A DNA stretch of 64,000 nucleotides, taken from assembly GCF_021568905.1 (NCBI RefSeq), contig NZ_JAKGSB010000003.1, positions 186,001-250,000 on the forward strand, written 5' to 3'. A model generated the notes under the pieces. That model worked only from the letters and a program-made list of their open reading frames with translations. It did not search any database and had not been told where the DNA came from. This DNA comes from Zavarzinia marina. Its GTDB lineage: Bacteria > Pseudomonadota > Alphaproteobacteria > Zavarziniales > Zavarziniaceae. This document shows, one piece after another, positions 1 through 64,000 of this stretch. Every line of letters starts with the position of its first letter. Position 1 is the first letter of the stretch. The position numbers and the translations under genes were made by a program.

Positions 1-4
1 GATC

Positions 5-847
5 TCAGGCCGCCTGCACGCGCGGCGGCAGGGCAATGACACCCGAAAAGGCGACGGCGACGGGGCCGGTCATGATCACGTGATCGTCCTCGGCCCGCCA
101 TTCCATGTCGAGCCGGCCGCCGTCCATCCAGATCGCGGCCTTGCGCTCGATCAGGCCCCGGCGGGTGGCCGCGACGACGACGGCGCAGGCGGCGGACCCG
201 CAGGCGGGCGTGCGCCCGGCGCCGCGCTCCCAGACGACGACGCGCAAGGAGCCGTCGGCATTCTTCGAGACGAAGGAGACATTGGCCCGCTCGGGGAACA
301 GGGAATCCTTCTCGACCACCGGGCCCAGCGCCTCCACCTTCACGCTTTCGGCATCATCGACGAAGAAGATCACATGGGGATTGCCCATGGAGACGGCGCC
401 GGGGCTGGCGATGCCCGGTGCCACGGCATAGTCGAGGCGGGCGGTATCCATTGCGCGCGCCAGCGGGATCTGGTCCCAGCCCAGGCGCGGCGGGCCCATG
501 TCGACGGTGATATAGCCGTCGGGTGCGGAGGATGCCTTGAGGATGCCGGCGACGGTCTCGATGCTGACGTCGTTCCGCCGCGCGCCCGCGATCATCAGCG
601 CGCCCACGCAGCGCGTGGCATTGCCACAGGCGCCCGCCTGGCTGCCGTCCGCGTTCCAGATGCGCATGAAGACGTCGGCGTCGGCCGAGGGTTCCAGCAC
701 GATCAACTGGTCGCAGCCGACCCCCGTGCGCCGGTCGGCGATCGCCTGCGCCAGCGTCTCGTTGATCTCCACGGGGGAGTTGCGGCTGTCGACGATGACG
801 AAGTCATTGCCGAGGCCATGCATCTTGAGGAATTGAATGCCGTCCAT
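5..847 (-). CDS. dapF: Diaminopimelate epimerase
   Basis: DapF interconverts LL- and meso-diaminopimelate in the cytoplasm, for lysine and peptidoglycan synthesis. The 280-residue protein has the usual family length and the N-terminal signature KMHGLGNDF at residues 8-16. Both catalytic cysteines are present: Cys74 in ACGNATRC and Cys216 in GRTPACGSAACA. It is the last gene of the leuC-leuD-leuB-dapF series on this strand, 83 bases after leuB. No strong Shine-Dalgarno precedes the ATG. A TATATA hexamer sits about 8 bases upstream of it, so a very short or leaderless transcript from its own promoter is possible (inference). The gene is complete, with its stop codon at the left edge of the window. 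Confidence 0.96.
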   Translation of the reverse strand: MDGIQFLKMHGLGNDFVIVDSRNSPVEINETLAQAIADRRTGVGCDQLIVLEPSADADVFMRIWNADGSQAGACGNATRCVGALMIAGARRNDVSIETVAGILKASSAPDGYITVDMGPPRLGWDQIPLARAMDTARLDYAVAPGIASPGAVSMGNPHVIFFVDDAESVKVEALGPVVEKDSLFPERANVSFVSKNADGSLRVVVWERGAGRTPACGSAACAVVVAATRRGLIERKAAIWMDGGRLDMEWRAEDDHVIMTGPVAVAFSGVIALPPRVQAA

Positions 848-930
848 GGCCCGCTATATAGGCGTTTCCGGGCCATTTCGAAAGCCTGTCCTTCCCCGCC
901 GACCATGCGCCGACGGGGAAGCGCCTTGCG

Positions 931-2043
931 TCAGGCGGCCAGCTTGTCGAGGGCGCGGACGATCGACTCGCCCATGACGCCGGTCGAAACCTTGGCCATG
1001 CCGGGCTGCATGATGTCGCCGGTGCGCAAGCCCCCGCCCAGCACGTTCTCGACCGCCTTCTCCAGAAGATCGGCCTCGGCGCCGAGATCGAAGGAATAGC
1101 GCAGCGCCATGGCGAAGGAGAGCAGGGTGGCGATCGGGTTCGCCAGGTCCTTGCCGGCGATGTCGGGCGCCGAACCGTGGACCGGCTCGTACATCGCCTT
1201 CCGCTTGCCGTTGGCATCCGCCGCGCCCAGCGAGGCGGAGGGCAGCATGCCGAGCGAGCCGGTGAGCATGGCGGCGGCATCGGAGAGCAGGTCGCCGAAC
1301 AGGTTGTCGGTCACTATGACGTCGAACTGCTTCGGATTGCGGACGAGTTGCATGGCGCAATTGTCGGCGTACATATGCGACAGCTCGACGCCGGGGAATT
1401 CCTTGTCGTGGACGAAGGTCACTTCCTCGCGCCACAGAATGCCGGATTCCATGACGTTGGCCTTCTCGGACGAGGTAACCTTGTTGTTGCGCTTGGTCGC
1501 GATGTCGAAGGCGACGCGGGCGACGCGGCGGATCTCCTCGGTCGTATAGACCTGAGTGTTTACGCCCCGGCGGCTGCCGTCGGGCAGGGTCTCGATACCG
1601 CGCGGGGTGCCGAAATAGACGCCGCCGGTGAGTTCCCGCACGATCATGATGTCGAGGCCGCGCACGATCTCGGGCTTCAGGGTCGAGGCATCGACCAGGG
1701 CGTCGAAGCACATGGCGGGGCGCAGGTTGGCGAACAGGCCGAGGTCCTTGCGCAGGCGCAGCAGGCCGCGCTCCGGCTTCACCTCGAAGGGCAGATCGTC
1801 CCACTTGGGACCGCCCACGGCGCCCAGCAGCACGGCATCGGCGGCCAGGGCGATGTCCATGGTCTCGTCGGTGACGGGCTTGCCGTAGGCGTCGATCGAG
1901 GCGCCGCCGACCAGGGCTTCCTCGACCTCGAAGGTGATGCCGCGCTTCTTCGCCATCCAGTCGATGACGCGGCGAACCTCGCGCATCACTTCGGGACCGA
2001 TGCCGTCGCCCGGCAGGATCAGGAGCTTGCCCTTGTTGGCCAT
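931..2043 (-). CDS. leuB: 3-isopropylmalate dehydrogenase
   Basis: LeuB oxidatively decarboxylates 3-isopropylmalate with NAD+, the third dedicated step of leucine synthesis. The 370-residue protein starts with [14 protein letters not shown]. It carries the family motifs [12 protein letters not shown], the metal-binding stretch [15 protein letters not shown] and the C-terminal NAD-binding motif [15 protein letters not shown]. The length is typical. It follows leuD by 138 bases, and that gap holds a paired-hairpin repeat, so leuB may be transcribed at a different level from leuCD (inference). The identification is secure. Confidence 0.97.
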
Positions 2044-2068
2044 TATTTTTTCCTCAAATCTATTTCAG

Positions 2069-2157
2069 GCGTCATCCCGGCGAAGGCCGGGATCTTCATC
2101 CGCGTAGGGCCCGTGCCCCTTCCGTCGAAAGGTCCCGGCCTGCGCCGGGACGACGAG
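2069..2157. repeat. Paired-hairpin intergenic repeat, copy 1 (leuD-leuB)
   Basis: Two short hairpins face each other. The left one, ATCCCGGC-gaag-GCCGGGAT, occupies 2074-2093. The right one, GTCCCGGC-ctgc-GCCGGGAC, occupies 2132-2151. Both have 8-base-pair stems with four-base loops. The same two-hairpin layout recurs at 4240-4309, 56925-57008 and 60922-61000, always between genes. It resembles the REP-like palindromic units common in alphaproteobacterial genomes. Confidence 0.8.
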
Positions 2158-2181
2158 TTTTTGGACGACGAGCGTGTGGCC

Positions 2182-2793
2182 TCAGGCGTAGAGCCAGGGC
2201 TGGGACAGCTTCTGCCGGTCCTCGAAGGTGTCGATCGACGGCTTCTTCACCAGCGTCAGGCCGATGTCGTCCAGGCCGTTGATCAGGCAATGCTTGCGGA
2301 AGGGATCGACGTCGAACTTGATCTTGCCGCCGTCCGGCCCCGTGATTTCCTGGCTTTCCAGGTCGACGGTGACGATGGCATTGGCGCCGCGCTTGGCGTC
2401 GTCCATCAGGAGGTCGACCTGTTCCTGCGGCAGGATGATCGGCAGGATGCCGTTCTTGAAGCAATTGTTGTAGAAGATGTCGGCGAAGCTCGGCGCGATG
2501 ACGCAGCGGATGCCGAAGTCGAGGATCGCCCAGGGCGCATGCTCGCGGCTGGAGCCGCAGCCGAAATTGGCGCCGGCGACCAGGATCTGCGCCTTCCGCC
2601 AGGCCGGCTGGTTCAGCACGAAATCCGGGTTTTCCTTGCCGTCGTCGTCATAGCGCATCTCGGCGAAGAGGTTCACGCCGAGACCGGTGCGCTTGATCGT
2701 CTTCAGGAATTGCTTCGGGATGATCATATCGGTGTCGATATTGATCAGGTCCAGGGGGGCGGCGACGCCGGTCAGTTTCTTGAAGGGTTCCAT
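2182..2793 (-). CDS. leuD: 3-isopropylmalate dehydratase small subunit
   Basis: LeuD is the swivelling-domain subunit of isopropylmalate isomerase, which converts 2- to 3-isopropylmalate together with LeuC. The protein has 203 residues, usual for the family. It contains the conserved block [16 protein letters not shown], followed by a stretch ending in [18 protein letters not shown]. It begins 15 bases after the leuC stop codon, so the two subunits are almost certainly co-translated from one message. The start [15 protein letters not shown] matches family N-termini. Confidence 0.97.
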
Positions 2794-2808
2794 CGTAACC
2801 TCCCGGGA

Positions 2809-4212
2809 TCAAATCTTGCGGATGTCGGCCAGATGGCCGGTGACCGCCGCCGCGACCGCCATGGCCGGGCTGACCAGATGGGTGCGGCCGCCACGGCCCT
2901 GACGGCCCTCGAAATTGCGGTTCGAGGTCGAGGCGCAGCGCTCGCCCGGCTCCAGCCGGTCGGCGTTCATGGCAAGGCACATGGAACAGCCCGGCTCGCG
3001 CCATTCGAAACCGGCCTCGAGGAAGATCTTGTCCAGCCCCTCGGCTTCCGCCTGCTCCTTCACCAGACCCGAGCCCGGCACGACCATGGCGCCGACATGG
3101 GCGGCGACCTTGCGGCCCTTGGCGACGGCGGCGGCGGCGCGCAGATCCTCGATCCGACCATTGGTGCAGGAACCGATGAAGACCCGGTCGATCTTCACCT
3201 CTTCCAGCGGCGTGCCCGGCGTCAGGCCCATATAGGCGAGCGCACGGGTGATCGCGGTGCGCTTGCCCTCGTCCGCCACGTCGGCCGGGTCCGGCACCTT
3301 GGCGGTGATGGGCAGGACGTCCTCGGGGCTGGTGCCCCAGGTCACCTGGGGCACGATCTCGGCGGCGTCGAGGAAGATCTCCTTGTCGAACACCGCGCCC
3401 TCGTCGGTCGTCAGCGTCTTCCAGTAGGAAACCGCCTGCTCGAAACCGCCGGCCTTCGGCGCGCGCGGCTTGCCGGCGACATAGGCGAAGGTGGTCTCGT
3501 CCGGCGCGATCAGGCCGGCGCGGCCACCCGCCTCGATCGTCATGTTGCAGACGGTCATGCGCCCTTCCATCGAAAGGCCGCGGATCGCCGAGCCGGCGAA
3601 TTCGACCACGTAACCCGTGGCGCCCGCCGTGCCGATCTTGCCGATGATGGCCAGCACGATGTCCTTCGCGGTCACCGCCGGGCTCAGCTCGCCGTCGACC
3701 GTGATGCGCATGTTCTTGGAGCGCTTCTGGATCAGGGTCTGGGTGGCCAGCACATGCTCGACCTCGGAGGTGCCGATGCCGAAGGCCAGCGAGCCGAAGG
3801 CGCCATGGGTCGCCGTGTGGCTGTCGCCGCAGACGATGGTCATGCCCGGCAGGGTCAGGCCCTGTTCCGGGCCGACGATGTGCACGATGCCCTGGCGGAT
3901 GTCTTCCATGCCCAGATATTCGACGCCGAACTCCTTGCAGTTCGCCTCGAGGGTCGAGACCTGCAGGGCGGATTCGGGATCGGAAATCCCTTTCGAACGA
4001 TCCGTCGTCGGTACGTTATGATCGGGCACGGCCAGAGTCGCCTCGGGGCGGTGGACCCTGCGGCCGGTCATGCGCAGGCCCTCGAACGCCTGGGGGCTCG
4101 TCACTTCATGGACGAGGTGCCGGTCGATGTAGAGGAGGCCGGTGCCGTCCTCGGCCATGTCGACCAAATGGCTGTCCCAGATCTTGTCGTAGAGCGTGCG
4201 CGGACCTGACAT
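2809..4212 (-). CDS. leuC: 3-isopropylmalate dehydratase large subunit
   Basis: LeuC is the [4Fe-4S] subunit of isopropylmalate isomerase in leucine synthesis. The three cluster cysteines are visible in GSCTNGR and in GCSMCLAMN. The aconitase-type motif [13 protein letters not shown] is also present. The reading frame stays open upstream to 4275, but [15 protein letters not shown] at 4212 matches known LeuC N-termini and follows an AG-rich ribosome-binding region, so this start was chosen. The resulting 467 residues are normal. A paired-hairpin repeat separates it from rplS upstream; leuD follows at once. Confidence 0.97.
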
Positions 4213-4239
4213 CTTCTTCTTTTCCCTGACAAAGCACTC

Positions 4240-4309
4240 GTCGCCCCGGCGCGGGCCGGGGCCTTTCGACGCCAATCCCCACGAGATCCCGGCCTGCGCC
4301 GGGATGACG
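4240..4309. repeat. Paired-hairpin intergenic repeat, copy 2 (rplS-leuC)
   Basis: The left hairpin GCCCCGGC-gcgg-GCCGGGGC is at 4243-4262 and the right hairpin ATCCCGGC-ctgc-GCCGGGAT is at 4286-4305. The architecture is the same as in the other three copies. It separates the ribosomal gene rplS from the leucine genes and could act as an RNA processing or attenuation point between them (inference). Confidence 0.78.
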
Positions 4310-4323
4310 CGGGAAGATGGACG

Positions 4324-4722
4324 TTACGCGCCCTTGGACGCGCCCTTGGCGCCTTCGCGGCGGTCGACCTTCTCGACGATGCGGGCCGCCTTGCCGCGCA
4401 GCGCGCGCAGGTAATAGAGCTTCGCGCGACGCACCTTGCCGCGACGGATCACCTGGATCGAGTCGAGACGCGGGGAGTACAGCGGGAACACGCGCTCCAC
4501 GCCCTCGCCGTAGGAGATCTTGCGCACGGTGAAGGAAGCGTTGGCGCCCTTGTTGTTGCGGGCGATCACCAGGCCTTCGAAAGCCTGGATACGCTCGCGG
4601 GTGCCTTCGACGACCTTCACGTTCACCTTCACGGTGTCGCCCGGGCGGAAGGCCGGAATGGTCTTGCCTTCGGTGACCGCGGCGATCTGCTCGGCTTCGA
4701 GCTGGTCGATGATGTTGGTCAT
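4324..4722 (-). CDS. rplS: 50S ribosomal protein L19
   Basis: L19 lies at the interface of the large and small ribosomal subunits. The protein has 132 residues. It shows the family features [28 protein letters not shown] and [21 protein letters not shown]. The ATG at 4722 was chosen because it has an AAAGGA ribosome-binding site about 7 bases upstream and gives [12 protein letters not shown], a typical L19 start; the frame is open nine codons further. It lies 4 bases after the trmD stop, in the standard rpsP-rimM-trmD-rplS order. The C-terminal tail is rich in Lys, Ala and Gly. Confidence 0.97.
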
Positions 4723-4726
4723 GGGT

Positions 4727-5497
4727 TCAGTCCTTTCGAGAAACGGCAATGGGTTGCATGTCGGTCGGTCGCGGCCCCCGGCCGTCGCGGGCCAGATAGC
4801 GCGACCAGAGGTCGGGACGGCGTTCGCGCGTCAGGCTTTCGGCCTGCTCGCGGCGCCAGGAAGAGATGCGGCCGTGGTGTCCGGACAGGAGGACGTCGGG
4901 CACGCGCCGTCCCTCCCATTCCTGCGGCCTGGTGTAATGCGGATATTCGAGGAGATCGCCGGTGAAGCTCTCCTCCGCCAGGGTCTCGGCGGCACCCATC
5001 ACCCCGGGGATCAGGCGCACGACGGCGTCGATCAGGCAGATCGCCGCCGGCTCCCCGCCGGAGAGGACGAAGTCGCCGATCGAAACCTCTTCCAGGGCGC
5101 GGCCGTCGATCACCCGCTGGTCGACGCCCTCGAAGCGACCGCACAGGAGGACGACGCCCGGCCCCTCGGACAGGGCGCGCACCCGATCCTGATGGAGCGG
5201 CTTGCCGCGCGGCGAGAGATAGAGCACCGGCGCCGCCGCGAAATCCGCGCGCGCCGCGTCGATGGCGCGGGCCACCACGTCCGGCTTCATCACCATGCCC
5301 GGGCCGCCGCCGGCCGGGGTGTCGTCCACCATGTGGTGGCGGTCGGTGGCGTAGGCCCGGATGTCGCTGGCCTCCAGGCGCCAGAGATCGTCCGCCAGGG
5401 CGCGGCCGGCCAGGGAATGGCCGAGCGTGCCGGGGAACATCTCCGGATAGAGGGTCAGCACTTTCGCGGTCCAGGGGGCGTTCAGGGGGGCGTTCAT
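4727..5497 (-). CDS. trmD: tRNA (guanine-N1-)-methyltransferase
   Basis: TrmD methylates G37 of tRNAs next to the anticodon, using S-adenosylmethionine, and so prevents frameshifting. It has 256 residues and a SPOUT trefoil-knot fold. The signature [15 protein letters not shown] and the knot segment [14 protein letters not shown] are both visible. Its ATG overlaps the rimM stop codon (ATGA overlap), which indicates translational coupling. The sequence [20 protein letters not shown]-type C-terminal region is conserved here as [17 protein letters not shown]. Confidence 0.97.
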
Positions 5498-6087
5498 CGG
5501 TCGTCCCCTTCCTTGGCCTCGGGCACCGCCAGCCAGCCTTCGGGCGGCACGGCGGTCAGACGCCCGGCCTTCAGGTCGACGGTCGGCACGGTCTCGCGCG
5601 TGAAGGGCAGGAAGGCGGTGCCGCCCGCCGCCAGCGCGATTTCCAGCATGTCGCCGGCGCCGAAATCCTGGATCGTGCGCACCGTGCCGATGGTCTCGCC
5701 CGCCGCGTCGACGACGGGCAGGCCGAGGAGGTCGGCATGGTAGAATTCGTCCTCGTCGTCCGTCTCGGGCAGGGCGTCGCGCGGGACGTAGAGGCGCAGG
5801 CCCTTCAGGGCCTCGGCCGCGTTACGGTCCGCGATGCCTTCGATCCGTGCGACCACCACCTGGCCCTGGACCCGCAGGGGTTCGAGGTCGAGGCTGGTGC
5901 CGCGCGCCGTGAGCACCGGGCCATAGGATCCGACATCCAGGGGATCGGCGGTGAAGGGCTTCACCTTCACCTCGCCCCTGATGCCATGGGCCCCCGCGAT
6001 GGCGCCGACGCAGACAAAGCCGGGCCCGTCCACCGCGACCTGGGTCGCGGTGCCGGCGGGCGGCGATGTCTTCGTCGAGACGGCCAT
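5494..6087 (-). CDS. rimM: Ribosome maturation factor RimM
   Basis: RimM assists assembly of the 30S head, helping mature 16S rRNA and binding protein S19. The 197-residue protein has an N-terminal RimM domain, [22 protein letters not shown], seen in two parts around residues 25-45. A C-terminal PRC-barrel holds [17 protein letters not shown]. The first 20 or so residues (Ser/Thr/Pro rich) are a variable leader, so a slightly later start is possible. It sits 33 bases after rpsP and overlaps trmD by 4 bases, as in most bacteria. Confidence 0.95.
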
Positions 6088-6120
6088 GACGATGGAACCC
6101 TGTCAGATACGGCGTGCGGC

Positions 6121-6489
6121 TCAGGCCTCGGCGGCGGCGGCCGCAGCGGCTTCGGCAGCCTCGGCGGCGGCCTTCGCGCGCTCCTGGGCCTTGGCCTTCG
6201 GGGCGGACTTCTTCGGCTGCTCGGAGATCGCCGGGGCGGCGGCAATGCCCTTGTAGCCGAGGAACTTGGCGACGCGGTCGGTGGGCTGGGCGCCTTGCGA
6301 CAGCCAGTACTTCACGCGTTCCTCGTTCAGGGTCAGGCGCTGCTCGTGGTCCTGCGGCAGCAGGGGATTATAGGTGCCGAGGCGCTCGATGAAGCGGCCG
6401 TCACGCGGCGAACGGCTGTTGGCCACCACGATGCGGTAGTAGGGGCGCTTCTTGGCACCGCCGCGCGACAGGCGAATGGAAACGGACAT
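6121..6489 (-). CDS. rpsP: 30S ribosomal protein S16
   Basis: S16 is an early-assembly protein of the small ribosomal subunit. The N-terminal 80 residues are canonical, with [20 protein letters not shown] and RLGTYNPLL visible. The remaining 40 or so residues form a low-complexity Lys/Ala/Glu tail, which is common in alphaproteobacterial S16. It begins the rpsP-rimM-trmD-rplS unit, 63 bases after ffh. An AAGGAACC ribosome-binding stretch lies just upstream of its ATG. Confidence 0.97.
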
Positions 6490-6552
6490 CTAAGGTTCCT
6501 TCTCTCGTCAATTCCGTATTGGGTTGGGTTCGAATGGATGGGATGGGGTTGA

Positions 6553-8007
6553 TCACTTGAGGCCGCCGGGCGGGAAACCGCCACCGGGACCGCCGAGGCC
6601 ACCGGGCGGAAATCCGCCGCCGGGGCCGCCGAAACCGCCGGGGGGCATGCCGCCGCCACCGCCGAAGAGGGCGCCGAGACCGCCGCGCATCATGCCCTTC
6701 TTCCCGAGCTTGGCCATGCGCTTCATCATGTCGGCCATCTGCTGATGCTGTTTCAGCAACTTGTTCACGTCCTGCACCGTGGTGCCGGAGCCCTTGGCGA
6801 TGCGGATCTTGCGCTTCGCCTGGATGATCTGGGGGTTCTTGCGCTCCTTCGGCGTCATCGAGGAGATGATCGCCTCCTGGCGCTTGATCGCCTTGTCGTC
6901 GATATTGGCCTTGGCCAACTGGTCCTTCATCTTGGCGACGCCGGGCAGCATGGCCAGCATGCCCTGCATGCCGCCCATCTTGCGCATCTGCTTCAGCTGC
7001 TGGGACAGGTCGTCCAGGTCGAACTTCCCCTTCGCCAGCTTGGCCGCCATCTTCTCGGCTTCCTGCTGGTCGATGGTCTCCGCCGCCTTTTCGACCAGGG
7101 AGACGATGTCGCCCATGCCGAGGATGCGGTTGGCGATACGGTCGGCGTGGAAGACTTCGAGGGCTTCCAGCTTCTCGCCGAGACCCATCAGCTTCAGGGG
7201 CACGCCGGTGACCGCGCGCATCGAGAGCGCGGCGCCGCCGCGGCCGTCGCCGTCGACACGGGTCAGCGCGATGCCGGTCAGGCCGATGCGCTCGTGGAAC
7301 TGCTGCGCCACCGTGACCGCGTCCTGGCCGGTCAGGCTGTCGGCGACCAGCATTACTTCATGCGGGTTCGCCTCGCGCTTGACCGCCTCGATCTCCTGCA
7401 TCAGGGCTTCGTCGACGTGCAGGCGGCCGGCGGTGTCGAGGATGACGACGTCATAACCCTGGAGCTTCGCCGCGGTCATGGCGCGGCGGGCGATGTCGAC
7501 CGGGCCCTGGCCGGCGATGATCGGCAGGGTCGGCACGTTCGCCTGCTCGCCCAGCACCTTCAGCTGCTCCTGGGCGGCCGGACGGCGGGTGTCGAGCGAC
7601 GCCATCAGGACCTTCTTCTTGTCCCGATGGGTCAGGCGATAGGCGATCTTGCCGGTGGTGGTGGTCTTGCCCGAGCCCTGCAGGCCGACCATCATGATCG
7701 GCACGGGCGCCGGCGCGTTCAGGTCGATGTCGGTATTGCCGCCCCCGCCCAGCACCTCGACCAGATGGTCGTGGACGATCTTGACCACCATCTGGCCCGG
7801 GGTGACCGAGCGCACGACGTCCTGGCCGATCGCCTTCTCCTTGACGGCGGCGACGAACTCCTTGACCACGGGCAGGGCGACATCGGCCTCGAGAAGGGCG
7901 AGGCGGACTTCGCGCATCGCCTCCGCGACGTCGGAATCCGTCAGCGCGCCCTTCTTGGTCAGGCGGCCGAAGACGTCGGACAGACGATCGGAAAGACTCT
8001 CGAACAT
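6553..8007 (-). CDS. ffh: Signal recognition particle protein Ffh
   Basis: Ffh is the GTPase of the bacterial signal recognition particle; it binds signal peptides and 4.5S RNA and hands nascent membrane proteins to FtsY. The NG domain shows the P-loop GLQGSGKTTTTGK, the switch motif DTAGRLHVDE and TRVDGDGRGGAAL. The methionine-rich M domain follows, with KMGGMQGMLAMLPGV and SMTPKERKNP. The ATG at 8007 (MFESLSDRLSDVFGR) matches family starts; the frame is open 39 codons further upstream, but those codons do not look like Ffh. The 484-residue protein ends in an unusual Gly/Pro/Phe tail with a perfect 12-residue tandem repeat at 6559-6630. Confidence 0.97.
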   Translation of the reverse strand: MFESLSDRLSDVFGRLTKKGALTDSDVAEAMREVRLALLEADVALPVVKEFVAAVKEKAIGQDVVRSVTPGQMVVKIVHDHLVEVLGGGGNTDIDLNAPAPVPIMMVGLQGSGKTTTTGKIAYRLTHRDKKKVLMASLDTRRPAAQEQLKVLGEQANVPTLPIIAGQGPVDIARRAMTAAKLQGYDVVILDTAGRLHVDEALMQEIEAVKREANPHEVMLVADSLTGQDAVTVAQQFHERIGLTGIALTRVDGDGRGGAALSMRAVTGVPLKLMGLGEKLEALEVFHADRIANRILGMGDIVSLVEKAAETIDQQEAEKMAAKLAKGKFDLDDLSQQLKQMRKMGGMQGMLAMLPGVAKMKDQLAKANIDDKAIKRQEAIISSMTPKERKNPQIIQAKRKIRIAKGSGTTVQDVNKLLKQHQQMADMMKRMAKLGKKGMMRGGLGALFGGGGGMPPGGFGGPGGGFPPGGLGGPGGGFPPGGLK

Positions 8008-8142
8008 CAGCTCTAACCGGTTCCCCCTAGGCCCGAAGGCGATCAGGTTTGCACAAACACCAAGGGCGCCGGTGGGCGAAACCTCGCTGACCGGCGGACG
8101 CCCGTAGGCGCGGCGGATACACAAATCCGTCGAAGATGCGGG

Positions 8143-8171
8143 AACATGATCGAAACGCCGTGGTTTGTCAA
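8143..8171 (-). promoter_or_regulatory. Candidate sigma-70 promoter of ffh
   Basis: On the minus strand a perfect TTGACA -35 hexamer lies at 8171-8166. After 17 bases comes a weak -10 hexamer, CATGTT. Transcription would begin near 8136 and give a leader of about 130 bases before the ffh ATG at 8007. The -35 match is good and the -10 match poor, so the call is tentative. Confidence 0.4.
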
Positions 8172-8178
8172 TTCACAT

Positions 8179-8203
8179 GGGGGCAGGGCTGCTGTCTGCC
8201 CCC
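8179..8203. other. GC-rich hairpin upstream of ffh
   Basis: GGGGGCAG at 8179-8186 pairs with CTGCCCCC at 8196-8203 around a 9-base loop. There is no T-run on either side. It may insulate the divergent ffh and stress-gene promoters or be structurally incidental. Confidence 0.35.
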
Positions 8204-8299
8204 CGCCGCCACGCGTGCCAAGTCACCTCCCGAAGTGATAGCGTAAAATCGCCCATTCGGCCCGCCGAATTCCCGATGAAATTTCCTGGAATTTTTCTC

Positions 8300-8324
8300 G
8301 GAACAAATCCAACGGGGTGTCGTT
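8300..8324 (+). promoter_or_regulatory. EcfG-type general stress sigma promoter
   Basis: GGAAC at 8300-8304 is followed after exactly 16 bases by CGTT at 8321-8324. This matches the published GGAAC-N16/17-CGTT consensus of the alphaproteobacterial general stress sigma factor EcfG. It faces the PRC-barrel gene at 8471 and the CsbD-like gene at 8917, both of types often controlled by stress sigma factors. Transcription should begin about 6-8 bases downstream, leaving a leader of roughly 140 bases. Confidence 0.7.
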
Positions 8325-8470
8325 GGTTCAGCGTGATCGACGTGTGATCACGTATCGTCATCAAACCTGGTCACGATTTCACCGCATTTCGCCAAGTTTC
8401 GAACACGAATACATCGATATTCGGACTGGCTTCATTGTCTTGCGGAAGATGACCTAGAGAGGAGACGAAG

Positions 8471-8905
8471 ATGAACAAGACCATGACCGCCGCCGTGCTG
8501 ACCACCCTTCTGGCCGGCGCCACCGTTCCCGCCATTGCCGCCGAGACCATGTCGCCGGCCACCGCGCCCGAGGCCACCGTGCCGCCCGCCGGTGCCGAAG
8601 CCTCGGTGACGGCCGATCCGGTGCATATCGGCGCGGCGCTCCGCGCCGGCGACCTGATCGGCACCGAAGTAACCAATGTCGCGGGCGACGAGGTGGGTGA
8701 AGTCACCGATCTCGTGATCGGCGAGAACAATACCTTCAGCGCCGCCATCGTCTCGGTCGGCGGTTTTCTGGGCGTCGGCGACAAGGAAGTCGCGATCGCC
8801 CTGGCCGATCTGACCGTCACTCCGGTCGAGGACGGCGAATATCGCGTCGTCGTCGCGGCGACCCGCGATCAGCTCGAAGCGATGCCCGAGGTGGAACTGA
8901 ACTGA
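8471..8905 (+). CDS. Secreted PRC-barrel domain protein
   Basis: This is a 144-residue exported protein. A signal peptide covers roughly residues 1-24, ending in AIAA. A Pro/Ala/Thr-rich linker follows, then a PRC-barrel-like domain from about residue 55 (LRAGDLIGTEVTNVAGDEVG) to 130. PRC-barrel proteins of this size are common in alphaproteobacteria and are mostly uncharacterised; a role in envelope or osmotic stress is inferred from the EcfG-type promoter upstream. The ribosome-binding site GAGAGGAGA lies about 6 bases before the ATG. The CsbD-like gene follows 11 bases after its stop, so the two form a small operon. Confidence 0.88.
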   Translation: MNKTMTAAVLTTLLAGATVPAIAAETMSPATAPEATVPPAGAEASVTADPVHIGAALRAGDLIGTEVTNVAGDEVGEVTDLVIGENNTFSAAIVSVGGFLGVGDKEVAIALADLTVTPVEDGEYRVVVAATRDQLEAMPEVELN

Positions 8906-8916
8906 GGAGCCCCGCC

Positions 8917-9117
8917 ATGAACTGGGACATCGTGAAAGGCAATTGGAAGCAGATCCGCGGCCAGGTGAAGGAGCGGTGGGGCGATCTCACCGACGACGAC
9001 CTGAAGTCCCTCGAGGGCCAGCAGGAACGCCTGATCGGCCGGATCCAGGAACGCTACGGCAAGACCATGCGGGAAGCCGAGCACGAAGTCGCCGAGTGGA
9101 TGGGCAAGCTCCACTGA
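8917..9117 (+). CDS. CsbD family stress protein
   Basis: The protein has 66 residues and is hydrophilic. It begins MNWDIVKGNWKQIRGQVKE and continues with WGDLTDDDLKSLEGQQERL, which is the standard CsbD-like pattern. CsbD proteins accumulate under general stress (sigma-B in Bacillus, EcfG-type regulons in alphaproteobacteria); their molecular function is unknown. GAGGAG is placed before the ATG. The gene is co-oriented with, and 11 bases behind, the PRC-barrel gene, and probably shares its stress promoter at 8300. Confidence 0.93.
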   Translation: MNWDIVKGNWKQIRGQVKERWGDLTDDDLKSLEGQQERLIGRIQERYGKTMREAEHEVAEWMGKLH

Positions 9118-9125
9118 CGGCGATA

Positions 9126-9157
9126 GCCACCGCCGGGGGACCATACCCGGCGGTGGC
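9126..9157. terminator. Hairpin between convergent genes
   Basis: GCCACCGCCGGG at 9126-9137 pairs perfectly with CCCGGCGGTGGC at 9146-9157 around an 8-base loop. It lies between the CsbD-like gene and the convergent oxygenase-like gene, where a bidirectional terminator is expected. There is no proper U-run, so termination efficiency is uncertain. Confidence 0.55.
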
Positions 9158-9177
9158 GCCCCGTTTCGACGGGGGTG

Positions 9178-10449
9178 TCAGGCAGCCCGGCTCTTCCCCT
9201 CGAGCGGGCTGCCTTCGCCCGTCTCGAACGGCGGTTTGCGGTCGCGGAACGCCTTGCGGATCTGGGCCTGCAGCATGACGAGGCGCAGACGGGCCGCGCC
9301 GGCCCGGACCATGGGCACCCGCCGCGCGCCGTTGAAGGCCGCGATCGCCGGGCGCGCCGCCCGGGGCAACAGCCGCCAACCACTGTCCGGAATACCCAGC
9401 GTGTCGGCCGCCGCCTTGCCGATGATATGGCGCGAGAAACCGGCGTAGGACGCGGCATCAAGATCGGCCAGGGCCCGCCCCAACCGGCCGGGCACATCCT
9501 TCAAGGCCTCCCGACCCGCCCCCAGGAGGGCATTGGAAAGCGCCCGGCTGTCGTCGTCGGCATCCGGCTGCGAGCGGACGAGCAGGCTGAACAGGCTCGA
9601 GGCCTGGGCGAAACTGTCCGGCAGCAGGGCTTCCTCCACCCCCATGATGTAACCGACATAGCGCCACAGGTGGACCACCCCCTCCTTCTCCGAAGGGGAC
9701 AGGGTCAGGCCGATGTCGATCAGAGGCCCGATCATGCCCAGCGAGAAGGCGAGCGCCGTGGCCGACATGTCGGCCTGGTTGATGGGCGTGCCCCAGTCGG
9801 CGGCGCGCCAGCGCGGATCGCCGGTCAGGGCGCGGCGCACCATGGCATGCATCACCCGCACCCGGACGGCGGCGGCGAAACCGTCCGAGAAGCGCCCGAC
9901 GGTGCCGGAGGCGAAAATGTCGACGGCGAATTTTCCTGTCTCTTCCAGGCGCTTGTAGGTGCGCCCGCTGAGTGCCCCGGTCATCACCAGGACGCGGGCG
10001 ATCGCGCTCGAGCAATAGCCGACCATCAGGGTGCCGGAGCCGAGCGCATAGCGAAGCAGGGGCCCGGTCGACAGCGCCACCTGACAGCCGAGACGCAGGA
10101 GATCGTCCCGCACCCAGTCGGGCCGCCGGTCGATCTGGGCGAAGAAGGCGGCGAGCGCCGGGGCCGGGGCGTCGATCGCCCCGATCCCTTCGCGCAGCGC
10201 CTTGTCGAACAGGCGCCAGCCCTTGCCCTTGGCCCCATCGTCGCCCTTGCCCGCCATCCATGCGACCAGAGCGTCCGCCAGGGGATCGCCCTTCGCGAGG
10301 CCGGCGCGCACCGCCGCGCGGCGCGCGGGATCGGCCGAGGGTGGGCCGAAATGCCGGGTCAGATGCAGGGTCCAGGGCGCCGGGTCATGGTCCGGATCGC
10401 GCCAGCGCGCCGGCACCGTCCGGGAATCCGCCAATCCGTCGATCGTCAC
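9178..10449 (-). CDS. MpaB/rubber-oxygenase-like protein (DUF2236)
   Basis: The protein resembles the DUF2236 family, which includes the fungal oxygenase MpaB and the haem-dependent latex-clearing protein Lcp. Visible family features are RVMHAMVRR, with a possible haem-ligand histidine, then GTPINQADM and LWRYVGYIMGV. The substrate cannot be told from sequence. The frame extends to a TTG at 10494, but the GTG at 10449 has GGAGG six bases upstream and gives a 423-residue protein, so it was preferred. It is transcribed divergently from a TetR-type regulator, which probably controls it. No signal peptide is evident. Confidence 0.85.
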   Translation of the reverse strand: MTIDGLADSRTVPARWRDPDHDPAPWTLHLTRHFGPPSADPARRAAVRAGLAKGDPLADALVAWMAGKGDDGAKGKGWRLFDKALREGIGAIDAPAPALAAFFAQIDRRPDWVRDDLLRLGCQVALSTGPLLRYALGSGTLMVGYCSSAIARVLVMTGALSGRTYKRLEETGKFAVDIFASGTVGRFSDGFAAAVRVRVMHAMVRRALTGDPRWRAADWGTPINQADMSATALAFSLGMIGPLIDIGLTLSPSEKEGVVHLWRYVGYIMGVEEALLPDSFAQASSLFSLLVRSQPDADDDSRALSNALLGAGREALKDVPGRLGRALADLDAASYAGFSRHIIGKAAADTLGIPDSGWRLLPRAARPAIAAFNGARRVPMVRAGAARLRLVMLQAQIRKAFRDRKPPFETGEGSPLEGKSRAA

Positions 10450-10484
10450 CGTGTCCTCCGCTTTCCTGTTGTTTCCCGAATTGT

Positions 10485-10504
10485 ATATGAGCAATTATTC
10501 ACAT
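10485..10504. promoter_or_regulatory. Candidate TetR operator
   Basis: The sequence ATATGAGCAATTATTCACAT is an imperfect inverted repeat, matching its own reverse complement at 14 of 20 positions. It sits in an AT-rich island between the divergent oxygenase-like and TetR genes. TetR regulators commonly bind such sites to repress both promoters. This is a prediction from position and symmetry only. Confidence 0.45.
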
Positions 10505-10545
10505 CTACTTACATGGCTCCGCGTTGGCAGAAGAGGGCGCCGCCT

Positions 10546-11151
10546 ATGACCCAAGCCTTTGATCTGAACATGAAAAAGCGTCCCGGCCAGGGCCGCTCCC
10601 GGGCCACGGTGGAAGCGGTTCTCGAAGCCACCGCTCAACTTCTCGCCGAGACCGGCTATGGCGCGCTGACCACCAATCACATCGCCGAGCGGGCAGGGGT
10701 CAGCATCGGTTCGGTCTACCAATATTTCCCGGGCAAGGAGGCGGTGGTGGCCCAGGTGGTGGAGCGGGTGGTCGACGACGTGCTGGCGGATTTCAGCACG
10801 GGCCTGCTGGCGGGACCCACCGACAACCGGCGCATCGCGGCCGTGGTCTACGACGCCATCGACCGCCGCGCCGCCCTGGTGCGCGCCCTGACCTACGAGA
10901 TCCCCTTCCTGCGCGACCTGCCGGCGATCGCCAATCTGCGCGGGCGCCTGCTGCTGCTCGCCAGCCAGATCTACATGCGCACCCTGGCGGAGAAGCCGTT
11001 CACCCACCCCCATGTCGCCAGTTTCATACTGACCGCCATGGTCCGCTCGGCGGTGCTGGACAGCATCCTGAATCCCCTGCCCGGCATGACCCGCGAACAG
11101 GCGATCGACACCCTGGCGGAAATCATCGCGCGCATCGCCGGGCCCGGCTGA
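10546..11151 (+). CDS. TetR/AcrR family transcriptional regulator
   Basis: The protein has 201 residues. The N-terminal helix-turn-helix is clear at about residues 40-62 (LTTNHIAERAGVSIGSVYQY, then FPGKE). The C-terminal ligand-binding half is not specific enough to name an effector. The ATG at 10546 has GAGGG about 12 bases upstream; an alternative ATG at 10513 would add 11 residues. It faces away from the DUF2236 gene across a 96-base gap with a candidate operator, so local regulation of that gene is the simplest reading. Confidence 0.9.
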   Translation: MTQAFDLNMKKRPGQGRSRATVEAVLEATAQLLAETGYGALTTNHIAERAGVSIGSVYQYFPGKEAVVAQVVERVVDDVLADFSTGLLAGPTDNRRIAAVVYDAIDRRAALVRALTYEIPFLRDLPAIANLRGRLLLLASQIYMRTLAEKPFTHPHVASFILTAMVRSAVLDSILNPLPGMTREQAIDTLAEIIARIAGPG

Positions 11152-11414
11152 TCTGGGGGGCTGACCGCCGGTCGCGTCGGCGGATTGTGTCGATTCAATC
11201 CGCTGGCACGTTGCGGCGCCCTGCGATGGAGGCTAACGTTTTCGCGAAACGCGGCCCGGCGAGTCCTTCGGGCCAGCGAATCCATCGGGCTGGGGGTTGG
11301 AATTTGAGGTCTTGCAAGACGTCGGGCCGGCGACGGCCCCCCATTCGCTCCCATGGTCCCGACTGTATCCGGGGTCGCGGGGCCCGCATCGTGTCAGTGG
11401 CGGAGGGCTGAGCC

Positions 11415-12332
<918 letters not shown>

Positions 12333-12334
12333 CC

Positions 12335-13809
<1,475 letters not shown>

Positions 13810-13813
<4 letters not shown>

Positions 13814-14639
13814 CCGCGCCGCTCCTCAAGGTCGAACATCTGACCATGCGCTTCGGCGGCCTCGTCGCCATCAACGACGTCTCCTTCGAGGCGGAGGCGG
13901 GCCGCATCACGGCGGTGATCGGACCGAATGGCGCCGGCAAGACCACGGTCTTCAACTGCCTGACCGGCTTCTACAAGCCAACCGTCGGCCGCCTGACCCT
14001 GACCGACGCCAAATCCGGCCACAGCTACCTCCTCGAACGGCTCGACGATTTCCGCATCACCAAATCGGCCGGCGTCGCGCGCACCTTCCAGAACATCCGG
14101 CTGTTCGCCGGCATGTCGGTGCTGGAGAACCTGCTGGTCGCCCAGCACAACAAGCTGATGCTGGCCAGCGGCTACAGCCTGCTCGGCCTCGTCGGCTGGC
14201 CGTCCTATCGCGCGGCGGAACGCGACGCGGTCGAAAAGGCGCGCTTCTGGCTGGACCGCACCGGCCTCCTGCCCCGGTCGGACGAGCCGGCGGGCTCGCT
14301 GCCCTATGGCGATCAGCGCCGGCTGGAGATCGCGCGCGCCATGTGCACCGACCCGGCGCTGCTCTGCCTCGACGAGCCGGCGGCGGGCCTGAACCCGCGT
14401 GAATCGGCGGAGCTGAACACCCTGCTGCTGATGATCCGCAACGACTACGGCGCCGGCATCCTGCTGATCGAGCACGACATGAGCGTGGTCATGGGCATCT
14501 CCGACCACATCGTCGTGCTCGACTACGGCAAGAAGATCGCCGAAGGCTCGCCGGCGGAGATCAAGGCGAACCCGGACGTCATCCGCGCCTACCTGGGCGA
14601 GGACGACACGACCGAGGCCCTGGCCGAAGGAGTCGTCGA

Positions 14640-14643
<4 letters not shown>
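13810..14643 (+). CDS. livG: Branched-chain amino-acid ABC transporter ATP-binding protein LivG
   Basis: LivG is one of the two ATPase subunits of the Liv importer. It has 277 residues. Walker A is GPNGAGKT at residues 38-45, the signature region reads [15 protein letters not shown], a degenerate but LivG-typical form, and Walker B is [13 protein letters not shown]. The extended insertion around residues 70-140 is normal for LivG. It overlaps both livM and livF by four bases (ATGA), so the whole operon is tightly coupled. Confidence 0.96.
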
Positions 14644-15362
<719 letters not shown>

Positions 15363-15365
15363 GCG

Positions 15366-15713
15366 ATGGAAGCGGTCTTCGACACCACCCTCGGCCCCTT
15401 CATCGGCCTGACCCTGGTCATCTTCGGCGGCTGCAGCTTCCTTGCCGGTCAGGCCGTCGCCGAGGGCTGGCGTCCGGCCTGGATGGCGGTCGCGGCCGGC
15501 TTCGGCGTCGCCCTGTTCGACCGTTTCCTGCATTGGGGTCTGTTCTCGGGGCACCTCTGGTCACTCCAGGGTTACGTGCTCGACGGGCTGATCCTGTCCG
15601 CCTATGCGCTGCTCGGCCACCGGCTGACCCTGGCGGCCAAGATGGTGCGGCAATATCCCTGGCTCTACGAAGCGGCGGGCCCCCTCGCCTGGCGCGAGAG
15701 GGCCCCGGAATAG
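15366..15713 (+). CDS. Small membrane protein of the liv operon (DUF6867-like)
   Basis: The protein has 115 residues and three or so hydrophobic segments: residues 10-27, 37-55 and 68-90. The C-terminus is polar (AKMVRQYPWLYEAAGPLAW). It matches my memory of the DUF6867 family found next to liv genes in alphaproteobacteria, but this was not checked. It starts 3 bases after livF and is surely in the same transcript. A role in Liv transporter assembly or regulation is only a guess from position. Confidence 0.8.
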   Translation: MEAVFDTTLGPFIGLTLVIFGGCSFLAGQAVAEGWRPAWMAVAAGFGVALFDRFLHWGLFSGHLWSLQGYVLDGLILSAYALLGHRLTLAAKMVRQYPWLYEAAGPLAWRERAPE

Positions 15714-15729
15714 CGTTCGAATCCGGCAT

Positions 15730-15747
15730 CGGCCCGTTGCCGGGCCG
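15730..15747 (+). terminator. Small hairpin after the liv operon
   Basis: CGGCCCG at 15730-15736 pairs with CGGGCCG at 15741-15747 around TTGC, 17 bases after the stop of the small membrane protein gene. The downstream sequence is only mildly T-rich (GTTGTGTCT). It may end the livHMGF transcript or reduce read-through into livK. Confidence 0.4.
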
Positions 15748-15837
15748 TGCCGTTGTGTCTAGGCTCTTGCCCTGCCACACGTCACTTGGCCGCCATTCCG
15801 GCGGCGGGACCGTGGGGGGAGAATATCGGAGGATCGC

Positions 15838-16956
15838 ATGAAGCAGCTGAAATCCGGGCTCGCCGCCGTTGCCCTGCTTGCCGGCCTCGGCGTCGCGGGT
15901 GCCGCGCACGCCGACATCACCATCGCGACCGCGGGTCCGATGACCGGCCAATACGCGGCTTTCGGCGAACAGATGAAGCGTGGCGCCGAACAGGCGATCA
16001 AGGACATCAACGCCGCCGGCGGCGTGAACGGCGAAATGCTGAAGCTCGAGGTGGGTGACGATGCCTGCGACCCGAAGCAGGCGGTCGCGGTCGCCAATGA
16101 CCTCGTCAACAAGGGCGTCGTATTCGTCGCCGGCCACTTCTGCTCGTCGTCGTCGATCCCGGCCTCGGCGGTCTATGCCGACAGCGACGTGCTGATGATG
16201 TCGCCGGCCTCGACCAATCCGGCGCTGACCGACGAAGCGGCGGAAAAGGGCTGGATCAACGTCTTCCGCACCTGCGGCCGCGACGATTACCAGGGCGCCA
16301 CCGCGTCCAAGTACATCATGGACAAGTTCCCCGGCAAGAAGGTCGCGATCCTTCACGACAAGTCGGCCTACGGCAAGGGCCTGGCCGACGAGACCATGAA
16401 GGGCCTCGAGGCCGGCGGCGCCGCGCCCGCCATGTATGAAGCCTATACCCAGGGCGACAAGGACTTCTCGGCCCTCGTCTCCAAGATGAAGTCGGAAGGC
16501 ATCGAAGTCGTCTATATCGGCGGCTATCACACCGAGGCCGGCCTGATCATCCGCCAGGCGGCGGAACAGGGCCTCGAGGCGACCTTCATCTCGGGCGATG
16601 CCCAGAACACCGCCGAACTGTGGTCGATCACCGGCGAGGCCGGCGAAGGCTTCCTCTTCACCTTCGCCCCCGATCCGCGCAACAAGGCGGAAGCAGCCAG
16701 CGTGGTCGAGGAATTCAAGGCCGGCGGCTATGACCCCGAGGGCTACACCCTCTACACCTATGCCGCGATCCAGGTCTGGGCCGAGGCGGTGAAGACGGCC
16801 GGCGGCACCGACACCGAAAAGGTGGCCGAAGCGGTTCGCGCCGGTTCCTTCCCGACCGTGCTCGGCACCCTCGGCTTCGACGCCAAGGGCGACGTGAAGG
16901 ATCCGGAATACGTCATGTACGAATGGTCGAACGGCAATTACGCCGAACAGAAGTAA
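15838..16956 (+). CDS. livK: Branched-chain amino-acid ABC transporter substrate-binding protein
   Basis: This is the periplasmic binding protein of the Liv importer. A signal peptide covers residues 1-23, ending GAAHA. The mature protein has the two-lobed Leu/Ile/Val-binding fold, recognisable from TIATAGPMTGQYAAFGEQM and VFVAGHFCSSSSIPAS. It has 372 residues, normal for the family. GGAGG lies about 6 bases before the ATG. It is separated from the liv operon by about 125 bases and ends in a strong terminator, so it can be made in excess over the membrane components. Confidence 0.95.
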   Translation: MKQLKSGLAAVALLAGLGVAGAAHADITIATAGPMTGQYAAFGEQMKRGAEQAIKDINAAGGVNGEMLKLEVGDDACDPKQAVAVANDLVNKGVVFVAGHFCSSSSIPASAVYADSDVLMMSPASTNPALTDEAAEKGWINVFRTCGRDDYQGATASKYIMDKFPGKKVAILHDKSAYGKGLADETMKGLEAGGAAPAMYEAYTQGDKDFSALVSKMKSEGIEVVYIGGYHTEAGLIIRQAAEQGLEATFISGDAQNTAELWSITGEAGEGFLFTFAPDPRNKAEAASVVEEFKAGGYDPEGYTLYTYAAIQVWAEAVKTAGGTDTEKVAEAVRAGSFPTVLGTLGFDAKGDVKDPEYVMYEWSNGNYAEQK

Positions 16957-16977
16957 TCCCTGCCATCCGCGCGATCG

Positions 16978-17012
16978 GAGGCCCGGCCGGTAACGGCCGG
17001 GCCTCTTTCGTT
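16978..17012 (+). terminator. Rho-independent terminator of livK
   Basis: A perfect 12-base-pair stem, GAGGCCCGGCCG at 16978-16989 and CGGCCGGGCCTC at 16994-17005, encloses a GTAA loop. TTTCGTTT follows at once. It lies about 20 bases after the livK stop codon and is the most convincing plus-strand terminator in the window. Confidence 0.88.
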
Positions 17013-17188
17013 TCGGCGCCGGTGTTTCGGCCCTTGCCCCATCCCCGCGCTCGCGGGAAGAAGGGCGAAAGGGCCGCCGTCGCGTCCGGTAAACCAGGTT
17101 CGCCGCGCTCTTGGGGGCAGTGGCGGTTGCGCCGAATCGTGACGCCCCTTAGCGTCGGCGGGTGGAATGCTCGGGAAGGGGCAGGGGT

Positions 17189-18370
17189 ATGCGCAAGCTG
17201 TTGCTGGGACTGGTGGCCATCATCGCGTTCGGTGCCGCCGTCGCCTGGTTCTGGACCCGGGGCGACCGGGCCCCGGATCCGACCGCGGCCGGCGAGACGG
17301 CCAGTGCCCTGCCCGAAATCGTGCTCGGCCTCGCCGCCCCCCTGACCGGGTCGCAGGCGGCCTTCGGCCAGCAGATGAAGACCGGCACGGAATTCGCCAT
17401 CAAGGTGATCAACACCAACGGCGGCATCGAAGGCCGTCCGGTCAGGCTGGTCACCGCCGACGATGGCTGCACGGCCGGCGGTGCGGCCAAGGCGGCGGCG
17501 GATCTGGTCGACGCGGGCGTCACCGCCGTGATCGGCCATTTCTGTTCCGCCGCCAGCCGCGCGGCCGCCGCCGTCTATGGCCCGGCCGATGTCGTCATGA
17601 TCACGCCCGGCTCCACCGATCCGCGCCTGACAGCCGATGCGCCGCCCGGCGGCGGCATGGTGTTCCGCACGGTCTGGCGCGACGACTATCAGGGCATCAT
17701 CACCGCCGCCCTCGTGAAGCAGAGCATGGCGGGCAAGAAGGTCGCGGTGGTGCGCGACGCCTCGGTCTACGGCCAGCAATTGGTCCATGCCTTCACCGCC
17801 GCCCTCGCCAAGCTCGAACTGCCGGCACCGGCGGTCGACCTCACGCTCGGCTCGGACCTCTCGGCCAAGTCGGCGGCGGCCAAGGTGAAGGCCTCGGGCG
17901 CCGGCGTGGTCTTCGTCGTCGCGGCCCCCGCCGCCGCCGGTCAGGTGGTGAAGGCGCTCCGCCAGGGCGGGGTCACGGCTTCGATCGTCGGTCCGGACGC
18001 GCTCGCCAGCGCCGATTTCGCCGAGGCCGCGGGCAAGGCGGCGGATGGCGCCATCATCACCTTCGCGCGCAATCCCCTGACCTATCCGGGCGCCGCCAAG
18101 GCGGTCGAGAAGATGACCGCTCTCGGCCTGGACCCGTCGGGTTACGCCATGAACGCCTTCGCGGCGGCCGAGGTCCTGTCGGCGGCGCTGCGCCCCGTGG
18201 TGAAGCCCAACCCGACGGCCGCGATCGACGGCAAGCGCCTTGCCGCCACCATCCGCGTCAACCGCTTCACCACGGTGCTCGGCGAAATCGCCTTCGACGC
18301 CAACGGCGACCTCGCCCGTCCGGGCGTCGTCTACTACGTCTGGAAGGGCGGCGAACTCACGGCGATGTGA
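17189..18370 (+). CDS. Second branched-chain amino-acid binding protein, possibly membrane-anchored
   Basis: The 393-residue protein is a paralogue of livK next door; both share the G-HFCS motif and the layout of the two-lobed fold (IVLGLAAPLTGSQAAFGQQM). The N-terminus is a hydrophobic stretch (residues 4-20) followed by FWTRGDRAPDP with no clear signal-peptidase site, so it may stay anchored in the inner membrane (inference). The ATG at 17189 follows an AGGGG stretch. Ligand specificity is unknown; its Ala-rich sequence has diverged from livK. It stands behind the livK terminator and must have its own promoter. Confidence 0.87.
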   Translation: MRKLLLGLVAIIAFGAAVAWFWTRGDRAPDPTAAGETASALPEIVLGLAAPLTGSQAAFGQQMKTGTEFAIKVINTNGGIEGRPVRLVTADDGCTAGGAAKAAADLVDAGVTAVIGHFCSAASRAAAAVYGPADVVMITPGSTDPRLTADAPPGGGMVFRTVWRDDYQGIITAALVKQSMAGKKVAVVRDASVYGQQLVHAFTAALAKLELPAPAVDLTLGSDLSAKSAAAKVKASGAGVVFVVAAPAAAGQVVKALRQGGVTASIVGPDALASADFAEAAGKAADGAIITFARNPLTYPGAAKAVEKMTALGLDPSGYAMNAFAAAEVLSAALRPVVKPNPTAAIDGKRLAATIRVNRFTTVLGEIAFDANGDLARPGVVYYVWKGGELTAM

Positions 18371-18377
18371 GGGGGAA

Positions 18378-19079
18378 TCAATGCTGGCTGGCCTCGAGAA
18401 CGGAGACCGCTGCTGGCAGAATCCAAAGCGCGGCGATGGTTTCGCCCATCCTCTGCGCCATGATCAATTCCGGGGGATCCGCGCTATCCGCAAGACGAAA
18501 AGCCGCGACCACCTCGATTGACCAGCCTCCAACCATTGTCGTTGATAGGATCGTCTTTATATCGCCGTCGTCGCGCGGCAATATGAAGGCCGCTACCTCG
18601 ACGGGGCCTAGGCGATTATTGTTCAAAGATTGATATTCGACAGGCTTGATGCCTGTGTAGCTTTCCAGGATATCCTTTTTCATGTCCGCGATTATTTTTG
18701 CCGAATCTTGCCCCGGTTTCCGGCTGACTTCGATGGCCAGATTCACGATGTCCAAAATCTTGTAATAGCAGCTGACGCCGTCGCCGATTGGCATATCCCG
18801 TGAAATTTCCAGTCGTGTCAGAGCCGATCTCGGTGGTGCCTTAGCAAAAGAACAGATCATGCCGCTTTGAATATGCCGCACCGAGTCTTTGCCGCTGATT
18901 TCGAAAACGAGATTCCCATTCTCGATCTTGTCGATCATGGCTTGGGCGAATGCGGCCGCGGAGGTTTCATTCTTCGAATTGTTGGTTGGCGCGCCAGATG
19001 TCGACTGACCATTGGCGGCGCAGGAGGCCAGCGCCATTGCGGCGGCGATCGCGACCATACGGCCTCGGAGAATCTTCAT
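18378..19079 (-). CDS. Putative lipoprotein, paralogue of the next gene
   Basis: I do not recognise a family. The 233-residue product has a lipoprotein signal peptide with lipobox ALASC, so it should be lipid-anchored. A low-complexity Ser/Asn/Thr linker follows. The motif VRHIQSGMICSF around residue 70 matches VVHIQSGMTCPP in the gene just upstream (19176-19886), and the C-terminal AxxMGETIAALWILPA resembles its partner's DVIAAMWIVQPA. The start at 19079 has GGAG upstream. Base composition is visibly more AT-rich than the neighbours, a possible sign of transfer. Confidence 0.72.
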   Translation of the reverse strand: MKILRGRMVAIAAAMALASCAANGQSTSGAPTNNSKNETSAAAFAQAMIDKIENGNLVFEISGKDSVRHIQSGMICSFAKAPPRSALTRLEISRDMPIGDGVSCYYKILDIVNLAIEVSRKPGQDSAKIIADMKKDILESYTGIKPVEYQSLNNNRLGPVEVAAFILPRDDGDIKTILSTTMVGGWSIEVVAAFRLADSADPPELIMAQRMGETIAALWILPAAVSVLEASQH

Positions 19080-19175
19080 TTGCCCCACTCCATGCGTAGT
19101 TATTCAGCGAGTATCATGAGCGCGAAACAGCCATGCTAGGCACCGTCACCGGCGGCTGAGTCCGGCCAGCGGCGA

Positions 19176-19886
19176 TCAATCTTGCGCGGCTTTCTGGATC
19201 GAAAATGCAGGCTGCACGATCCACATCGCAGCAATGACGTCCGCACGGATCGCCATTGCCGGGTTGTCGGCGCTGTCTATCAGCGGATAGGTCGCACGGA
19301 TTTTCACCAGCCAATCGCCGACGACCGTGACCCAGACACCGCTTTTCATGCGCTGGCCATTCATGGCGATGACAAAGCCCTGGCCCTCGATCGGACCCAG
19401 GCCCTTGACCGTGAGAACCGGGACCTTGCTCGATTGCGCGGTACCGTGGAACGCGACGATCTGTCCGACCGAGGCTGCCAGATAGTCGGCCGCAGACATG
19501 CCTCGGTTTCGAGTGGCGTAAAGGGAGACCCGGCCACCCGGCAAGTCCTCGGTCGGTGCCATCACATAGTCGCAACCGACGTCATCACCGGGCGGGCTGT
19601 TCGGGAAGATGAAGAGCCTTTCCAGCGCGACGTTGCCTGCGGCATTCGTCGGTGGGCACGTCATGCCGCTCTGGATATGGACGACGTTGCCATTCTCGTC
19701 GCTGCGGAATGCCGCCGTGCCGCCGGCGGTGGCGGCGATCAGATTGTCGGCGAGGGGCGCGCTGGCCGGTGCCTTGTTGGTGGCTGTGTCGCCCGGGGGA
19801 GCCGCCGATGGCGAGGTTTCCGTGGCGCAGGAGGCAAGGCCGAGGACGGCCAGCATCAAGACCACGAACCGATTGCAGTTACGCAT
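19176..19886 (-). CDS. Putative lipoprotein, paralogue of the previous gene
   Basis: The product has 236 residues and is a predicted lipoprotein with lipobox LGLASC near residue 20. An Ala/Pro/Thr-rich linker follows. From about residue 70 it resembles the gene at 18378: HIQSGMTCPP, a central YATRNRGMSAADYLAA segment and the ending IAAMWIVQPAFSIQKA. The function is unknown. The frame is open to a TTG at 19910, but the ATG at 19886 places the lipobox correctly. It is 96 bases upstream of the second lipoprotein, and the two may be one transcript. Its composition is closer to the genome average than that of its paralogue. Confidence 0.75.
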   Translation of the reverse strand: MRNCNRFVVLMLAVLGLASCATETSPSAAPPGDTATNKAPASAPLADNLIAATAGGTAAFRSDENGNVVHIQSGMTCPPTNAAGNVALERLFIFPNSPPGDDVGCDYVMAPTEDLPGGRVSLYATRNRGMSAADYLAASVGQIVAFHGTAQSSKVPVLTVKGLGPIEGQGFVIAMNGQRMKSGVWVTVVGDWLVKIRATYPLIDSADNPAMAIRADVIAAMWIVQPAFSIQKAAQD

Positions 19887-19960
19887 CCCATCACCATTGC
19901 CTTCATCCAATGGGTGAAGGGTGGTATTTCGTGCAACTTAGTCAAGCGCGAACTGGCCGA

Positions 19961-21061
19961 TCAAGCCTTGCTGCCGTCGCCCACAGCATCCGCCACGCTG
20001 GCGAAACCGTCCCTGGCCAGCAGATCGGCCAATTCGCGCTTGATGGCGCGGGCGATGGCGGGGCCTCGAAACACCATGCCGGTATAGAGCTGGATCAGAT
20101 TGGCGCCGGCGCGGATCTTGGCGTAGGCGTCCGCCCCGGTGAAGACGCCGCCGACCCCGACGAGCACCGCCTCCGGCCCCGATTCGCGGCGGATCGCGGC
20201 CAGCAGCGCGGTCGAGGCGGGAAAGACCGGCCGGCCCGACAGGCCGCCGCGTTCGATCTGCTTCAGGTCGGTCAGGCTGGTCGGGCGCGCCGCGCTCGTG
20301 TTGGCGACGACGAGGCCGGCGAGACCGTGGCGCAGCGTCACCGCCGCGATCGCCAGCGCCTCCGCCTCCGTCAGGTCGGAGGCCAGCTTGACCAGCATCG
20401 GCGTCCTGCAGCCGCCCCGCACGTCGAGCAGGCGGCGCAGCAGATCGTCGAGCCGCCCGGGATCCTGGAACATGCGCCCGTTCTTCGTGTTCGGACAGGA
20501 GACATCCACGGTGAGGTAGTCGGCGATGGGCGCGAAAGTCTGCACGAGGCGCACGAAATCCTCGGCCGGGGCGTCGGACGACGTATTGCTGGCGAGGTTG
20601 ACCCCCAGCGGAAAGCCCGGCCGCCGCGCCGCGCGCACCCGCGCGGCGACCGCGATTTCGCCTTCGTTGTTGAAGCCCATGCGGTTGATCGCCGCGAAAT
20701 CGCCATCAAGCCGAAACAGCCTTGGGCGAGGATTGCCCGGCTGGGGCTTGGGCGTGACGCCGCCCACTTCCGCGAAGCCGAAGCCGAGGCGGCGGAGATG
20801 GCGCGCGGCGACGGCGTTCTTGTCGAAGCCCGCGGCCAGACCGATCGGATTGGCGAAGGCGATCCCCATGGCCGCGACCGCGAGGGATTGAGGATCTTTT
20901 TCGCCGCATGAGGGAAAAAGACCGCGCCGGAGCATGCCGAGGGCGAGACCATGGGCGGTTTCCGGGTCAAGATGGCGAAGGAACGGCCACGCCAGCCGGT
21001 AGAGGCCGATGGGGGTCGGGGAGTCCGGGGCGCGGGGCTCCGAATGGGTGTCTGAATTCAT
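19961..21061 (-). CDS. pyrD: Dihydroorotate dehydrogenase, class 2-like
   Basis: PyrD oxidises dihydroorotate to orotate with FMN in pyrimidine synthesis. Length (366 residues) and the N-terminal helical extension (residues 18-50, YRLAWPFLRHLDPE) fit the membrane-associated, quinone-reducing class 2. FMN-site motifs are NPIGLAAGFDKNA, GGVTPKPQPGNPRPR and NRMGFNNEG. Oddly, the catalytic loop reads VDVSCPNTKNGR at residues 185-196. Class 2 enzymes have Ser at the position of Cys189 and Asn at that of Asp186. The gene is divergent from tamA with only about 75 bases between the preferred starts. Confidence 0.9.
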   Translation of the reverse strand: MNSDTHSEPRAPDSPTPIGLYRLAWPFLRHLDPETAHGLALGMLRRGLFPSCGEKDPQSLAVAAMGIAFANPIGLAAGFDKNAVAARHLRRLGFGFAEVGGVTPKPQPGNPRPRLFRLDGDFAAINRMGFNNEGEIAVAARVRAARRPGFPLGVNLASNTSSDAPAEDFVRLVQTFAPIADYLTVDVSCPNTKNGRMFQDPGRLDDLLRRLLDVRGGCRTPMLVKLASDLTEAEALAIAAVTLRHGLAGLVVANTSAARPTSLTDLKQIERGGLSGRPVFPASTALLAAIRRESGPEAVLVGVGGVFTGADAYAKIRAGANLIQLYTGMVFRGPAIARAIKRELADLLARDGFASVADAVGDGSKA

Positions 21062-21135
21062 GATGGTGGGACGCTAGCGGAATGCGGGTCGGCTTTGAAG
21101 TGCGGGAACGGCGGAACTTGCGGTCAGGGGGGAAT

Positions 21136-22920
21136 GTGCGGGGTCGATGGAATTGGGGAATGCTCGTCGGGCTGGTGCTTCTGCTGCTCGGCCAGCCCGG
21201 CATCGCGCTGGCGCGGACGCCCTATGCCTTCTCCCTGACCGGCATGCCGGACGAGACCACCCGCAACCTGTTCGAGGAGACGAGCGAGCTGATCGCCCGC
21301 AAGGACGAGCCGCCGCCCAGCCGCACGGCGCTGCGCAACCGCATCCGGGGCGATCTCGAACGGATCCGCCAGGTCCTGAACGCCTATGGCTATTTCGATG
21401 CCAGGATCGAGGTCGAGACCGACGAGGAGGCGGAGCCCGTGCCCGTCGCCGTCAAGGTGACGGCCGGTCCGCGCTATGACGTCGGCACCATCCGCATGAC
21501 CGATCCGGGCGGCGTCGCCCTCGGCCCCGGGCTGTCGCCGCCGCCCCTCCTCATGGCGCTGAAGGAAGGCCAGCCCTACGAGGCGCAGCCCGTGCTGGAC
21601 AGCGAAGGCACGATCCTCTCCTATCTCGGCCGCCAGGGCCGGCCCTTCGCCCGGGTCGATCACCGCGATGTCGTGCTGGACCGCGACGCCGGCGTGGTGA
21701 ACGTGACCTGGGCCATCGACTACGGTCCCCGCGTCACCTTCGGCCCGGTCCGCTTCGAGGGGCTGGAGCGCCTGAAGGACAAGCCGGCGCGCGCCCTGAT
21801 CCGCTGGGAGGAGGGCGAGATCGTCGACATCGACAAGGTCGAGGAGACGCGCCAGGCCTTCGTCGCCACCGGCCTGCTGCGCGGCGTGAACATCGACCTC
21901 GAACGCCCGCCGGCGGGCGGGACGGTGGCCCCGGTCCTGATCCGCCTGACGGAATCGCCGCCGCGCACCATCGGCGGCGGCATCCGCTATTCGACCAGCG
22001 AGGGCGCGGGCGTGCGCGCCTTCTGGGAACACCGCAACCTGCTGGGCGGGCGCGAATCGCTGCGCGTGACCGCCGATGTGGCGATGACCGGCTATTCCCT
22101 GGCGGCCAAGGCGAAGAAGCCGGATTTCGAATGGAACGGCGTCGATCTCGTGTTCCAGGCCGAGGCGGCGCAGGAGGAACTCGACGCCTACGACCGCGAC
22201 AGCCTTCTGATCGGCGGCGGCCTCGAATGGCGCTATTCGCCGCAATGGTTCTTTTCGGGCGGCCTGACCTTCGAGCAGAGCGCGATCGACGACAACGGCA
22301 AGACCGAGAACTACACCCTGTTCGGACTGCCCGTGGTGGCGCGCAACGATACCTCCAACGATGCCCTGGATCCGACCAACGGCCATCGCCTGACCTTCGC
22401 CCTGACACCCTATTACGACCTCGCGGGGACGGCGGGCACCTTCATCGTCGGCCAGGCCAGCGGTTCCACCTATCTGCCCCTCGACGATGCCGAGGATTAC
22501 GTGCTGGCACTGCGTGCGGCCCTCGGCGCCACCTTCGGCGGCTCCACCCTGTCGCTGCCGGCGGACAAGCGATTCTATGCCGGCGGCGGCAATTCGGTGC
22601 GGGGCTTCGCCTATCAGGCGGCCGGCCCGCTCGGCGTCGACGGCGATCCCCAGGGCGGCAAATCGATGCTGACCGGCGCCGTGGAATTGCGCTGGCGCGT
22701 GACCGAAAGCATCGGCGTCGTACCCTTCGTCGACGTCGGCAGCGTCTATGACGACAGCCTGCCCGACTTCGGTGCCGATCTCTTCATCGGCGCCGGCCTT
22801 GGGCTGCGCTATCGCTCGCCCATCGGGCCGCTGCGCCTCGACGTGGCGACGCCGGTCTCGGGCAAGCGCGACAGCGACGATATCGTGCAGATCTATATTT
22901 CCATCGGCCAGGCGTTCTGA
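21136..22920 (+). CDS. tamA: Translocation and assembly module outer-membrane protein TamA
   Basis: TamA is a BamA-like outer-membrane protein that works with TamB in envelope assembly or lipid transport. POTRA-like segments fill about residues 30-260, and a 16-strand barrel follows. GGGNSVRGFAYQ is the characteristic VRGF motif, and the C-terminus ends in a strand with a terminal phenylalanine. The frame is open from an ATG at 21082, but the GTG at 21136 follows an AGGGGGGA site and gives a proper signal peptide (VRGRWNWGMLVGLVLLLLG), so I chose it; the product has 594 residues. tamB follows 13 bases later. Confidence 0.92.
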   Translation: MRGRWNWGMLVGLVLLLLGQPGIALARTPYAFSLTGMPDETTRNLFEETSELIARKDEPPPSRTALRNRIRGDLERIRQVLNAYGYFDARIEVETDEEAEPVPVAVKVTAGPRYDVGTIRMTDPGGVALGPGLSPPPLLMALKEGQPYEAQPVLDSEGTILSYLGRQGRPFARVDHRDVVLDRDAGVVNVTWAIDYGPRVTFGPVRFEGLERLKDKPARALIRWEEGEIVDIDKVEETRQAFVATGLLRGVNIDLERPPAGGTVAPVLIRLTESPPRTIGGGIRYSTSEGAGVRAFWEHRNLLGGRESLRVTADVAMTGYSLAAKAKKPDFEWNGVDLVFQAEAAQEELDAYDRDSLLIGGGLEWRYSPQWFFSGGLTFEQSAIDDNGKTENYTLFGLPVVARNDTSNDALDPTNGHRLTFALTPYYDLAGTAGTFIVGQASGSTYLPLDDAEDYVLALRAALGATFGGSTLSLPADKRFYAGGGNSVRGFAYQAAGPLGVDGDPQGGKSMLTGAVELRWRVTESIGVVPFVDVGSVYDDSLPDFGADLFIGAGLGLRYRSPIGPLRLDVATPVSGKRDSDDIVQIYISIGQAF

Positions 22921-22933
22921 GGGAGGCGACGGC

Positions 22934-25900
22934 ATGACCACCCCGAACCCTGCCCCGAACCCCACGCCCAATCCGAACCCCAGGCCCGATCCCGCGCGGA
23001 AGCGGCGCCTGCCCCGCGCCCTGAAATGGACCGGGATCACGCTGGCCGTGCCCCTCGTCCTGATCGGCGCGGTCCTCGGCGCGCTGCAGGTGCCGGCGGT
23101 GAAGACCATGATCGCCGAACAGGTTTCGGACATGGTCTCCGGCCCCGATTTCGCCCTGAAGCTGGACGGGCTTTCGGGCGGCATGCCTTTCGGCCCGCGT
23201 CTCGCCCGGGTCGAACTGGGCGACGGGGACGGCACATGGCTGGTGCTGGAGCAGGCCGCCGTCTCCCTAGATCCCTGGGCCCTGATCGGCGGGCGCATCC
23301 ATGTCGAAAAGGTCGAGGCGGAACGCCTCACGCTCCACCGCCTGCCCGCCGGCGGTGCCGAGGAAACGCCGCCCAGCGACGAGCCGATGGATCTTTCGGT
23401 GCCGAGCCTGCCCAAGGGGCTCGCCGTCGACCGGCTCGCGGTCGCGGAGATCGTGCTCGATCCCGCCGTGGCGGGGGAGGCGACGCGCCTCGCCCTGAAC
23501 GGGCGTCTCGGCGTCGACGACGCGGGGGCGGCCGGGCTGACCCTGGCCCTCTCCCCCCTCGAAGGGGAGCACGCGCCGCGCCTCGACGTCGAAGCCCTGC
23601 ACCGGCCGGCGGACGACGTGCTGACCCTCAACCTCGTGCTGGACGAACCGGCGGGGGGGCCGATCTCGCGCATCGCCGGCCTGCCCGGCGACCGCCCCAT
23701 CCATCTCGCCGTCGAAGGCGAAGGCCCTCTCACCGCCTTCGATGCCAGGATCGAGGCCGCCGCGGCCGGTGCCGGCCTCGACGGGCGTCTGCAGCTGGCG
23801 CGGACGGCGGAAGGCATCGCCCTCGCCCTGGTGGCCAAGGCCGATCCCGGCCCCTTCGCCCCGCCCGAGATCGCGCCCCTGCTGGCGGGCGAGGCGCCGG
23901 GGCTCGACATCGGCCTCGAGGCCGAAATGGCCGGATCGCGCCTTCTCCTGCGCGGCCTGACGCTGGCGGCAAACGGCCTCGCCCTCAAGGCCGACGGTCT
24001 GTTGGAGGATGGGCGCGACGCCTCCCTCAACGCGACCATCGATCTGGCGCCCGACGCCGATCTGCCGGCCCTGGCCGCCGTGCCGCCGGCGCTCCGCCCC
24101 GGCCGGGTGACGCTGGCCGCCGTCGCCGCCCTCGATACCGGCCATGTCGAGGTCTCGCGCCTCGGGGTCGAGGCACCGGGGGCGGCGATCGCCGGCACCT
24201 TGGCATTGGCCGAGCATTTCGACGGCCTGACCGGCACTTTCGACGTCGCCCTGCCCAGGCTGGCGGATCTGCCGGCGGGCGGGCTCACCGGGGGGGCGAC
24301 GGCGCGCCTCTCGGTCGATGGCATGCTGGCGGACCCGGATCTCGGCTTCTCGGTCGCGATCGCGGGCAAGGACATCGGCGGCGCGGACGAGGATCCGCTG
24401 CCGCGGCTTCTGGGCGCCGCGCCCGACGTCACCCTGGCCGGGCGCTACGCGACGGCCGGCATCACGGTCGAGACGCTGGCGCTGCGCACCGCCGCCGCCA
24501 CGCTCGACGCTTCCGGCCGTTTCGATCCGGCCGACGGCGCGATCGAGGCCAAGCTCGCCCTGGTGGCGGAGGATCTGGCCCGGCTCGAGGCGGGCGGCAT
24601 ATCGGGCAGCGCCCATGTCGACGGTACCGTCGGCGGCACCATCGACCTGCCGGTGATCGATCTCACCGTCGACGGCAAGGCTCTGTCCGTCGGCGGCACC
24701 GAAGTCGGCGACCCCAGCCTGGTCATGAAGGCGACACCCGATCCCGCCGCCGGCACCTCGAGCGGGCGTTTCGATCTGGCGCTGGGCGGGGCATGGCCGG
24801 TCGCTCTCGGCGCCGATCTCCTGTTCGACGGCGAAAGGGCGGTGGTCAGCGCCATCGACGGCACCGCCCTCGGTGCCAGGATCGGCGGCGACGTCGCCTA
24901 TGGCCTGGAGACGGGGGAGATTACGGGCGGCCTGAAGATCGCGGCCGCGCGGCTCGACGGCTTTTCCGCCCTCGCCGGGCAGAAGCTGGCCGGGGCCTTG
25001 AACATCGATCTCGCGCTGGCGCCCCGGAACGGTGGCCAGGGCGCCGACCTGACCCTGGACGGGCGCGACATCGCCGCCTCGGGCGTCACCGTGGGCCGGC
25101 TTTCGGCCAAGGCGGCGCTGGACGATCTGCTGGGCGCCGGGCGCGGCCGGGCCGAGGTGACGGCGAGCGCCGTCGCCAGCGGCAAGGCCGTGATCGACCG
25201 CCTCGCCGCCAAGGCGGATCTCGCGTCCTTCGACAATGTCGCCTTTACCGTGGATCTTGCGGGCGGCGTGCCGGCGCCGCTCGGCCTTTCGGGCAAGGGC
25301 AGTTTCGATGCCCGGGGGGCCGTACCGCAACTGACCGTCGCGAAGCTCGACGGGCAATTGGCCGAGACGCCCTTCGGGCTGCGCAAGCCGCTCACGGTCG
25401 CGCTCGGCCCCCAGACGGCGGTGAGGGACATCGCGCTCGCCTTCGGCAAGGCCCGGGCGGAGGGTGGCGTCACGCTCGGTCGGGCGATGGCCGGCAAGCT
25501 GTCGGTCACCGGCTTCGATTTCGCCGATCTCGCCGGCCTGATGCCGGCGGCGGATCTGCCCGGGGGCACGGTCGACCTGACCCTCAGCCTCGACGGTGCC
25601 GCGGGCGAACTGACGCTGGCGGGGCGCGGGCTGCGCCCGCCGGCCTCGGTGGTCGACGTCGCCGTGGCCGACATGCCGCGCCCCGATCTGGATGCCACCA
25701 TCAAGTGGCGGCGTAATCAGGCGGATCTCGATCTCGCCGTCACCGGCATCCGCGAGGCCGAGATCAGGGCAACCGGCACCATTCCCGTGCGCATCGACGG
25801 CGGCATCCCCATGCCGGACGAAAAGGGCGCGATGGACGTCGCGCTCCAGGTGAACGCCAATCTGCGCCGGCTGGCGCCCCTGCTCCCCCTCGGCGACAAC

Positions 25901-27154
25901 GAGATCCGGGGCCGGCTGGCCGTGGACGCCCGTGTCGGCGGCAGCGTCGGCGCGCCGGAGCCGACCGGGCGCCTGACCCTGAGCAAGGGACGCTTCACCA
26001 ACGGTCTGTCCGGCTTCGAACTGCGCGACATGGAGATGGCGCTGGCCTTCACCGGGGAAAGCGCCACCATCGAAAGCCTGACCGCGACCGACGGCGAGGG
26101 CGGCACGCTAACCGGCACCGGCTCCGCCCGGCAGACGGCGGACGGCGATTTCGCCCTCGACGCGGCGATCAAGGCCGTGGGCCTGCGCTTCACCCGACTC
26201 GATCTCGCCACCACCTCGGGCGACATCGACATGACGGTCAAGGGCACCGCGACCGCGCCCGAGGTGACGGGCAAGGTGGTGATCCAGCGCGGCAACGTCG
26301 AAATCTCGGCCAGGGTCCCGGTCTCCGTGCCGGTGGTCGAGGTGCGCGATGCCGGCGGCGGCCAGGCGCCGACGGATCTGTCGGTGCCCGGCGGCGACGC
26401 GAAGGGCAAGCCTCCGGCGGTCGGCCATATCGACCTCACGGTCGAGGCGCCGGGGCAATTCTTCGTCCGGGGCCGGGGCCTCGATTCCGAATGGCGCGGC
26501 AACCTGAAACTGGCGGGGCCGATCACCGCGCCGGATGCGCGCGGCGGCTTCGAGGTGGTGCGCGGCACCTATACGCTGGCGGGCCGGCCCTTCGCCATTT
26601 CCGAGGGATCGCTGACCTTCCCTTCGGGCCTCGGGGCGCCGCCGCAGATCACGGTGATCGCCTCCGCCCCGGCGGACGACGTCGAGGCCAAGATCGCCAT
26701 CACCGGCCCGGTGACCGCCCTGAAGATCGACCTGTCGTCGGAACCGGCGCTACCCAACGACGAAGTGCTGAGCCGGGTGCTGTTCGGGCGTTCCGTCGCC
26801 AATCTGACCACCAGCCAGGCGATCCGTCTCGGCCAGACGGCGCTGGAGCTGAGCGGCAAGGGCGGCGGCGACGTCCTGGGCGGGGTGCGCGACGCGCTCG
26901 GCCTCGATCGGCTGGACATCGGCTCGGACGACAGCGCCGACACCAGCGGTTCGGGCGGCGCCCTGGCGGGCACCAGCCTGTCGGCCGGGCGCTATATCGC
27001 CGACGGCGTCTATCTCGGGTTCGAGCAGGGGCTGACACCCAATTCGGGCTCGGTCAACATCGAGGTCGAGGTCTATCCCCGGGTCACCGTCGAGGGCAGC
27101 ATCGGCCAGGCCGACAGTTCCGCCGTCGGCCTCAACTACAAGTTCGACTATTAG
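22934..27154 (+). CDS. tamB: Translocation and assembly module inner-membrane protein TamB
   Basis: TamB is an AsmA-like giant that spans the periplasm from an N-terminal inner-membrane helix to TamA. The 1,406-residue protein has a transmembrane helix around residues 35-55. A long repetitive beta-taco region rich in Gly, Ala, Leu and Asp follows. The conserved C-terminal DUF490 domain contains EPALPNDEVLSRVLFGRSV and ends NYKFDY, with a terminal aromatic residue as expected. The first 25 residues are an Asn-Pro-rich cytoplasmic tail. GGAGG precedes the ATG at 22934. The gene is adjacent to tamA, as in most proteobacteria. Confidence 0.95.
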   Translation: MTTPNPAPNPTPNPNPRPDPARKRRLPRALKWTGITLAVPLVLIGAVLGALQVPAVKTMIAEQVSDMVSGPDFALKLDGLSGGMPFGPRLARVELGDGDGTWLVLEQAAVSLDPWALIGGRIHVEKVEAERLTLHRLPAGGAEETPPSDEPMDLSVPSLPKGLAVDRLAVAEIVLDPAVAGEATRLALNGRLGVDDAGAAGLTLALSPLEGEHAPRLDVEALHRPADDVLTLNLVLDEPAGGPISRIAGLPGDRPIHLAVEGEGPLTAFDARIEAAAAGAGLDGRLQLARTAEGIALALVAKADPGPFAPPEIAPLLAGEAPGLDIGLEAEMAGSRLLLRGLTLAANGLALKADGLLEDGRDASLNATIDLAPDADLPALAAVPPALRPGRVTLAAVAALDTGHVEVSRLGVEAPGAAIAGTLALAEHFDGLTGTFDVALPRLADLPAGGLTGGATARLSVDGMLADPDLGFSVAIAGKDIGGADEDPLPRLLGAAPDVTLAGRYATAGITVETLALRTAAATLDASGRFDPADGAIEAKLALVAEDLARLEAGGISGSAHVDGTVGGTIDLPVIDLTVDGKALSVGGTEVGDPSLVMKATPDPAAGTSSGRFDLALGGAWPVALGADLLFDGERAVVSAIDGTALGARIGGDVAYGLETGEITGGLKIAAARLDGFSALAGQKLAGALNIDLALAPRNGGQGADLTLDGRDIAASGVTVGRLSAKAALDDLLGAGRGRAEVTASAVASGKAVIDRLAAKADLASFDNVAFTVDLAGGVPAPLGLSGKGSFDARGAVPQLTVAKLDGQLAETPFGLRKPLTVALGPQTAVRDIALAFGKARAEGGVTLGRAMAGKLSVTGFDFADLAGLMPAADLPGGTVDLTLSLDGAAGELTLAGRGLRPPASVVDVAVADMPRPDLDATIKWRRNQADLDLAVTGIREAEIRATGTIPVRIDGGIPMPDEKGAMDVALQVNANLRRLAPLLPLGDNEIRGRLAVDARVGGSVGAPEPTGRLTLSKGRFTNGLSGFELRDMEMALAFTGESATIESLTATDGEGGTLTGTGSARQTADGDFALDAAIKAVGLRFTRLDLATTSGDIDMTVKGTATAPEVTGKVVIQRGNVEISARVPVSVPVVEVRDAGGGQAPTDLSVPGGDAKGKPPAVGHIDLTVEAPGQFFVRGRGLDSEWRGNLKLAGPITAPDARGGFEVVRGTYTLAGRPFAISEGSLTFPSGLGAPPQITVIASAPADDVEAKIAITGPVTALKIDLSSEPALPNDEVLSRVLFGRSVANLTTSQAIRLGQTALELSGKGGGDVLGGVRDALGLDRLDIGSDDSADTSGSGGALAGTSLSAGRYIADGVYLGFEQGLTPNSGSVNIEVEVYPRVTVEGSIGQADSSAVGLNYKFDY

Positions 27155-27160
27155 AGGCGG

Positions 27161-27679
27161 CTAGTCGAACAGGGCCGATGCGCGCTTGGCGAAATGGCGG
27201 CGATAGCAGCTCTCGACCGCGCCGGCCGTCGTCGACGTGCCCTTCAGGTCGATGCTCCAGGCGCGGCCGTCGGCCAGGGTGAGACGCATGGTGTTGCCGG
27301 CGCGGAACGCCTTCCAGAACGCCTTGTCGAAGCCGAAGCCCGCGCGCAGTTCCCGGTTCGAGACCACGGTCATGCTGGTGAAACGGTCGTAGGCGCCGGC
27401 GATCACCACCTCGACCGCCGAGCGGCCGTCGGTGTCCATCTGCCAGTCGTCGTTCTCGAGATGCAGGTTGAAGCCGCCGTCATAGGCCCGCAGGCCCAGC
27501 GTCATGCCGTCCTTGAACCTGGTCTCGACGCTGCAATGGCTGAAGGCGCCGTCGTCGTTTTCATAGGCATAGGCGGTCCAGAAGCCCTCGACCACCTTGT
27601 CCAGCCGCTTGCCGGCCAGCGCCTGGGTCGCGGCAGCGGTCAGCACCAGGGCCAAGAGGCAGGAAAGGATGGATCGCAT
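27161..27679 (-). CDS. Small secreted protein, tandem paralogue A
   Basis: I do not recognise the family. The 172-residue product has a signal peptide ending around TQALA (residue 22). The mature part starts GKRLDKVVEGFWTAYAYEND and is clearly similar to the gene just upstream (27694-28236), including FWTxYAYxNDDGxFxHC, ETRFxDG, MRLxLADGRxW and LKG. Two cysteines are shared by both proteins and may form a disulfide (inference). The longer frame to 28069 overlaps the paralogue and is rejected. It is 6 bases from the convergent tamB end and probably co-transcribed with its paralogue. Confidence 0.8.
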   Translation of the reverse strand: MRSILSCLLALVLTAAATQALAGKRLDKVVEGFWTAYAYENDDGAFSHCSVETRFKDGMTLGLRAYDGGFNLHLENDDWQMDTDGRSAVEVVIAGAYDRFTSMTVVSNRELRAGFGFDKAFWKAFRAGNTMRLTLADGRAWSIDLKGTSTTAGAVESCYRRHFAKRASALFD

Positions 27680-27693
27680 GGCTGTGCTCCCCT

Positions 27694-28236
27694 TTATTTG
27701 AACATGCCCTTGCGGCCTTCGGGCGAATAGAGGTCGTAGCAGAGGGTGAGCGCCTGGGTCGCCTTGTTGGAACCCTTCAGGCTGACGTTCCAGGACCGCC
27801 CGTCCGCCAGTTCCAGCCGCATTTCGAGACCGGCCTTGAAGGCGCTCCAGAACTCGGGATCGAAGCCGATGCCGGCGATCATGGCGTCGTCGCCCGCGAA
27901 ACCGACGGGCAGGGCGTTGCTGTAGCGCCGGTCGATCCGGACGGTCATCGACGAGCGTCCGCCCGGCTTCAACCGCCAGGCATCGTTCAGCATGACGATG
28001 TTGACGCCGTTCGTCGCCAGCAGGATGGCGAGCATCAGGCCGTCGTCGAAGCGCGTTTCCATGCCGCAATGGCCGAAGCTGCCGTCGTCGTTCTGATAGG
28101 CGTAGGTGGTCCAGAAACCGGACGAGAATTCATCGACCCGGCGCCCGGCATGGGCAGGCACCGCGCCGAGGGACAGCGCCAGGACCAGTGCCGCGGCGGC
28201 GCGCGCGGCTCGGCTGAAGATCGCGGAAAATGTCAT
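27694..28236 (-). CDS. Small secreted protein, tandem paralogue B
   Basis: The product has 180 residues and a signal peptide ending near PAHA (residue 30). It shares a pattern of conserved aromatic, Asp/Gly and Cys residues with the product of 27161-27679, of which it is a tandem duplicate; the two genes are separated by 14 bases. No enzyme motif is visible, so it is more likely a binding or structural periplasmic protein. It lies downstream of the alpha-E/ATP-grasp operon on the same strand, beyond a terminator-like hairpin. That makes it a possible but unproven partner of that system. Confidence 0.8.
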   Translation of the reverse strand: MTFSAIFSRAARAAAALVLALSLGAVPAHAGRRVDEFSSGFWTTYAYQNDDGSFGHCGMETRFDDGLMLAILLATNGVNIVMLNDAWRLKPGGRSSMTVRIDRRYSNALPVGFAGDDAMIAGIGFDPEFWSAFKAGLEMRLELADGRSWNVSLKGSNKATQALTLCYDLYSPEGRKGMFK

Positions 28237-28276
28237 CGAACCCCCATCCCCCCGGATGTCGTCCGGCAGAATAGCA

Positions 28277-28310
28277 GCGCCGCCCCCGAAAGACGAGACG
28301 GGGGCGGCGC
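28277..28310 (-). terminator. Hairpin after the alpha-E operon
   Basis: GCGCCGCCCCCG at 28277-28288 pairs perfectly with CGGGGGCGGCGC at 28299-28310 around a 10-base loop. It is about 40 bases downstream of the alpha-E stop codon on the minus strand. Only a mildly T-rich stretch (TGCTATTCT) follows. It probably ends or attenuates the five-gene operon. Confidence 0.5.
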
Positions 28311-28347
28311 GAAGGGGGCGGGACTCCGGGGATCGGGACCCCGGGGA

Positions 28348-29319
28348 TCAGGCCGCCTGGTCGGGCGTCGCCGAATGGCCGAAGAACGACATGCCGAGAT
28401 CGTCGGTGATGGAGATCAGCTGCAACTGCACCCAGTCCAGGAATTCGTGCAGCCCGCCGCCCAGCACCATCTCGATCGAGCGGTTGGCGAGGGTGCCGCG
28501 AATGCCGTCGAGGATTTCCAGGGTGCGGTTGCCCGCCCGCAGGCCGTAGCGCTGGCGCAGGCGCATGACGATCTCGTCGATCTGGGCGACGCAGACCGCC
28601 AGCGAGCGCGGGAAGGCCGGGTTGAAGATCAGGAAGCCGGCGACCGAGGCCGGGCTCATGCCGCGCGGCTGGACCCGGCGATAGGCGTGATAGCCGGCGG
28701 CGGAGCGCAGAAGCGCGTTCCACTGCGACACATCGAGGGGGGAGCCCACCTCGGCGGCGCTCGGCAGCAGCATGTGATACTTGATGTCGAGCATGCGGGT
28801 ACTTTGGTCCGCGCGTTCCAGAAGCTTGCCGAGCTGATAGAAATACCAGCCCTCGTCGCGGTACAGCGTGCCTTCCAGGATGCCGGTGTGGGTCTGGCAG
28901 CCTTCCTTGATCTTGCTGCACACCCGCGAGAGATCGGCGCGGCCGACCTCGACCGGGCTCAGACCCTTCATCCAGGCATGGAACATGTTGATCTGCGTCC
29001 ACAGCTCGGTCGAGATCAGCGGGCGCAGCGTGCGGGCGTTGTCCCGGGCCATCTTCAGGCACGACAGGATCGAGCTCGGGTTCTCGGCATCCAGCATATA
29101 GTAGTGGATCACCGTGTTCGCGGTCGCGGCCTGGTGCTTCTTGAAGAAGGGTTCGGCATCGGCGTGCAGATGCACGATCGACAGCCAGTTCTGCGAGCCG
29201 CGCGCGTCGCGGCTGAAGGTCTCGTTGACGTCGAGAATACGCGCCAGGTTCTCGGCCCGCTCCATATTGCGGGCGAGCCAGAACATGTCTTCGGCGAAAC
29301 GGGCAAGAAGTCTAGCCAA
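28348..29319 (-). CDS. Stand-alone alpha-E domain protein (DUF403)
   Basis: Alpha-E proteins are all-helical and always accompany circularly permuted ATP-grasp enzymes; their exact role is unknown. The 323-residue product has the signature N-terminus FAEDMFWLARNMERAENLAR. The start is TTG, overlapping the end of the ATP-grasp gene by 8 bases, and family alignment supports it (MxxRxAxxMFWLxRxxERA). An ATG at 29286 would cut into the conserved helix. It is the last gene of the five-gene operon and a paralogue of the C-terminal part of the fused protein at 31723-34344. Confidence 0.9.
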   Translation of the reverse strand: MARLLARFAEDMFWLARNMERAENLARILDVNETFSRDARGSQNWLSIVHLHADAEPFFKKHQAATANTVIHYYMLDAENPSSILSCLKMARDNARTLRPLISTELWTQINMFHAWMKGLSPVEVGRADLSRVCSKIKEGCQTHTGILEGTLYRDEGWYFYQLGKLLERADQSTRMLDIKYHMLLPSAAEVGSPLDVSQWNALLRSAAGYHAYRRVQPRGMSPASVAGFLIFNPAFPRSLAVCVAQIDEIVMRLRQRYGLRAGNRTLEILDGIRGTLANRSIEMVLGGGLHEFLDWVQLQLISITDDLGMSFFGHSATPDQAA

Positions 29320-30751
29320 GCACCCACGTGTCTTTCGACCCGCCTCCCTGGCTGGAGTTGACGACGAGCGAGCCGCGACGCATCGCGACCCGGGTGAGAC
29401 CGCCGGGCAGGACCCAGGTGGATTTGCCGGTGATGGCGAAGGGGCGGAGATCGACGTGGCGGGGTTCGACCTCGCCCTCGACCAGGGTCGGGCAGACCGA
29501 GAGCTGGATCGTCGGCTGGCTGATGTAGTTCGCCGGATCCTTCAGGAGATTGGCGCGGCAGGCCTCCAACTCCTCCTGACTCGCCTTCGGGCCGACCGTG
29601 ATGCCATAGCCGCCGGATTCGGCCACCGGCTTGACGACGAGCTTGTCGAGATTATCGAGCGTATAGGCCAGCGCGTCGGGTTCGCGGCAGATGAAGGTCT
29701 CGACATTGTCGAGGATCGGATCCTGCTGCAGATAGTATTTGATCAGGCGCGGCATATAGGCATAGACCGCCTTGTCGTCGGCGACGCCGGTGCCGACCGA
29801 ATTGGCCAGCGCCACATTGCCGGCCCGGAGCGCCCGCATCAGGCCCGGCACGCCCAGGGTCGATTCGGGGCGGAACACCTCGGGATCGAGAAAATCGTCG
29901 TTCAGGCGCCGGTAGATCGTGTGCACCGGCTCCAGCCCGCCGGTGGTCTTCATGTAGACGCGGTCGTTCTCGACGACGAGGTCGCGGCCCTCGACCAGGG
30001 GCACGCCCATCTCGCGGGCGAGGAAGATGTGCTCGAAATAGGCGGAATTGTAGGTGCCCGGCGAGAGCAGCACGACCTGCGGGTCGGTGATCTCCTCCGG
30101 CGCGATCTCGACCATGGCCTCCTGCAGCTTGGGGCCATAGTTGTCGACCGGGCGGATCGAGATGTCGGTGGTCATGTCCGGGAAGGCCCGCAACATCATG
30201 TTGCGGTTCTCGAGCACGTAGGACACGCCCGACGGGGTCCTGGCATTGTCCTCGAGCACCATGAAGCGGCCGTTGTCGTCCCTGACGAGGTCGATGCCGC
30301 AGATGCTGGCATAGGCGTTGTGGGGCACCTTCACGCCGATCATGGCGGGCTGGAAGTTGCTGTTCTGCAGCACCAGTTCCGGCGGGATCAGGCCGTCCTT
30401 CAGGACGTGCTGGGGCCCGTAGATATCGGCCAGGAACAGGTTTATGGCGGTAACCCGCTGAATTACCCCGGCCTCCAGCCAGGCCCAGTCCTCCTTGCTG
30501 ATCACCCGGGGGATCACGTCGAACGGCAGGATGCGGTCGATCGCGTCCTTTTCCGAATAGACGGTGAAGGTGATGCCGAGGTTGTAGAGTTCGCGTTCAG
30601 CATCCTCGGCGCGGCGCTGGAGGGCATCCAGATCCAGTTCGGCGAGGCGCTCGCGGATGGCTGCCGTGTGTTCTGCGGGCGGGGTTCCCGAACTCCCCAT
30701 GATCTCGCAAAAGAAAGGTCCGTGATCGTATCGGGAGAGAATGCCGCTCAT
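29312..30751 (-). CDS. Circularly permuted type 2 ATP-grasp protein
   Basis: Members of this family (DUF404/DUF407) are predicted to form amide bonds by an acyl-phosphate route, probably building a peptide or peptide tag. The 479-residue product keeps the expected active-site elements: EDN at 167-169 in VLEDNARTPSGVSY, LKD-containing GPQHVLKDGLIPP, Lys374 in LVVKPVAESGGYG with its Gly-rich loop, and HVDLRPF near residue 432. AGAGGA precedes the ATG. It overlaps the alpha-E gene and stands downstream of a transglutaminase gene. The substrate is unknown. Confidence 0.9.
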   Translation of the reverse strand: MSGILSRYDHGPFFCEIMGSSGTPPAEHTAAIRERLAELDLDALQRRAEDAERELYNLGITFTVYSEKDAIDRILPFDVIPRVISKEDWAWLEAGVIQRVTAINLFLADIYGPQHVLKDGLIPPELVLQNSNFQPAMIGVKVPHNAYASICGIDLVRDDNGRFMVLEDNARTPSGVSYVLENRNMMLRAFPDMTTDISIRPVDNYGPKLQEAMVEIAPEEITDPQVVLLSPGTYNSAYFEHIFLAREMGVPLVEGRDLVVENDRVYMKTTGGLEPVHTIYRRLNDDFLDPEVFRPESTLGVPGLMRALRAGNVALANSVGTGVADDKAVYAYMPRLIKYYLQQDPILDNVETFICREPDALAYTLDNLDKLVVKPVAESGGYGITVGPKASQEELEACRANLLKDPANYISQPTIQLSVCPTLVEGEVEPRHVDLRPFAITGKSTWVLPGGLTRVAMRRGSLVVNSSQGGGSKDTWVLG

Positions 30752-30829
30752 CCAAGTCCTCTCTTCATCCCGATGTCGAGCCTAGCAAACTCGATCGATG
30801 CACCGCATCAAAAATCGGCAGATCCGGCG

Positions 30830-31726
30830 CTAGACCTTCGGTGCTGCCTCATTCTTGACCGGCACCACGTCGACCCCGACCTGAAGCCGGTGCGGGCCGC
30901 CGCCGACGATGATGCCGCGCAAGGGCGCGACATCGTCGTAGTCGCGGCCGTGGGCGACGGTGATGTGGTCGAGGGAGGGGATGCAGTCGTTGGTCGGGTC
31001 GAATTCCAGCCAGCGGTCGCCGCCGATCCAGACCGCAACCCAGGCGTGGGACTGGTCGGCGCCGACGAGGCGCGGCCGGCCCGGCGGCGGCGTCGTCCGC
31101 AGGTAACCGCTGACATAGCGGGCCGGCAGCCCGACCGAGCGCAGGCAGGCGATCATCAGATGGGCGAAATCCTGACACACGCCGCGTTTCACCTCCAGGA
31201 CCTCGCTCGGCGGCGTGGTCACCGTGGTCGCCTGCGGGTCGAAGGCGAATTCCTCGTGAATGCGGCTGGTCAGGGCGCGGACGGCGGCCACGATCGGACG
31301 CCCCGGCGTGAAATCGGGCGCCGCATAGTCGGCGAATTCGGCCGCCGCCTCGACCAGGGTCGAATCCTGGCGGAAGGTATGGATGGACAAAGTGTCGGGC
31401 GCCGCCTCGTCGAGACGGGCGCGGAGCAGGTCCCAGGCCGGGCAATCCTCGTCGGCGGGCGGTTTCGCCGCCTTGATCTCGATCTCGATCACGGATTCGA
31501 CGATCAGGCGCTGATGCGGCTCCTCCATGGCGAACTGGACGATGGGATTGCCGAAGCCGTCCGTCCGTTCGTTCCAGGTCGAAGGTTCCGGCACCACCCG
31601 CAACTCGTGCTTCAGCAATCTCTGGCGCGCGCTGTCGCGCGGCTTCAGATGCGCCAGATGGTGGGACAGGGTGACCGGATCGCCATAGTCGTAGACCGTG
31701 TTGTGGCGGGCCTGATAGCGGATCAT
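30830..31726 (-). CDS. Transglutaminase-like protein
   Basis: This 298-residue protein has a transglutaminase-like cysteine protease fold. The catalytic triad is visible: Cys184 in KRGVCQDFAHLM, His227 in DQSHAWVAVW and Asp243 in LEFDPTNDC. The N-terminal beta domain starts MIRYQARHNTVYDY, typical of bacterial family members found with ATP-grasp/alpha-E genes. Such enzymes are thought to hydrolyse or transfer peptide bonds, here perhaps processing the ATP-grasp product. There is no signal peptide, so it should be cytoplasmic. Its start overlaps the stop of the fused ATP-grasp-alpha-E gene (ATGA), showing tight coupling. Confidence 0.93.
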   Translation of the reverse strand: MIRYQARHNTVYDYGDPVTLSHHLAHLKPRDSARQRLLKHELRVVPEPSTWNERTDGFGNPIVQFAMEEPHQRLIVESVIEIEIKAAKPPADEDCPAWDLLRARLDEAAPDTLSIHTFRQDSTLVEAAAEFADYAAPDFTPGRPIVAAVRALTSRIHEEFAFDPQATTVTTPPSEVLEVKRGVCQDFAHLMIACLRSVGLPARYVSGYLRTTPPPGRPRLVGADQSHAWVAVWIGGDRWLEFDPTNDCIPSLDHITVAHGRDYDDVAPLRGIIVGGGPHRLQVGVDVVPVKNEAAPKV

Positions 31727-34344
31727 GGCGTGCTCACCGTGCGGATCGGGCCGCCCGGCCGGACCGCCAGGGCATGGCTGAAATAGGTCTGGGAAATGAT
31801 GTCGGACAGTTCGGGCAGGGTGACGCTGACCGCTTCGAGAAGGGCTTCGAGCTCGCTGTTGCGGCCGTCGGCGCCGGCCCCGGCCAGGCGCTGGATCTCC
31901 GCCGCGCGCAATTCGGCGAGCGCGGTCTGGGCCAGCAGGCGGGCGGCGCCCGAGCCGAAGGCGCCGCGTTCGCGCGGCAGATTCTCGACGTGGTCGGCCA
32001 GCGCCCACATCTGGCGCGCCAGCGAGCGCGGATTGGCCTCGTCCAGCAGCAGGAGGTCGAGCACCGGGGCGAATTGCGCGCCGGTGAAATAGCGCGCGCG
32101 ATAGGTCATGAAGCTGTCGGCCACCTCGAGCGCGAGGTCGAGGGCGCGATTCTCCCCGTCCTCGCCGCCGATGATGAGGTCGCGGGTCAGCGAGATGGCG
32201 CAGACCGCCCTCTCGATGCGCCGGCCGAGATCCATGAAGCGCCAGGCCTGGCCCCGGGTCATGTTCTCCATGCCGAGGCCGGACAGCGCCGCCATGGAGG
32301 CGACGATCGAATCGAAGCAGTCGAGCAGGCCGACGTAATCGCCCGGCGTCGCCTTGCCCACTTCCTCGATCTGGCCGTGCAGATGCAGGAGGACGCGGGT
32401 CATGTCGACCGACAGGCGGTCGCGCACCATGCCGGTGTTCATGTTCAGGCGCCGGACCGCCGAGGCGAAGCCGCCGGCGCGGAATTCGTCGATCAGCATG
32501 GGCAGGAGCTCGGCGTCGAAAGCCTCCCGGTCCGTGGTCGCCAGTTCCGCCAGTTCGGGCGTGATTTCGCCGATCGAGGCAAGGAAGGCGACGCCCGGCC
32601 CGATCTCGACATTGCCCTGGGGGCCGCCGCCGTCGGTCAGGCGCTGGATGACGGCACGAAGGGCGCGGACGCCGAATTCGGCACGCTCGGCATAGCGCCC
32701 GACCCAATAGAGATCGTCGGCCACGCGGCTCGGCAGATTGTTGCCCTGGCGCCGGACCTCGACCGCGGTATCGGGCGGGCGCAGCAGGCTGAATTGTTCG
32801 ACCGGGCCCGACGACAGCACCCAGGCATCCTTCGAAAGCCCGCTCTGCTGCAGGTGCAGGATGGGGCGGTCGGTGGTCGGCGCGATCCGCACCAGGCCGC
32901 CGGGCATGACCGAAAAGCCCTTCTCCGTCGCGGTCAGGAAGGCGCGCAGCACCACGGGGCGCGGGCGCACCCCTTCCGGCGTGAAGCAGGGCGCGGTCGA
33001 CAGCCGGACCGGCGCCTGGCCGACGGCGTCATAGGGCCGGTAGTCCAGGTGCCGGCCCCAGGCCTCGCCGTCCCCGGGCGCGGGCACGCCGATGCGCGGA
33101 AAGGCCGGGCGCAGCGCGTAATTGCCGCCGGTCGCGGTCAGCCGCGCGCGGCCCTGGGCCTCGCCCGCCCAGACCGTGTCCAGATTGGGCAGCGCCAGTT
33201 CCTCGCCCAGCAGATGCCGCGACAGGGCGGGCAGATAGGGGATGATGGCCGGCGTCTCGGCGAGGCCCGAACCCAGCGCATTGGCGACCACGACATGGCC
33301 GGCCAGCACCGCCTGCACCAAGCCGGCGACGCCGAAGGGCGAATCGCCGCGCAGTTCCAGGGGGTCGCAGAAATCGTCGTCGACCCGGCGCAGGATGACG
33401 TCGACCGGCTCCAGCCCGCCCAGCGTCTTCAGGAAGACGCGGTCGCCGCGCACCGTCAGGTCGTTGCCCTCGACCAGCGTATAGCCGAGATAGCGCGCCA
33501 GATAGGCGTGTTCGAAATAGGTCTCGTTGTAGGGGCCGGGCGTCAGAAGGACGATGCGGGGATAGCGCGTCCAGGGCGCCAGCGCGCGCAGCGTCTGGCG
33601 CAGGCGGTCGAACCAGGCGGCGAGGCGCTTCACCTTGATGGCGCGGTAGGCCTCCGCCAGGGAGCGCGAGGTGATGATGCGGTTCTCGAGGGCGTAGCCG
33701 GGGCCGGCCGGGGTCCGCGTCCGGTCGCCGACGACCAGCCAGCGCCCATCCGGCCCGCGCACCAGATCGACGGCATAGACATGCAGCCAGATGTCGCCCG
33801 GGGCGCGAAAACCCCGCAGGGCCCGCAGATAGTCGGGATTGCCCTCGACCACGCCGGGATGCAGCACGCCGTCCTTCAGGCTGCGCTGCTCGCCGTAGAG
33901 ATCGGCCAGCAGGCTGTTCATCAGGCGCGCGCGCTGGATCAGGCCGGCCTCGACCTCCGCCCATTCGGCTTCGGAAATGACGAGCGGCACGAGATCCAGC
34001 TCGATCGCGCGGGCGGCGTTGCGGGGATCGCCATAGACATTGTAGGTGACGCCATTGTCGTGCAGGAGCTGGCGCGCGCGTTCCGTCCGCTCGCCGAATT
34101 CGCCCGGACCGAAAGCCGAGAGATTCTCGAACAGCTCGCGCCAGTGCGGGCGCAGATGGGCATCGGCGTCGACGCATTCGTCGAAGACGCCGGGCTGGGG
34201 CAGATAGCGGCCCACGGCCTGCGGTTCGCCGGCGGCGGCACCGCCGGGCAGGGGCAGGGGGATTTGCGCCCCGTCCTCGGGGCCTTGGGGTTCGATCGCC
34301 AGACTCACGCGGGCCATCGTATCAGGCAGGTCGGGCGCCGCCAT
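31723..34344 (-). CDS. ATP-grasp-alpha-E fusion protein
   Basis: The 873-residue protein fuses a circularly permuted ATP-grasp module (about residues 50-520) to an alpha-E module (about 535-870, starting RVADDLYWVGRYAERAEFG). Both halves are paralogues of the stand-alone proteins downstream. The ATP-grasp half looks degenerate: where the stand-alone copy has LEDN this has VGDR, and where it has KPVAESGGYG this has RPAFPRIGVP. The alpha-E half looks intact. The ATG at 34344 was chosen over 34359 because the latter is too close to its AGGA. It is the second gene of the operon, and it may serve as a scaffold or regulator (inference). Confidence 0.9.
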   Translation of the reverse strand: MAAPDLPDTMARVSLAIEPQGPEDGAQIPLPLPGGAAAGEPQAVGRYLPQPGVFDECVDADAHLRPHWRELFENLSAFGPGEFGERTERARQLLHDNGVTYNVYGDPRNAARAIELDLVPLVISEAEWAEVEAGLIQRARLMNSLLADLYGEQRSLKDGVLHPGVVEGNPDYLRALRGFRAPGDIWLHVYAVDLVRGPDGRWLVVGDRTRTPAGPGYALENRIITSRSLAEAYRAIKVKRLAAWFDRLRQTLRALAPWTRYPRIVLLTPGPYNETYFEHAYLARYLGYTLVEGNDLTVRGDRVFLKTLGGLEPVDVILRRVDDDFCDPLELRGDSPFGVAGLVQAVLAGHVVVANALGSGLAETPAIIPYLPALSRHLLGEELALPNLDTVWAGEAQGRARLTATGGNYALRPAFPRIGVPAPGDGEAWGRHLDYRPYDAVGQAPVRLSTAPCFTPEGVRPRPVVLRAFLTATEKGFSVMPGGLVRIAPTTDRPILHLQQSGLSKDAWVLSSGPVEQFSLLRPPDTAVEVRRQGNNLPSRVADDLYWVGRYAERAEFGVRALRAVIQRLTDGGGPQGNVEIGPGVAFLASIGEITPELAELATTDREAFDAELLPMLIDEFRAGGFASAVRRLNMNTGMVRDRLSVDMTRVLLHLHGQIEEVGKATPGDYVGLLDCFDSIVASMAALSGLGMENMTRGQAWRFMDLGRRIERAVCAISLTRDLIIGGEDGENRALDLALEVADSFMTYRARYFTGAQFAPVLDLLLLDEANPRSLARQMWALADHVENLPRERGAFGSGAARLLAQTALAELRAAEIQRLAGAGADGRNSELEALLEAVSVTLPELSDIISQTYFSHALAVRPGGPIRTVSTP

Positions 34345-34456
34345 GAAAATCCCGATCATTCCTAGAGCGAATTGTTGCAGTCAATTCGCCGATCACGATG
34401 CAGTCAATTTCGCGAGTCCTCCCCGAAAGCGTCGGCTTCCGGGGAAGAGGTGCCGC

Positions 34457-37400
34457 CTATTGCCGGCGCAGGTCCAGCGTCAGCGGGAATTCCTTCGAGA
34501 TTTCGACCGGCCCCAGGGTCATCGGACCCGGGGTGTGGCCGAAGCTGAAGAAGCGCGACAGGCGCCGGCCTTCCGCCTCATAGGCGTTGACCGGTGCCGT
34601 TACATAGTTGCGCCCGCCGGGATGCGAGACGTGATAGGTGCAGCCGCCGATCGCGCGGTTCGACCATTCGTCGACGATGTCGAACACCAGCGGTCCATGG
34701 GGCGGAATCGTCGGATGCAGGGCGGAGGCCGGCTGCCACGCGCGGAAGCGCACGGCGGCGACATATTCGCCCTCCCGCCCGGTCGAGGTCAGGGGCACGC
34801 GCATGCCGTTGACGGCAACCGCGTGGCGGCCGTCGGTCATGCCGTTCACCTTCACCTGGATGCGTTCGACCGAACTGTCGACGAAACGCACCGTGCCGCC
34901 GGCGAAGCCTTCCTCGCCCAGCACGTGCCAGGGCTCCAGCGCCTGACGCAGCTCGAGGGTCAGGCCGCGCTGATGGATGGTGCCGTAGTGCGGGAAGCGG
35001 AACTCGAAATGGGGATCCAGCCATTCGCGCTCGAAGGTGAAGCCCCATTGCTGGAGATCCGCCACCACGTCGTCCAGGTCTTCCGCGACGAAATGGGGCA
35101 GCAGGAAGCGGTCGTGCAGTTCCGTGCCCCAGCGCACCAGGCGCGCCGGATAGGGATGGTCCCAGAAATGCGCGATCAGGGCCCGCAGGATCAATTGCTG
35201 CACGCAGGACATGCGGGCGTGCGGCGGCATTTCGAAGGCGCGCAGTTCGAGAAGGCCGAGCCGGCCGGACGAGGAATCGGGCGAGAACAGCTTGTCGATG
35301 CAGAACTCGGAGCGATGGGTGTTGCCGGTCACATCCGCCAGCAGGTGGCGGAACAGGCGATCGACCAGCCAGGACGGCACGTCCGTATGGTCGGGCACCT
35401 GACGGAAGGCGATCTCGAGCTCGTAGAGCGAATCATGGCGCGCCTCGTCGATGCGCGGCGCCTGACTGGTCGGGCCGAGGAACATGCCCGAGAACAGATA
35501 GGAGAGGCTCGGGTGGTTCTGCCAGTAGCACAGCAGGCTGCGCAGCAGGTGCGGCCGGCGCAGGAACGGGCTGTCCTCCGGCCGGGCGCCGCCGACCACG
35601 ATGTGGTTGCCGCCGCCGGTGCCGACATGGCGCCCGTCGATCATGAATTTCTCGGAGGCGAGGCGGGTCTCGCGCGCGTCGTCGTAGAGGGTGGTGGTGA
35701 TGTCCACCAGCTCGCGCCACGACCGCGACGGGTGGATGTTCACCTCGATCACGCCCGGATCCGGCGTCACCATGATGTTCTTCAGGCGCCAGTCCTTGGG
35801 CGGGCCGTAACCTTCCAGGATCACCGGCATGTCGAGGGCGATCGCCGTCTCCTCGATCTTCTCGATCAGGTCGACCCAGGCTTCGAGATAGGATTGCGGC
35901 GGCATGAAGATATAGAGCCGCCCGTTCCGGATCTCGACCGAGAGCGCGGTGCGGATGACGCCGGGCATGGAGACGCCGACGAAATTGCCCTGGGGCGCGA
36001 AGGGTTGCATCGGGTCCGGCGGCGGCAGCGGCCGCACCGGCAGGCGCCCGGGCACCTGGGCGACGGGGCCGGAGGCGGTGGTCGGCAGGGGCGGGCGCGG
36101 GGCGAAGGGATCTTCCTCGAAGTGGTAGGGATAATCCTCCTTCTTCACCCAGGGCAGGCTCTGCAGCGGCAGGCGATAGCCGACCGGCGAATCGCCCGGG
36201 GTCAGGAAGACGCGCTTCGAACGGAACTTCCAGGGTTTCGCCTGCCACAGCGGGCCGTCGACGGTCATCCAGCATTCGAGCGGCAGGACGAAGCCGGTGG
36301 GCGTGTCGAGGCCCTGGTCGAAGACGCGGCTCATGCGCTCGCGCTCCTCCTTGTCCTCGATGTGGTTCTCCAGGGGATCGACGTTGACCGGCAGGCGCCG
36401 CTCGCGCCACATCCAGTACCAGGGGTCCTCGAAGGCGGCGATCGTATTCTCGGGCGAGACCTTCAGCTTGTCGGCGAGGGTCATGAGAAAGGTTTCGCCC
36501 TGTTCCAGGGTGAAGCCGTAGTTCACGTTCTCGTCGCCCAGATATTTCGGGTTCTGCCATAGCGGCTCGCCGTCGGCGCGCCAGAAGCAGCCGAGCGCCC
36601 AGCGCGGCAGGCTTTCGCCCGGATACCACTTGCCCTGGCCATAATGCAGCACGCCGCCCGGGGCGTAGCGATTCTTGAGCTTGTGGACGAGGGTATTGGC
36701 GAGGCCGCGCTTGGTCGGGCCGAGTGCCTCGGTATTCCACTCGCCACCGTCGAAATCGTCGATCGAGACGAAGGTCGGCTCGCCGCCCATGGTCAGGCGC
36801 ACGTCGCCCGCCACCAGCTTCTCCTCGACCGCGTCGCCGGAGGCGACGATCCGCTCCCATTGCTCCTCGGTATAGGGCTTGGTGACGCGGGCCGCCTCGA
36901 CGATGCGGGTGATCGACATGGAGAAGTCGAATTCGACTCCGGCCTCGTCGACGGCGCCGGTGATGGGCGCGGCGCTGCCCGGCTCGGGCGAGCAGGCGAG
37001 CGGCAGATGGCCCTCGCCCGCGAAGAGGCCCGAGGTCGGATCGAGGCCGACCCAGCCGGCCCCCGGCAGATAGACTTCGGTCCAGGCGTGGAGATCGGTG
37101 AAGTCGACCTCGGTGCCGGAGGGGCCGTCCAGCGACTTCACGTCGGGCGCGAGCTGGATCAGGTAACCCGAGACGAAACGCGCGGCCAGCTTCAGGTGGC
37201 GCAGCAGATGCACCAGCAGCCAGGCCGAATCGCGGCACGAGCCCTTCTGCAGGGTCAGGGTCTCTTCCGGGGTCTGCACGCCCGGTTCCATGCGGATCAC
37301 GTAGGACACATGGCGATGCACGAGGCGGTTCAGATCGACCAGGAAGTCGACCGTACCGCGCTGGCGCCGGTCCACCTTGGCCAGAAGGGCGGTGAGTTCG

Positions 37401-37774
37401 GGGCCCGGCGGCGGCACCTCCAGATAGGGCTTCAACTCGTGCGCCAGATGCGGCTCATAGGCGAAGGGCGCGCGTTCCGCGGCCTTTTCCAGGAAGAAGT
37501 CGAAGGGGTTGATGATCGCCATCTCGGCGACCAGATCGACCTCGACCTCGAATTCCCGGGTCTTTTCGGGAAAGACGACGCGGGCGAGATAGTTCGACTG
37601 CGGATCCTGCTGCCAGTTCAGGAAATGGACGGTCGGGGTGATTCGCAGCGAGTATCCGGTTACCGGGGTCCGGCAATGCGGCGCGGGGCGCAGCCGGATG
37701 GTCTGTGGACCGAGGTTGACCAGACGGTCGTATTTGTAGGTCGTCTTGTGATTGAGGGCCACCCTGATGGTCAT
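34457..37774 (-). CDS. Large transglutaminase with DUF2126 domain
   Basis: The 1,105-residue protein begins with a transglutaminase domain: Cys180 in QKGSCRDSAWLLVH, His229 in TDLHAWTEVYLP and Asp245 in VGLDPTSGLF. From about residue 300 it continues as the long DUF2126 region (TMGGEPTFVSIDDFDGGEWN, HVGTGGGNHIVVGG, and DKLFSPDSSSGRLGLLELRA), which is always linked to this system. It is cytoplasmic. The ATG at 37774 has GGAGC upstream and gives MTIRVALNHKTTYKYDR, the common family start. It opens the five-gene operon. DUF2126 has no assigned activity; a role in recognising or binding the peptide product is guesswork. Confidence 0.92.
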   Translation of the reverse strand: MTIRVALNHKTTYKYDRLVNLGPQTIRLRPAPHCRTPVTGYSLRITPTVHFLNWQQDPQSNYLARVVFPEKTREFEVEVDLVAEMAIINPFDFFLEKAAERAPFAYEPHLAHELKPYLEVPPPGPELTALLAKVDRRQRGTVDFLVDLNRLVHRHVSYVIRMEPGVQTPEETLTLQKGSCRDSAWLLVHLLRHLKLAARFVSGYLIQLAPDVKSLDGPSGTEVDFTDLHAWTEVYLPGAGWVGLDPTSGLFAGEGHLPLACSPEPGSAAPITGAVDEAGVEFDFSMSITRIVEAARVTKPYTEEQWERIVASGDAVEEKLVAGDVRLTMGGEPTFVSIDDFDGGEWNTEALGPTKRGLANTLVHKLKNRYAPGGVLHYGQGKWYPGESLPRWALGCFWRADGEPLWQNPKYLGDENVNYGFTLEQGETFLMTLADKLKVSPENTIAAFEDPWYWMWRERRLPVNVDPLENHIEDKEERERMSRVFDQGLDTPTGFVLPLECWMTVDGPLWQAKPWKFRSKRVFLTPGDSPVGYRLPLQSLPWVKKEDYPYHFEEDPFAPRPPLPTTASGPVAQVPGRLPVRPLPPPDPMQPFAPQGNFVGVSMPGVIRTALSVEIRNGRLYIFMPPQSYLEAWVDLIEKIEETAIALDMPVILEGYGPPKDWRLKNIMVTPDPGVIEVNIHPSRSWRELVDITTTLYDDARETRLASEKFMIDGRHVGTGGGNHIVVGGARPEDSPFLRRPHLLRSLLCYWQNHPSLSYLFSGMFLGPTSQAPRIDEARHDSLYELEIAFRQVPDHTDVPSWLVDRLFRHLLADVTGNTHRSEFCIDKLFSPDSSSGRLGLLELRAFEMPPHARMSCVQQLILRALIAHFWDHPYPARLVRWGTELHDRFLLPHFVAEDLDDVVADLQQWGFTFEREWLDPHFEFRFPHYGTIHQRGLTLELRQALEPWHVLGEEGFAGGTVRFVDSSVERIQVKVNGMTDGRHAVAVNGMRVPLTSTGREGEYVAAVRFRAWQPASALHPTIPPHGPLVFDIVDEWSNRAIGGCTYHVSHPGGRNYVTAPVNAYEAEGRRLSRFFSFGHTPGPMTLGPVEISKEFPLTLDLRRQ

Positions 37775-37907
37775 GCTCGCTCCGAAGTCACCGCGCTCGG
37801 GTTCACCGGCTTTAAAAACATGGGCACGCAACGCAGGTCGACCGCCCGCGTCGATTGAACCCGAAGACGGCGCCGCCGTCGAGAGGGTGAACGCATCTTG
37901 TGCAGGC

Positions 37908-37924
37908 TTCGGGCACTGCCCGAA
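37908..37924 (-). terminator. Small hairpin after malic enzyme gene
   Basis: TTCGGGC at 37908-37914 pairs with GCCCGAA at 37918-37924 around a 3-base loop. It sits just past the malic-enzyme stop codon on the minus strand. There is no T-run, so it is a weak candidate for the terminator separating this gene from the DUF2126 operon, which begins about 130 bases further on. Confidence 0.3.
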
Positions 37925-37945
37925 ACTTGATCACCCGGGGCGGGG

Positions 37946-39589
37946 TCAGAGGAGTTGCTTGTAGACCGGGCGCCACATGCGCGAGCGGATGTAGAGTTCC
38001 AGGTCCTCGGGCTCGGGCACGCGGGCCTGGCCTTCCTTGAAGATCTGTTCCGCGACCTTCACCGCGACCTGGACCGAGGCTTCGAGGATGCCCGACAGGG
38101 GCGGATAGATCAGCCCGGCCTCGAGATCGGCGTCGGTCACCTGTTCGGCGACGGCGCGCGCCGCCGTGATGAACATGCCGTCGGTCACCCGGCTCGCCTC
38201 GGTGGCATAGACCGCGAGGCCGATGGCCGGGAAGATGTAGACATTGTTGCCCTGGCCGGGGACCAGGGTCTTGTCGCCGATGCGGACCGGTGGGAATGGG
38301 CTGCCGGAGGCGAAGATGGCCCGCCCTTCGGACCATTTGTAGGCTTCCTCCGCCGTGCATTCGGCGTGGCTGGTCGGATTCGAATAGGGGAAGACGATGG
38401 GGCGCTCGTTGATCCGCGCCATCGCCTCGATCACCTCCTGGGTGAAGGCCTTGGCGACGGCGGAGACGCCGATGATGCCGGTCGGCTTCAGGGCCTCGAC
38501 CGCCTCGACGAAGCTGCGCAGTTGCTCGCCCTTGTGGGCGAAGGGGCGCTGGAAGCTGGCGAGGTCGTTGCGGCTGTCGACCACAAGGCCCTCGATGTCG
38601 AAGAGATGGCAGCGCGCCCGCGCCTCCTCGATCGACAGGCCGGCCTGATGCATCACCTGGGACAGCAGGTTGGCGATGCCGGTGCCGGCCGAACCCGCGC
38701 CGAGGAACAGGAAACGCTGGTCCTTCAGGGATTTCCCGGTGATGCGCAGCGCCGCCAGCACGCCGGCGACCGCGACTCCGGCGGTGCCCTGGATGTCGTC
38801 GTTGAAGCAGGACACGCGATCGCGGTAGCGCTCCAGCAGGGGCACGGCGTTGACGTTGGCGAAATCCTCGAACTGGATGCAGCAGCGCGGGAAGACTTCC
38901 TGCACCGCCATCACGAATTCCTCCAGGAACTCGTCATATTCCTTGCCGCGCACCCGCGCCTGCTTGAGGCCCAGATAGAGCGGATCGCGCAGCAGATCCT
39001 CGTTGTTGGTGCCGACGTCGATCATGACCGGCAGGGTCAGGCGCGGCGGCACGCCGGCGCAGGCGGTATAGAGGTTCAGCTTGCCGATCGGGATGCCCAT
39101 GCCGTTGGTGCCGAGATCGCCGAGGCCGAGGATGCGCTCGCCGTCGGTCACGACGATGAAGCGGATGTCCTCCTCCGGCCAGTGGCGCAGGATCTCGGCG
39201 ATGCGGCCCTTGCGGTTGATGCCGAGATAGATGCCCTTCGGCCGGCGCATGATGTGGCCGTAGGTCTGGCAGGCGGCGCCGACGGTCGGGGTATAGACGA
39301 TGGGCATGAAGCGCACCGGGTCCGACATGATCGTCTTGTAGAACAGCGTGCGGTCGTTGTCGTAGAGCGACTGCAGGAAGATGTAGCGCCCCATGTCGGT
39401 CGACTTCTTGGAGAGCTGGAGCATGACCCGCTTCAGGCGGTTCTCGACATTGTCGATGCCCTCGGGCAGCAGGCCGATCAGGCCGAAGGCCTCGCGCTCT
39501 TCCTCGGTGAAGGCGGTGCCCTTGTTCAGGCGGGGGTTCTGCGTCAGATCCATGCCGTGGGGGATCTCGATGCGCGGTGCCTTGGTCAT
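37946..39589 (-). CDS. maeA: NAD-type malic enzyme
   Basis: Malic enzyme oxidatively decarboxylates L-malate to pyruvate and CO2, linking the citric-acid cycle with gluconeogenesis and C4-acid growth. The 547-residue length and PIVYTPTVGAACQTYG signature match the NAD-dependent SfcA/MaeA class rather than the larger MaeB enzymes fused to phosphotransacetylase. Further conserved parts are GLGDLGTNGMGIPIGK, the metal and substrate block CFNDDIQGTAGVAV, and the dinucleotide fold FLGAGSAGTGIANLL. Cofactor preference (NAD or NADP) is not certain from sequence. Confidence 0.93.
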   Translation of the reverse strand: MTKAPRIEIPHGMDLTQNPRLNKGTAFTEEEREAFGLIGLLPEGIDNVENRLKRVMLQLSKKSTDMGRYIFLQSLYDNDRTLFYKTIMSDPVRFMPIVYTPTVGAACQTYGHIMRRPKGIYLGINRKGRIAEILRHWPEEDIRFIVVTDGERILGLGDLGTNGMGIPIGKLNLYTACAGVPPRLTLPVMIDVGTNNEDLLRDPLYLGLKQARVRGKEYDEFLEEFVMAVQEVFPRCCIQFEDFANVNAVPLLERYRDRVSCFNDDIQGTAGVAVAGVLAALRITGKSLKDQRFLFLGAGSAGTGIANLLSQVMHQAGLSIEEARARCHLFDIEGLVVDSRNDLASFQRPFAHKGEQLRSFVEAVEALKPTGIIGVSAVAKAFTQEVIEAMARINERPIVFPYSNPTSHAECTAEEAYKWSEGRAIFASGSPFPPVRIGDKTLVPGQGNNVYIFPAIGLAVYATEASRVTDGMFITAARAVAEQVTDADLEAGLIYPPLSGILEASVQVAVKVAEQIFKEGQARVPEPEDLELYIRSRMWRPVYKQLL

Positions 39590-39795
39590 TGCCCGTTTCT
39601 CTCGCTTTGCCGAACGTTTCCACCGGCCGTGGCCGCGGCCCGAAGTCTAGCGTCTTTTCGCGACGCTTTTCCGTACTTCGTCGGCCGGACCCGGCGCGCC
39701 GGCGGGCCCCCTCGCGCGGCGTTTCGCGGCCAGAGGTAGAGGGGGCGGCTGCACCATGCAACAGCGCATCTGGGGGGAGGGCGGCATCGTCATGC

Positions 39796-39830
39796 AAAAA
39801 CGAATACGGGCCCGATTTAAGGGCCCGTAT
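39796..39830 (-). terminator. Rho-independent terminator of ppa
   Basis: On the minus strand a 10-base-pair stem, ATACGGGCCC and GGGCCCGTAT (39804-39813 with 39821-39830), encloses a 7-base loop and is followed by TCGTTTTTGC. It lies 38 bases beyond the ppa stop codon. The stem and T-run make this a convincing terminator. Confidence 0.88.
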
Positions 39831-39867
39831 CCATGCGAAATCGCGCTGAAAGGTAAACGGCGCGGCT

Positions 39868-40392
39868 TTATTTCGCCCGTTCGATCGCTTCCAGGATCAG
39901 TTTCTTCGAGTCCTCGGGCCCGACCCATTTCACGATGGTCACCCATTTGCCCTTCTCCAGGTCCTTGTAGTGCTGGAAGAAGTGGGCGATCTGCTCGCAC
40001 AGGATCGAGGGCAGATCCTCATAGGACTTCACGTCCTTGTAGAAGGGATGCAGCTTGTCGACCGGCACGGCGATGATCTTCTCGTCCTCGCCGCTCTCGT
40101 CCTCCATGAGGAGGGCGCCGATCGGGCGCGCCCGGATGATCGAGGCGGCGGCGACCGGCGACTGGCCGATCACGATCACGTCCGCCGGATCGCCGTCGCC
40201 CGACTTGGTGTGCGGGATGAAGCCGTAGTTGCCCGGGTAGTACATGGCCGTGTGCAGGAAGCGGTCGACGAAGAGCGCGCCCGATTCCTTGTCCAGCTCG
40301 TATTTGACCGGCACGCCGCCCTGCGGGATCTCGATGACGACATTGATGTCCTCGGGCGGGTTCTTGCCGATCGCAACCTTGCTGATGTCCAT
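39868..40392 (-). CDS. ppa: Inorganic pyrophosphatase
   Basis: Family I soluble pyrophosphatase hydrolyses PPi, driving nucleotide and polymer synthesis forward. The 174-residue length is typical. Metal- and substrate-binding signatures are visible: PVKYELDKESGALFVDR, GNYGFIPHT, GDGDPADVIV and IAVPVDKLHPFY. It stands alone between the malic enzyme gene and the EamA permease and ends in a strong terminator. Confidence 0.97.
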   Translation of the reverse strand: MDISKVAIGKNPPEDINVVIEIPQGGVPVKYELDKESGALFVDRFLHTAMYYPGNYGFIPHTKSGDGDPADVIVIGQSPVAAASIIRARPIGALLMEDESGEDEKIIAVPVDKLHPFYKDVKSYEDLPSILCEQIAHFFQHYKDLEKGKWVTIVKWVGPEDSKKLILEAIERAK

Positions 40393-40456
40393 TCTGGTCC
40401 CCCGGATAGAGAATCTGCGAAATCGGCGCGGACCATAGCGCCCTTGGCCACGGAAA

Positions 40457-41362
40457 TCACCTAGCCAATAGCAGTATCAGCACGCTTGCGACGATCAGCC
40501 CGACGCCGGCGTAGTCTCGCGGGCTGGGTCTCTCGTGGAACACCAGCACGGTCATGGCGATGGTGAAGACGATCTCGATCTGGGCCAGCGCCCGGACATG
40601 GGCCACAGGCTCCAGGGTCATCGCCAGGAACCAGCCGAAGGACCCGACCACCGACATGATGCCGACGGTGGCCGCCGGGCGCCGCGCCCGGCCCAGCGCG
40701 CCGGCGAGCGCCTTCCGGTCGGCCAGGACCAGCCAGGTCCCCATGACCAGGGTCTGGAACGCCGTGGTCGCCGCCAGGGTGGTCGCGGCGCGGATCAGCG
40801 CGTCGCCCTCGGGCAGGGCCAGGGCGGCGGAGCGCACGCCGACGCTCGACAGGGCGAAGAAGAAGCCGGAGGCGAGACCATAGACGGTCGCCGGCGCGCG
40901 AAAGGCCACGGCCAGGCTGGCCAGCCCGTCGCCGCGCCGCGTGGTCAGCAGGACGAGACCGGCGAAGCCGACGGCGATGGCCAGCCAGCCGCCGCCGCTC
41001 AAGCCTTCGCCCAGCACGATCAGGGAGAGCAGGGCGGCCTGGATCGTCTCGGTCTTCGAGAACACGGTGGCGACGGTGAAATTGCGCAGCGTGAAGGCGT
41101 GGATCAGGCAGCCGGTGGCGATGATCTGCGCCAGGCTGCCCAATATGCCGTAGAGGGCGAAACCGGTGCCCGGCAGCGGGATCGACCGGCCCGACAGGCC
41201 GAGTGCCAGCAGGAGCGCGGCGGCCAGCGGCGCGCCATAGAAATAGCGCGCGAAATGGGCGCCGTTCTGCCCGATCACGCCCGTCAGATGCTTCTGCTGG
41301 GCGGTGCGCAGGGTCTGCAGCCCGGCCGCCGCCAGGGTCACCGGAACCCATAAGCCGATCAT
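40457..41362 (-). CDS. EamA/DMT-family permease
   Basis: The 301-residue protein has about ten hydrophobic segments arranged as two repeats, typical of drug/metabolite transporters of the EamA type. Conserved bits include FSKTETIQAALLSLIVLGEGL at the end of the first repeat and a similar IEIVFTIAMTVLVFHERPS in the second. The substrate is unknown; amino acids, polyamines or similar metabolites are possible. The ATG at 41362 was preferred because AAGGAG then lies at a normal distance. A LysR-type gene is divergent across about 100 bases and may regulate it. Confidence 0.87.
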   Translation of the reverse strand: MIGLWVPVTLAAAGLQTLRTAQQKHLTGVIGQNGAHFARYFYGAPLAAALLLALGLSGRSIPLPGTGFALYGILGSLAQIIATGCLIHAFTLRNFTVATVFSKTETIQAALLSLIVLGEGLSGGGWLAIAVGFAGLVLLTTRRGDGLASLAVAFRAPATVYGLASGFFFALSSVGVRSAALALPEGDALIRAATTLAATTAFQTLVMGTWLVLADRKALAGALGRARRPAATVGIMSVVGSFGWFLAMTLEPVAHVRALAQIEIVFTIAMTVLVFHERPSPRDYAGVGLIVASVLILLLAR

Positions 41363-41459
41363 CATGATCTCCTTCGCTGATGATCGGTTTTCCCTTGATA
41401 TCGTACCGCCGTCCATTCGCGACTTGTGACATGGGCATAAGAAATTCTAAAGTTTCGCC
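41363..41459. promoter_or_regulatory. Divergent promoter region of the permease and LysR genes
   Basis: The 97 bases between the two divergent starts must contain both promoters. An AT-rich patch (CATAAGAAATTCTAAAG) close to the LysR ATG has partial dyad symmetry of the kind LysR regulators bind, but it does not give a clean T-N11-A site. No operator is called with confidence. Confidence 0.35.
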
Positions 41460-42344
41460 ATGAACCGGCGCCTGCCTTCCCTGAACGCCATGCGCGCCGC
41501 CGAGGCGGTGTTCCGCCTGGGCGGCGTGGCGGCCGCCGCGCGCGATCTCAACGTCTCCCAGCCGGCGGTGAGCCAGCAGCTGCGCCTGCTCGAGGCCGAT
41601 CTCGGCACCGCGCTGTTCCGGCGCGACAAGGGCCGCCTGACCCCGACCGCGACCGGCGCCCTGCTGCTGCCGCGCCTGACCGATGCCTTCGGCCTGATCG
41701 CCGAAGCGGTGGCCCGGGTCGACGATGCCGGCGGCGACAGCCTGACCGTCGCCGTGCTGCCGACCTTCGCCATGCGCTGGCTGATCCCGCGCCTCGGCGA
41801 TTTCGAGGCCCGCCACCCGGCCATGGACCTGCGCCTCGCGACCGCCAGCGCCCCCCTCGACAAGCTGCGCGACGGCACCGCCGATCTCGGCATCCTGCTG
41901 GGCCGGTCGGCCGGGGACTGGCCGGGGCTCGAAGCGCGGCTTCTGATGCCGGACGACATGTTCCCGGTCGCCGCCCCCGCCGTCGCCGCCGCCCTGCACC
42001 GGCCGGCGGATCTGGCCGGCGTGCCGCGCCTCGCGGTCGAGGCGCCGGTGCGCGCCGGGGATTGGGCACGCTGGCTCGACGCCGCAGGTGTCGCCGATTT
42101 GGCGCCCGTGTCGCTGCGGCTGTTCGATTCCTCGGCCCAGGCGCTGTCGGCGGCAGTCGCCGGGCTCGGTGTGGCGCTCGGCCACCGGTCCTTCGTCGGC
42201 GACGATCTGGCGGCGGGGCGCCTGGTGCAGCCCTTCGCGCTGACCGTGCCGGCGCCCGAAACCTATTGGCTGGCCTGGCGCCCCGGCCGCGACCGGACCG
42301 GGGCCGCCCGCATGTTCACGTCCTGGCTGGCCGAAATCTGTTGA
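41460..42344 (+). CDS. LysR-type transcriptional regulator
   Basis: The 294-residue protein opens with MNRRLPSLNAMRAAEAVFR and has a winged helix-turn-helix at about residues 20-45 (VAAAARDLNVSQPAVSQQL). The C-terminal two-lobed effector-binding domain includes LPTFAMRWLIPRLGDFEARHP, which resembles GcvA-like LysR regulators. The effector is unknown. It is divergent from the EamA permease and 13 bases upstream of the flavin-reductase-like gene, so either may be its target. Confidence 0.93.
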   Translation: MNRRLPSLNAMRAAEAVFRLGGVAAAARDLNVSQPAVSQQLRLLEADLGTALFRRDKGRLTPTATGALLLPRLTDAFGLIAEAVARVDDAGGDSLTVAVLPTFAMRWLIPRLGDFEARHPAMDLRLATASAPLDKLRDGTADLGILLGRSAGDWPGLEARLLMPDDMFPVAAPAVAAALHRPADLAGVPRLAVEAPVRAGDWARWLDAAGVADLAPVSLRLFDSSAQALSAAVAGLGVALGHRSFVGDDLAAGRLVQPFALTVPAPETYWLAWRPGRDRTGAARMFTSWLAEIC

Positions 42345-42357
42345 GGGGGAAGGCGAC

Positions 42358-42888
42358 ATGAGGGTTCTGCCACTGGCCGACGTCTATCGCCTGCTGGAGC
42401 CCGGGCCTGTAACGCTGCTGATCACGGCCGACGAAGGCCGGGCCAACGTCATGGCCATGTCCTGGCACATGATGCTGGAATTCGAGCCGCCGGGCATCGC
42501 CTGCATCGTCTCCGCCAACGGCCACAGCTTCGCGGCGTTGGAGCGGACCGGCGAATGCGTGATCGCGGTGCCGCCGGCGACCATGGCGGACCGGGTGGTC
42601 GGGATCGGCAATTGCTCCGGCCGGTCGGTGGACAAGTTCGATCGCTTCGACCTGCGCCGCCGCAAGGCCGATCTGGTGGCGCCGCCGCTGCTGCCCGAAT
42701 GTATCGCCAATATCGAATGCCGGGTGACCGACCGGAAGATGATCCGCGCCTACAACATGTTCATCCTGGAGGCGGTGAAGGCCTGGCACGATCCGGCCAA
42801 GGCCGGGGCGGCGACGATGCACCATCGGGGATGGGGCGAATTCGCCTTCGACGGCGAGATCGTCCGCATCCCCTCCAACATGCGCTGA
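42358..42888 (+). CDS. Flavin reductase-like FMN-binding protein
   Basis: The 176-residue protein fits the flavin reductase-like, FMN-binding split-barrel family. Visible features are GPVTLLITADEGRANVMAMS, the flavin-site stretch CIVSANGHSFAALERTGECV, and the central FDRFDLRRRKADLVAPPL. Such proteins bind FMN and often reduce it for a partner enzyme, but no partner oxygenase is adjacent. The start has a GGGGGAAGGCGAC ribosome-binding region. It follows the LysR gene by 13 bases and is probably co-transcribed with it. Confidence 0.87.
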   Translation: MRVLPLADVYRLLEPGPVTLLITADEGRANVMAMSWHMMLEFEPPGIACIVSANGHSFAALERTGECVIAVPPATMADRVVGIGNCSGRSVDKFDRFDLRRRKADLVAPPLLPECIANIECRVTDRKMIRAYNMFILEAVKAWHDPAKAGAATMHHRGWGEFAFDGEIVRIPSNMR

Positions 42889-42898
42889 GCGGGGGCGC

Positions 42899-43378
42899 TC
42901 AGCCCGCGGCGGGGGCCGCCTGCCCCGCCGCGCGTGCCGCGATCCATCGTTCCAGTTCGGCGACGTGGCCCGCCTCTTCCTCGGCGAATTCACGGGCGAA
43001 GGCGATGATCTCGGGATCGCTGGCCGAAGCGAGGACGGCGGCGTAATAGCCGTGGCCCGCCGTCTCGGCCGCAAGCGCGGTCCGCAACGCCTCGTCGACG
43101 CCGATCAGCGGATCGACGGCCCAGATCGCCGCCGATTCCGGGCTCTCGGCATCGGGCCAGACGAAATCGCCGGGCGCGAGTTCGGGGATCGTGCGAAAGC
43201 CCGCCCGCTCTCGCGCGTCGGCGAGATGGAGGCGCGAGTAATCCGCCAGTTGGCGAAACAGTTTCCCCACGGCGTGATTGCCGCTGGAGACCATGGCGTC
43301 GGCCAGGAGGCCGAAACGCTCCGCCGCCTCGCGCTCCAACTGGATGGCGTGGGCCAGAAATTCCTCGACGGTCTGCAT
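42899..43378 (-). CDS. Ferritin-like (rubrerythrin-related) protein
   Basis: The 159-residue protein is an all-helical ferritin-like domain. Candidate di-iron ligands are Glu residues 15-20 (LEREAAER), His51 (RLHL), Glu105 (AAETAGHGYY) and the EEEAGH block at 133-138. The fourth helix motif ExxxH fits rubrerythrin-type proteins, but no rubredoxin domain is attached. It is paralogous to the C-terminal half of the next gene upstream (FRQLAxxSRLHL, DxVWPD and DPEIxxxAR are shared). The genes are separated by 10 bases and are probably co-transcribed. A role in peroxide or iron handling is inferred. Confidence 0.85.
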   Translation of the reverse strand: MQTVEEFLAHAIQLEREAAERFGLLADAMVSSGNHAVGKLFRQLADYSRLHLADARERAGFRTIPELAPGDFVWPDAESPESAAIWAVDPLIGVDEALRTALAAETAGHGYYAAVLASASDPEIIAFAREFAEEEAGHVAELERWIAARAAGQAAPAAG

Positions 43379-43388
43379 GGCGGCGCCT

Positions 43389-44306
43389 TCAGGCCACCGG
43401 CTCGGCGTGGGGATGGGCGATCGCCCATTCCTCGCGCGTGATCCAGGCTTCCAGGATCTTCACGTGTTCCGCCTCTTCCTTGACGAAGAGCCGGGCCATG
43501 CGGGCGATCTCCGGATCCTTCGCCTTCGCCTTGACCGACAGATAGAATTCATAGCCCCGCGTCTCGCCCTGGAGCGCCGCCTTCAGCGCGTCGAGCCGGG
43601 TCAGCGCCGGATCGCCCGCCATCAGCGAAGTCCGCTCCGGCGTCGCATGGTCGGGCCAGACGTAGTCGGGCGGCACTTCGAGGTCGTCGGCGATCTCGCC
43701 GGCCCGGGCCTTGGCCTCGCCAAGGTGCAGGCGCGAGAAGGCGGCGAGCTGGCGGAACAGGCGCGCCACTTCGCCGTTGCCGCATTCCTCCATCTTTTCC
43801 GCGAGGCCGTCGAAATGGATGGCGGCGTCCTGCTCGACCTTGACGGCATAGCCGAGGAAGGTCTCGACCGAGCCAATCTCTATTCCGCCCTTGAAGTGCT
43901 TGGCGGCGGGTGTGATGTGGGGCGCCTGCGCCGGCAGCGTCTCGTCGCCCTCGAATTTCACCAGGATGTTCTCGTTGCGGACGAAATATTGGCAGGCCAG
44001 GCGAAAGCGCGGCGGCATGTCGTTCACTTCCGCCTCGAACAGCTCTTCCTTGGTGATCCTGCCGAGCTGCTTCAGGGCTTCCTTTTCCTTCTCGGTCAGG
44101 GCGATGCCGTATTTGCTGTATTTGGTCGGCGCCTCGAGGTGGCTGACCTCGATCAGGCACGAGCCGCATTCGCCGTCCTGACAGTCGAAGGGAATGGGGA
44201 TCCTGTGCTGCTTGGCGACGCCGAGAACGGTCGCGCGGTCGCCGGCGACGGCATAGACGGTGACGTCCCGGCTCATGCGCGGCGACGAGAATGTGATGTT
44301 GGCCAT
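43389..44306 (-). CDS. [2Fe-2S] ferredoxin-ferritin-like fusion protein
   Basis: The 305-residue protein joins two domains. Residues 1-125 are a plant-type [2Fe-2S] ferredoxin, with Cys42, Cys47 and Cys50 in DCQDGECGSC and a fourth ligand at Cys105 (RLACQYFV). Residues 145-295 are a ferritin-like domain, with candidate iron ligands around Glu159, His194, Glu248 and KEEAEH at 276-281. This layout suggests that the ferredoxin feeds electrons to the di-iron site, much as rubredoxin does in rubrerythrin (inference). The ATG at 44306 has AGGAG upstream; the longer frame to 44549 is rejected. It is immediately upstream of its stand-alone paralogue. Confidence 0.88.
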   Translation of the reverse strand: MANITFSSPRMSRDVTVYAVAGDRATVLGVAKQHRIPIPFDCQDGECGSCLIEVSHLEAPTKYSKYGIALTEKEKEALKQLGRITKEELFEAEVNDMPPRFRLACQYFVRNENILVKFEGDETLPAQAPHITPAAKHFKGGIEIGSVETFLGYAVKVEQDAAIHFDGLAEKMEECGNGEVARLFRQLAAFSRLHLGEAKARAGEIADDLEVPPDYVWPDHATPERTSLMAGDPALTRLDALKAALQGETRGYEFYLSVKAKAKDPEIARMARLFVKEEAEHVKILEAWITREEWAIAHPHAEPVA

Positions 44307-44532
44307 GAGAATGCTCCTGTGACCTGAAGTTCGCTTTCCTCGGCCCCCGGGCAGCAAGAGCCGTACCAATGGCGGAATGGCGGAGATCGGCGCTTTCCGG
44401 CCCGACACGAGAGGCGCGCTTCCGACCCCCCTGTCGGCTTTCGGACAGCGGTGTCGCGGTATCGCGGCGGCGGCGGCCGCGTTTTTCGGACCATTGAGGG
44501 TGGCGCCCGTCCCCCCATCCGTTCGGGTGGTG

Positions 44533-44565
44533 TTGACGTCGGGTCGCACAGCACTTAAGTGCTGT
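44533..44565 (+). promoter_or_regulatory. Promoter of the acyl-CoA ligase with palindromic operator
   Basis: TTGACG at 44533-44538 is a good -35 element. The 18-base perfect palindrome ACAGCACTTAAGTGCTGT fills 44548-44565, where the -10 element should be. A regulator bound there would block RNA polymerase. The ligase ATG is 37 bases downstream. The upstream part of this 296-base gap, back to 44307, shows nothing else definite. Confidence 0.6.
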
Positions 44566-44602
44566 TGGTTATCCAGCCCAGGGCAATAATAAGGGGGAGA
44601 GC

Positions 44603-46243
<1,641 letters not shown>

Positions 46244-46253
46244 GACCCTCGGT

Positions 46254-46278
46254 ACCGCCCCGGTCTTTCCGGGGCGGT
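46254..46278. terminator. Hairpin between convergent genes
   Basis: ACCGCCCCGG at 46254-46263 pairs with CCGGGGCGGT at 46269-46278 around TCTTT. It lies between the acyl-CoA ligase stop and the convergent small gene's stop at 46280. No T-run flanks it, so it is a moderate candidate for a shared terminator. Confidence 0.45.
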
Positions 46279-46279
46279 G

Positions 46280-46570
46280 TCAGAGCAATTCCTCGACCGC
46301 GATCCCGCGCGGCGCCGCATCCGCCTCGGCGTTCAGCAATTGCTGCAGCTTGGCGGCGACCACGGTCGCGGGGGCACCGGATTCGCGCAATGTGCGGGCC
46401 AGCCGGGCGAAATGCGTTTCATGGATCCGGGGCACGGGCACATCGGCCGGAACCGCCGCCTCGAACCAGACCGCCAGATGGGGCGGCAGGTAGAAGCGGC
46501 CCGTCCGCTCGTCATAGCGAACACCCATCTCGCGATAGGCGACACGGTCGCCGCGCCTGCTGCTGCCCAT
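46280..46570 (-). CDS. Small hypothetical protein
   Basis: I do not recognise a family. The 96-residue protein is charged, with no signal peptide or membrane segment. The middle part RYDERTGRFYLPPHLAVWFE suggests a small folded domain, and the C-terminal half looks helical. The ATG at 46570 is preferred over the GTG two codons upstream because GAGGAG lies at a good distance. It lies about 110 bases downstream of a HTH regulator on the same strand, but there is no clear toxin motif, so a toxin-antitoxin reading is not supported. Confidence 0.6.
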   Translation of the reverse strand: MGSSRRGDRVAYREMGVRYDERTGRFYLPPHLAVWFEAAVPADVPVPRIHETHFARLARTLRESGAPATVVAAKLQQLLNAEADAAPRGIAVEELL

Positions 46571-46684
46571 ACGCACTCTCCTCGTTCACGCCATCAGTCT
46601 ACGGGATATGGCACCAGGATGACGCTGTTGCAGTGCAGCATGAAATTCTCGCGATGTCATCCCTCTCCCTTGGGGGGAGCGTGA

Positions 46685-46993
46685 TCAGACGAGATCGTCG
46701 ATCGTGATGCCGAGGGCATCGGCGATCGCCTTCATGGCGCGGACGGAACCGTCGCGCTTTCCGCCCTCGATCTGGCTGACATGGGCCTGGGACAGGCCCG
46801 CCGCTTCCGCGAGCGCGCGGGCGGCCATGCCACGATGCTCGCGCCAGACCTTGACCGGGTTCTCGCCCCCGATCAGGCGCGCGACCATGGCGGCGGGCAC
46901 CAATTCTTCCTCCCCGGCGGCGAGACGCTCACGGAAGCGGGCGACGGCGGCGATGTCTTCTGCGTCCATGTGGCGTTTCGCGTCTGCGGCCAT
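46685..46993 (-). CDS. XRE-family helix-turn-helix regulator
   Basis: The 102-residue protein ends in a clear Cro/C1-type helix-turn-helix, around residues 58-85 (ALAEAAGLSQAHVSQIEGGK). The preceding part contains NPVKVWREHRGMAARALAE. This arrangement is common in antitoxin-type regulators that pair with RelE-like toxins. No toxin-like gene lies next to it on the upstream side, so it may be an orphan. No strong ribosome-binding site precedes the ATG at 46993; a start at 46969 is possible. Confidence 0.82.
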   Translation of the reverse strand: MAADAKRHMDAEDIAAVARFRERLAAGEEELVPAAMVARLIGGENPVKVWREHRGMAARALAEAAGLSQAHVSQIEGGKRDGSVRAMKAIADALGITIDDLV

Positions 46994-47094
46994 GTCCGTG
47001 GGAACTTGGCCGAACTTCGGAGCCCTGAATATTGGGGATCTCGTCGCCCAATGTCATCCCGTCGTTTGACGCTGCCGGGCAAAAGGGCTAGTGG

Positions 47095-48198
47095 ATGCGC
47101 ATGCGTGTGATCCAGGCTATCGCCGGCGCGCCCCGGGGCGGGGCCGAGGCTTTCTATGCCCGTCTCGTGCCGGCGCTGACCCGGGCCGGGCTGGACCAGA
47201 TGGCCGTTACGCGCCCGGTCGCCGAACGCCGCCGCGCCCTCGACGGCGCCGGCGTGCCGACCCTGGAGACGGGTTTCGGCAGTCCCTATCTCGACCTCCT
47301 CAGCCGCTGGCGGTTTCGCCGGGCGATCGCCGAATTCGGGCCCGACATCGTCGTCACCTGGGCCAATCGCGCCAGTGCCATCTGCCCGTCGAGCCCGGTC
47401 GCCGGCCGGAACTTCCTGAAGGTCGGGCGCCTCGGCGGCTATTACGATCCGAAGTATTACCGCGACTGCCATCATCTGGTCGGCAATACGCCAGGTATCT
47501 GCGCCTATCTGCGCGACAAGGGCTGGCCGGCGGAGCGGGTTCATCACGTGCCAAACTTCGTCGATCCGCCCAGGGGGCCGGCGGTCGCCCGCGCGACCAT
47601 CGGCACGCCGTCCAATGTGACCCTGGTGGTGGCGCTGGGCAGGCTCCACGTGAACAAGGCGTTCGATACCCTGTTGAAGGCCTTGGCCCTGGTTCCCGGC
47701 GTCCATCTCTGGCTCGCCGGTTCGGGGCCGGAGGAGGCGGCGCTGAAGGCGCTGGCGGGGGAACTGGGCGTGACCGACCGGGTCTCCTTCCTCGGCTGGC
47801 GCGAGGATGCGGCCAATCTGGTGGCCGCCGCCGACATCTTCTGCTGCCCCTCGCGCCACGAGCCCTTCGGCAATGTCGTCGCCGAAGCCTGGGCCGCCGG
47901 GCGGCCGGTGGTGGCTGCCGCCGCTTCCGGCCCGAAGACCCTGCTGCGTCACGAGGAGGACGGCCTTCTGGTGCCGGTGGACGACGTGCCGGCACTGGCG
48001 ACCGCGATCGCCAGGATCGACGCCGACCGCCTGCTGGGCGCGCGCCTCGCCGCTGCCGGCAAGACCCGTTACGAGGCCGAATTCTCGGAAGTCTCCGTCG
48101 TTCGCCAATGGCTCGACTTCTTCGAGCGCATTTCGGGCAAGCCCGCCGTCCCCGCCAAGGCCGATGGAGAGACGCCATGTGCGGCATCGCCGGCCTGA
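47095..48198 (+). CDS. Glycosyltransferase, GT4-like
   Basis: The 367-residue protein is a GT-B fold glycosyltransferase of the GT4 type. The N-terminal domain begins with VIQAIAGAPRGGAEAFYARL. The donor-site region includes VALGRLHVNKAFDTLLKAL, FLGWREDAANLVAAADIFC and the EX7E-like SRHEPFGNVVAEAWAAGRPV. The acceptor is unknown; LPS or another cell-surface glycan is likely. The end of the gene overlaps the asparagine synthetase start by 22 bases, so the two proteins are co-translated and perhaps work together. Confidence 0.9.
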   Translation: MRMRVIQAIAGAPRGGAEAFYARLVPALTRAGLDQMAVTRPVAERRRALDGAGVPTLETGFGSPYLDLLSRWRFRRAIAEFGPDIVVTWANRASAICPSSPVAGRNFLKVGRLGGYYDPKYYRDCHHLVGNTPGICAYLRDKGWPAERVHHVPNFVDPPRGPAVARATIGTPSNVTLVVALGRLHVNKAFDTLLKALALVPGVHLWLAGSGPEEAALKALAGELGVTDRVSFLGWREDAANLVAAADIFCCPSRHEPFGNVVAEAWAAGRPVVAAAASGPKTLLRHEEDGLLVPVDDVPALATAIARIDADRLLGARLAAAGKTRYEAEFSEVSVVRQWLDFFERISGKPAVPAKADGETPCAASPA

Positions 48199-49943
48199 TG
48201 ACCCTGGACGGCGGCGCGCCCGATGCCGCCGTGCTCGACCGGATGGATGCCGCGCTCGCCCATCGCGGGCCGGACGGCATGGGCCGCCATGTTTCGGGCG
48301 ATACCGCACTCCTTCAGCAGCGCCTCGCCATCATCGATCTCGCGACCGGCGACCAGCCCTTCGTACGGGCGAACGGCATTTCCCTGGTCGGCAATGGCGA
48401 GATTTACAATTACCGCGAATTGAAGCGCGACCTGCGGGGTTTCGCCTTCGTCTCGCAATCCGACTGCGAGGTGCCGATCCCGCTCTACGAGGATCACGGC
48501 CTCGGCTTCCAGGCGCCGCTGCGCGGCATGTATGCGCTGGCCATTCACGACATGGCGGCGGCGCGGCTGGTGCTGGCGCGCGACCGCTTCGGCATCAAGC
48601 CGCTCTATGTCGCCGAGACTTCGGCCGGTCTCGTCTTCGCCTCGGAGCCGCAGGCGATCGTCGCCTCCGGTCTCGTCCCGCCCGTGCTGCGGCGTGAATC
48701 GGTCGAGGAATTGCTGCAGTTGCAGTTCCAGATCGGCGCCGATACCGCCTTCGAAGGCATCCACCGCTTGCTGCCGGGCCAGCAGGTCGTGGTGGAACGC
48801 GGCCGGATCACCGCGACCCGGCGCCTGCCGGCGCTGGAGCCGGGGCCCGAGATCCGCAGTGAAGACGAGGCGCTGACGGCCTTCGATACCGCCTTCGCCG
48901 ACAGTGTCGACGTGCACCGGCGATCGGACGTGCCCTATGGCATGTTCCTGTCGGGCGGGATCGACAGCAGTGCCGTGCTCGCCATGATGAAGCGCCAGAT
49001 GGATCGTCCGGTCGAAGCCTTCACCGCCTGGTTCCCCGGTACGGCGGCGGCGGACGAGCGGGCGAAGGCGAAAGCGGTCGCCGATTGGGCGGGCGCGCGG
49101 CACCACGAGGTCGAATTCACTGAAGCCGATTTTCTGACCCTGCTGCCCCTTGTGGCGGCGGCGCTGGACGATCCGGCGGCGGATTACGCGGCCCTGCCCA
49201 CCTTCAAGCTGGCGGCGGCGGCGCGCGCGGCGGGGATCAAGGTCGTGCTGTCGGGCGAGGGCGGCGACGAACTCTTCGCCGGTTACGGTCGTTACCGCCG
49301 CCTGCTGCGCCCGCGCCTGTTCGGTGGTCGCGCCATGCGCGCCAAGGGGCCCTTCGATGCCCTGCCGGGCCTGTTGCGCCAGGGCGGTGACGGCTGGCGC
49401 AGGCGCTTCGAGGCGGTCGGCGACGAGGTCGGGGCATTGGCCGGCGGCGATCGCCTGCGCCATGCCCAGGCGATCGATTGCGCCGACTGGCTGCCCAACG
49501 ACCTTCTCATCAAACTCGACCGCTGCCTGATGCATCATGGCGTCGAGGGGCGGACGCCGATGCTGGACCCGGCGGTCGCGGCCGTCGCCTGGCGCCTGCC
49601 CGCGAAACTGAAGATCCGGGGCCGCATGGGCAAATATCTGCTGCGCCGCTGGGTCGAACGGAACGTGCCGGCGGCGGAACCCTTCGCCAGGAAGCAGGGC
49701 TTCACCGTGCCGGTCGAAAAATGGATCGCGGATCATGGCGCCCGGCTGGCGCCGCTTCTGGGGCGCGATCCCGGCATCGCGGAAATCGCGCATCCCGACC
49801 GTATCGAAGCCCTGTTCCGCGACGGCGCCAAGGAACATGGCGCGGCGCGCTGGCGGCTTCTCTTCTTCGCCCTCTGGCATCGCCGGCACATGCGTGGCCT
49901 GATGCCCGAAGGCGACATCTTCGATTGTCTTTCCGCAGGCTGA
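48177..49943 (+). CDS. asnB: Asparagine synthetase (glutamine-hydrolysing)
   Basis: AsnB makes an amide from a carboxylate using glutamine and ATP, classically asparagine from aspartate. Cys2 in MCGIAGLM is the class II glutaminase nucleophile. The synthetase domain has the ATP motif SGGIDSS at residues 259-265 and SGEGGDELFAGYGRYRR. The 588-residue length fits. Because it overlaps the glycosyltransferase gene, it may instead amidate a sugar acid or another surface component, as AsnB-like proteins in glycan clusters do (inference). Confidence 0.92.
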   Translation: MCGIAGLMTLDGGAPDAAVLDRMDAALAHRGPDGMGRHVSGDTALLQQRLAIIDLATGDQPFVRANGISLVGNGEIYNYRELKRDLRGFAFVSQSDCEVPIPLYEDHGLGFQAPLRGMYALAIHDMAAARLVLARDRFGIKPLYVAETSAGLVFASEPQAIVASGLVPPVLRRESVEELLQLQFQIGADTAFEGIHRLLPGQQVVVERGRITATRRLPALEPGPEIRSEDEALTAFDTAFADSVDVHRRSDVPYGMFLSGGIDSSAVLAMMKRQMDRPVEAFTAWFPGTAAADERAKAKAVADWAGARHHEVEFTEADFLTLLPLVAAALDDPAADYAALPTFKLAAAARAAGIKVVLSGEGGDELFAGYGRYRRLLRPRLFGGRAMRAKGPFDALPGLLRQGGDGWRRRFEAVGDEVGALAGGDRLRHAQAIDCADWLPNDLLIKLDRCLMHHGVEGRTPMLDPAVAAVAWRLPAKLKIRGRMGKYLLRRWVERNVPAAEPFARKQGFTVPVEKWIADHGARLAPLLGRDPGIAEIAHPDRIEALFRDGAKEHGAARWRLLFFALWHRRHMRGLMPEGDIFDCLSAG

Positions 49944-49953
49944 GGACCCGATC

Positions 49954-51294
49954 ATGACCGGCACCTACGACCTCGTCGTCACCGGCGGCACCATCGTCAA
50001 CCAGAACGGACGGGGCGTCGGCGACGTCGGCGTGATCGGCGGGTGCATCGCCGCCATCGGCGATCTGTCGCGGGCCGACGCGGGCGAACGCTTCGATGCC
50101 ACCGGGCTTCACGTCCTGCCTGGCGTGATCGACAGCCAGGTGCATTTCCGCGAACCCGGCCTCGATCACAAGGAAGACCTGGCCACGGGTTCCCTGGCGG
50201 CGGTGAAGGGCGGGGTTACGGCCGTCTTCGAAATGCCGAACACCAACCCCTCGACCACCACGCCCGACGCCCTGGACGAGAAGCTGCGCCGGGCCAAGGG
50301 CCGCATGTTCTGCGACCACGCCTTCTATGCCGGTGCGACCGAGGACAATATGGGTGCGCTGGCGGCCATGGAGGCGATGGCGGGCTGTGCCGGGATCAAG
50401 GTCTTCATGGGGGCTTCCACCGGCTCCCTTCTGGTGGCCGAGGACGAGGCGCTGGAGAAGGTGCTGACCACCGGCCGGCGCCGCATCGCCATTCACGCCG
50501 AGGACGAATATCGCCTGAAGGAGCGCCGTCCCATCGCCGACAGCGGCGATGTCGCCGATCATTGCAACTGGCGCGATCCCGTCTCCGCCATGATGGCGAC
50601 CAGGCGCGCCGTCGCCATCGCGCGGCGCCACGGCAGGCGTATCCATATCCTCCACGTGACGACGAAGGAGGAGATGGAATTCCTGGGCACCCACAAGGAT
50701 CTGGTGACGGTGGAGACGACGCCCCAGCACCTGACCCTCTCCGCGCCCGACGCCTATCGCCGCCTCGGCACCCATGCCCAGATGAACCCGCCGATCCGCG
50801 AGGAACATCACCGCCTCGGCCTCTGGGAGGCGGTGCGGGCCGGTATCGTCGACGTCATCGGTTCCGACCATGCGCCCCATACGGCGGCGGAAAAGGCGAA
50901 GCCCTATCCCAATTCGCCCTCCGGCATGCCCGGCGTGCAGACCCTGCTGCCCCTGCTGCTCGATCACGCCTCGAAAGGCGCGCTGACCCTGGAGCGGGTG
51001 GTGGATCTGACCAGTGCCGGCGCCCAGCGCATCTTCGGCCTGGCGGCCAAGGGCCGCATCGCCGTCGGTTACGACGCCGACTTGACCCTGGTCGACCTGG
51101 CGGCGACGCGGGAGATCACGGGTGACTGGCTCGCCAGCCGCTGCGGCTGGAGCCCGTTCGAGGGTATGAGCGTGACCGGCTGGCCCATGGCCACGATCAT
51201 CCGCGGCCATATCGTGATGCGCGACGGCGAAGTGCCGGGGCCGGCCCTCGGCGAACCGCTGCGTTTCTCGGAAGTGCCGGCAGCCTTCGTCTGA
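49954..51294 (+). CDS. pyrC: Dihydroorotase-like amidohydrolase
   Basis: The 446-residue protein belongs to the class I dihydroorotase/amidohydrolase group, which cyclises carbamoyl-aspartate in pyrimidine synthesis. GVTAVFEMPNTNPSTTT, HAEDEYRLKE, ILHVTTKEEM and GSDHAPHT are all conserved. The first metal-binding motif is odd: it reads DSQVHFREPG, so Gln62 stands where dihydroorotases have the first His of the HxH pair. His64 is kept. The enzyme may therefore have a changed metal site or a different substrate. It begins 10 bases after asnB and probably shares its transcript. Confidence 0.85.
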   Translation: MTGTYDLVVTGGTIVNQNGRGVGDVGVIGGCIAAIGDLSRADAGERFDATGLHVLPGVIDSQVHFREPGLDHKEDLATGSLAAVKGGVTAVFEMPNTNPSTTTPDALDEKLRRAKGRMFCDHAFYAGATEDNMGALAAMEAMAGCAGIKVFMGASTGSLLVAEDEALEKVLTTGRRRIAIHAEDEYRLKERRPIADSGDVADHCNWRDPVSAMMATRRAVAIARRHGRRIHILHVTTKEEMEFLGTHKDLVTVETTPQHLTLSAPDAYRRLGTHAQMNPPIREEHHRLGLWEAVRAGIVDVIGSDHAPHTAAEKAKPYPNSPSGMPGVQTLLPLLLDHASKGALTLERVVDLTSAGAQRIFGLAAKGRIAVGYDADLTLVDLAATREITGDWLASRCGWSPFEGMSVTGWPMATIIRGHIVMRDGEVPGPALGEPLRFSEVPAAFV

Positions 51295-51300
51295 GGCTTC

Positions 51301-51398
51301 CCCCTCACCCCAACCCTCTCCCCGCAAGCGGGGCGAGGGAGTTCGTTTGGGGCTCGGTCCAGGCCCTCGCCCCTTTGGGGAGAGGGGTGGGTGAGGGG
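51301..51398. repeat. Long imperfect palindrome between convergent genes
   Basis: The element is bounded by CCCCTCACCC (51301-51310) and GGGTGAGGGG (51389-51398). Inside are two smaller hairpins of the type CTCTCCCCGC-aa-GCGGGGCGAG and CCTCGCCCC-ttt-GGGGAGAGG. It fills most of the gap between the plus-strand dihydroorotase and the minus-strand ABC ATPase, so it may act as a two-way terminator. It looks like a small dispersed repeat, but no second full copy was seen in this window. Confidence 0.75.
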
Positions 51399-51426
51399 CG
51401 AAACACCAATCGTTTCAGGAAGAGCG

Positions 51427-53112
51427 TCACACCGGCGGATGCGGGATCGCCGAGATCAGCTCCCTGGTGTAATCCGCCTGGGGCGCTTCCAGCACCTGTT
51501 CGGCCGTGCCTTCCTCGACGATGCGGCCCTGGCGCATGACGATCACCCGGTCGCACAGCAGGCGCACGACGTGAAGATCGTGGCTGACGAAGAGATAGCT
51601 CATGCCGAGCGTTTCCTTCAGATGCTGCAACAGGTTCAGCACCACCGCCTGCACCGAGACGTCGAGGGCGGCGGTCGGCTCGTCCAGGATCACCAGATCG
51701 GGGTTGAGCGCGATCGCCCGGGCGATGCCCACGCGCGCCTTCTGCCCGCCCGAAAGCTGATGCGGGAAGCGATCCAACAGATCCAGGGGAAAGCCGACCA
51801 TGGTGGCGAGTTCGGCGACCTTGTCGCGCAGGCGCGCGCCCCCCTTGTAACCGCCCATGCGCAGCAGCGGATCGGCGATGGCGCGTGAGACGGTATAGCG
51901 CGGGTTCAGGCTTTCGGTCGGATCCTGGAACACCATCTGGATCCGCTTGCGCATCGGGTGGGAGGCGAAGCCCCGGGCCGGCAGGGCGCCGATGTCTTCC
52001 CCGTCGAAGGTGATGCGCCCGCCGCTGGCGTCGATCAGGCGCATGACGATGGTGGAGGTGGTCGACTTGCCACAGCCGCTCTCCCCGACGAGGCCGACGC
52101 TTTCGCCCCGGTTCACGGTGAAGGAAATGCCGTCGACCGCGCGGAAGGGCGGCGGCGGTTCCACTTTCTTGCCGAACATCGTGGCAAGCCGCGCGGGCGG
52201 GGCCTGGCGCTTGTATTCCTTCACCAGATCCTCGACCACCAGCAGCGGTTCGCCGATCCGATGGGGGGCGATCGGTGCCGGTGCCGGCGTCTCCTCGGGC
52301 AGGAGATCGTGGAGCGTGATGCCGGGGCGCGGCGTGGCGCGCATCAGTTTCCGGGTATAGGCGGCCTCGGGGGCGCGGAAAATGTCGATCGAGGTCGCGG
52401 TCTCGACCACGCGGCCCTTCTCCATGACGACGACCTTGTCGCAATAGGCGGCGGCGAGGCCGAGGTCGTGGGTGATCAGGATCGCCGACATGCCGCGTGC
52501 CCGGACCAGATCGACCACCAGATCCATCACCGCCTTCTGGGTGGTGACGTCGAGGCCGGTGGTCGGCTCGTCCGCGATGAGCAATTGGGGTTTGCAGGCG
52601 AGTGCAAGCGCGATGACGATGCGCTGGCACATGCCGCCCGACAGTTCGAAGGGATAGGCGTGGTAACGCTCCTCCGGCCGGGCGATACGGACCTGTTCCA
52701 GAAGCTCGATCGCCTTCTGGGTCACGTCGCGGGCATCGGCCTGGGCGTGTTGCAGAAGAACGTCCTCGAGCTGCTTGCCGACCTTGCGGATCGGGTTGAG
52801 CGCGAGGCGCGGGTTCTGGAAGATCATCGACATCTCGCGCCCGCGCAGGTCGCGCATCTCGGGTTCCGACGCGCCGACGAGGTCGAGGCTGGTATAGGTG
52901 ATGGTGCCCCGGGCGATCCGTCCCACCCGGTCCAGGATGCGCATGACGGCATAGGAGGTGACGGATTTGCCCGAGCCCGATTCGCCGACGACGCCGACGA
53001 TCTCGCCCTTGGGCACCGTGAGGTTCACCTCCTTGACCGCCTGCACGATGCCGCGCCGGGTGGAGAATTCGACCGTGAGGTCCTTGACCTCGAGCAGGGG
53101 GACGGCAGTCAT
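51427..53112 (-). CDS. Dipeptide/oligopeptide ABC transporter, fused ATPases
   Basis: The 561-residue protein contains two complete ABC ATPase domains, equivalent to DppD and DppF in one chain. The first has Walker A GESGSGKS at residues 43-50 and signature LSGGMCQRIVIALAL. The second has Walker A GESGCGKS and signature LSGGQKARVGIARAI. Each has a Walker B ([12 protein letters not shown] and LVILDEPTAALD). GAGGAG lies 7 bases before the ATG at 53112. It is the last gene of a four-gene transporter operon (55092-56717 upstream through here). The transported substrate is probably a peptide but is not known. Confidence 0.93.
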   Translation of the reverse strand: MTAVPLLEVKDLTVEFSTRRGIVQAVKEVNLTVPKGEIVGVVGESGSGKSVTSYAVMRILDRVGRIARGTITYTSLDLVGASEPEMRDLRGREMSMIFQNPRLALNPIRKVGKQLEDVLLQHAQADARDVTQKAIELLEQVRIARPEERYHAYPFELSGGMCQRIVIALALACKPQLLIADEPTTGLDVTTQKAVMDLVVDLVRARGMSAILITHDLGLAAAYCDKVVVMEKGRVVETATSIDIFRAPEAAYTRKLMRATPRPGITLHDLLPEETPAPAPIAPHRIGEPLLVVEDLVKEYKRQAPPARLATMFGKKVEPPPPFRAVDGISFTVNRGESVGLVGESGCGKSTTSTIVMRLIDASGGRITFDGEDIGALPARGFASHPMRKRIQMVFQDPTESLNPRYTVSRAIADPLLRMGGYKGGARLRDKVAELATMVGFPLDLLDRFPHQLSGGQKARVGIARAIALNPDLVILDEPTAALDVSVQAVVLNLLQHLKETLGMSYLFVSHDLHVVRLLCDRVIVMRQGRIVEEGTAEQVLEAPQADYTRELISAIPHPPV

Positions 53113-53122
53113 GGGCGTCTCC

Positions 53123-54016
53123 TCAGGTGCGGCGCTGCGGGTCGATGATGTCGCGCAGACCATCGCCCATCAGGTTGAAGCAGAACACGGCGAGCATGAG
53201 GGCGAGGCCGGGGAAGAGCGCGATCCACCATTCGCCGGAGACGATGAAGGCGGCGCCTTCCGCGACCATGATGCCCCATTCCGGCGTCGGCGGCCGGACG
53301 CCGAGACCGATGAAGGAGAGGCCGGCGGCGTTCAGGATGGCGTAGCCCATGGTGAGCGACATCTGCACCATCATGATCGGCAGGATGTTGGGCACGATCT
53401 GGGTCAGCACCGTGCGCATCTCGGAATTGCCGGTCAGGCGCGCGGCCTGCACGAAGCCCGCCTCGCGCCGGATATTCGCCTCCGACCGCGCGATACGGGC
53501 ATAGAGCGGGAAATTCACGATGGCGGTGGCGATGACGATGTTTGTCACCGTATTGCCCAGCGCCGCGACGATGCCCATGGCCAGCACGAACAGCGGGAAC
53601 GCCATGATGGTGTCGGCCAGGCGCCCGACGATGCGGTCGGTCCAGCCGCCGAAGTAACCGGCGGCGACACCCGCGAGCCCGCCCACGACGAAGACCAGGG
53701 CCACCGAGAAGATGGCGATCGCCATGTCGAGGCGGGTGGCGGCGACGACGCGGCTGAAGATGTCGCGCCCGACCTGGTCGGTGCCGAACCAATGGGCCGC
53801 CGACGGCGCCTGAAGGGCGGCGGCGGTATCGGATTCGAAGGGATCATAGGGCACGATCCAGGGCCCGATCACGGCGGCCACCAGGAACAGGGCGAAGAGC
53901 CCGAAGGACAGCCCGGTGACCGGGTTCTCCCCGATCACGTGGCGGGCGTGGCGCAGCGTCGCCATCAGGCCGGAGGCGGGCGGCGCGGTGGGGGCGGTAT
54001 CGGTCACGGCGGTCAT
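53123..54016 (-). CDS. Dipeptide ABC transporter permease, DppC-like
   Basis: The 297-residue inner-membrane protein has about six hydrophobic segments and an N-terminal cytoplasmic extension. The sequences FGTDQVGRDIFSRVV and the binding-protein-dependent transport signature region around EANIRREAGFVQAARLTG are conserved, and the end reads GDGLRDIIDPQRR. The ATG at 54016 overlaps the stop of the DppB-like gene by 4 bases. The longer frame to 54649 runs antisense-like through the permease upstream and is rejected. Confidence 0.93.
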   Translation of the reverse strand: MTAVTDTAPTAPPASGLMATLRHARHVIGENPVTGLSFGLFALFLVAAVIGPWIVPYDPFESDTAAALQAPSAAHWFGTDQVGRDIFSRVVAATRLDMAIAIFSVALVFVVGGLAGVAAGYFGGWTDRIVGRLADTIMAFPLFVLAMGIVAALGNTVTNIVIATAIVNFPLYARIARSEANIRREAGFVQAARLTGNSEMRTVLTQIVPNILPIMMVQMSLTMGYAILNAAGLSFIGLGVRPPTPEWGIMVAEGAAFIVSGEWWIALFPGLALMLAVFCFNLMGDGLRDIIDPQRRT

Positions 54017-55026
54017 CCCTCGATCCTCACGCGCGGGTCGATCACCCCGTAGAGGAGGTCGATCAACAGGTTGAGCACGACATACATGATCGCCATGGCG
54101 AGCACGAAACCCTGCACCGGCGCGTAATCGGACGCGATCAGCGCCTCGACGGCATAGGAGCCGATGCCGGGCCAGGCGAAGACCTTCTCGACGAGCACGT
54201 TCGCGCCGAGCAGGAAGGAGAACACCATGCCCAGCGTGGTGATCACCGGCAGCATGGCGTTTCGAAAGGCATAGCCGACGATCACCTTGAAGGGCGACAG
54301 GCCGGAGGCCCTGGCCGTGCGGACGAATTCCGACGACAGCACCGACAGCATGGAAGCCCTGGTGATACGGGTGATCGGGGCCAGCGCGAAGATCGCCAGC
54401 GTCGCCGAAGGCACCGCCAGTTGGGCGAGCGCGGAGCCCAGCGTCTCCCAATCGCCGACCAGCACGCAGTCGATCAGCAGGAAGCCGGTGATCGGATCGG
54501 GCGGAAAGGCGAAGACGTCGAGCCGGCCGAGCGGCGCCGGCGCCCAGCCGAGGATGTAGTAGAAGACATAGACCAGCAGCAGGCCGGTGAAGAACACCGG
54601 CAGCGAGACGCCGGCGGTGGCGACGATGCGGCACAGGTGATCGATCCACGAGCCCTGGCGCACGGCCGCCAGAATGCCCAGCGGCACGGCGACGGCGATG
54701 GCGATGAAGAGGCCGAACAGGGTGAGTTCGGCGGACGCCGGCAGGCGGTCGATGATGTCCTGGATCACCGGCTGGCCGGTGGTCAGCGACGAACCGAGAT
54801 CGCCCTGCACGAGGGCGCCGACATAGTCGACGAATTGCTCCGGAATCGACTTGTCGAGGCCGAGCTTGACGCGGATTTCCTCGATCGCCTCGGGCGTCGC
54901 GGCGGGGCCGGCGAAATAGGCGGCGGTGTCGCCCGGCAGCACGCGGGTCAGCAGGAAAGTGACGATGATCACGCCGATCAGGCTTGGAATGGCGGTGGCC
55001 AGCCGGCGCAGGAACGAACTCAACAT
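54013..55026 (-). CDS. Dipeptide ABC transporter permease, DppB-like
   Basis: The 337-residue permease starts MLSSFLRRLATAIPSLIGVI, the standard DppB/OppB N-terminus. It has about six membrane segments and the conserved cytoplasmic loop EFVRTARASGLSPFKVIVG, which contacts the ATPases. The C-terminal LLYGVIDPRVRIE is typical. It forms the transport channel with the DppC-like protein, whose start codon it overlaps. Confidence 0.93.
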   Translation of the reverse strand: MLSSFLRRLATAIPSLIGVIIVTFLLTRVLPGDTAAYFAGPAATPEAIEEIRVKLGLDKSIPEQFVDYVGALVQGDLGSSLTTGQPVIQDIIDRLPASAELTLFGLFIAIAVAVPLGILAAVRQGSWIDHLCRIVATAGVSLPVFFTGLLLVYVFYYILGWAPAPLGRLDVFAFPPDPITGFLLIDCVLVGDWETLGSALAQLAVPSATLAIFALAPITRITRASMLSVLSSEFVRTARASGLSPFKVIVGYAFRNAMLPVITTLGMVFSFLLGANVLVEKVFAWPGIGSYAVEALIASDYAPVQGFVLAMAIMYVVLNLLIDLLYGVIDPRVRIEG

Positions 55027-55091
55027 GTTACGCCTCCGTCAATGGACATCCACGAAGTGCCGCCCCGGCGGAACCGGGGCGGCGGGCGGGA

Positions 55092-56717
55092 TCAAGCCTT
55101 CGCGAGGCTGCGGTAGTCGAGGCGGCGGTGGAACCAGTACTGGTAACCGCTGACGTTCGGCTGCATCGCGACGTTGACATAGGGCTGATAGAGCGGGATG
55201 CGCGGCACTTCCTCGAAGGCGAGGTCGACGAAGTCCTTCACGTCCTTCTCGTAGGCCATGGTGTCGCCATTGGCCGCGGCGGCGCGGGCGCCGTCGATCA
55301 TGGCGTCCATTTCGGGCGACTGATAGCTCATCGTGTTGAAGACCGCGTTCTGGCCGTGATAGCACCAGAAGAAGAAATATTCCGGATAGTCCAGCCAGCC
55401 CGAGAAGACGTTGGTGATCAGGGGCATCTCCTTCTTGATCAACTCCGTTCGCCAGTTGGCGCCCGGAATCTTGTTGATCGTGGTCTTGATGCCGATCTGG
55501 GCCAGGCTTTCCTGCACCAGGATGCAGAGGGGTTCGTTCACCCCGGCGAAGCCGAGGTTGAAGGACAGCGTGGTCTCGAAACCGTTCGGGTAACCGGCCT
55601 CGGCCAGCAGGGCGCGGGCCTTGTCGAGGTCGGTGAAATACTTGTGGGGCTGCGGCCAGGCGACTTCGGTCGGCGTGTCGGCGGCGGCCCCGAACATGGG
55701 CTTGGCCAGGCCGAACATCACGGCGTCGATGATCTTCTGATAGGGCAGGGCATAGGCGACGGCCTGCCGGACCTTCACATTGTCGAAGGGCGGCTGGGTC
55801 ACGTTCATGCCGATGTATTGGATACCGTTGGAATAGGGCGTCGAGACCAGGGACAGCTTGCCGTCCTGCTTCATCTCGGCGAAATCCTTGGACGGCAGAT
55901 CGAAGGACAGATCGGCGTCGCCGCGCTCGAGGAGGGCGCGGCGGTTGCCGGCCGAGGGCACGATGCGCCAGATGATGCGCTTCAGCGCGGGCTTCGGACC
56001 GCCCTTCCAATCCTCGTGGCGTTCGAGCACGACTTCGGTGCCGGAACGCCAGCGCACCACCTTGTAGGCGCCGGAACCGGCGGTGTTCTGCTTCGTGTAT
56101 TCGAGACCCCAGGGGTCATCGGCCGTGGCGTGCTTCTTCACCAGTTGGGAATTGACGATGCAGGGCACGATCACCGCGAGATCGGGAATGGTCAGACGGT
56201 CCTTGCGCAGGAAATCCACGCGCACCGTGTGGTCGTCGACGACGACGAACTGGTCGGTCTGTTCCAGGGAACCGGCCTTCATCTGGAAGGTCGGGAAGCC
56301 GCCGACCGAAACCGCGCGGTCGAGCGACCATTTGACGTCGGCGGCGGTCACCGGCGTGCCGTCCTGGAACACGGCATCCTTGCGCAGCTTGAAGGTCGCC
56401 GACATGTCGCCGACGTTCATGTCCTCCGCCAATTCCGGTTTGAACTTGTCGCGGTCGTAATAGGGCACGCCGTTCGGGCCGGACTTCATCTCGTGGCTGA
56501 TCAGCCGGTCGTAGCAGTTCCAGCTCACCTCATAGCCGGGCACATTGGTGCCGACGCCGTGGATGTCCAGGTTGTTCGGGCCGTTCTCGGAAACGATCAG
56601 CAGGGACTCCTGCCGGGCGTCGGCCCTGGCGGGCGAGATGATCGACGGCGCGGCGACCCCCGTTCCGGCGACCACGGCGGCGGTCGAAGCTGTCTTCAGA
56701 AAATCGCGACGGTTCAT
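55092..56717 (-). CDS. Peptide ABC transporter substrate-binding protein, Tat-exported
   Basis: The 541-residue periplasmic protein is of the DppA/OppA type (SBP family 5). Its signal peptide starts MNRRDFLKTASTAAV with a twin-arginine motif, so it is exported folded by the Tat pathway. Family features include FKLRKDAVFQDGTPVTAADV and VRQAVAYALPYQKII. The ligand is unknown. It is the first gene of its transporter operon. Two copies of a 13-base sequence lie in the 300-base region upstream and may be regulator-binding sites. Confidence 0.93.
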   Translation of the reverse strand: MNRRDFLKTASTAAVVAGTGVAAPSIISPARADARQESLLIVSENGPNNLDIHGVGTNVPGYEVSWNCYDRLISHEMKSGPNGVPYYDRDKFKPELAEDMNVGDMSATFKLRKDAVFQDGTPVTAADVKWSLDRAVSVGGFPTFQMKAGSLEQTDQFVVVDDHTVRVDFLRKDRLTIPDLAVIVPCIVNSQLVKKHATADDPWGLEYTKQNTAGSGAYKVVRWRSGTEVVLERHEDWKGGPKPALKRIIWRIVPSAGNRRALLERGDADLSFDLPSKDFAEMKQDGKLSLVSTPYSNGIQYIGMNVTQPPFDNVKVRQAVAYALPYQKIIDAVMFGLAKPMFGAAADTPTEVAWPQPHKYFTDLDKARALLAEAGYPNGFETTLSFNLGFAGVNEPLCILVQESLAQIGIKTTINKIPGANWRTELIKKEMPLITNVFSGWLDYPEYFFFWCYHGQNAVFNTMSYQSPEMDAMIDGARAAAANGDTMAYEKDVKDFVDLAFEEVPRIPLYQPYVNVAMQPNVSGYQYWFHRRLDYRSLAKA

Positions 56718-56768
56718 GGCAACGCCCCCTCAACATTTGGACGCGTCTTGCATTTCAAGCATCGTGCC

Positions 56769-56904
56769 AAATTGCATACATTTCGCGCCGCGACGTTAAC
56801 CATGTGGATTCATTGGGAAAAGCATTAGCGAGAGGGTTGCCTGTTTTTCGCGCTGACGTGATATAGTGATTAAAAAATGTGCTATTGCTGAAAATTGCAT
56901 ACAT
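56769..56904. promoter_or_regulatory. Upstream region of the Tat-exported binding protein, with two 13-base direct repeats
   Basis: AAATTGCATACAT occurs at 56769-56781 and again at 56892-56904, in the same orientation and 123 bases apart. The region is clearly AT-rich and contains no gene. It lies between the two Dpp operons, upstream of the binding protein gene on the minus strand, where the repeat reads ATGTATGCAATTT. TGTATGCA-type cores are typical of GntR/FadR-family operators, but no particular regulator can be named. Confidence 0.5.
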
Positions 56905-56924
56905 AAAAATCGGGCAGAGTCATC

Positions 56925-57008
56925 CATCCGCCGTTCCGGCGAAGGCCGGAACCCGATGACCGGAAGGCGCCTTTCCGTCGAAGGGACCCGGCCTGCGCCG
57001 GGGCGACG
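56925..57008. repeat. Paired-hairpin intergenic repeat, copy 3
   Basis: The left hairpin GTTCCGGC-gaag-GCCGGAAC lies at 56933-56952. The right hairpin CCCGGC-ctgc-GCCGGG lies at 56987-57002. The element ends just past the stop codon of the DppF-like gene (minus strand, stop at 57017), where it may protect the 3' end of that message. Confidence 0.78.
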
Positions 57009-57016
57009 GATCGGGA

Positions 57017-57981
<965 letters not shown>

Positions 57982-57985
<4 letters not shown>

Positions 57986-58992
57986 GCCGGCACCTCCATT
58001 CGATCGGGGCCGGGCTGGCCGTCGGGCATCAGGGGCCGGTGGCAGCGCACGGCGCCATTCCCGCCCGGCAGAAGGTCCGGGTGTACCGCCACGCAGCGTT
58101 CGTCGGCGAAGGCGCAGCGCGGTTGCAGCAGGCAGCCGGCCGGCCGGTCGAAGGGGCCGGGCACGACGCCCGGGATCGCCGGCAGGCGGCCGCGCCAGCC
58201 CGTCACTTTCGCTTCGACGACGGCGCGGTCGGGCAGGGCGTTCAACAGGGCGGCGGTATAGGGATGGGCAGGCCGGGCGAAGAGGTCGGCGGTGGTCGCC
58301 ATTTCGACCACTTCGCCGGCATACATGACGATGACCCGGTCGGCGATTTCGGCCAGCACGCCGAGGTCATGGGTGATGAAGACGAGACCCATGCCCTTCT
58401 GACGCTGGAGATCGACGAGGAGGCGCAGGATCTGCGCCTGGATGGTGACGTCGAGGGCGGTCGTCGGCTCGTCGGCGATCAGCAGGCGGGGATCGAGGGC
58501 GACGCTCATGGCGATCATCACGCGCTGGTTCATGCCGCCCGAAAGCTGGTGCGGGAAAGACGACAGGCGCCGGCCGGCATCGGGGATGCCGACCATTTCC
58601 AGGAGTTCGACGGCGCGTTCGCGGCGCTTCCGGCGATCCTTCAGGCCGTGAATGGCCAGCACTTCCTCGATCTGGAAACCGACGGTATAGGACGGGTTCA
58701 GGCTGGTCATCGGCTCCTGGAAGATCATGGCGATGTCGCGGCCCAGGAGGCGGCGGCGCGCCTTGGCCGACAGCGCCAGAAGATCCCGTCCGTCGAAGGC
58801 CATGGATTTCGCCGTCACCTTGCCCGGCGCATCGATGAGGCCCATGACCGCCAGCGAAGTGACGGATTTGCCCGAGCCGCTCTCGCCGACGACGCCGACG
58901 ATCTCGCCGGCCTCGACCGTCATGTCGACGCCGGAGACCGCCTGGAAGCGGCCGAAGCGCACCGAAAGATCGCGGATTTCAAGGAGCGCCAT
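57982..58992 (-). CDS. dppD: Dipeptide ABC transporter ATP-binding protein DppD
   Basis: The 336-residue protein is the partner ATPase of DppF. Walker A is GESGSGKS, the signature is [15 protein letters not shown] and Walker B is [12 protein letters not shown]. The C-terminal oligopeptide-type extension carries [11 protein letters not shown]. Its start lies 1 base past the dppC stop codon and its end overlaps dppF (ATGA), so translation of the two ATPases is coupled. Confidence 0.94.
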
Positions 58993-58993
58993 C

Positions 58994-59890
58994 TCACCGC
59001 TCCTTCAGCTTGGGATCGAGGGCGTCGCGCAGACCGTCGCCCAGCAGATTGAAGGCGAGCACGGTCAGCAGGATGGCGAGGCCCGGGAAGGTGACGACCC
59101 ACCAATGGCCCGACTGCACGAATTTCTTGGCGTCCGCCAGCATGGTGCCCCATTCGGGCGTCGGCGGCTGGGCGCCGAGGCCGAGGAAGCCGAGCGCGGC
59201 GGCATCGAGAATGGCGGAGGAAAAGCCCAGTGTCGCCTGCACGATCAGCGGCGCCAGGCAATTGGGCAGGACCACGATCATCATCATGCGCAGGATGCCG
59301 GCACCGGCGATGCGGCTGGCGGTGACGTAATCCTTGGCCAGTTCGCCGATCACGGTCGCCCGCGTCAGGCGCACGTAATGGGGCAGCACGACGATGGCGA
59401 TGGCGATCATGGCATTGGTCAGGGACGGGCCGAGCACGGCGACGATGGCGACCGCGAGAAGCAGGCTCGGGATCGCCATCAGGACGTCCATCAGGCGCAT
59501 GATGAACTGGTCCAGCAGCCCGCGCGAGAAGCCGGCGACGAGGCCCAGCAGCACGCCGACGCCCAGCGACAGGGTGACCACGATCGCCCCGATGAAGAGC
59601 GAGAGCTGCGAGCCCCACATGATGCGCGAAAGGATGTCGCGTCCGACGTCGTCGGTGCCGAGCAGGAAACGCCAGTCGTCGCCGCCGGCCCAGGGCGGGG
59701 CGGTGAGGAAATTGTCGCGGTACTGGGTATCGGCGGCATGGGGCGCCACGATCGGCGCGAAGACGGCGCAGAAGACGACCAGCAGGATGAACAGAAGCCC
59801 GGCGAGGGCGCCCCGGTTGCGGCTGAAATCGCGCCAGAAGGCGAGCAGCGGCGCCGGAGGGGCGGGGGTGGTTTCGCTGACCGTGCTCAT
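58994..59890 (-). CDS. dppC: Dipeptide ABC transporter permease DppC
   Basis: The 298-residue permease has about six membrane segments. [18 protein letters not shown] and the loop [20 protein letters not shown] are conserved, and the C-terminus reads [16 protein letters not shown]. The ATG at 59890 overlaps dppB by 4 bases; the longer frame to 60049 has no support. It pairs with DppB to form the channel. Confidence 0.94.
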
Positions 59891-60897
59891 TTCTGCAACC
59901 GGATCCTCGGATTGATCAGGCCATAGAGCAGGTCTACGACCAGATTGACGGCGATGATGGTCATGGCGATCAGCAGGATGCCGCCCTGCACGGCCGGGAA
60001 GTCGCGCCGGCCGATGGCGTCGATCAGCCATTTGCCCACCCCCGGCCATGAAAAGATCGTCTCGGTCAGAACGGCGCCGGCGAGCAGGGTGCCGGTCTGC
60101 AGCCCGATCACCGTGACCACGGGAATGAGTGCGTTACGAAGCGCGTGGACCCAGATCACGCGCCTGGGCGACAGGCCCTTGGCCCTGGCGGTCCGGATGT
60201 AGTCCTCCCCCAGCACTTCCAGCATGGCGGAGCGCGTCATGCGCGCGATCACGGCGAGCGGAATGGTGCCGAGCACGATGGAAGGCAGGATCAGGTGATG
60301 CAGGGCGGACCAGAAGGCGCCCGCCTCGTCCGACAGCAGGGTGTCGATCAGCATGAAGCCGGTCGTCGGCTCGATGTAATAGAGGATGTCCAGCCGGCCC
60401 GAGACCGGGGTCAGGCCGAGAGTGTTGGAGAACAGTACGATCAGCAGGATCGCCCACCAGAAGATCGGCATGGAATAGCCGGTCAGGGCCGCCCCCATCA
60501 CCCCGTGATCGAGGAAACTGCCCCGTGTCAGCGCCGCCAAAATGCCGGCGGGCAGGCCGATGACGATGGCGAAGATCATGGCCACCACGGAAAGCTCGAT
60601 GGTGGCGGGGAACAGTTCGGCGAATTCGTCCAGCACCGGGCGCTGGGTGACATAGGACTTGCCGAGATCGCCCTGCACCACGTCGCCCAGATAGGAAAGG
60701 AATTGTTCGTGCAGCGGCCGGTCGAGACCGAGGGCGTGGCGCCGTTCCGCCAATTGCTCCTCGGTGATGCCGCGCTCCCCGGCCCGGACCTCGACGGCAT
60801 CGCCGTGCAGCTGCCGCACCAGGAAGAAGGCGAGAAGGATGACGCCCAGCAGGGTGGGGACGAGGACGATCAGTCGAGAGGCCAGGAAACGGAGCAT
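59887..60897 (-). CDS. dppB: Dipeptide ABC transporter permease DppB
   Basis: The 336-residue permease begins MLRFLASRLIVLVPTLLGVI, as expected for DppB. The ATPase-contact loop DYIRTARAKGLSPRRVIWV is present and the end reads [14 protein letters not shown]. It follows dppA by about 140 bases, a gap that carries the fourth paired-hairpin repeat, a common place for such elements to lower downstream expression relative to the binding protein (inference). Confidence 0.94.
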   Translation of the reverse strand: MLRFLASRLIVLVPTLLGVILLAFFLVRQLHGDAVEVRAGERGITEEQLAERRHALGLDRPLHEQFLSYLGDVVQGDLGKSYVTQRPVLDEFAELFPATIELSVVAMIFAIVIGLPAGILAALTRGSFLDHGVMGAALTGYSMPIFWWAILLIVLFSNTLGLTPVSGRLDILYYIEPTTGFMLIDTLLSDEAGAFWSALHHLILPSIVLGTIPLAVIARMTRSAMLEVLGEDYIRTARAKGLSPRRVIWVHALRNALIPVVTVIGLQTGTLLAGAVLTETIFSWPGVGKWLIDAIGRRDFPAVQGGILLIAMTIIAVNLVVDLLYGLINPRIRLQK

Positions 60898-60921
60898 TCA
60901 GGCCCTTTGCTTTATGTCCGG

Positions 60922-61000
60922 GCGTCATCCCGGCGAAGGCCGGGATCCCGCGGGGAAGGAACTCCCTCCCCGAAAGGCCCCGGCCTTCGCCGGGGCGACG
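60922..61000. repeat. Paired-hairpin intergenic repeat, copy 4 (dppA-dppB)
   Basis: The left hairpin ATCCCGGC-gaag-GCCGGGAT is at 60927-60946 and is identical to the left hairpin of copy 1. The right hairpin GCCCCGGC-cttc-GCCGGGGC is at 60977-60996. Because it lies within an operon, it probably stabilises the dppA part of the transcript. Confidence 0.8.
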
Positions 61001-61038
61001 CGCGAAAGAGACGAGGTGGAAAGCGAGGGGTTACCCCC

Positions 61039-62715
61039 TCACTTCATGTCGACTTCCTTGAACTCGTGGCTGCCCAGCGGGCTGATCTTGTAGTTCACCA
61101 CCTTGTCGCTGATCGGCTCGGAGACGATCGAATGGGCGATCACGAACCAGGGGGCCTCCCTGTGGAAGACGACCTGGGCTTCCTCGTAGAGCTTGGTGCG
61201 TTCCGCGGTGTCGGGGACGGTCTGGGCCTTGCGCACCAGATCGTCGAATTCCTTGTCGCACCACTTGGCGATGTTGGAGCCGCCGGGACGCGCGGCATCG
61301 CAACCGAGCAGATTGTAGAGGAAATTGTCGGGATCGCCGTTGTCGCCGGTCCAGCCCAGCTGACACATGTCGTGCTCGCCGGCCTGGCAGCGCTTGCGAT
61401 ATTCGCCCCATTCGTAGGTGACGACCTTCGCATTCAGGCCGACCTTGGCCAGATCCGCCTGGATCAGCTCGGCGATCTTCTTGGCGTCCGGGTTGTAGGG
61501 GCGCTGCACCGGCATGGCCCAGACGTCGGTCTCCATCGGCGTGGTCACGCCGGCTTCCGCCAGCATCGCCTTCGCCTTCTCGGGATCATAGGGGTAATCC
61601 TCGATACTGTCGTTATAGGACCAGATGGTGGGCGGGATCGGGTTCTTGGCCGGCTGGCCGGCGGCGCCATAGACCGCCTTGATGATCGCTTCCTTGTCGA
61701 TCGCCATCGACAGCGCCTGCCGCACCTCCGCCTTGTCGAAGGGCGGCTTCTGGGTGTTGAAGGCCATGTAGCCGACATTGAGGCCCGGCTGCTGCAGCAG
61801 GGTGACGCCGGCCGTGCCCTTCATGGTCTCCAGGTCCTGCGGATTGGGATAGGGCATGACCTGGCATTCGTCCGCCTTCAGCTTGGCCCAGCGGGTCGAG
61901 GCGTCGGGCGTGATGGCGAAGATCAGATTGTCGAGCTTCGGCTTGCCGGCCCAATAGTCGTCGAACGCCGTGTAGCGGATGACCGCGTCCTTCTGATAGG
62001 CGACGAAGGTGAAGGGGCCGGTGCCGACCGGCTCCTGGTCGACCTTCTCGGGCGTGCCGGCCTTCAGCATGGCATCGGCATATTCGGCCGACAGGATGGC
62101 GGCGAAATCCATGGCCAGATTGGCGATGAAGGGAGCGTTCGGCTTGGTCAGGACGAAGCGGACGGTATAGTCGTCGACCTTCTCGATCGAGCCGATCAGA
62201 TCGGCCATGCCCATGTCGCCGAAGTAGTCGTAAGAGCCGCCGGAGACGCCGTGATAGGGGTTGTCCGCCTTCCACATGCGCTCGAACGAGAACAGCACGT
62301 CGTCGGCGTTGAAGTCGCGCGTCGGGGTGAAGGTCTTGCTGGCATGGATCTTCACGCCCTGGCGCAGCTTGAATTCATAGGTCAGGCCGTCCTCGGAAAC
62401 GGTCCAGGATTCGGCAAGGCCCGGGCGGGTCTGGGTGGTGCCCGGAATGAAGTCGATCAGCCGGTCGTAGACCGGACGCGCGGCATCGAAGGAGGTGCCG
62501 GTGGTGTTGAGCTGCGGGTTGAAATTCTCGGGGCTGCCTTCCGAGCAGTAGACGAGGGTCTTCGCCGCCTGGGCCTGGCCGGCGAAACCGAAGCCCAGCG
62601 CCGCGGCCGTCACGGCGGCGGTCGCCAGCGTCCGCATGGCTCCCGACGACTGCATACCCGACCGCGTGCCCGATCGCATTGTTGCCGTCCGCCCCATTTT
62701 CGACCGTCGAGTCAT
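61039..62715 (-). CDS. dppA: Dipeptide-binding protein DppA
   Basis: DppA is the periplasmic receptor of the dipeptide importer. The mature N-terminus AKTLVYCSEGSPENFNPQLN is nearly the same as in enteric DppA. A signal peptide precedes it, ending GQAQA. The ATG at 62715 has a strong GGAGGG site but gives a long basic leader before the hydrophobic core; an ATG at 62637 would give a conventional short signal peptide and is a real alternative. The mature protein keeps VGTGPFTFVAYQKDAVIRYT and VRQALSMAIDKEAII. It is first in the dppABCDF operon. Confidence 0.94.
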   Translation of the reverse strand: MTRRSKMGRTATMRSGTRSGMQSSGAMRTLATAAVTAAALGFGFAGQAQAAKTLVYCSEGSPENFNPQLNTTGTSFDAARPVYDRLIDFIPGTTQTRPGLAESWTVSEDGLTYEFKLRQGVKIHASKTFTPTRDFNADDVLFSFERMWKADNPYHGVSGGSYDYFGDMGMADLIGSIEKVDDYTVRFVLTKPNAPFIANLAMDFAAILSAEYADAMLKAGTPEKVDQEPVGTGPFTFVAYQKDAVIRYTAFDDYWAGKPKLDNLIFAITPDASTRWAKLKADECQVMPYPNPQDLETMKGTAGVTLLQQPGLNVGYMAFNTQKPPFDKAEVRQALSMAIDKEAIIKAVYGAAGQPAKNPIPPTIWSYNDSIEDYPYDPEKAKAMLAEAGVTTPMETDVWAMPVQRPYNPDAKKIAELIQADLAKVGLNAKVVTYEWGEYRKRCQAGEHDMCQLGWTGDNGDPDNFLYNLLGCDAARPGGSNIAKWCDKEFDDLVRKAQTVPDTAERTKLYEEAQVVFHREAPWFVIAHSIVSEPISDKVVNYKISPLGSHEFKEVDMK

Positions 62716-62891
62716 GATTCCCTCCGTGATGCCATCCCGGGGCAGGCGCCCTTCGCGCCGCCCGCGGGACAAAGACTAGATCCGTTCCGTTGATCGTGAC
62801 GAGCGCATTTTTCCTCGCAATGCGCGATTTCACGCGATCATCGCGGGTATCGGCCCCACCGCCGCGGCCCCCGGCCGGTCCCCGAGGCACC

Positions 62892-62918
62892 GGTCGGGGC
62901 ACTGGTCGGGGCACTGGT
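62892..62918. repeat. Short tandem repeat in a divergent promoter region
   Basis: The 12-base unit GGTCGGGGCACT is repeated twice exactly (62892-62903 and 62904-62915) and a partial third copy follows. A looser copy precedes it. It lies in the 264-base gap between dppA and the divergent gene at 62980. No function is evident. Confidence 0.6.
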
Positions 62919-62979
62919 CAAGGCGGCGGCGAATGGGCATGATGTCGCCCCTGTTCCGGTTCTGCGGTTTCGCCTTCTC

Positions 62980-64000
62980 ATGCCTTCCTTCCTCGCTTCC
63001 GCCCGCCGTCTTCCGGTATTCGCCCTGGCCGCCGCGCTGCTCGTGCCGGGGGCCGGGGCGCAGGCGGCGGTTGCCGCCGTCAACCTGATCGAAACCGCCC
63101 TCGCCAGCGCGACCCAGATCCCCGATGTGAACGAACGCGGCCTGGTGGTTTCGACCATCGCCGAGGAACGGGCCAAGGCGGGTGACTGGGCGGCGGTCGA
63201 CGACATCATCGGCCGGATCGAGGACGCGCCGGTGCGCGACGACGCCCTGACCCAGGGGGCGCTGATCGCCGCCGGCAAGGGCGAGGCGGAGCGCGCCGCC
63301 GCCCTGGTCGGGCGGATCGTCGACAGCGACGGGCGGGGCGATGCCAGCGCCGCCGTCGCCTCGGCCCTGGTGCGCCAGGGCTCGGTCTCCGTCGGGATCG
63401 CGCTGGCCCGCGCCGTGGAGGATCCGGAACAGCGTTTCCGGGCCCTGGTGGAGGTCGCCCGCGCCATGGCCGGGCGGCGCGATCCGGCGGCCGGCCGCGT
63501 GCTGGACGATGCCGTGCGCCTGCTCGCCGTGATCGGCGATCCGGGCCTTCTCGGGCGGCTGCGCCAGACGGCGGCGGCGGCGGCGATCGACATGGCGGAC
63601 GTGCCCCGCGCGCTCGCCATCGCCGACAGTCTCGAGGAGGCGCAGCGCCGGCTCCAGGTCCTGCGCCGGGCGGCATTGCGCTTCGGCCAGAAGGGCCTGA
63701 GGCAGGGCGCGCTCACCGCCGCCGACCTCGTGCTCGATCATCTGGGAGAGGCGCCGGACGCGCGCGAGCAGGCCTTCATTCTCCTCGACATGGGGACCGC
63801 GCTCGGCCTCGCGGGGGACGACGGCAGGGCCCGCCAGGCCTTTGCCGGCGCGGTCGAGGCGGTGCGCGGCCAGACCCCCGAGACCCTGGACGAAATCGAG
63901 AGCATGGTGCCCGCCGCCGCCATTGCCGGCGGTCTCGTCGGCTATGGCATCGAGGCGGCGCGGGGCCGGTCCGACCCCATGGTGCGCGACATCGCGCTCC
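62980..64000 (+). CDS. Secreted helical-repeat protein, truncated at the right edge
   Basis: An ATG at 62980 opens a frame that stays open for 340 codons to the end of the window, so the gene is cut off there. A signal peptide spans about residues 1-29, ending GAGAQA. The rest is Ala-, Leu-, Arg- and Asp-rich and looks like repeated helix pairs, as in TPR or SEL1-type solenoids (for example IADSLEEAQRRLQVLRRAAL). I cannot name a family. The long antisense frames here lack such features, and only this strand shows a signal peptide. It is divergent from dppA. Confidence 0.72.
   Translation, partial: MPSFLASARRLPVFALAAALLVPGAGAQAAVAAVNLIETALASATQIPDVNERGLVVSTIAEERAKAGDWAAVDDIIGRIEDAPVRDDALTQGALIAAGKGEAERAAALVGRIVDSDGRGDASAAVASALVRQGSVSVGIALARAVEDPEQRFRALVEVARAMAGRRDPAAGRVLDDAVRLLAVIGDPGLLGRLRQTAAAAAIDMADVPRALAIADSLEEAQRRLQVLRRAALRFGQKGLRQGALTAADLVLDHLGEAPDAREQAFILLDMGTALGLAGDDGRARQAFAGAVEAVRGQTPETLDEIESMVPAAAIAGGLVGYGIEAARGRSDPMVRDIAL

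Follow-up and report, generated by a model that had tools for sequence, protein, structure and literature searches.

The window (the whole 64,000-nt stretch of Zavarzinia marina DNA analysed here) encodes two ATP-grasp modules, one in a stand-alone protein and one fused to an Alpha-E domain, and we consider it probable, at roughly 60%, that the fused protein, an ancient paralogue, has no catalytic role and instead serves the peptide-modification machinery of its operon as a subunit that gives structure or holds substrate. As judged from the aligned sequences, the loss of its metal site is ancient and family-wide, extending over nine phyla, and is no recent event in this genome.

Gene layout

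Five adjoining genes in the window, all on the minus strand (28348-37774), make up one apparent operon, given here with the relevant segments of the fused protein.

34457..37774, minus strand: transglutaminase-like plus DUF2126 (putative amidoligase) protein, 1105 aa; PF08379, PF01841, PF09899
31723..34359, minus strand: fused pseudo-ATP-grasp plus Alpha-E protein, 878 aa; PF14403 and PF04168
Residues ~56-516 of the fused protein: pseudo-ATP-grasp half; PF14403
33718..33771, minus strand: metal-site segment of the fused protein, residues 197-214, VDLVRGPDGRWLVVGDRT
33079..33117, minus strand: ATP-lysine and glycine-loop segment of the fused protein, residues 415-427, ALRPAFPRIGVPA
31780..32736, minus strand: Alpha-E half of the fused protein, residues ~542-860; PF04168; E-R motifs intact
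30830..31726, minus strand: transglutaminase-like protein (Pfam); C-H-D triad intact
29312..30751, minus strand: stand-alone ATP-grasp, 479 aa; PF14403; active-site motifs intact
28348..29319, minus strand: stand-alone Alpha-E, 323 aa; PF04168, 288 bits

The TGA of the fused gene shares 4 nt (ATGA) with the ATG of the transglutaminase gene at 30830-31726, and the stand-alone ATP-grasp gene overlaps at its end with the stand-alone Alpha-E gene. The transglutaminase-DUF2126 gene (34457-37774) is the first gene of the operon. Position 34344, given in the preliminary description as the end of the fused reading frame, is an alternative in-frame ATG that lies five codons inside 31723-34359. NCBIfam gave no match.

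Comparison of the fused and stand-alone ATP-grasp modules

Both modules scored far over the curated PF14403 cut-off of 32 (540 bits for the stand-alone copy, 446 bits for the fused one), which places the fused module in the sequence family of circularly permuted ATP-grasp proteins CP_ATPgrasp_2, and both could be aligned over their full length with 3n6x, a solved structure; the alignment between them is therefore more than by-eye guesswork. The Alpha-E half belongs to its own family as well, with a PF04168 score of 217 bits against a cut-off of 20.8.

Every motif difference quoted in the preliminary description was recovered in matching alignment columns: VLEDNARTPSG in the stand-alone module stands opposite VVGDRTRTPAG in the fused one, VVKPVAESGGYG opposite ALRPAFPRIGVP, RHVDLRPF opposite RPVVLRAF, and NSSQGGGSKD opposite HLQQSGLSKD. 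At the metal site of the fused module D198 is retained and G211 and R213 stand for Glu and Asn, leaving it without the E-x-N metal-ligand pair of a CP ATP-grasp enzyme; at the ATP site the lysine has become Arg417, SGGYG is gone and the loop is shorter, so that the Lys and SGGYG of the enzymes are both missing. The stand-alone copy had rightly been called intact; its motifs are also kept by 3n6x (PF14403/COG2308), which has LEDN, VVKEVQGSGGYG, RHVDLRPF and NSSQGGGTKD; the fused module has none of these, although it shares with 3n6x the Pfam family and, in its predicted structure, the fold over 438 residues. DDF, which had been listed among the structural motifs kept, is common to the window's pair but varies within the fused family.

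Predicted fold and residue roles

In the AF2 model of the fused protein (pLDDT 85.7), residues 56-516 matched 3n6x with a Z score of 37.5 over those 438 residues, which assigns them an ATP-grasp fold. A profile search of the sequences of solved structures gave 3n6x as the sole convincing match. The modelled module would share the ATP-grasp ligase fold with the E. coli GspS (glutathionylspermidine synthetase) domain, YgiC and the eukaryotic-type glutathione synthetases as well (Z ~19-23), but it differs from all of these in having Gly and Arg for Glu and Asn, Arg for Lys (in this lineage) and no glycine-rich loop.

Two independent hhalign runs against a GspS-type set agreed on the columns, placing D198/G211/R213/R417 of the fused set and D154/E167/N169/K374 of the stand-alone set on D318/E330/N332/K533 of E. 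coli GspS, at a probability below 1% that has weight only beside the fold match; these scores are weak, and the argument on residue roles is carried by the fold. We take D318, E330 and N332 of GspS to be Mg ligands and K533 to be an ATP ligand. The fused protein is predicted to be incapable of Mg-ATP ligation.

Conservation of the active site across the family

Our survey covered 132 fused and 68 stand-alone modules from the window's class, its phylum and 80 named loci, the last drawn from Pseudomonadota, Planctomycetota, Verrucomicrobiota, Acidobacteriota, Fibrobacterota, Vulcanimicrobiota (Eremiobacterota), Binatota and Thermodesulfobacteriota; the ninth phylum, Actinomycetota, is represented by one fused sequence (Tsukamurella). 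The sample is weighted to Pseudomonadota and includes near relatives, and weighting at 80% identity reduces it to about 101 fused and 51 stand-alone effective sequences. Rv2567 of M. tuberculosis is presumably a fused homologue.

The family alignment that the preliminary description had suggested as a check revealed that fused proteins elsewhere have the same losses. Both the Glu and the Asn of E-x-N (VLEDN) were found in 68/68 stand-alone modules and neither in any fused one (0/132), and the same loss pattern appeared in the 80 named loci (eight phyla) and in the actinomycete Tsukamurella. With the metal pair missing in all 132 fused modules, a change peculiar to the window's genome is ruled out. 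GGYG, the H..D of RHVDLRPF, DDK and NSS were likewise each absent from every fused module (0/132) and present in 66-68 of the 68 stand-alone ones. The Asn position of E-x-N was occupied by Arg in 124/132 fused modules, and a D-R-x-x-x-P-x-G motif (consensus DRTQAPSG) occurred in 113/132 of them and in no stand-alone module. Among the 200 sequences there was no fused module with an intact metal site and no unfused one with the metal site lost. Single-piece matches on Sinorhizobium plasmids (28% identity), considered as a possible intact fused variant, turned out to be distinct genes, for a stand-alone ATP-grasp and a stand-alone Alpha-E, lying in the same frame, and genome-search matches that read through one stop, part of which were inspected, were likewise taken as separate ATP-grasp and Alpha-E genes.

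Judged by its motifs, the fused protein has lost an active site in its ATP-grasp half alone, and the Alpha-E and transglutaminase motifs are intact. The E and R of the Alpha-E E-R motifs were kept in at least 129 of 133 sequences, the C-H-D triad of the transglutaminase-DUF2126 protein in 60/60 homologues, and the Asp of this triad in 76 of the 79 downstream transglutaminases.

The ATP-binding lysine followed a different course from the metal pair and the loop. The preliminary description had all three changing together; the metal pair and the loop are lost in 132/132 fused modules, yet the lysine is still present in 71/132. In an unrooted tree of 87 modules, built by a quick method with the active-site columns left out, fused and stand-alone modules were separated by a single split (SH-aLRT 100, branch length 1.32), and the lysine state changed at least seven times over the tree. 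With the lysine kept so widely and changing so often, its replacement by Arg in the window's lineage would have come later than the loss of the metal site. The earlier proposal of a pseudoenzyme that retained its fold accordingly needs to be amended: metal pair and glycine loop are gone and the whole fold is predicted to be kept, but the losses were not simultaneous. As the tree contains one event only, the perfect association between fusion and loss is no proof that fusion was the cause.

Nucleotide or phosphate binding by the fused module may persist, since the counterpart of D198 is retained in 119/132 fused modules and the lysine position carries a basic residue, Lys or Arg, in 107/132. 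The latter count also bears on an alternative in which the fused module is changed and not dead, using the Arg that replaces Asn, together with other switched residues, to bind nucleotide, phosphate or an acidic peptide free of Mg2+ or to carry out another reaction. When the 117 enzyme-conserved columns were followed into the fused family, 53 were unchanged, including D154, R436, K473 and D474 (stand-alone numbering), and ten had switched to another conserved residue, among them, in the active-site motifs, Asn to Arg (0.92), Asp to Glu (0.92) and Ser to Gln (0.78), a pattern that such a changed module would explain. The remaining 54 columns are relaxed, however, and the E-x-N pair and glycine-rich loop, on which the acyl-phosphate chemistry of known relatives depends, are lost without exception, so we regard this alternative as quite improbable.

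Selection on the fused gene

Within the genus, the fused gene had a dN/dS of about 0.2-0.28, compared with about 0.13-0.15 for its stand-alone paralogue; it is under purifying selection, though less strongly than that paralogue. Its roughly twofold faster evolution is what a functionless gene decaying after duplication might show, but the reading frame is intact in the genus members fetched, the replacement motif DRTQAPSG is itself conserved, the Alpha-E half is intact and the gene is kept across nine phyla, which makes decay barely credible. A neutral pseudogene was ruled out by dN/dS together with the cross-phylum conservation. Having lost catalytic residues while keeping fold and selection, the fused module would by its sequence be classed as a pseudoenzyme.

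Genomic partners of the fused gene

The tightest genomic partner of the fused gene is the downstream transglutaminase, followed by the DUF2126 amidoligase, and not the active copy. A transglutaminase gene lay immediately downstream in all of the named loci with enough sequence (78/78), and DUF2126 lay just upstream in 58 of 74. Among 289 genomes of the window's class, the fused gene was found in 42, DUF2126 in 44 and both in 35 (p 1e-29, with related genomes counted as independent). DUF2126 is nevertheless a non-obligate partner, because seven genomes had the fused gene without it and nine had it without the fused gene. All four of the fused-only genomes that we looked at kept the fused-transglutaminase pair, and two of the genomes with DUF2126 and no fused gene had an intact ATP-grasp and Alpha-E beside DUF2126.

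These counts also bear on whether, as the preliminary description suggested, the fused protein regulates or scaffolds the intact stand-alone ATP-grasp in particular; the two might, for example, form a pseudoenzyme-enzyme heterodimer. The two copies share one operon in the window, and the fused gene almost never occurs where the intact copy is missing (41 of the 42 fused-bearing genomes have both, the exception being an 84% complete assembly). Against such a partnership, the enzyme can evidently do without the fused protein, as 68 of the 289 genomes carry the intact copy alone; moreover, only 15/80 named loci have an intact copy 7 kb or less from the fused gene, whereas the transglutaminase is always adjacent. 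We therefore consider a dedicated partner of the active copy rather unlikely.

Proposed role and origin

For the non-catalytic subunit that we favour, gene order suggests a scaffold or regulatory role, in which the fused protein would keep a peptide substrate or Alpha-E close to the transglutaminase, and close to the DUF2126 ligase where that is present. ATP-dependent amide-bond formation would then be expected from the stand-alone ATP-grasp, a putative amide-bond former by homology, together with DUF2126, and the fused protein becomes a candidate transglutaminase partner. The order of pseudo-ATP-grasp/Alpha-E and transglutaminase resembles that of the intact ATP-grasp, Alpha-E, transglutaminase operon, and on this basis it is likely that such an operon was duplicated, that its first two genes were fused and that the metal site was lost. 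More tentatively, the exchange of the metal site for a near-fixed Arg could mark a dedicated subunit that binds a ligand other than ATP or presents a substrate, tied to the transglutaminase and usually accompanied by the DUF2126 ligase; this subunit would act in peptide modification during nitrogen starvation, occur in at least nine phyla and possibly form an unrecognised functional class.

Relation to known systems

The operon of Iyer et al. 2009, as outlined in PMC5666114 and PMC6376114, comprises ATP-grasp, Alpha-E, transglutaminase, DUF2126 and Anbu and was predicted to act in peptide synthesis or tagging. The window matches this outline in that a single gene cluster carries ATP-grasp, Alpha-E, two transglutaminases and DUF2126, and departs from it in the extra fused pseudo-ATP-grasp and in the absence of Anbu from the genome, where a whole-genome profile search found HslV, beside HslU, as the sole PF00227 match. 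In the Anbu operon of Yersinia bercovieri, the stand-alone ATP-grasp protein liberates phosphate from ATP (PMC6376114), and the window's stand-alone ATP-grasp is a homologue of that protein.

A DUF404-DUF407/DUF403/transglutaminase cluster in Burkholderia is under NtrC/sigma-54 control (PMC5491218), and PP_2685 and PP_2688 of P. putida respond to the nitrogen source (PMC8050072); these nitrogen responses indicate conditions under which a phenotype could be sought. Scans of the window for sigma-54 and NtrC sites gave nothing beyond chance.

The families and the operon type are already known, and Iyer et al. 2009 may already note an inactive copy; that paper lay outside our search of the open literature, in which we found no statement describing the fused copy as a pseudoenzyme. 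As in enzyme/pseudoenzyme pairs, intact and degenerate paralogues stand in one operon and the degenerate one is conserved; it was not seen alone in the near-complete genomes of our sample, and any physical or regulatory pairing with the intact one would be putative. The two copies would constitute an ancient and widespread pair of this kind. In the plasmid records examined, both are labelled 'circularly permuted type 2 ATP-grasp protein', so fused copies are easily mistaken for ligases; the metal-site signature, E-x-N in the stand-alone modules and x-D-R in the fused ones, tells them apart at once.

Loci related to the fused protein

In two genomes that lack the fused copy (G091, locus L215; G157, locus L216), the intact ATP-grasp/Alpha-E pair directly adjoins the DUF2126 gene. 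A divergent stand-alone ATP-grasp protein, encoded at locus L102:1527-2981, keeps the VLEDN motif and has lost both GGYG and HVD, giving it the look of an intermediate, further paralogue. For the Alpha-E half of the fused protein (31780-32736), structural matches to helices of cytochrome bd oxidase and alternative complex III reached Z scores of about 10; in the case of a helical bundle, such matches may represent just a common arrangement. Among proteasome-family peptidases, no Anbu was found in the Zavarzinia marina genome despite the presence there of most of the Anbu-type gene set, while HslV/HslU is present (G000:C13:166046-166561, locus L209).

Genes downstream of the operon

Directly downstream of the operon lie two adjacent small genes, to which the end of a large TamB gene is convergent:

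22748-27154 (+), large TamB protein (PF04357)
27694-28236 (-), first small protein
within 27161-28069 (-), related reading frame, second small protein

The first small protein (27694-28236) had a sub-threshold match to IalB and no other match. Both have signal-like N-termini, and their sequences are alike (GRRVDEFSSGFWTTYAY... versus GKRLDKVVEGFWTAYAY...).
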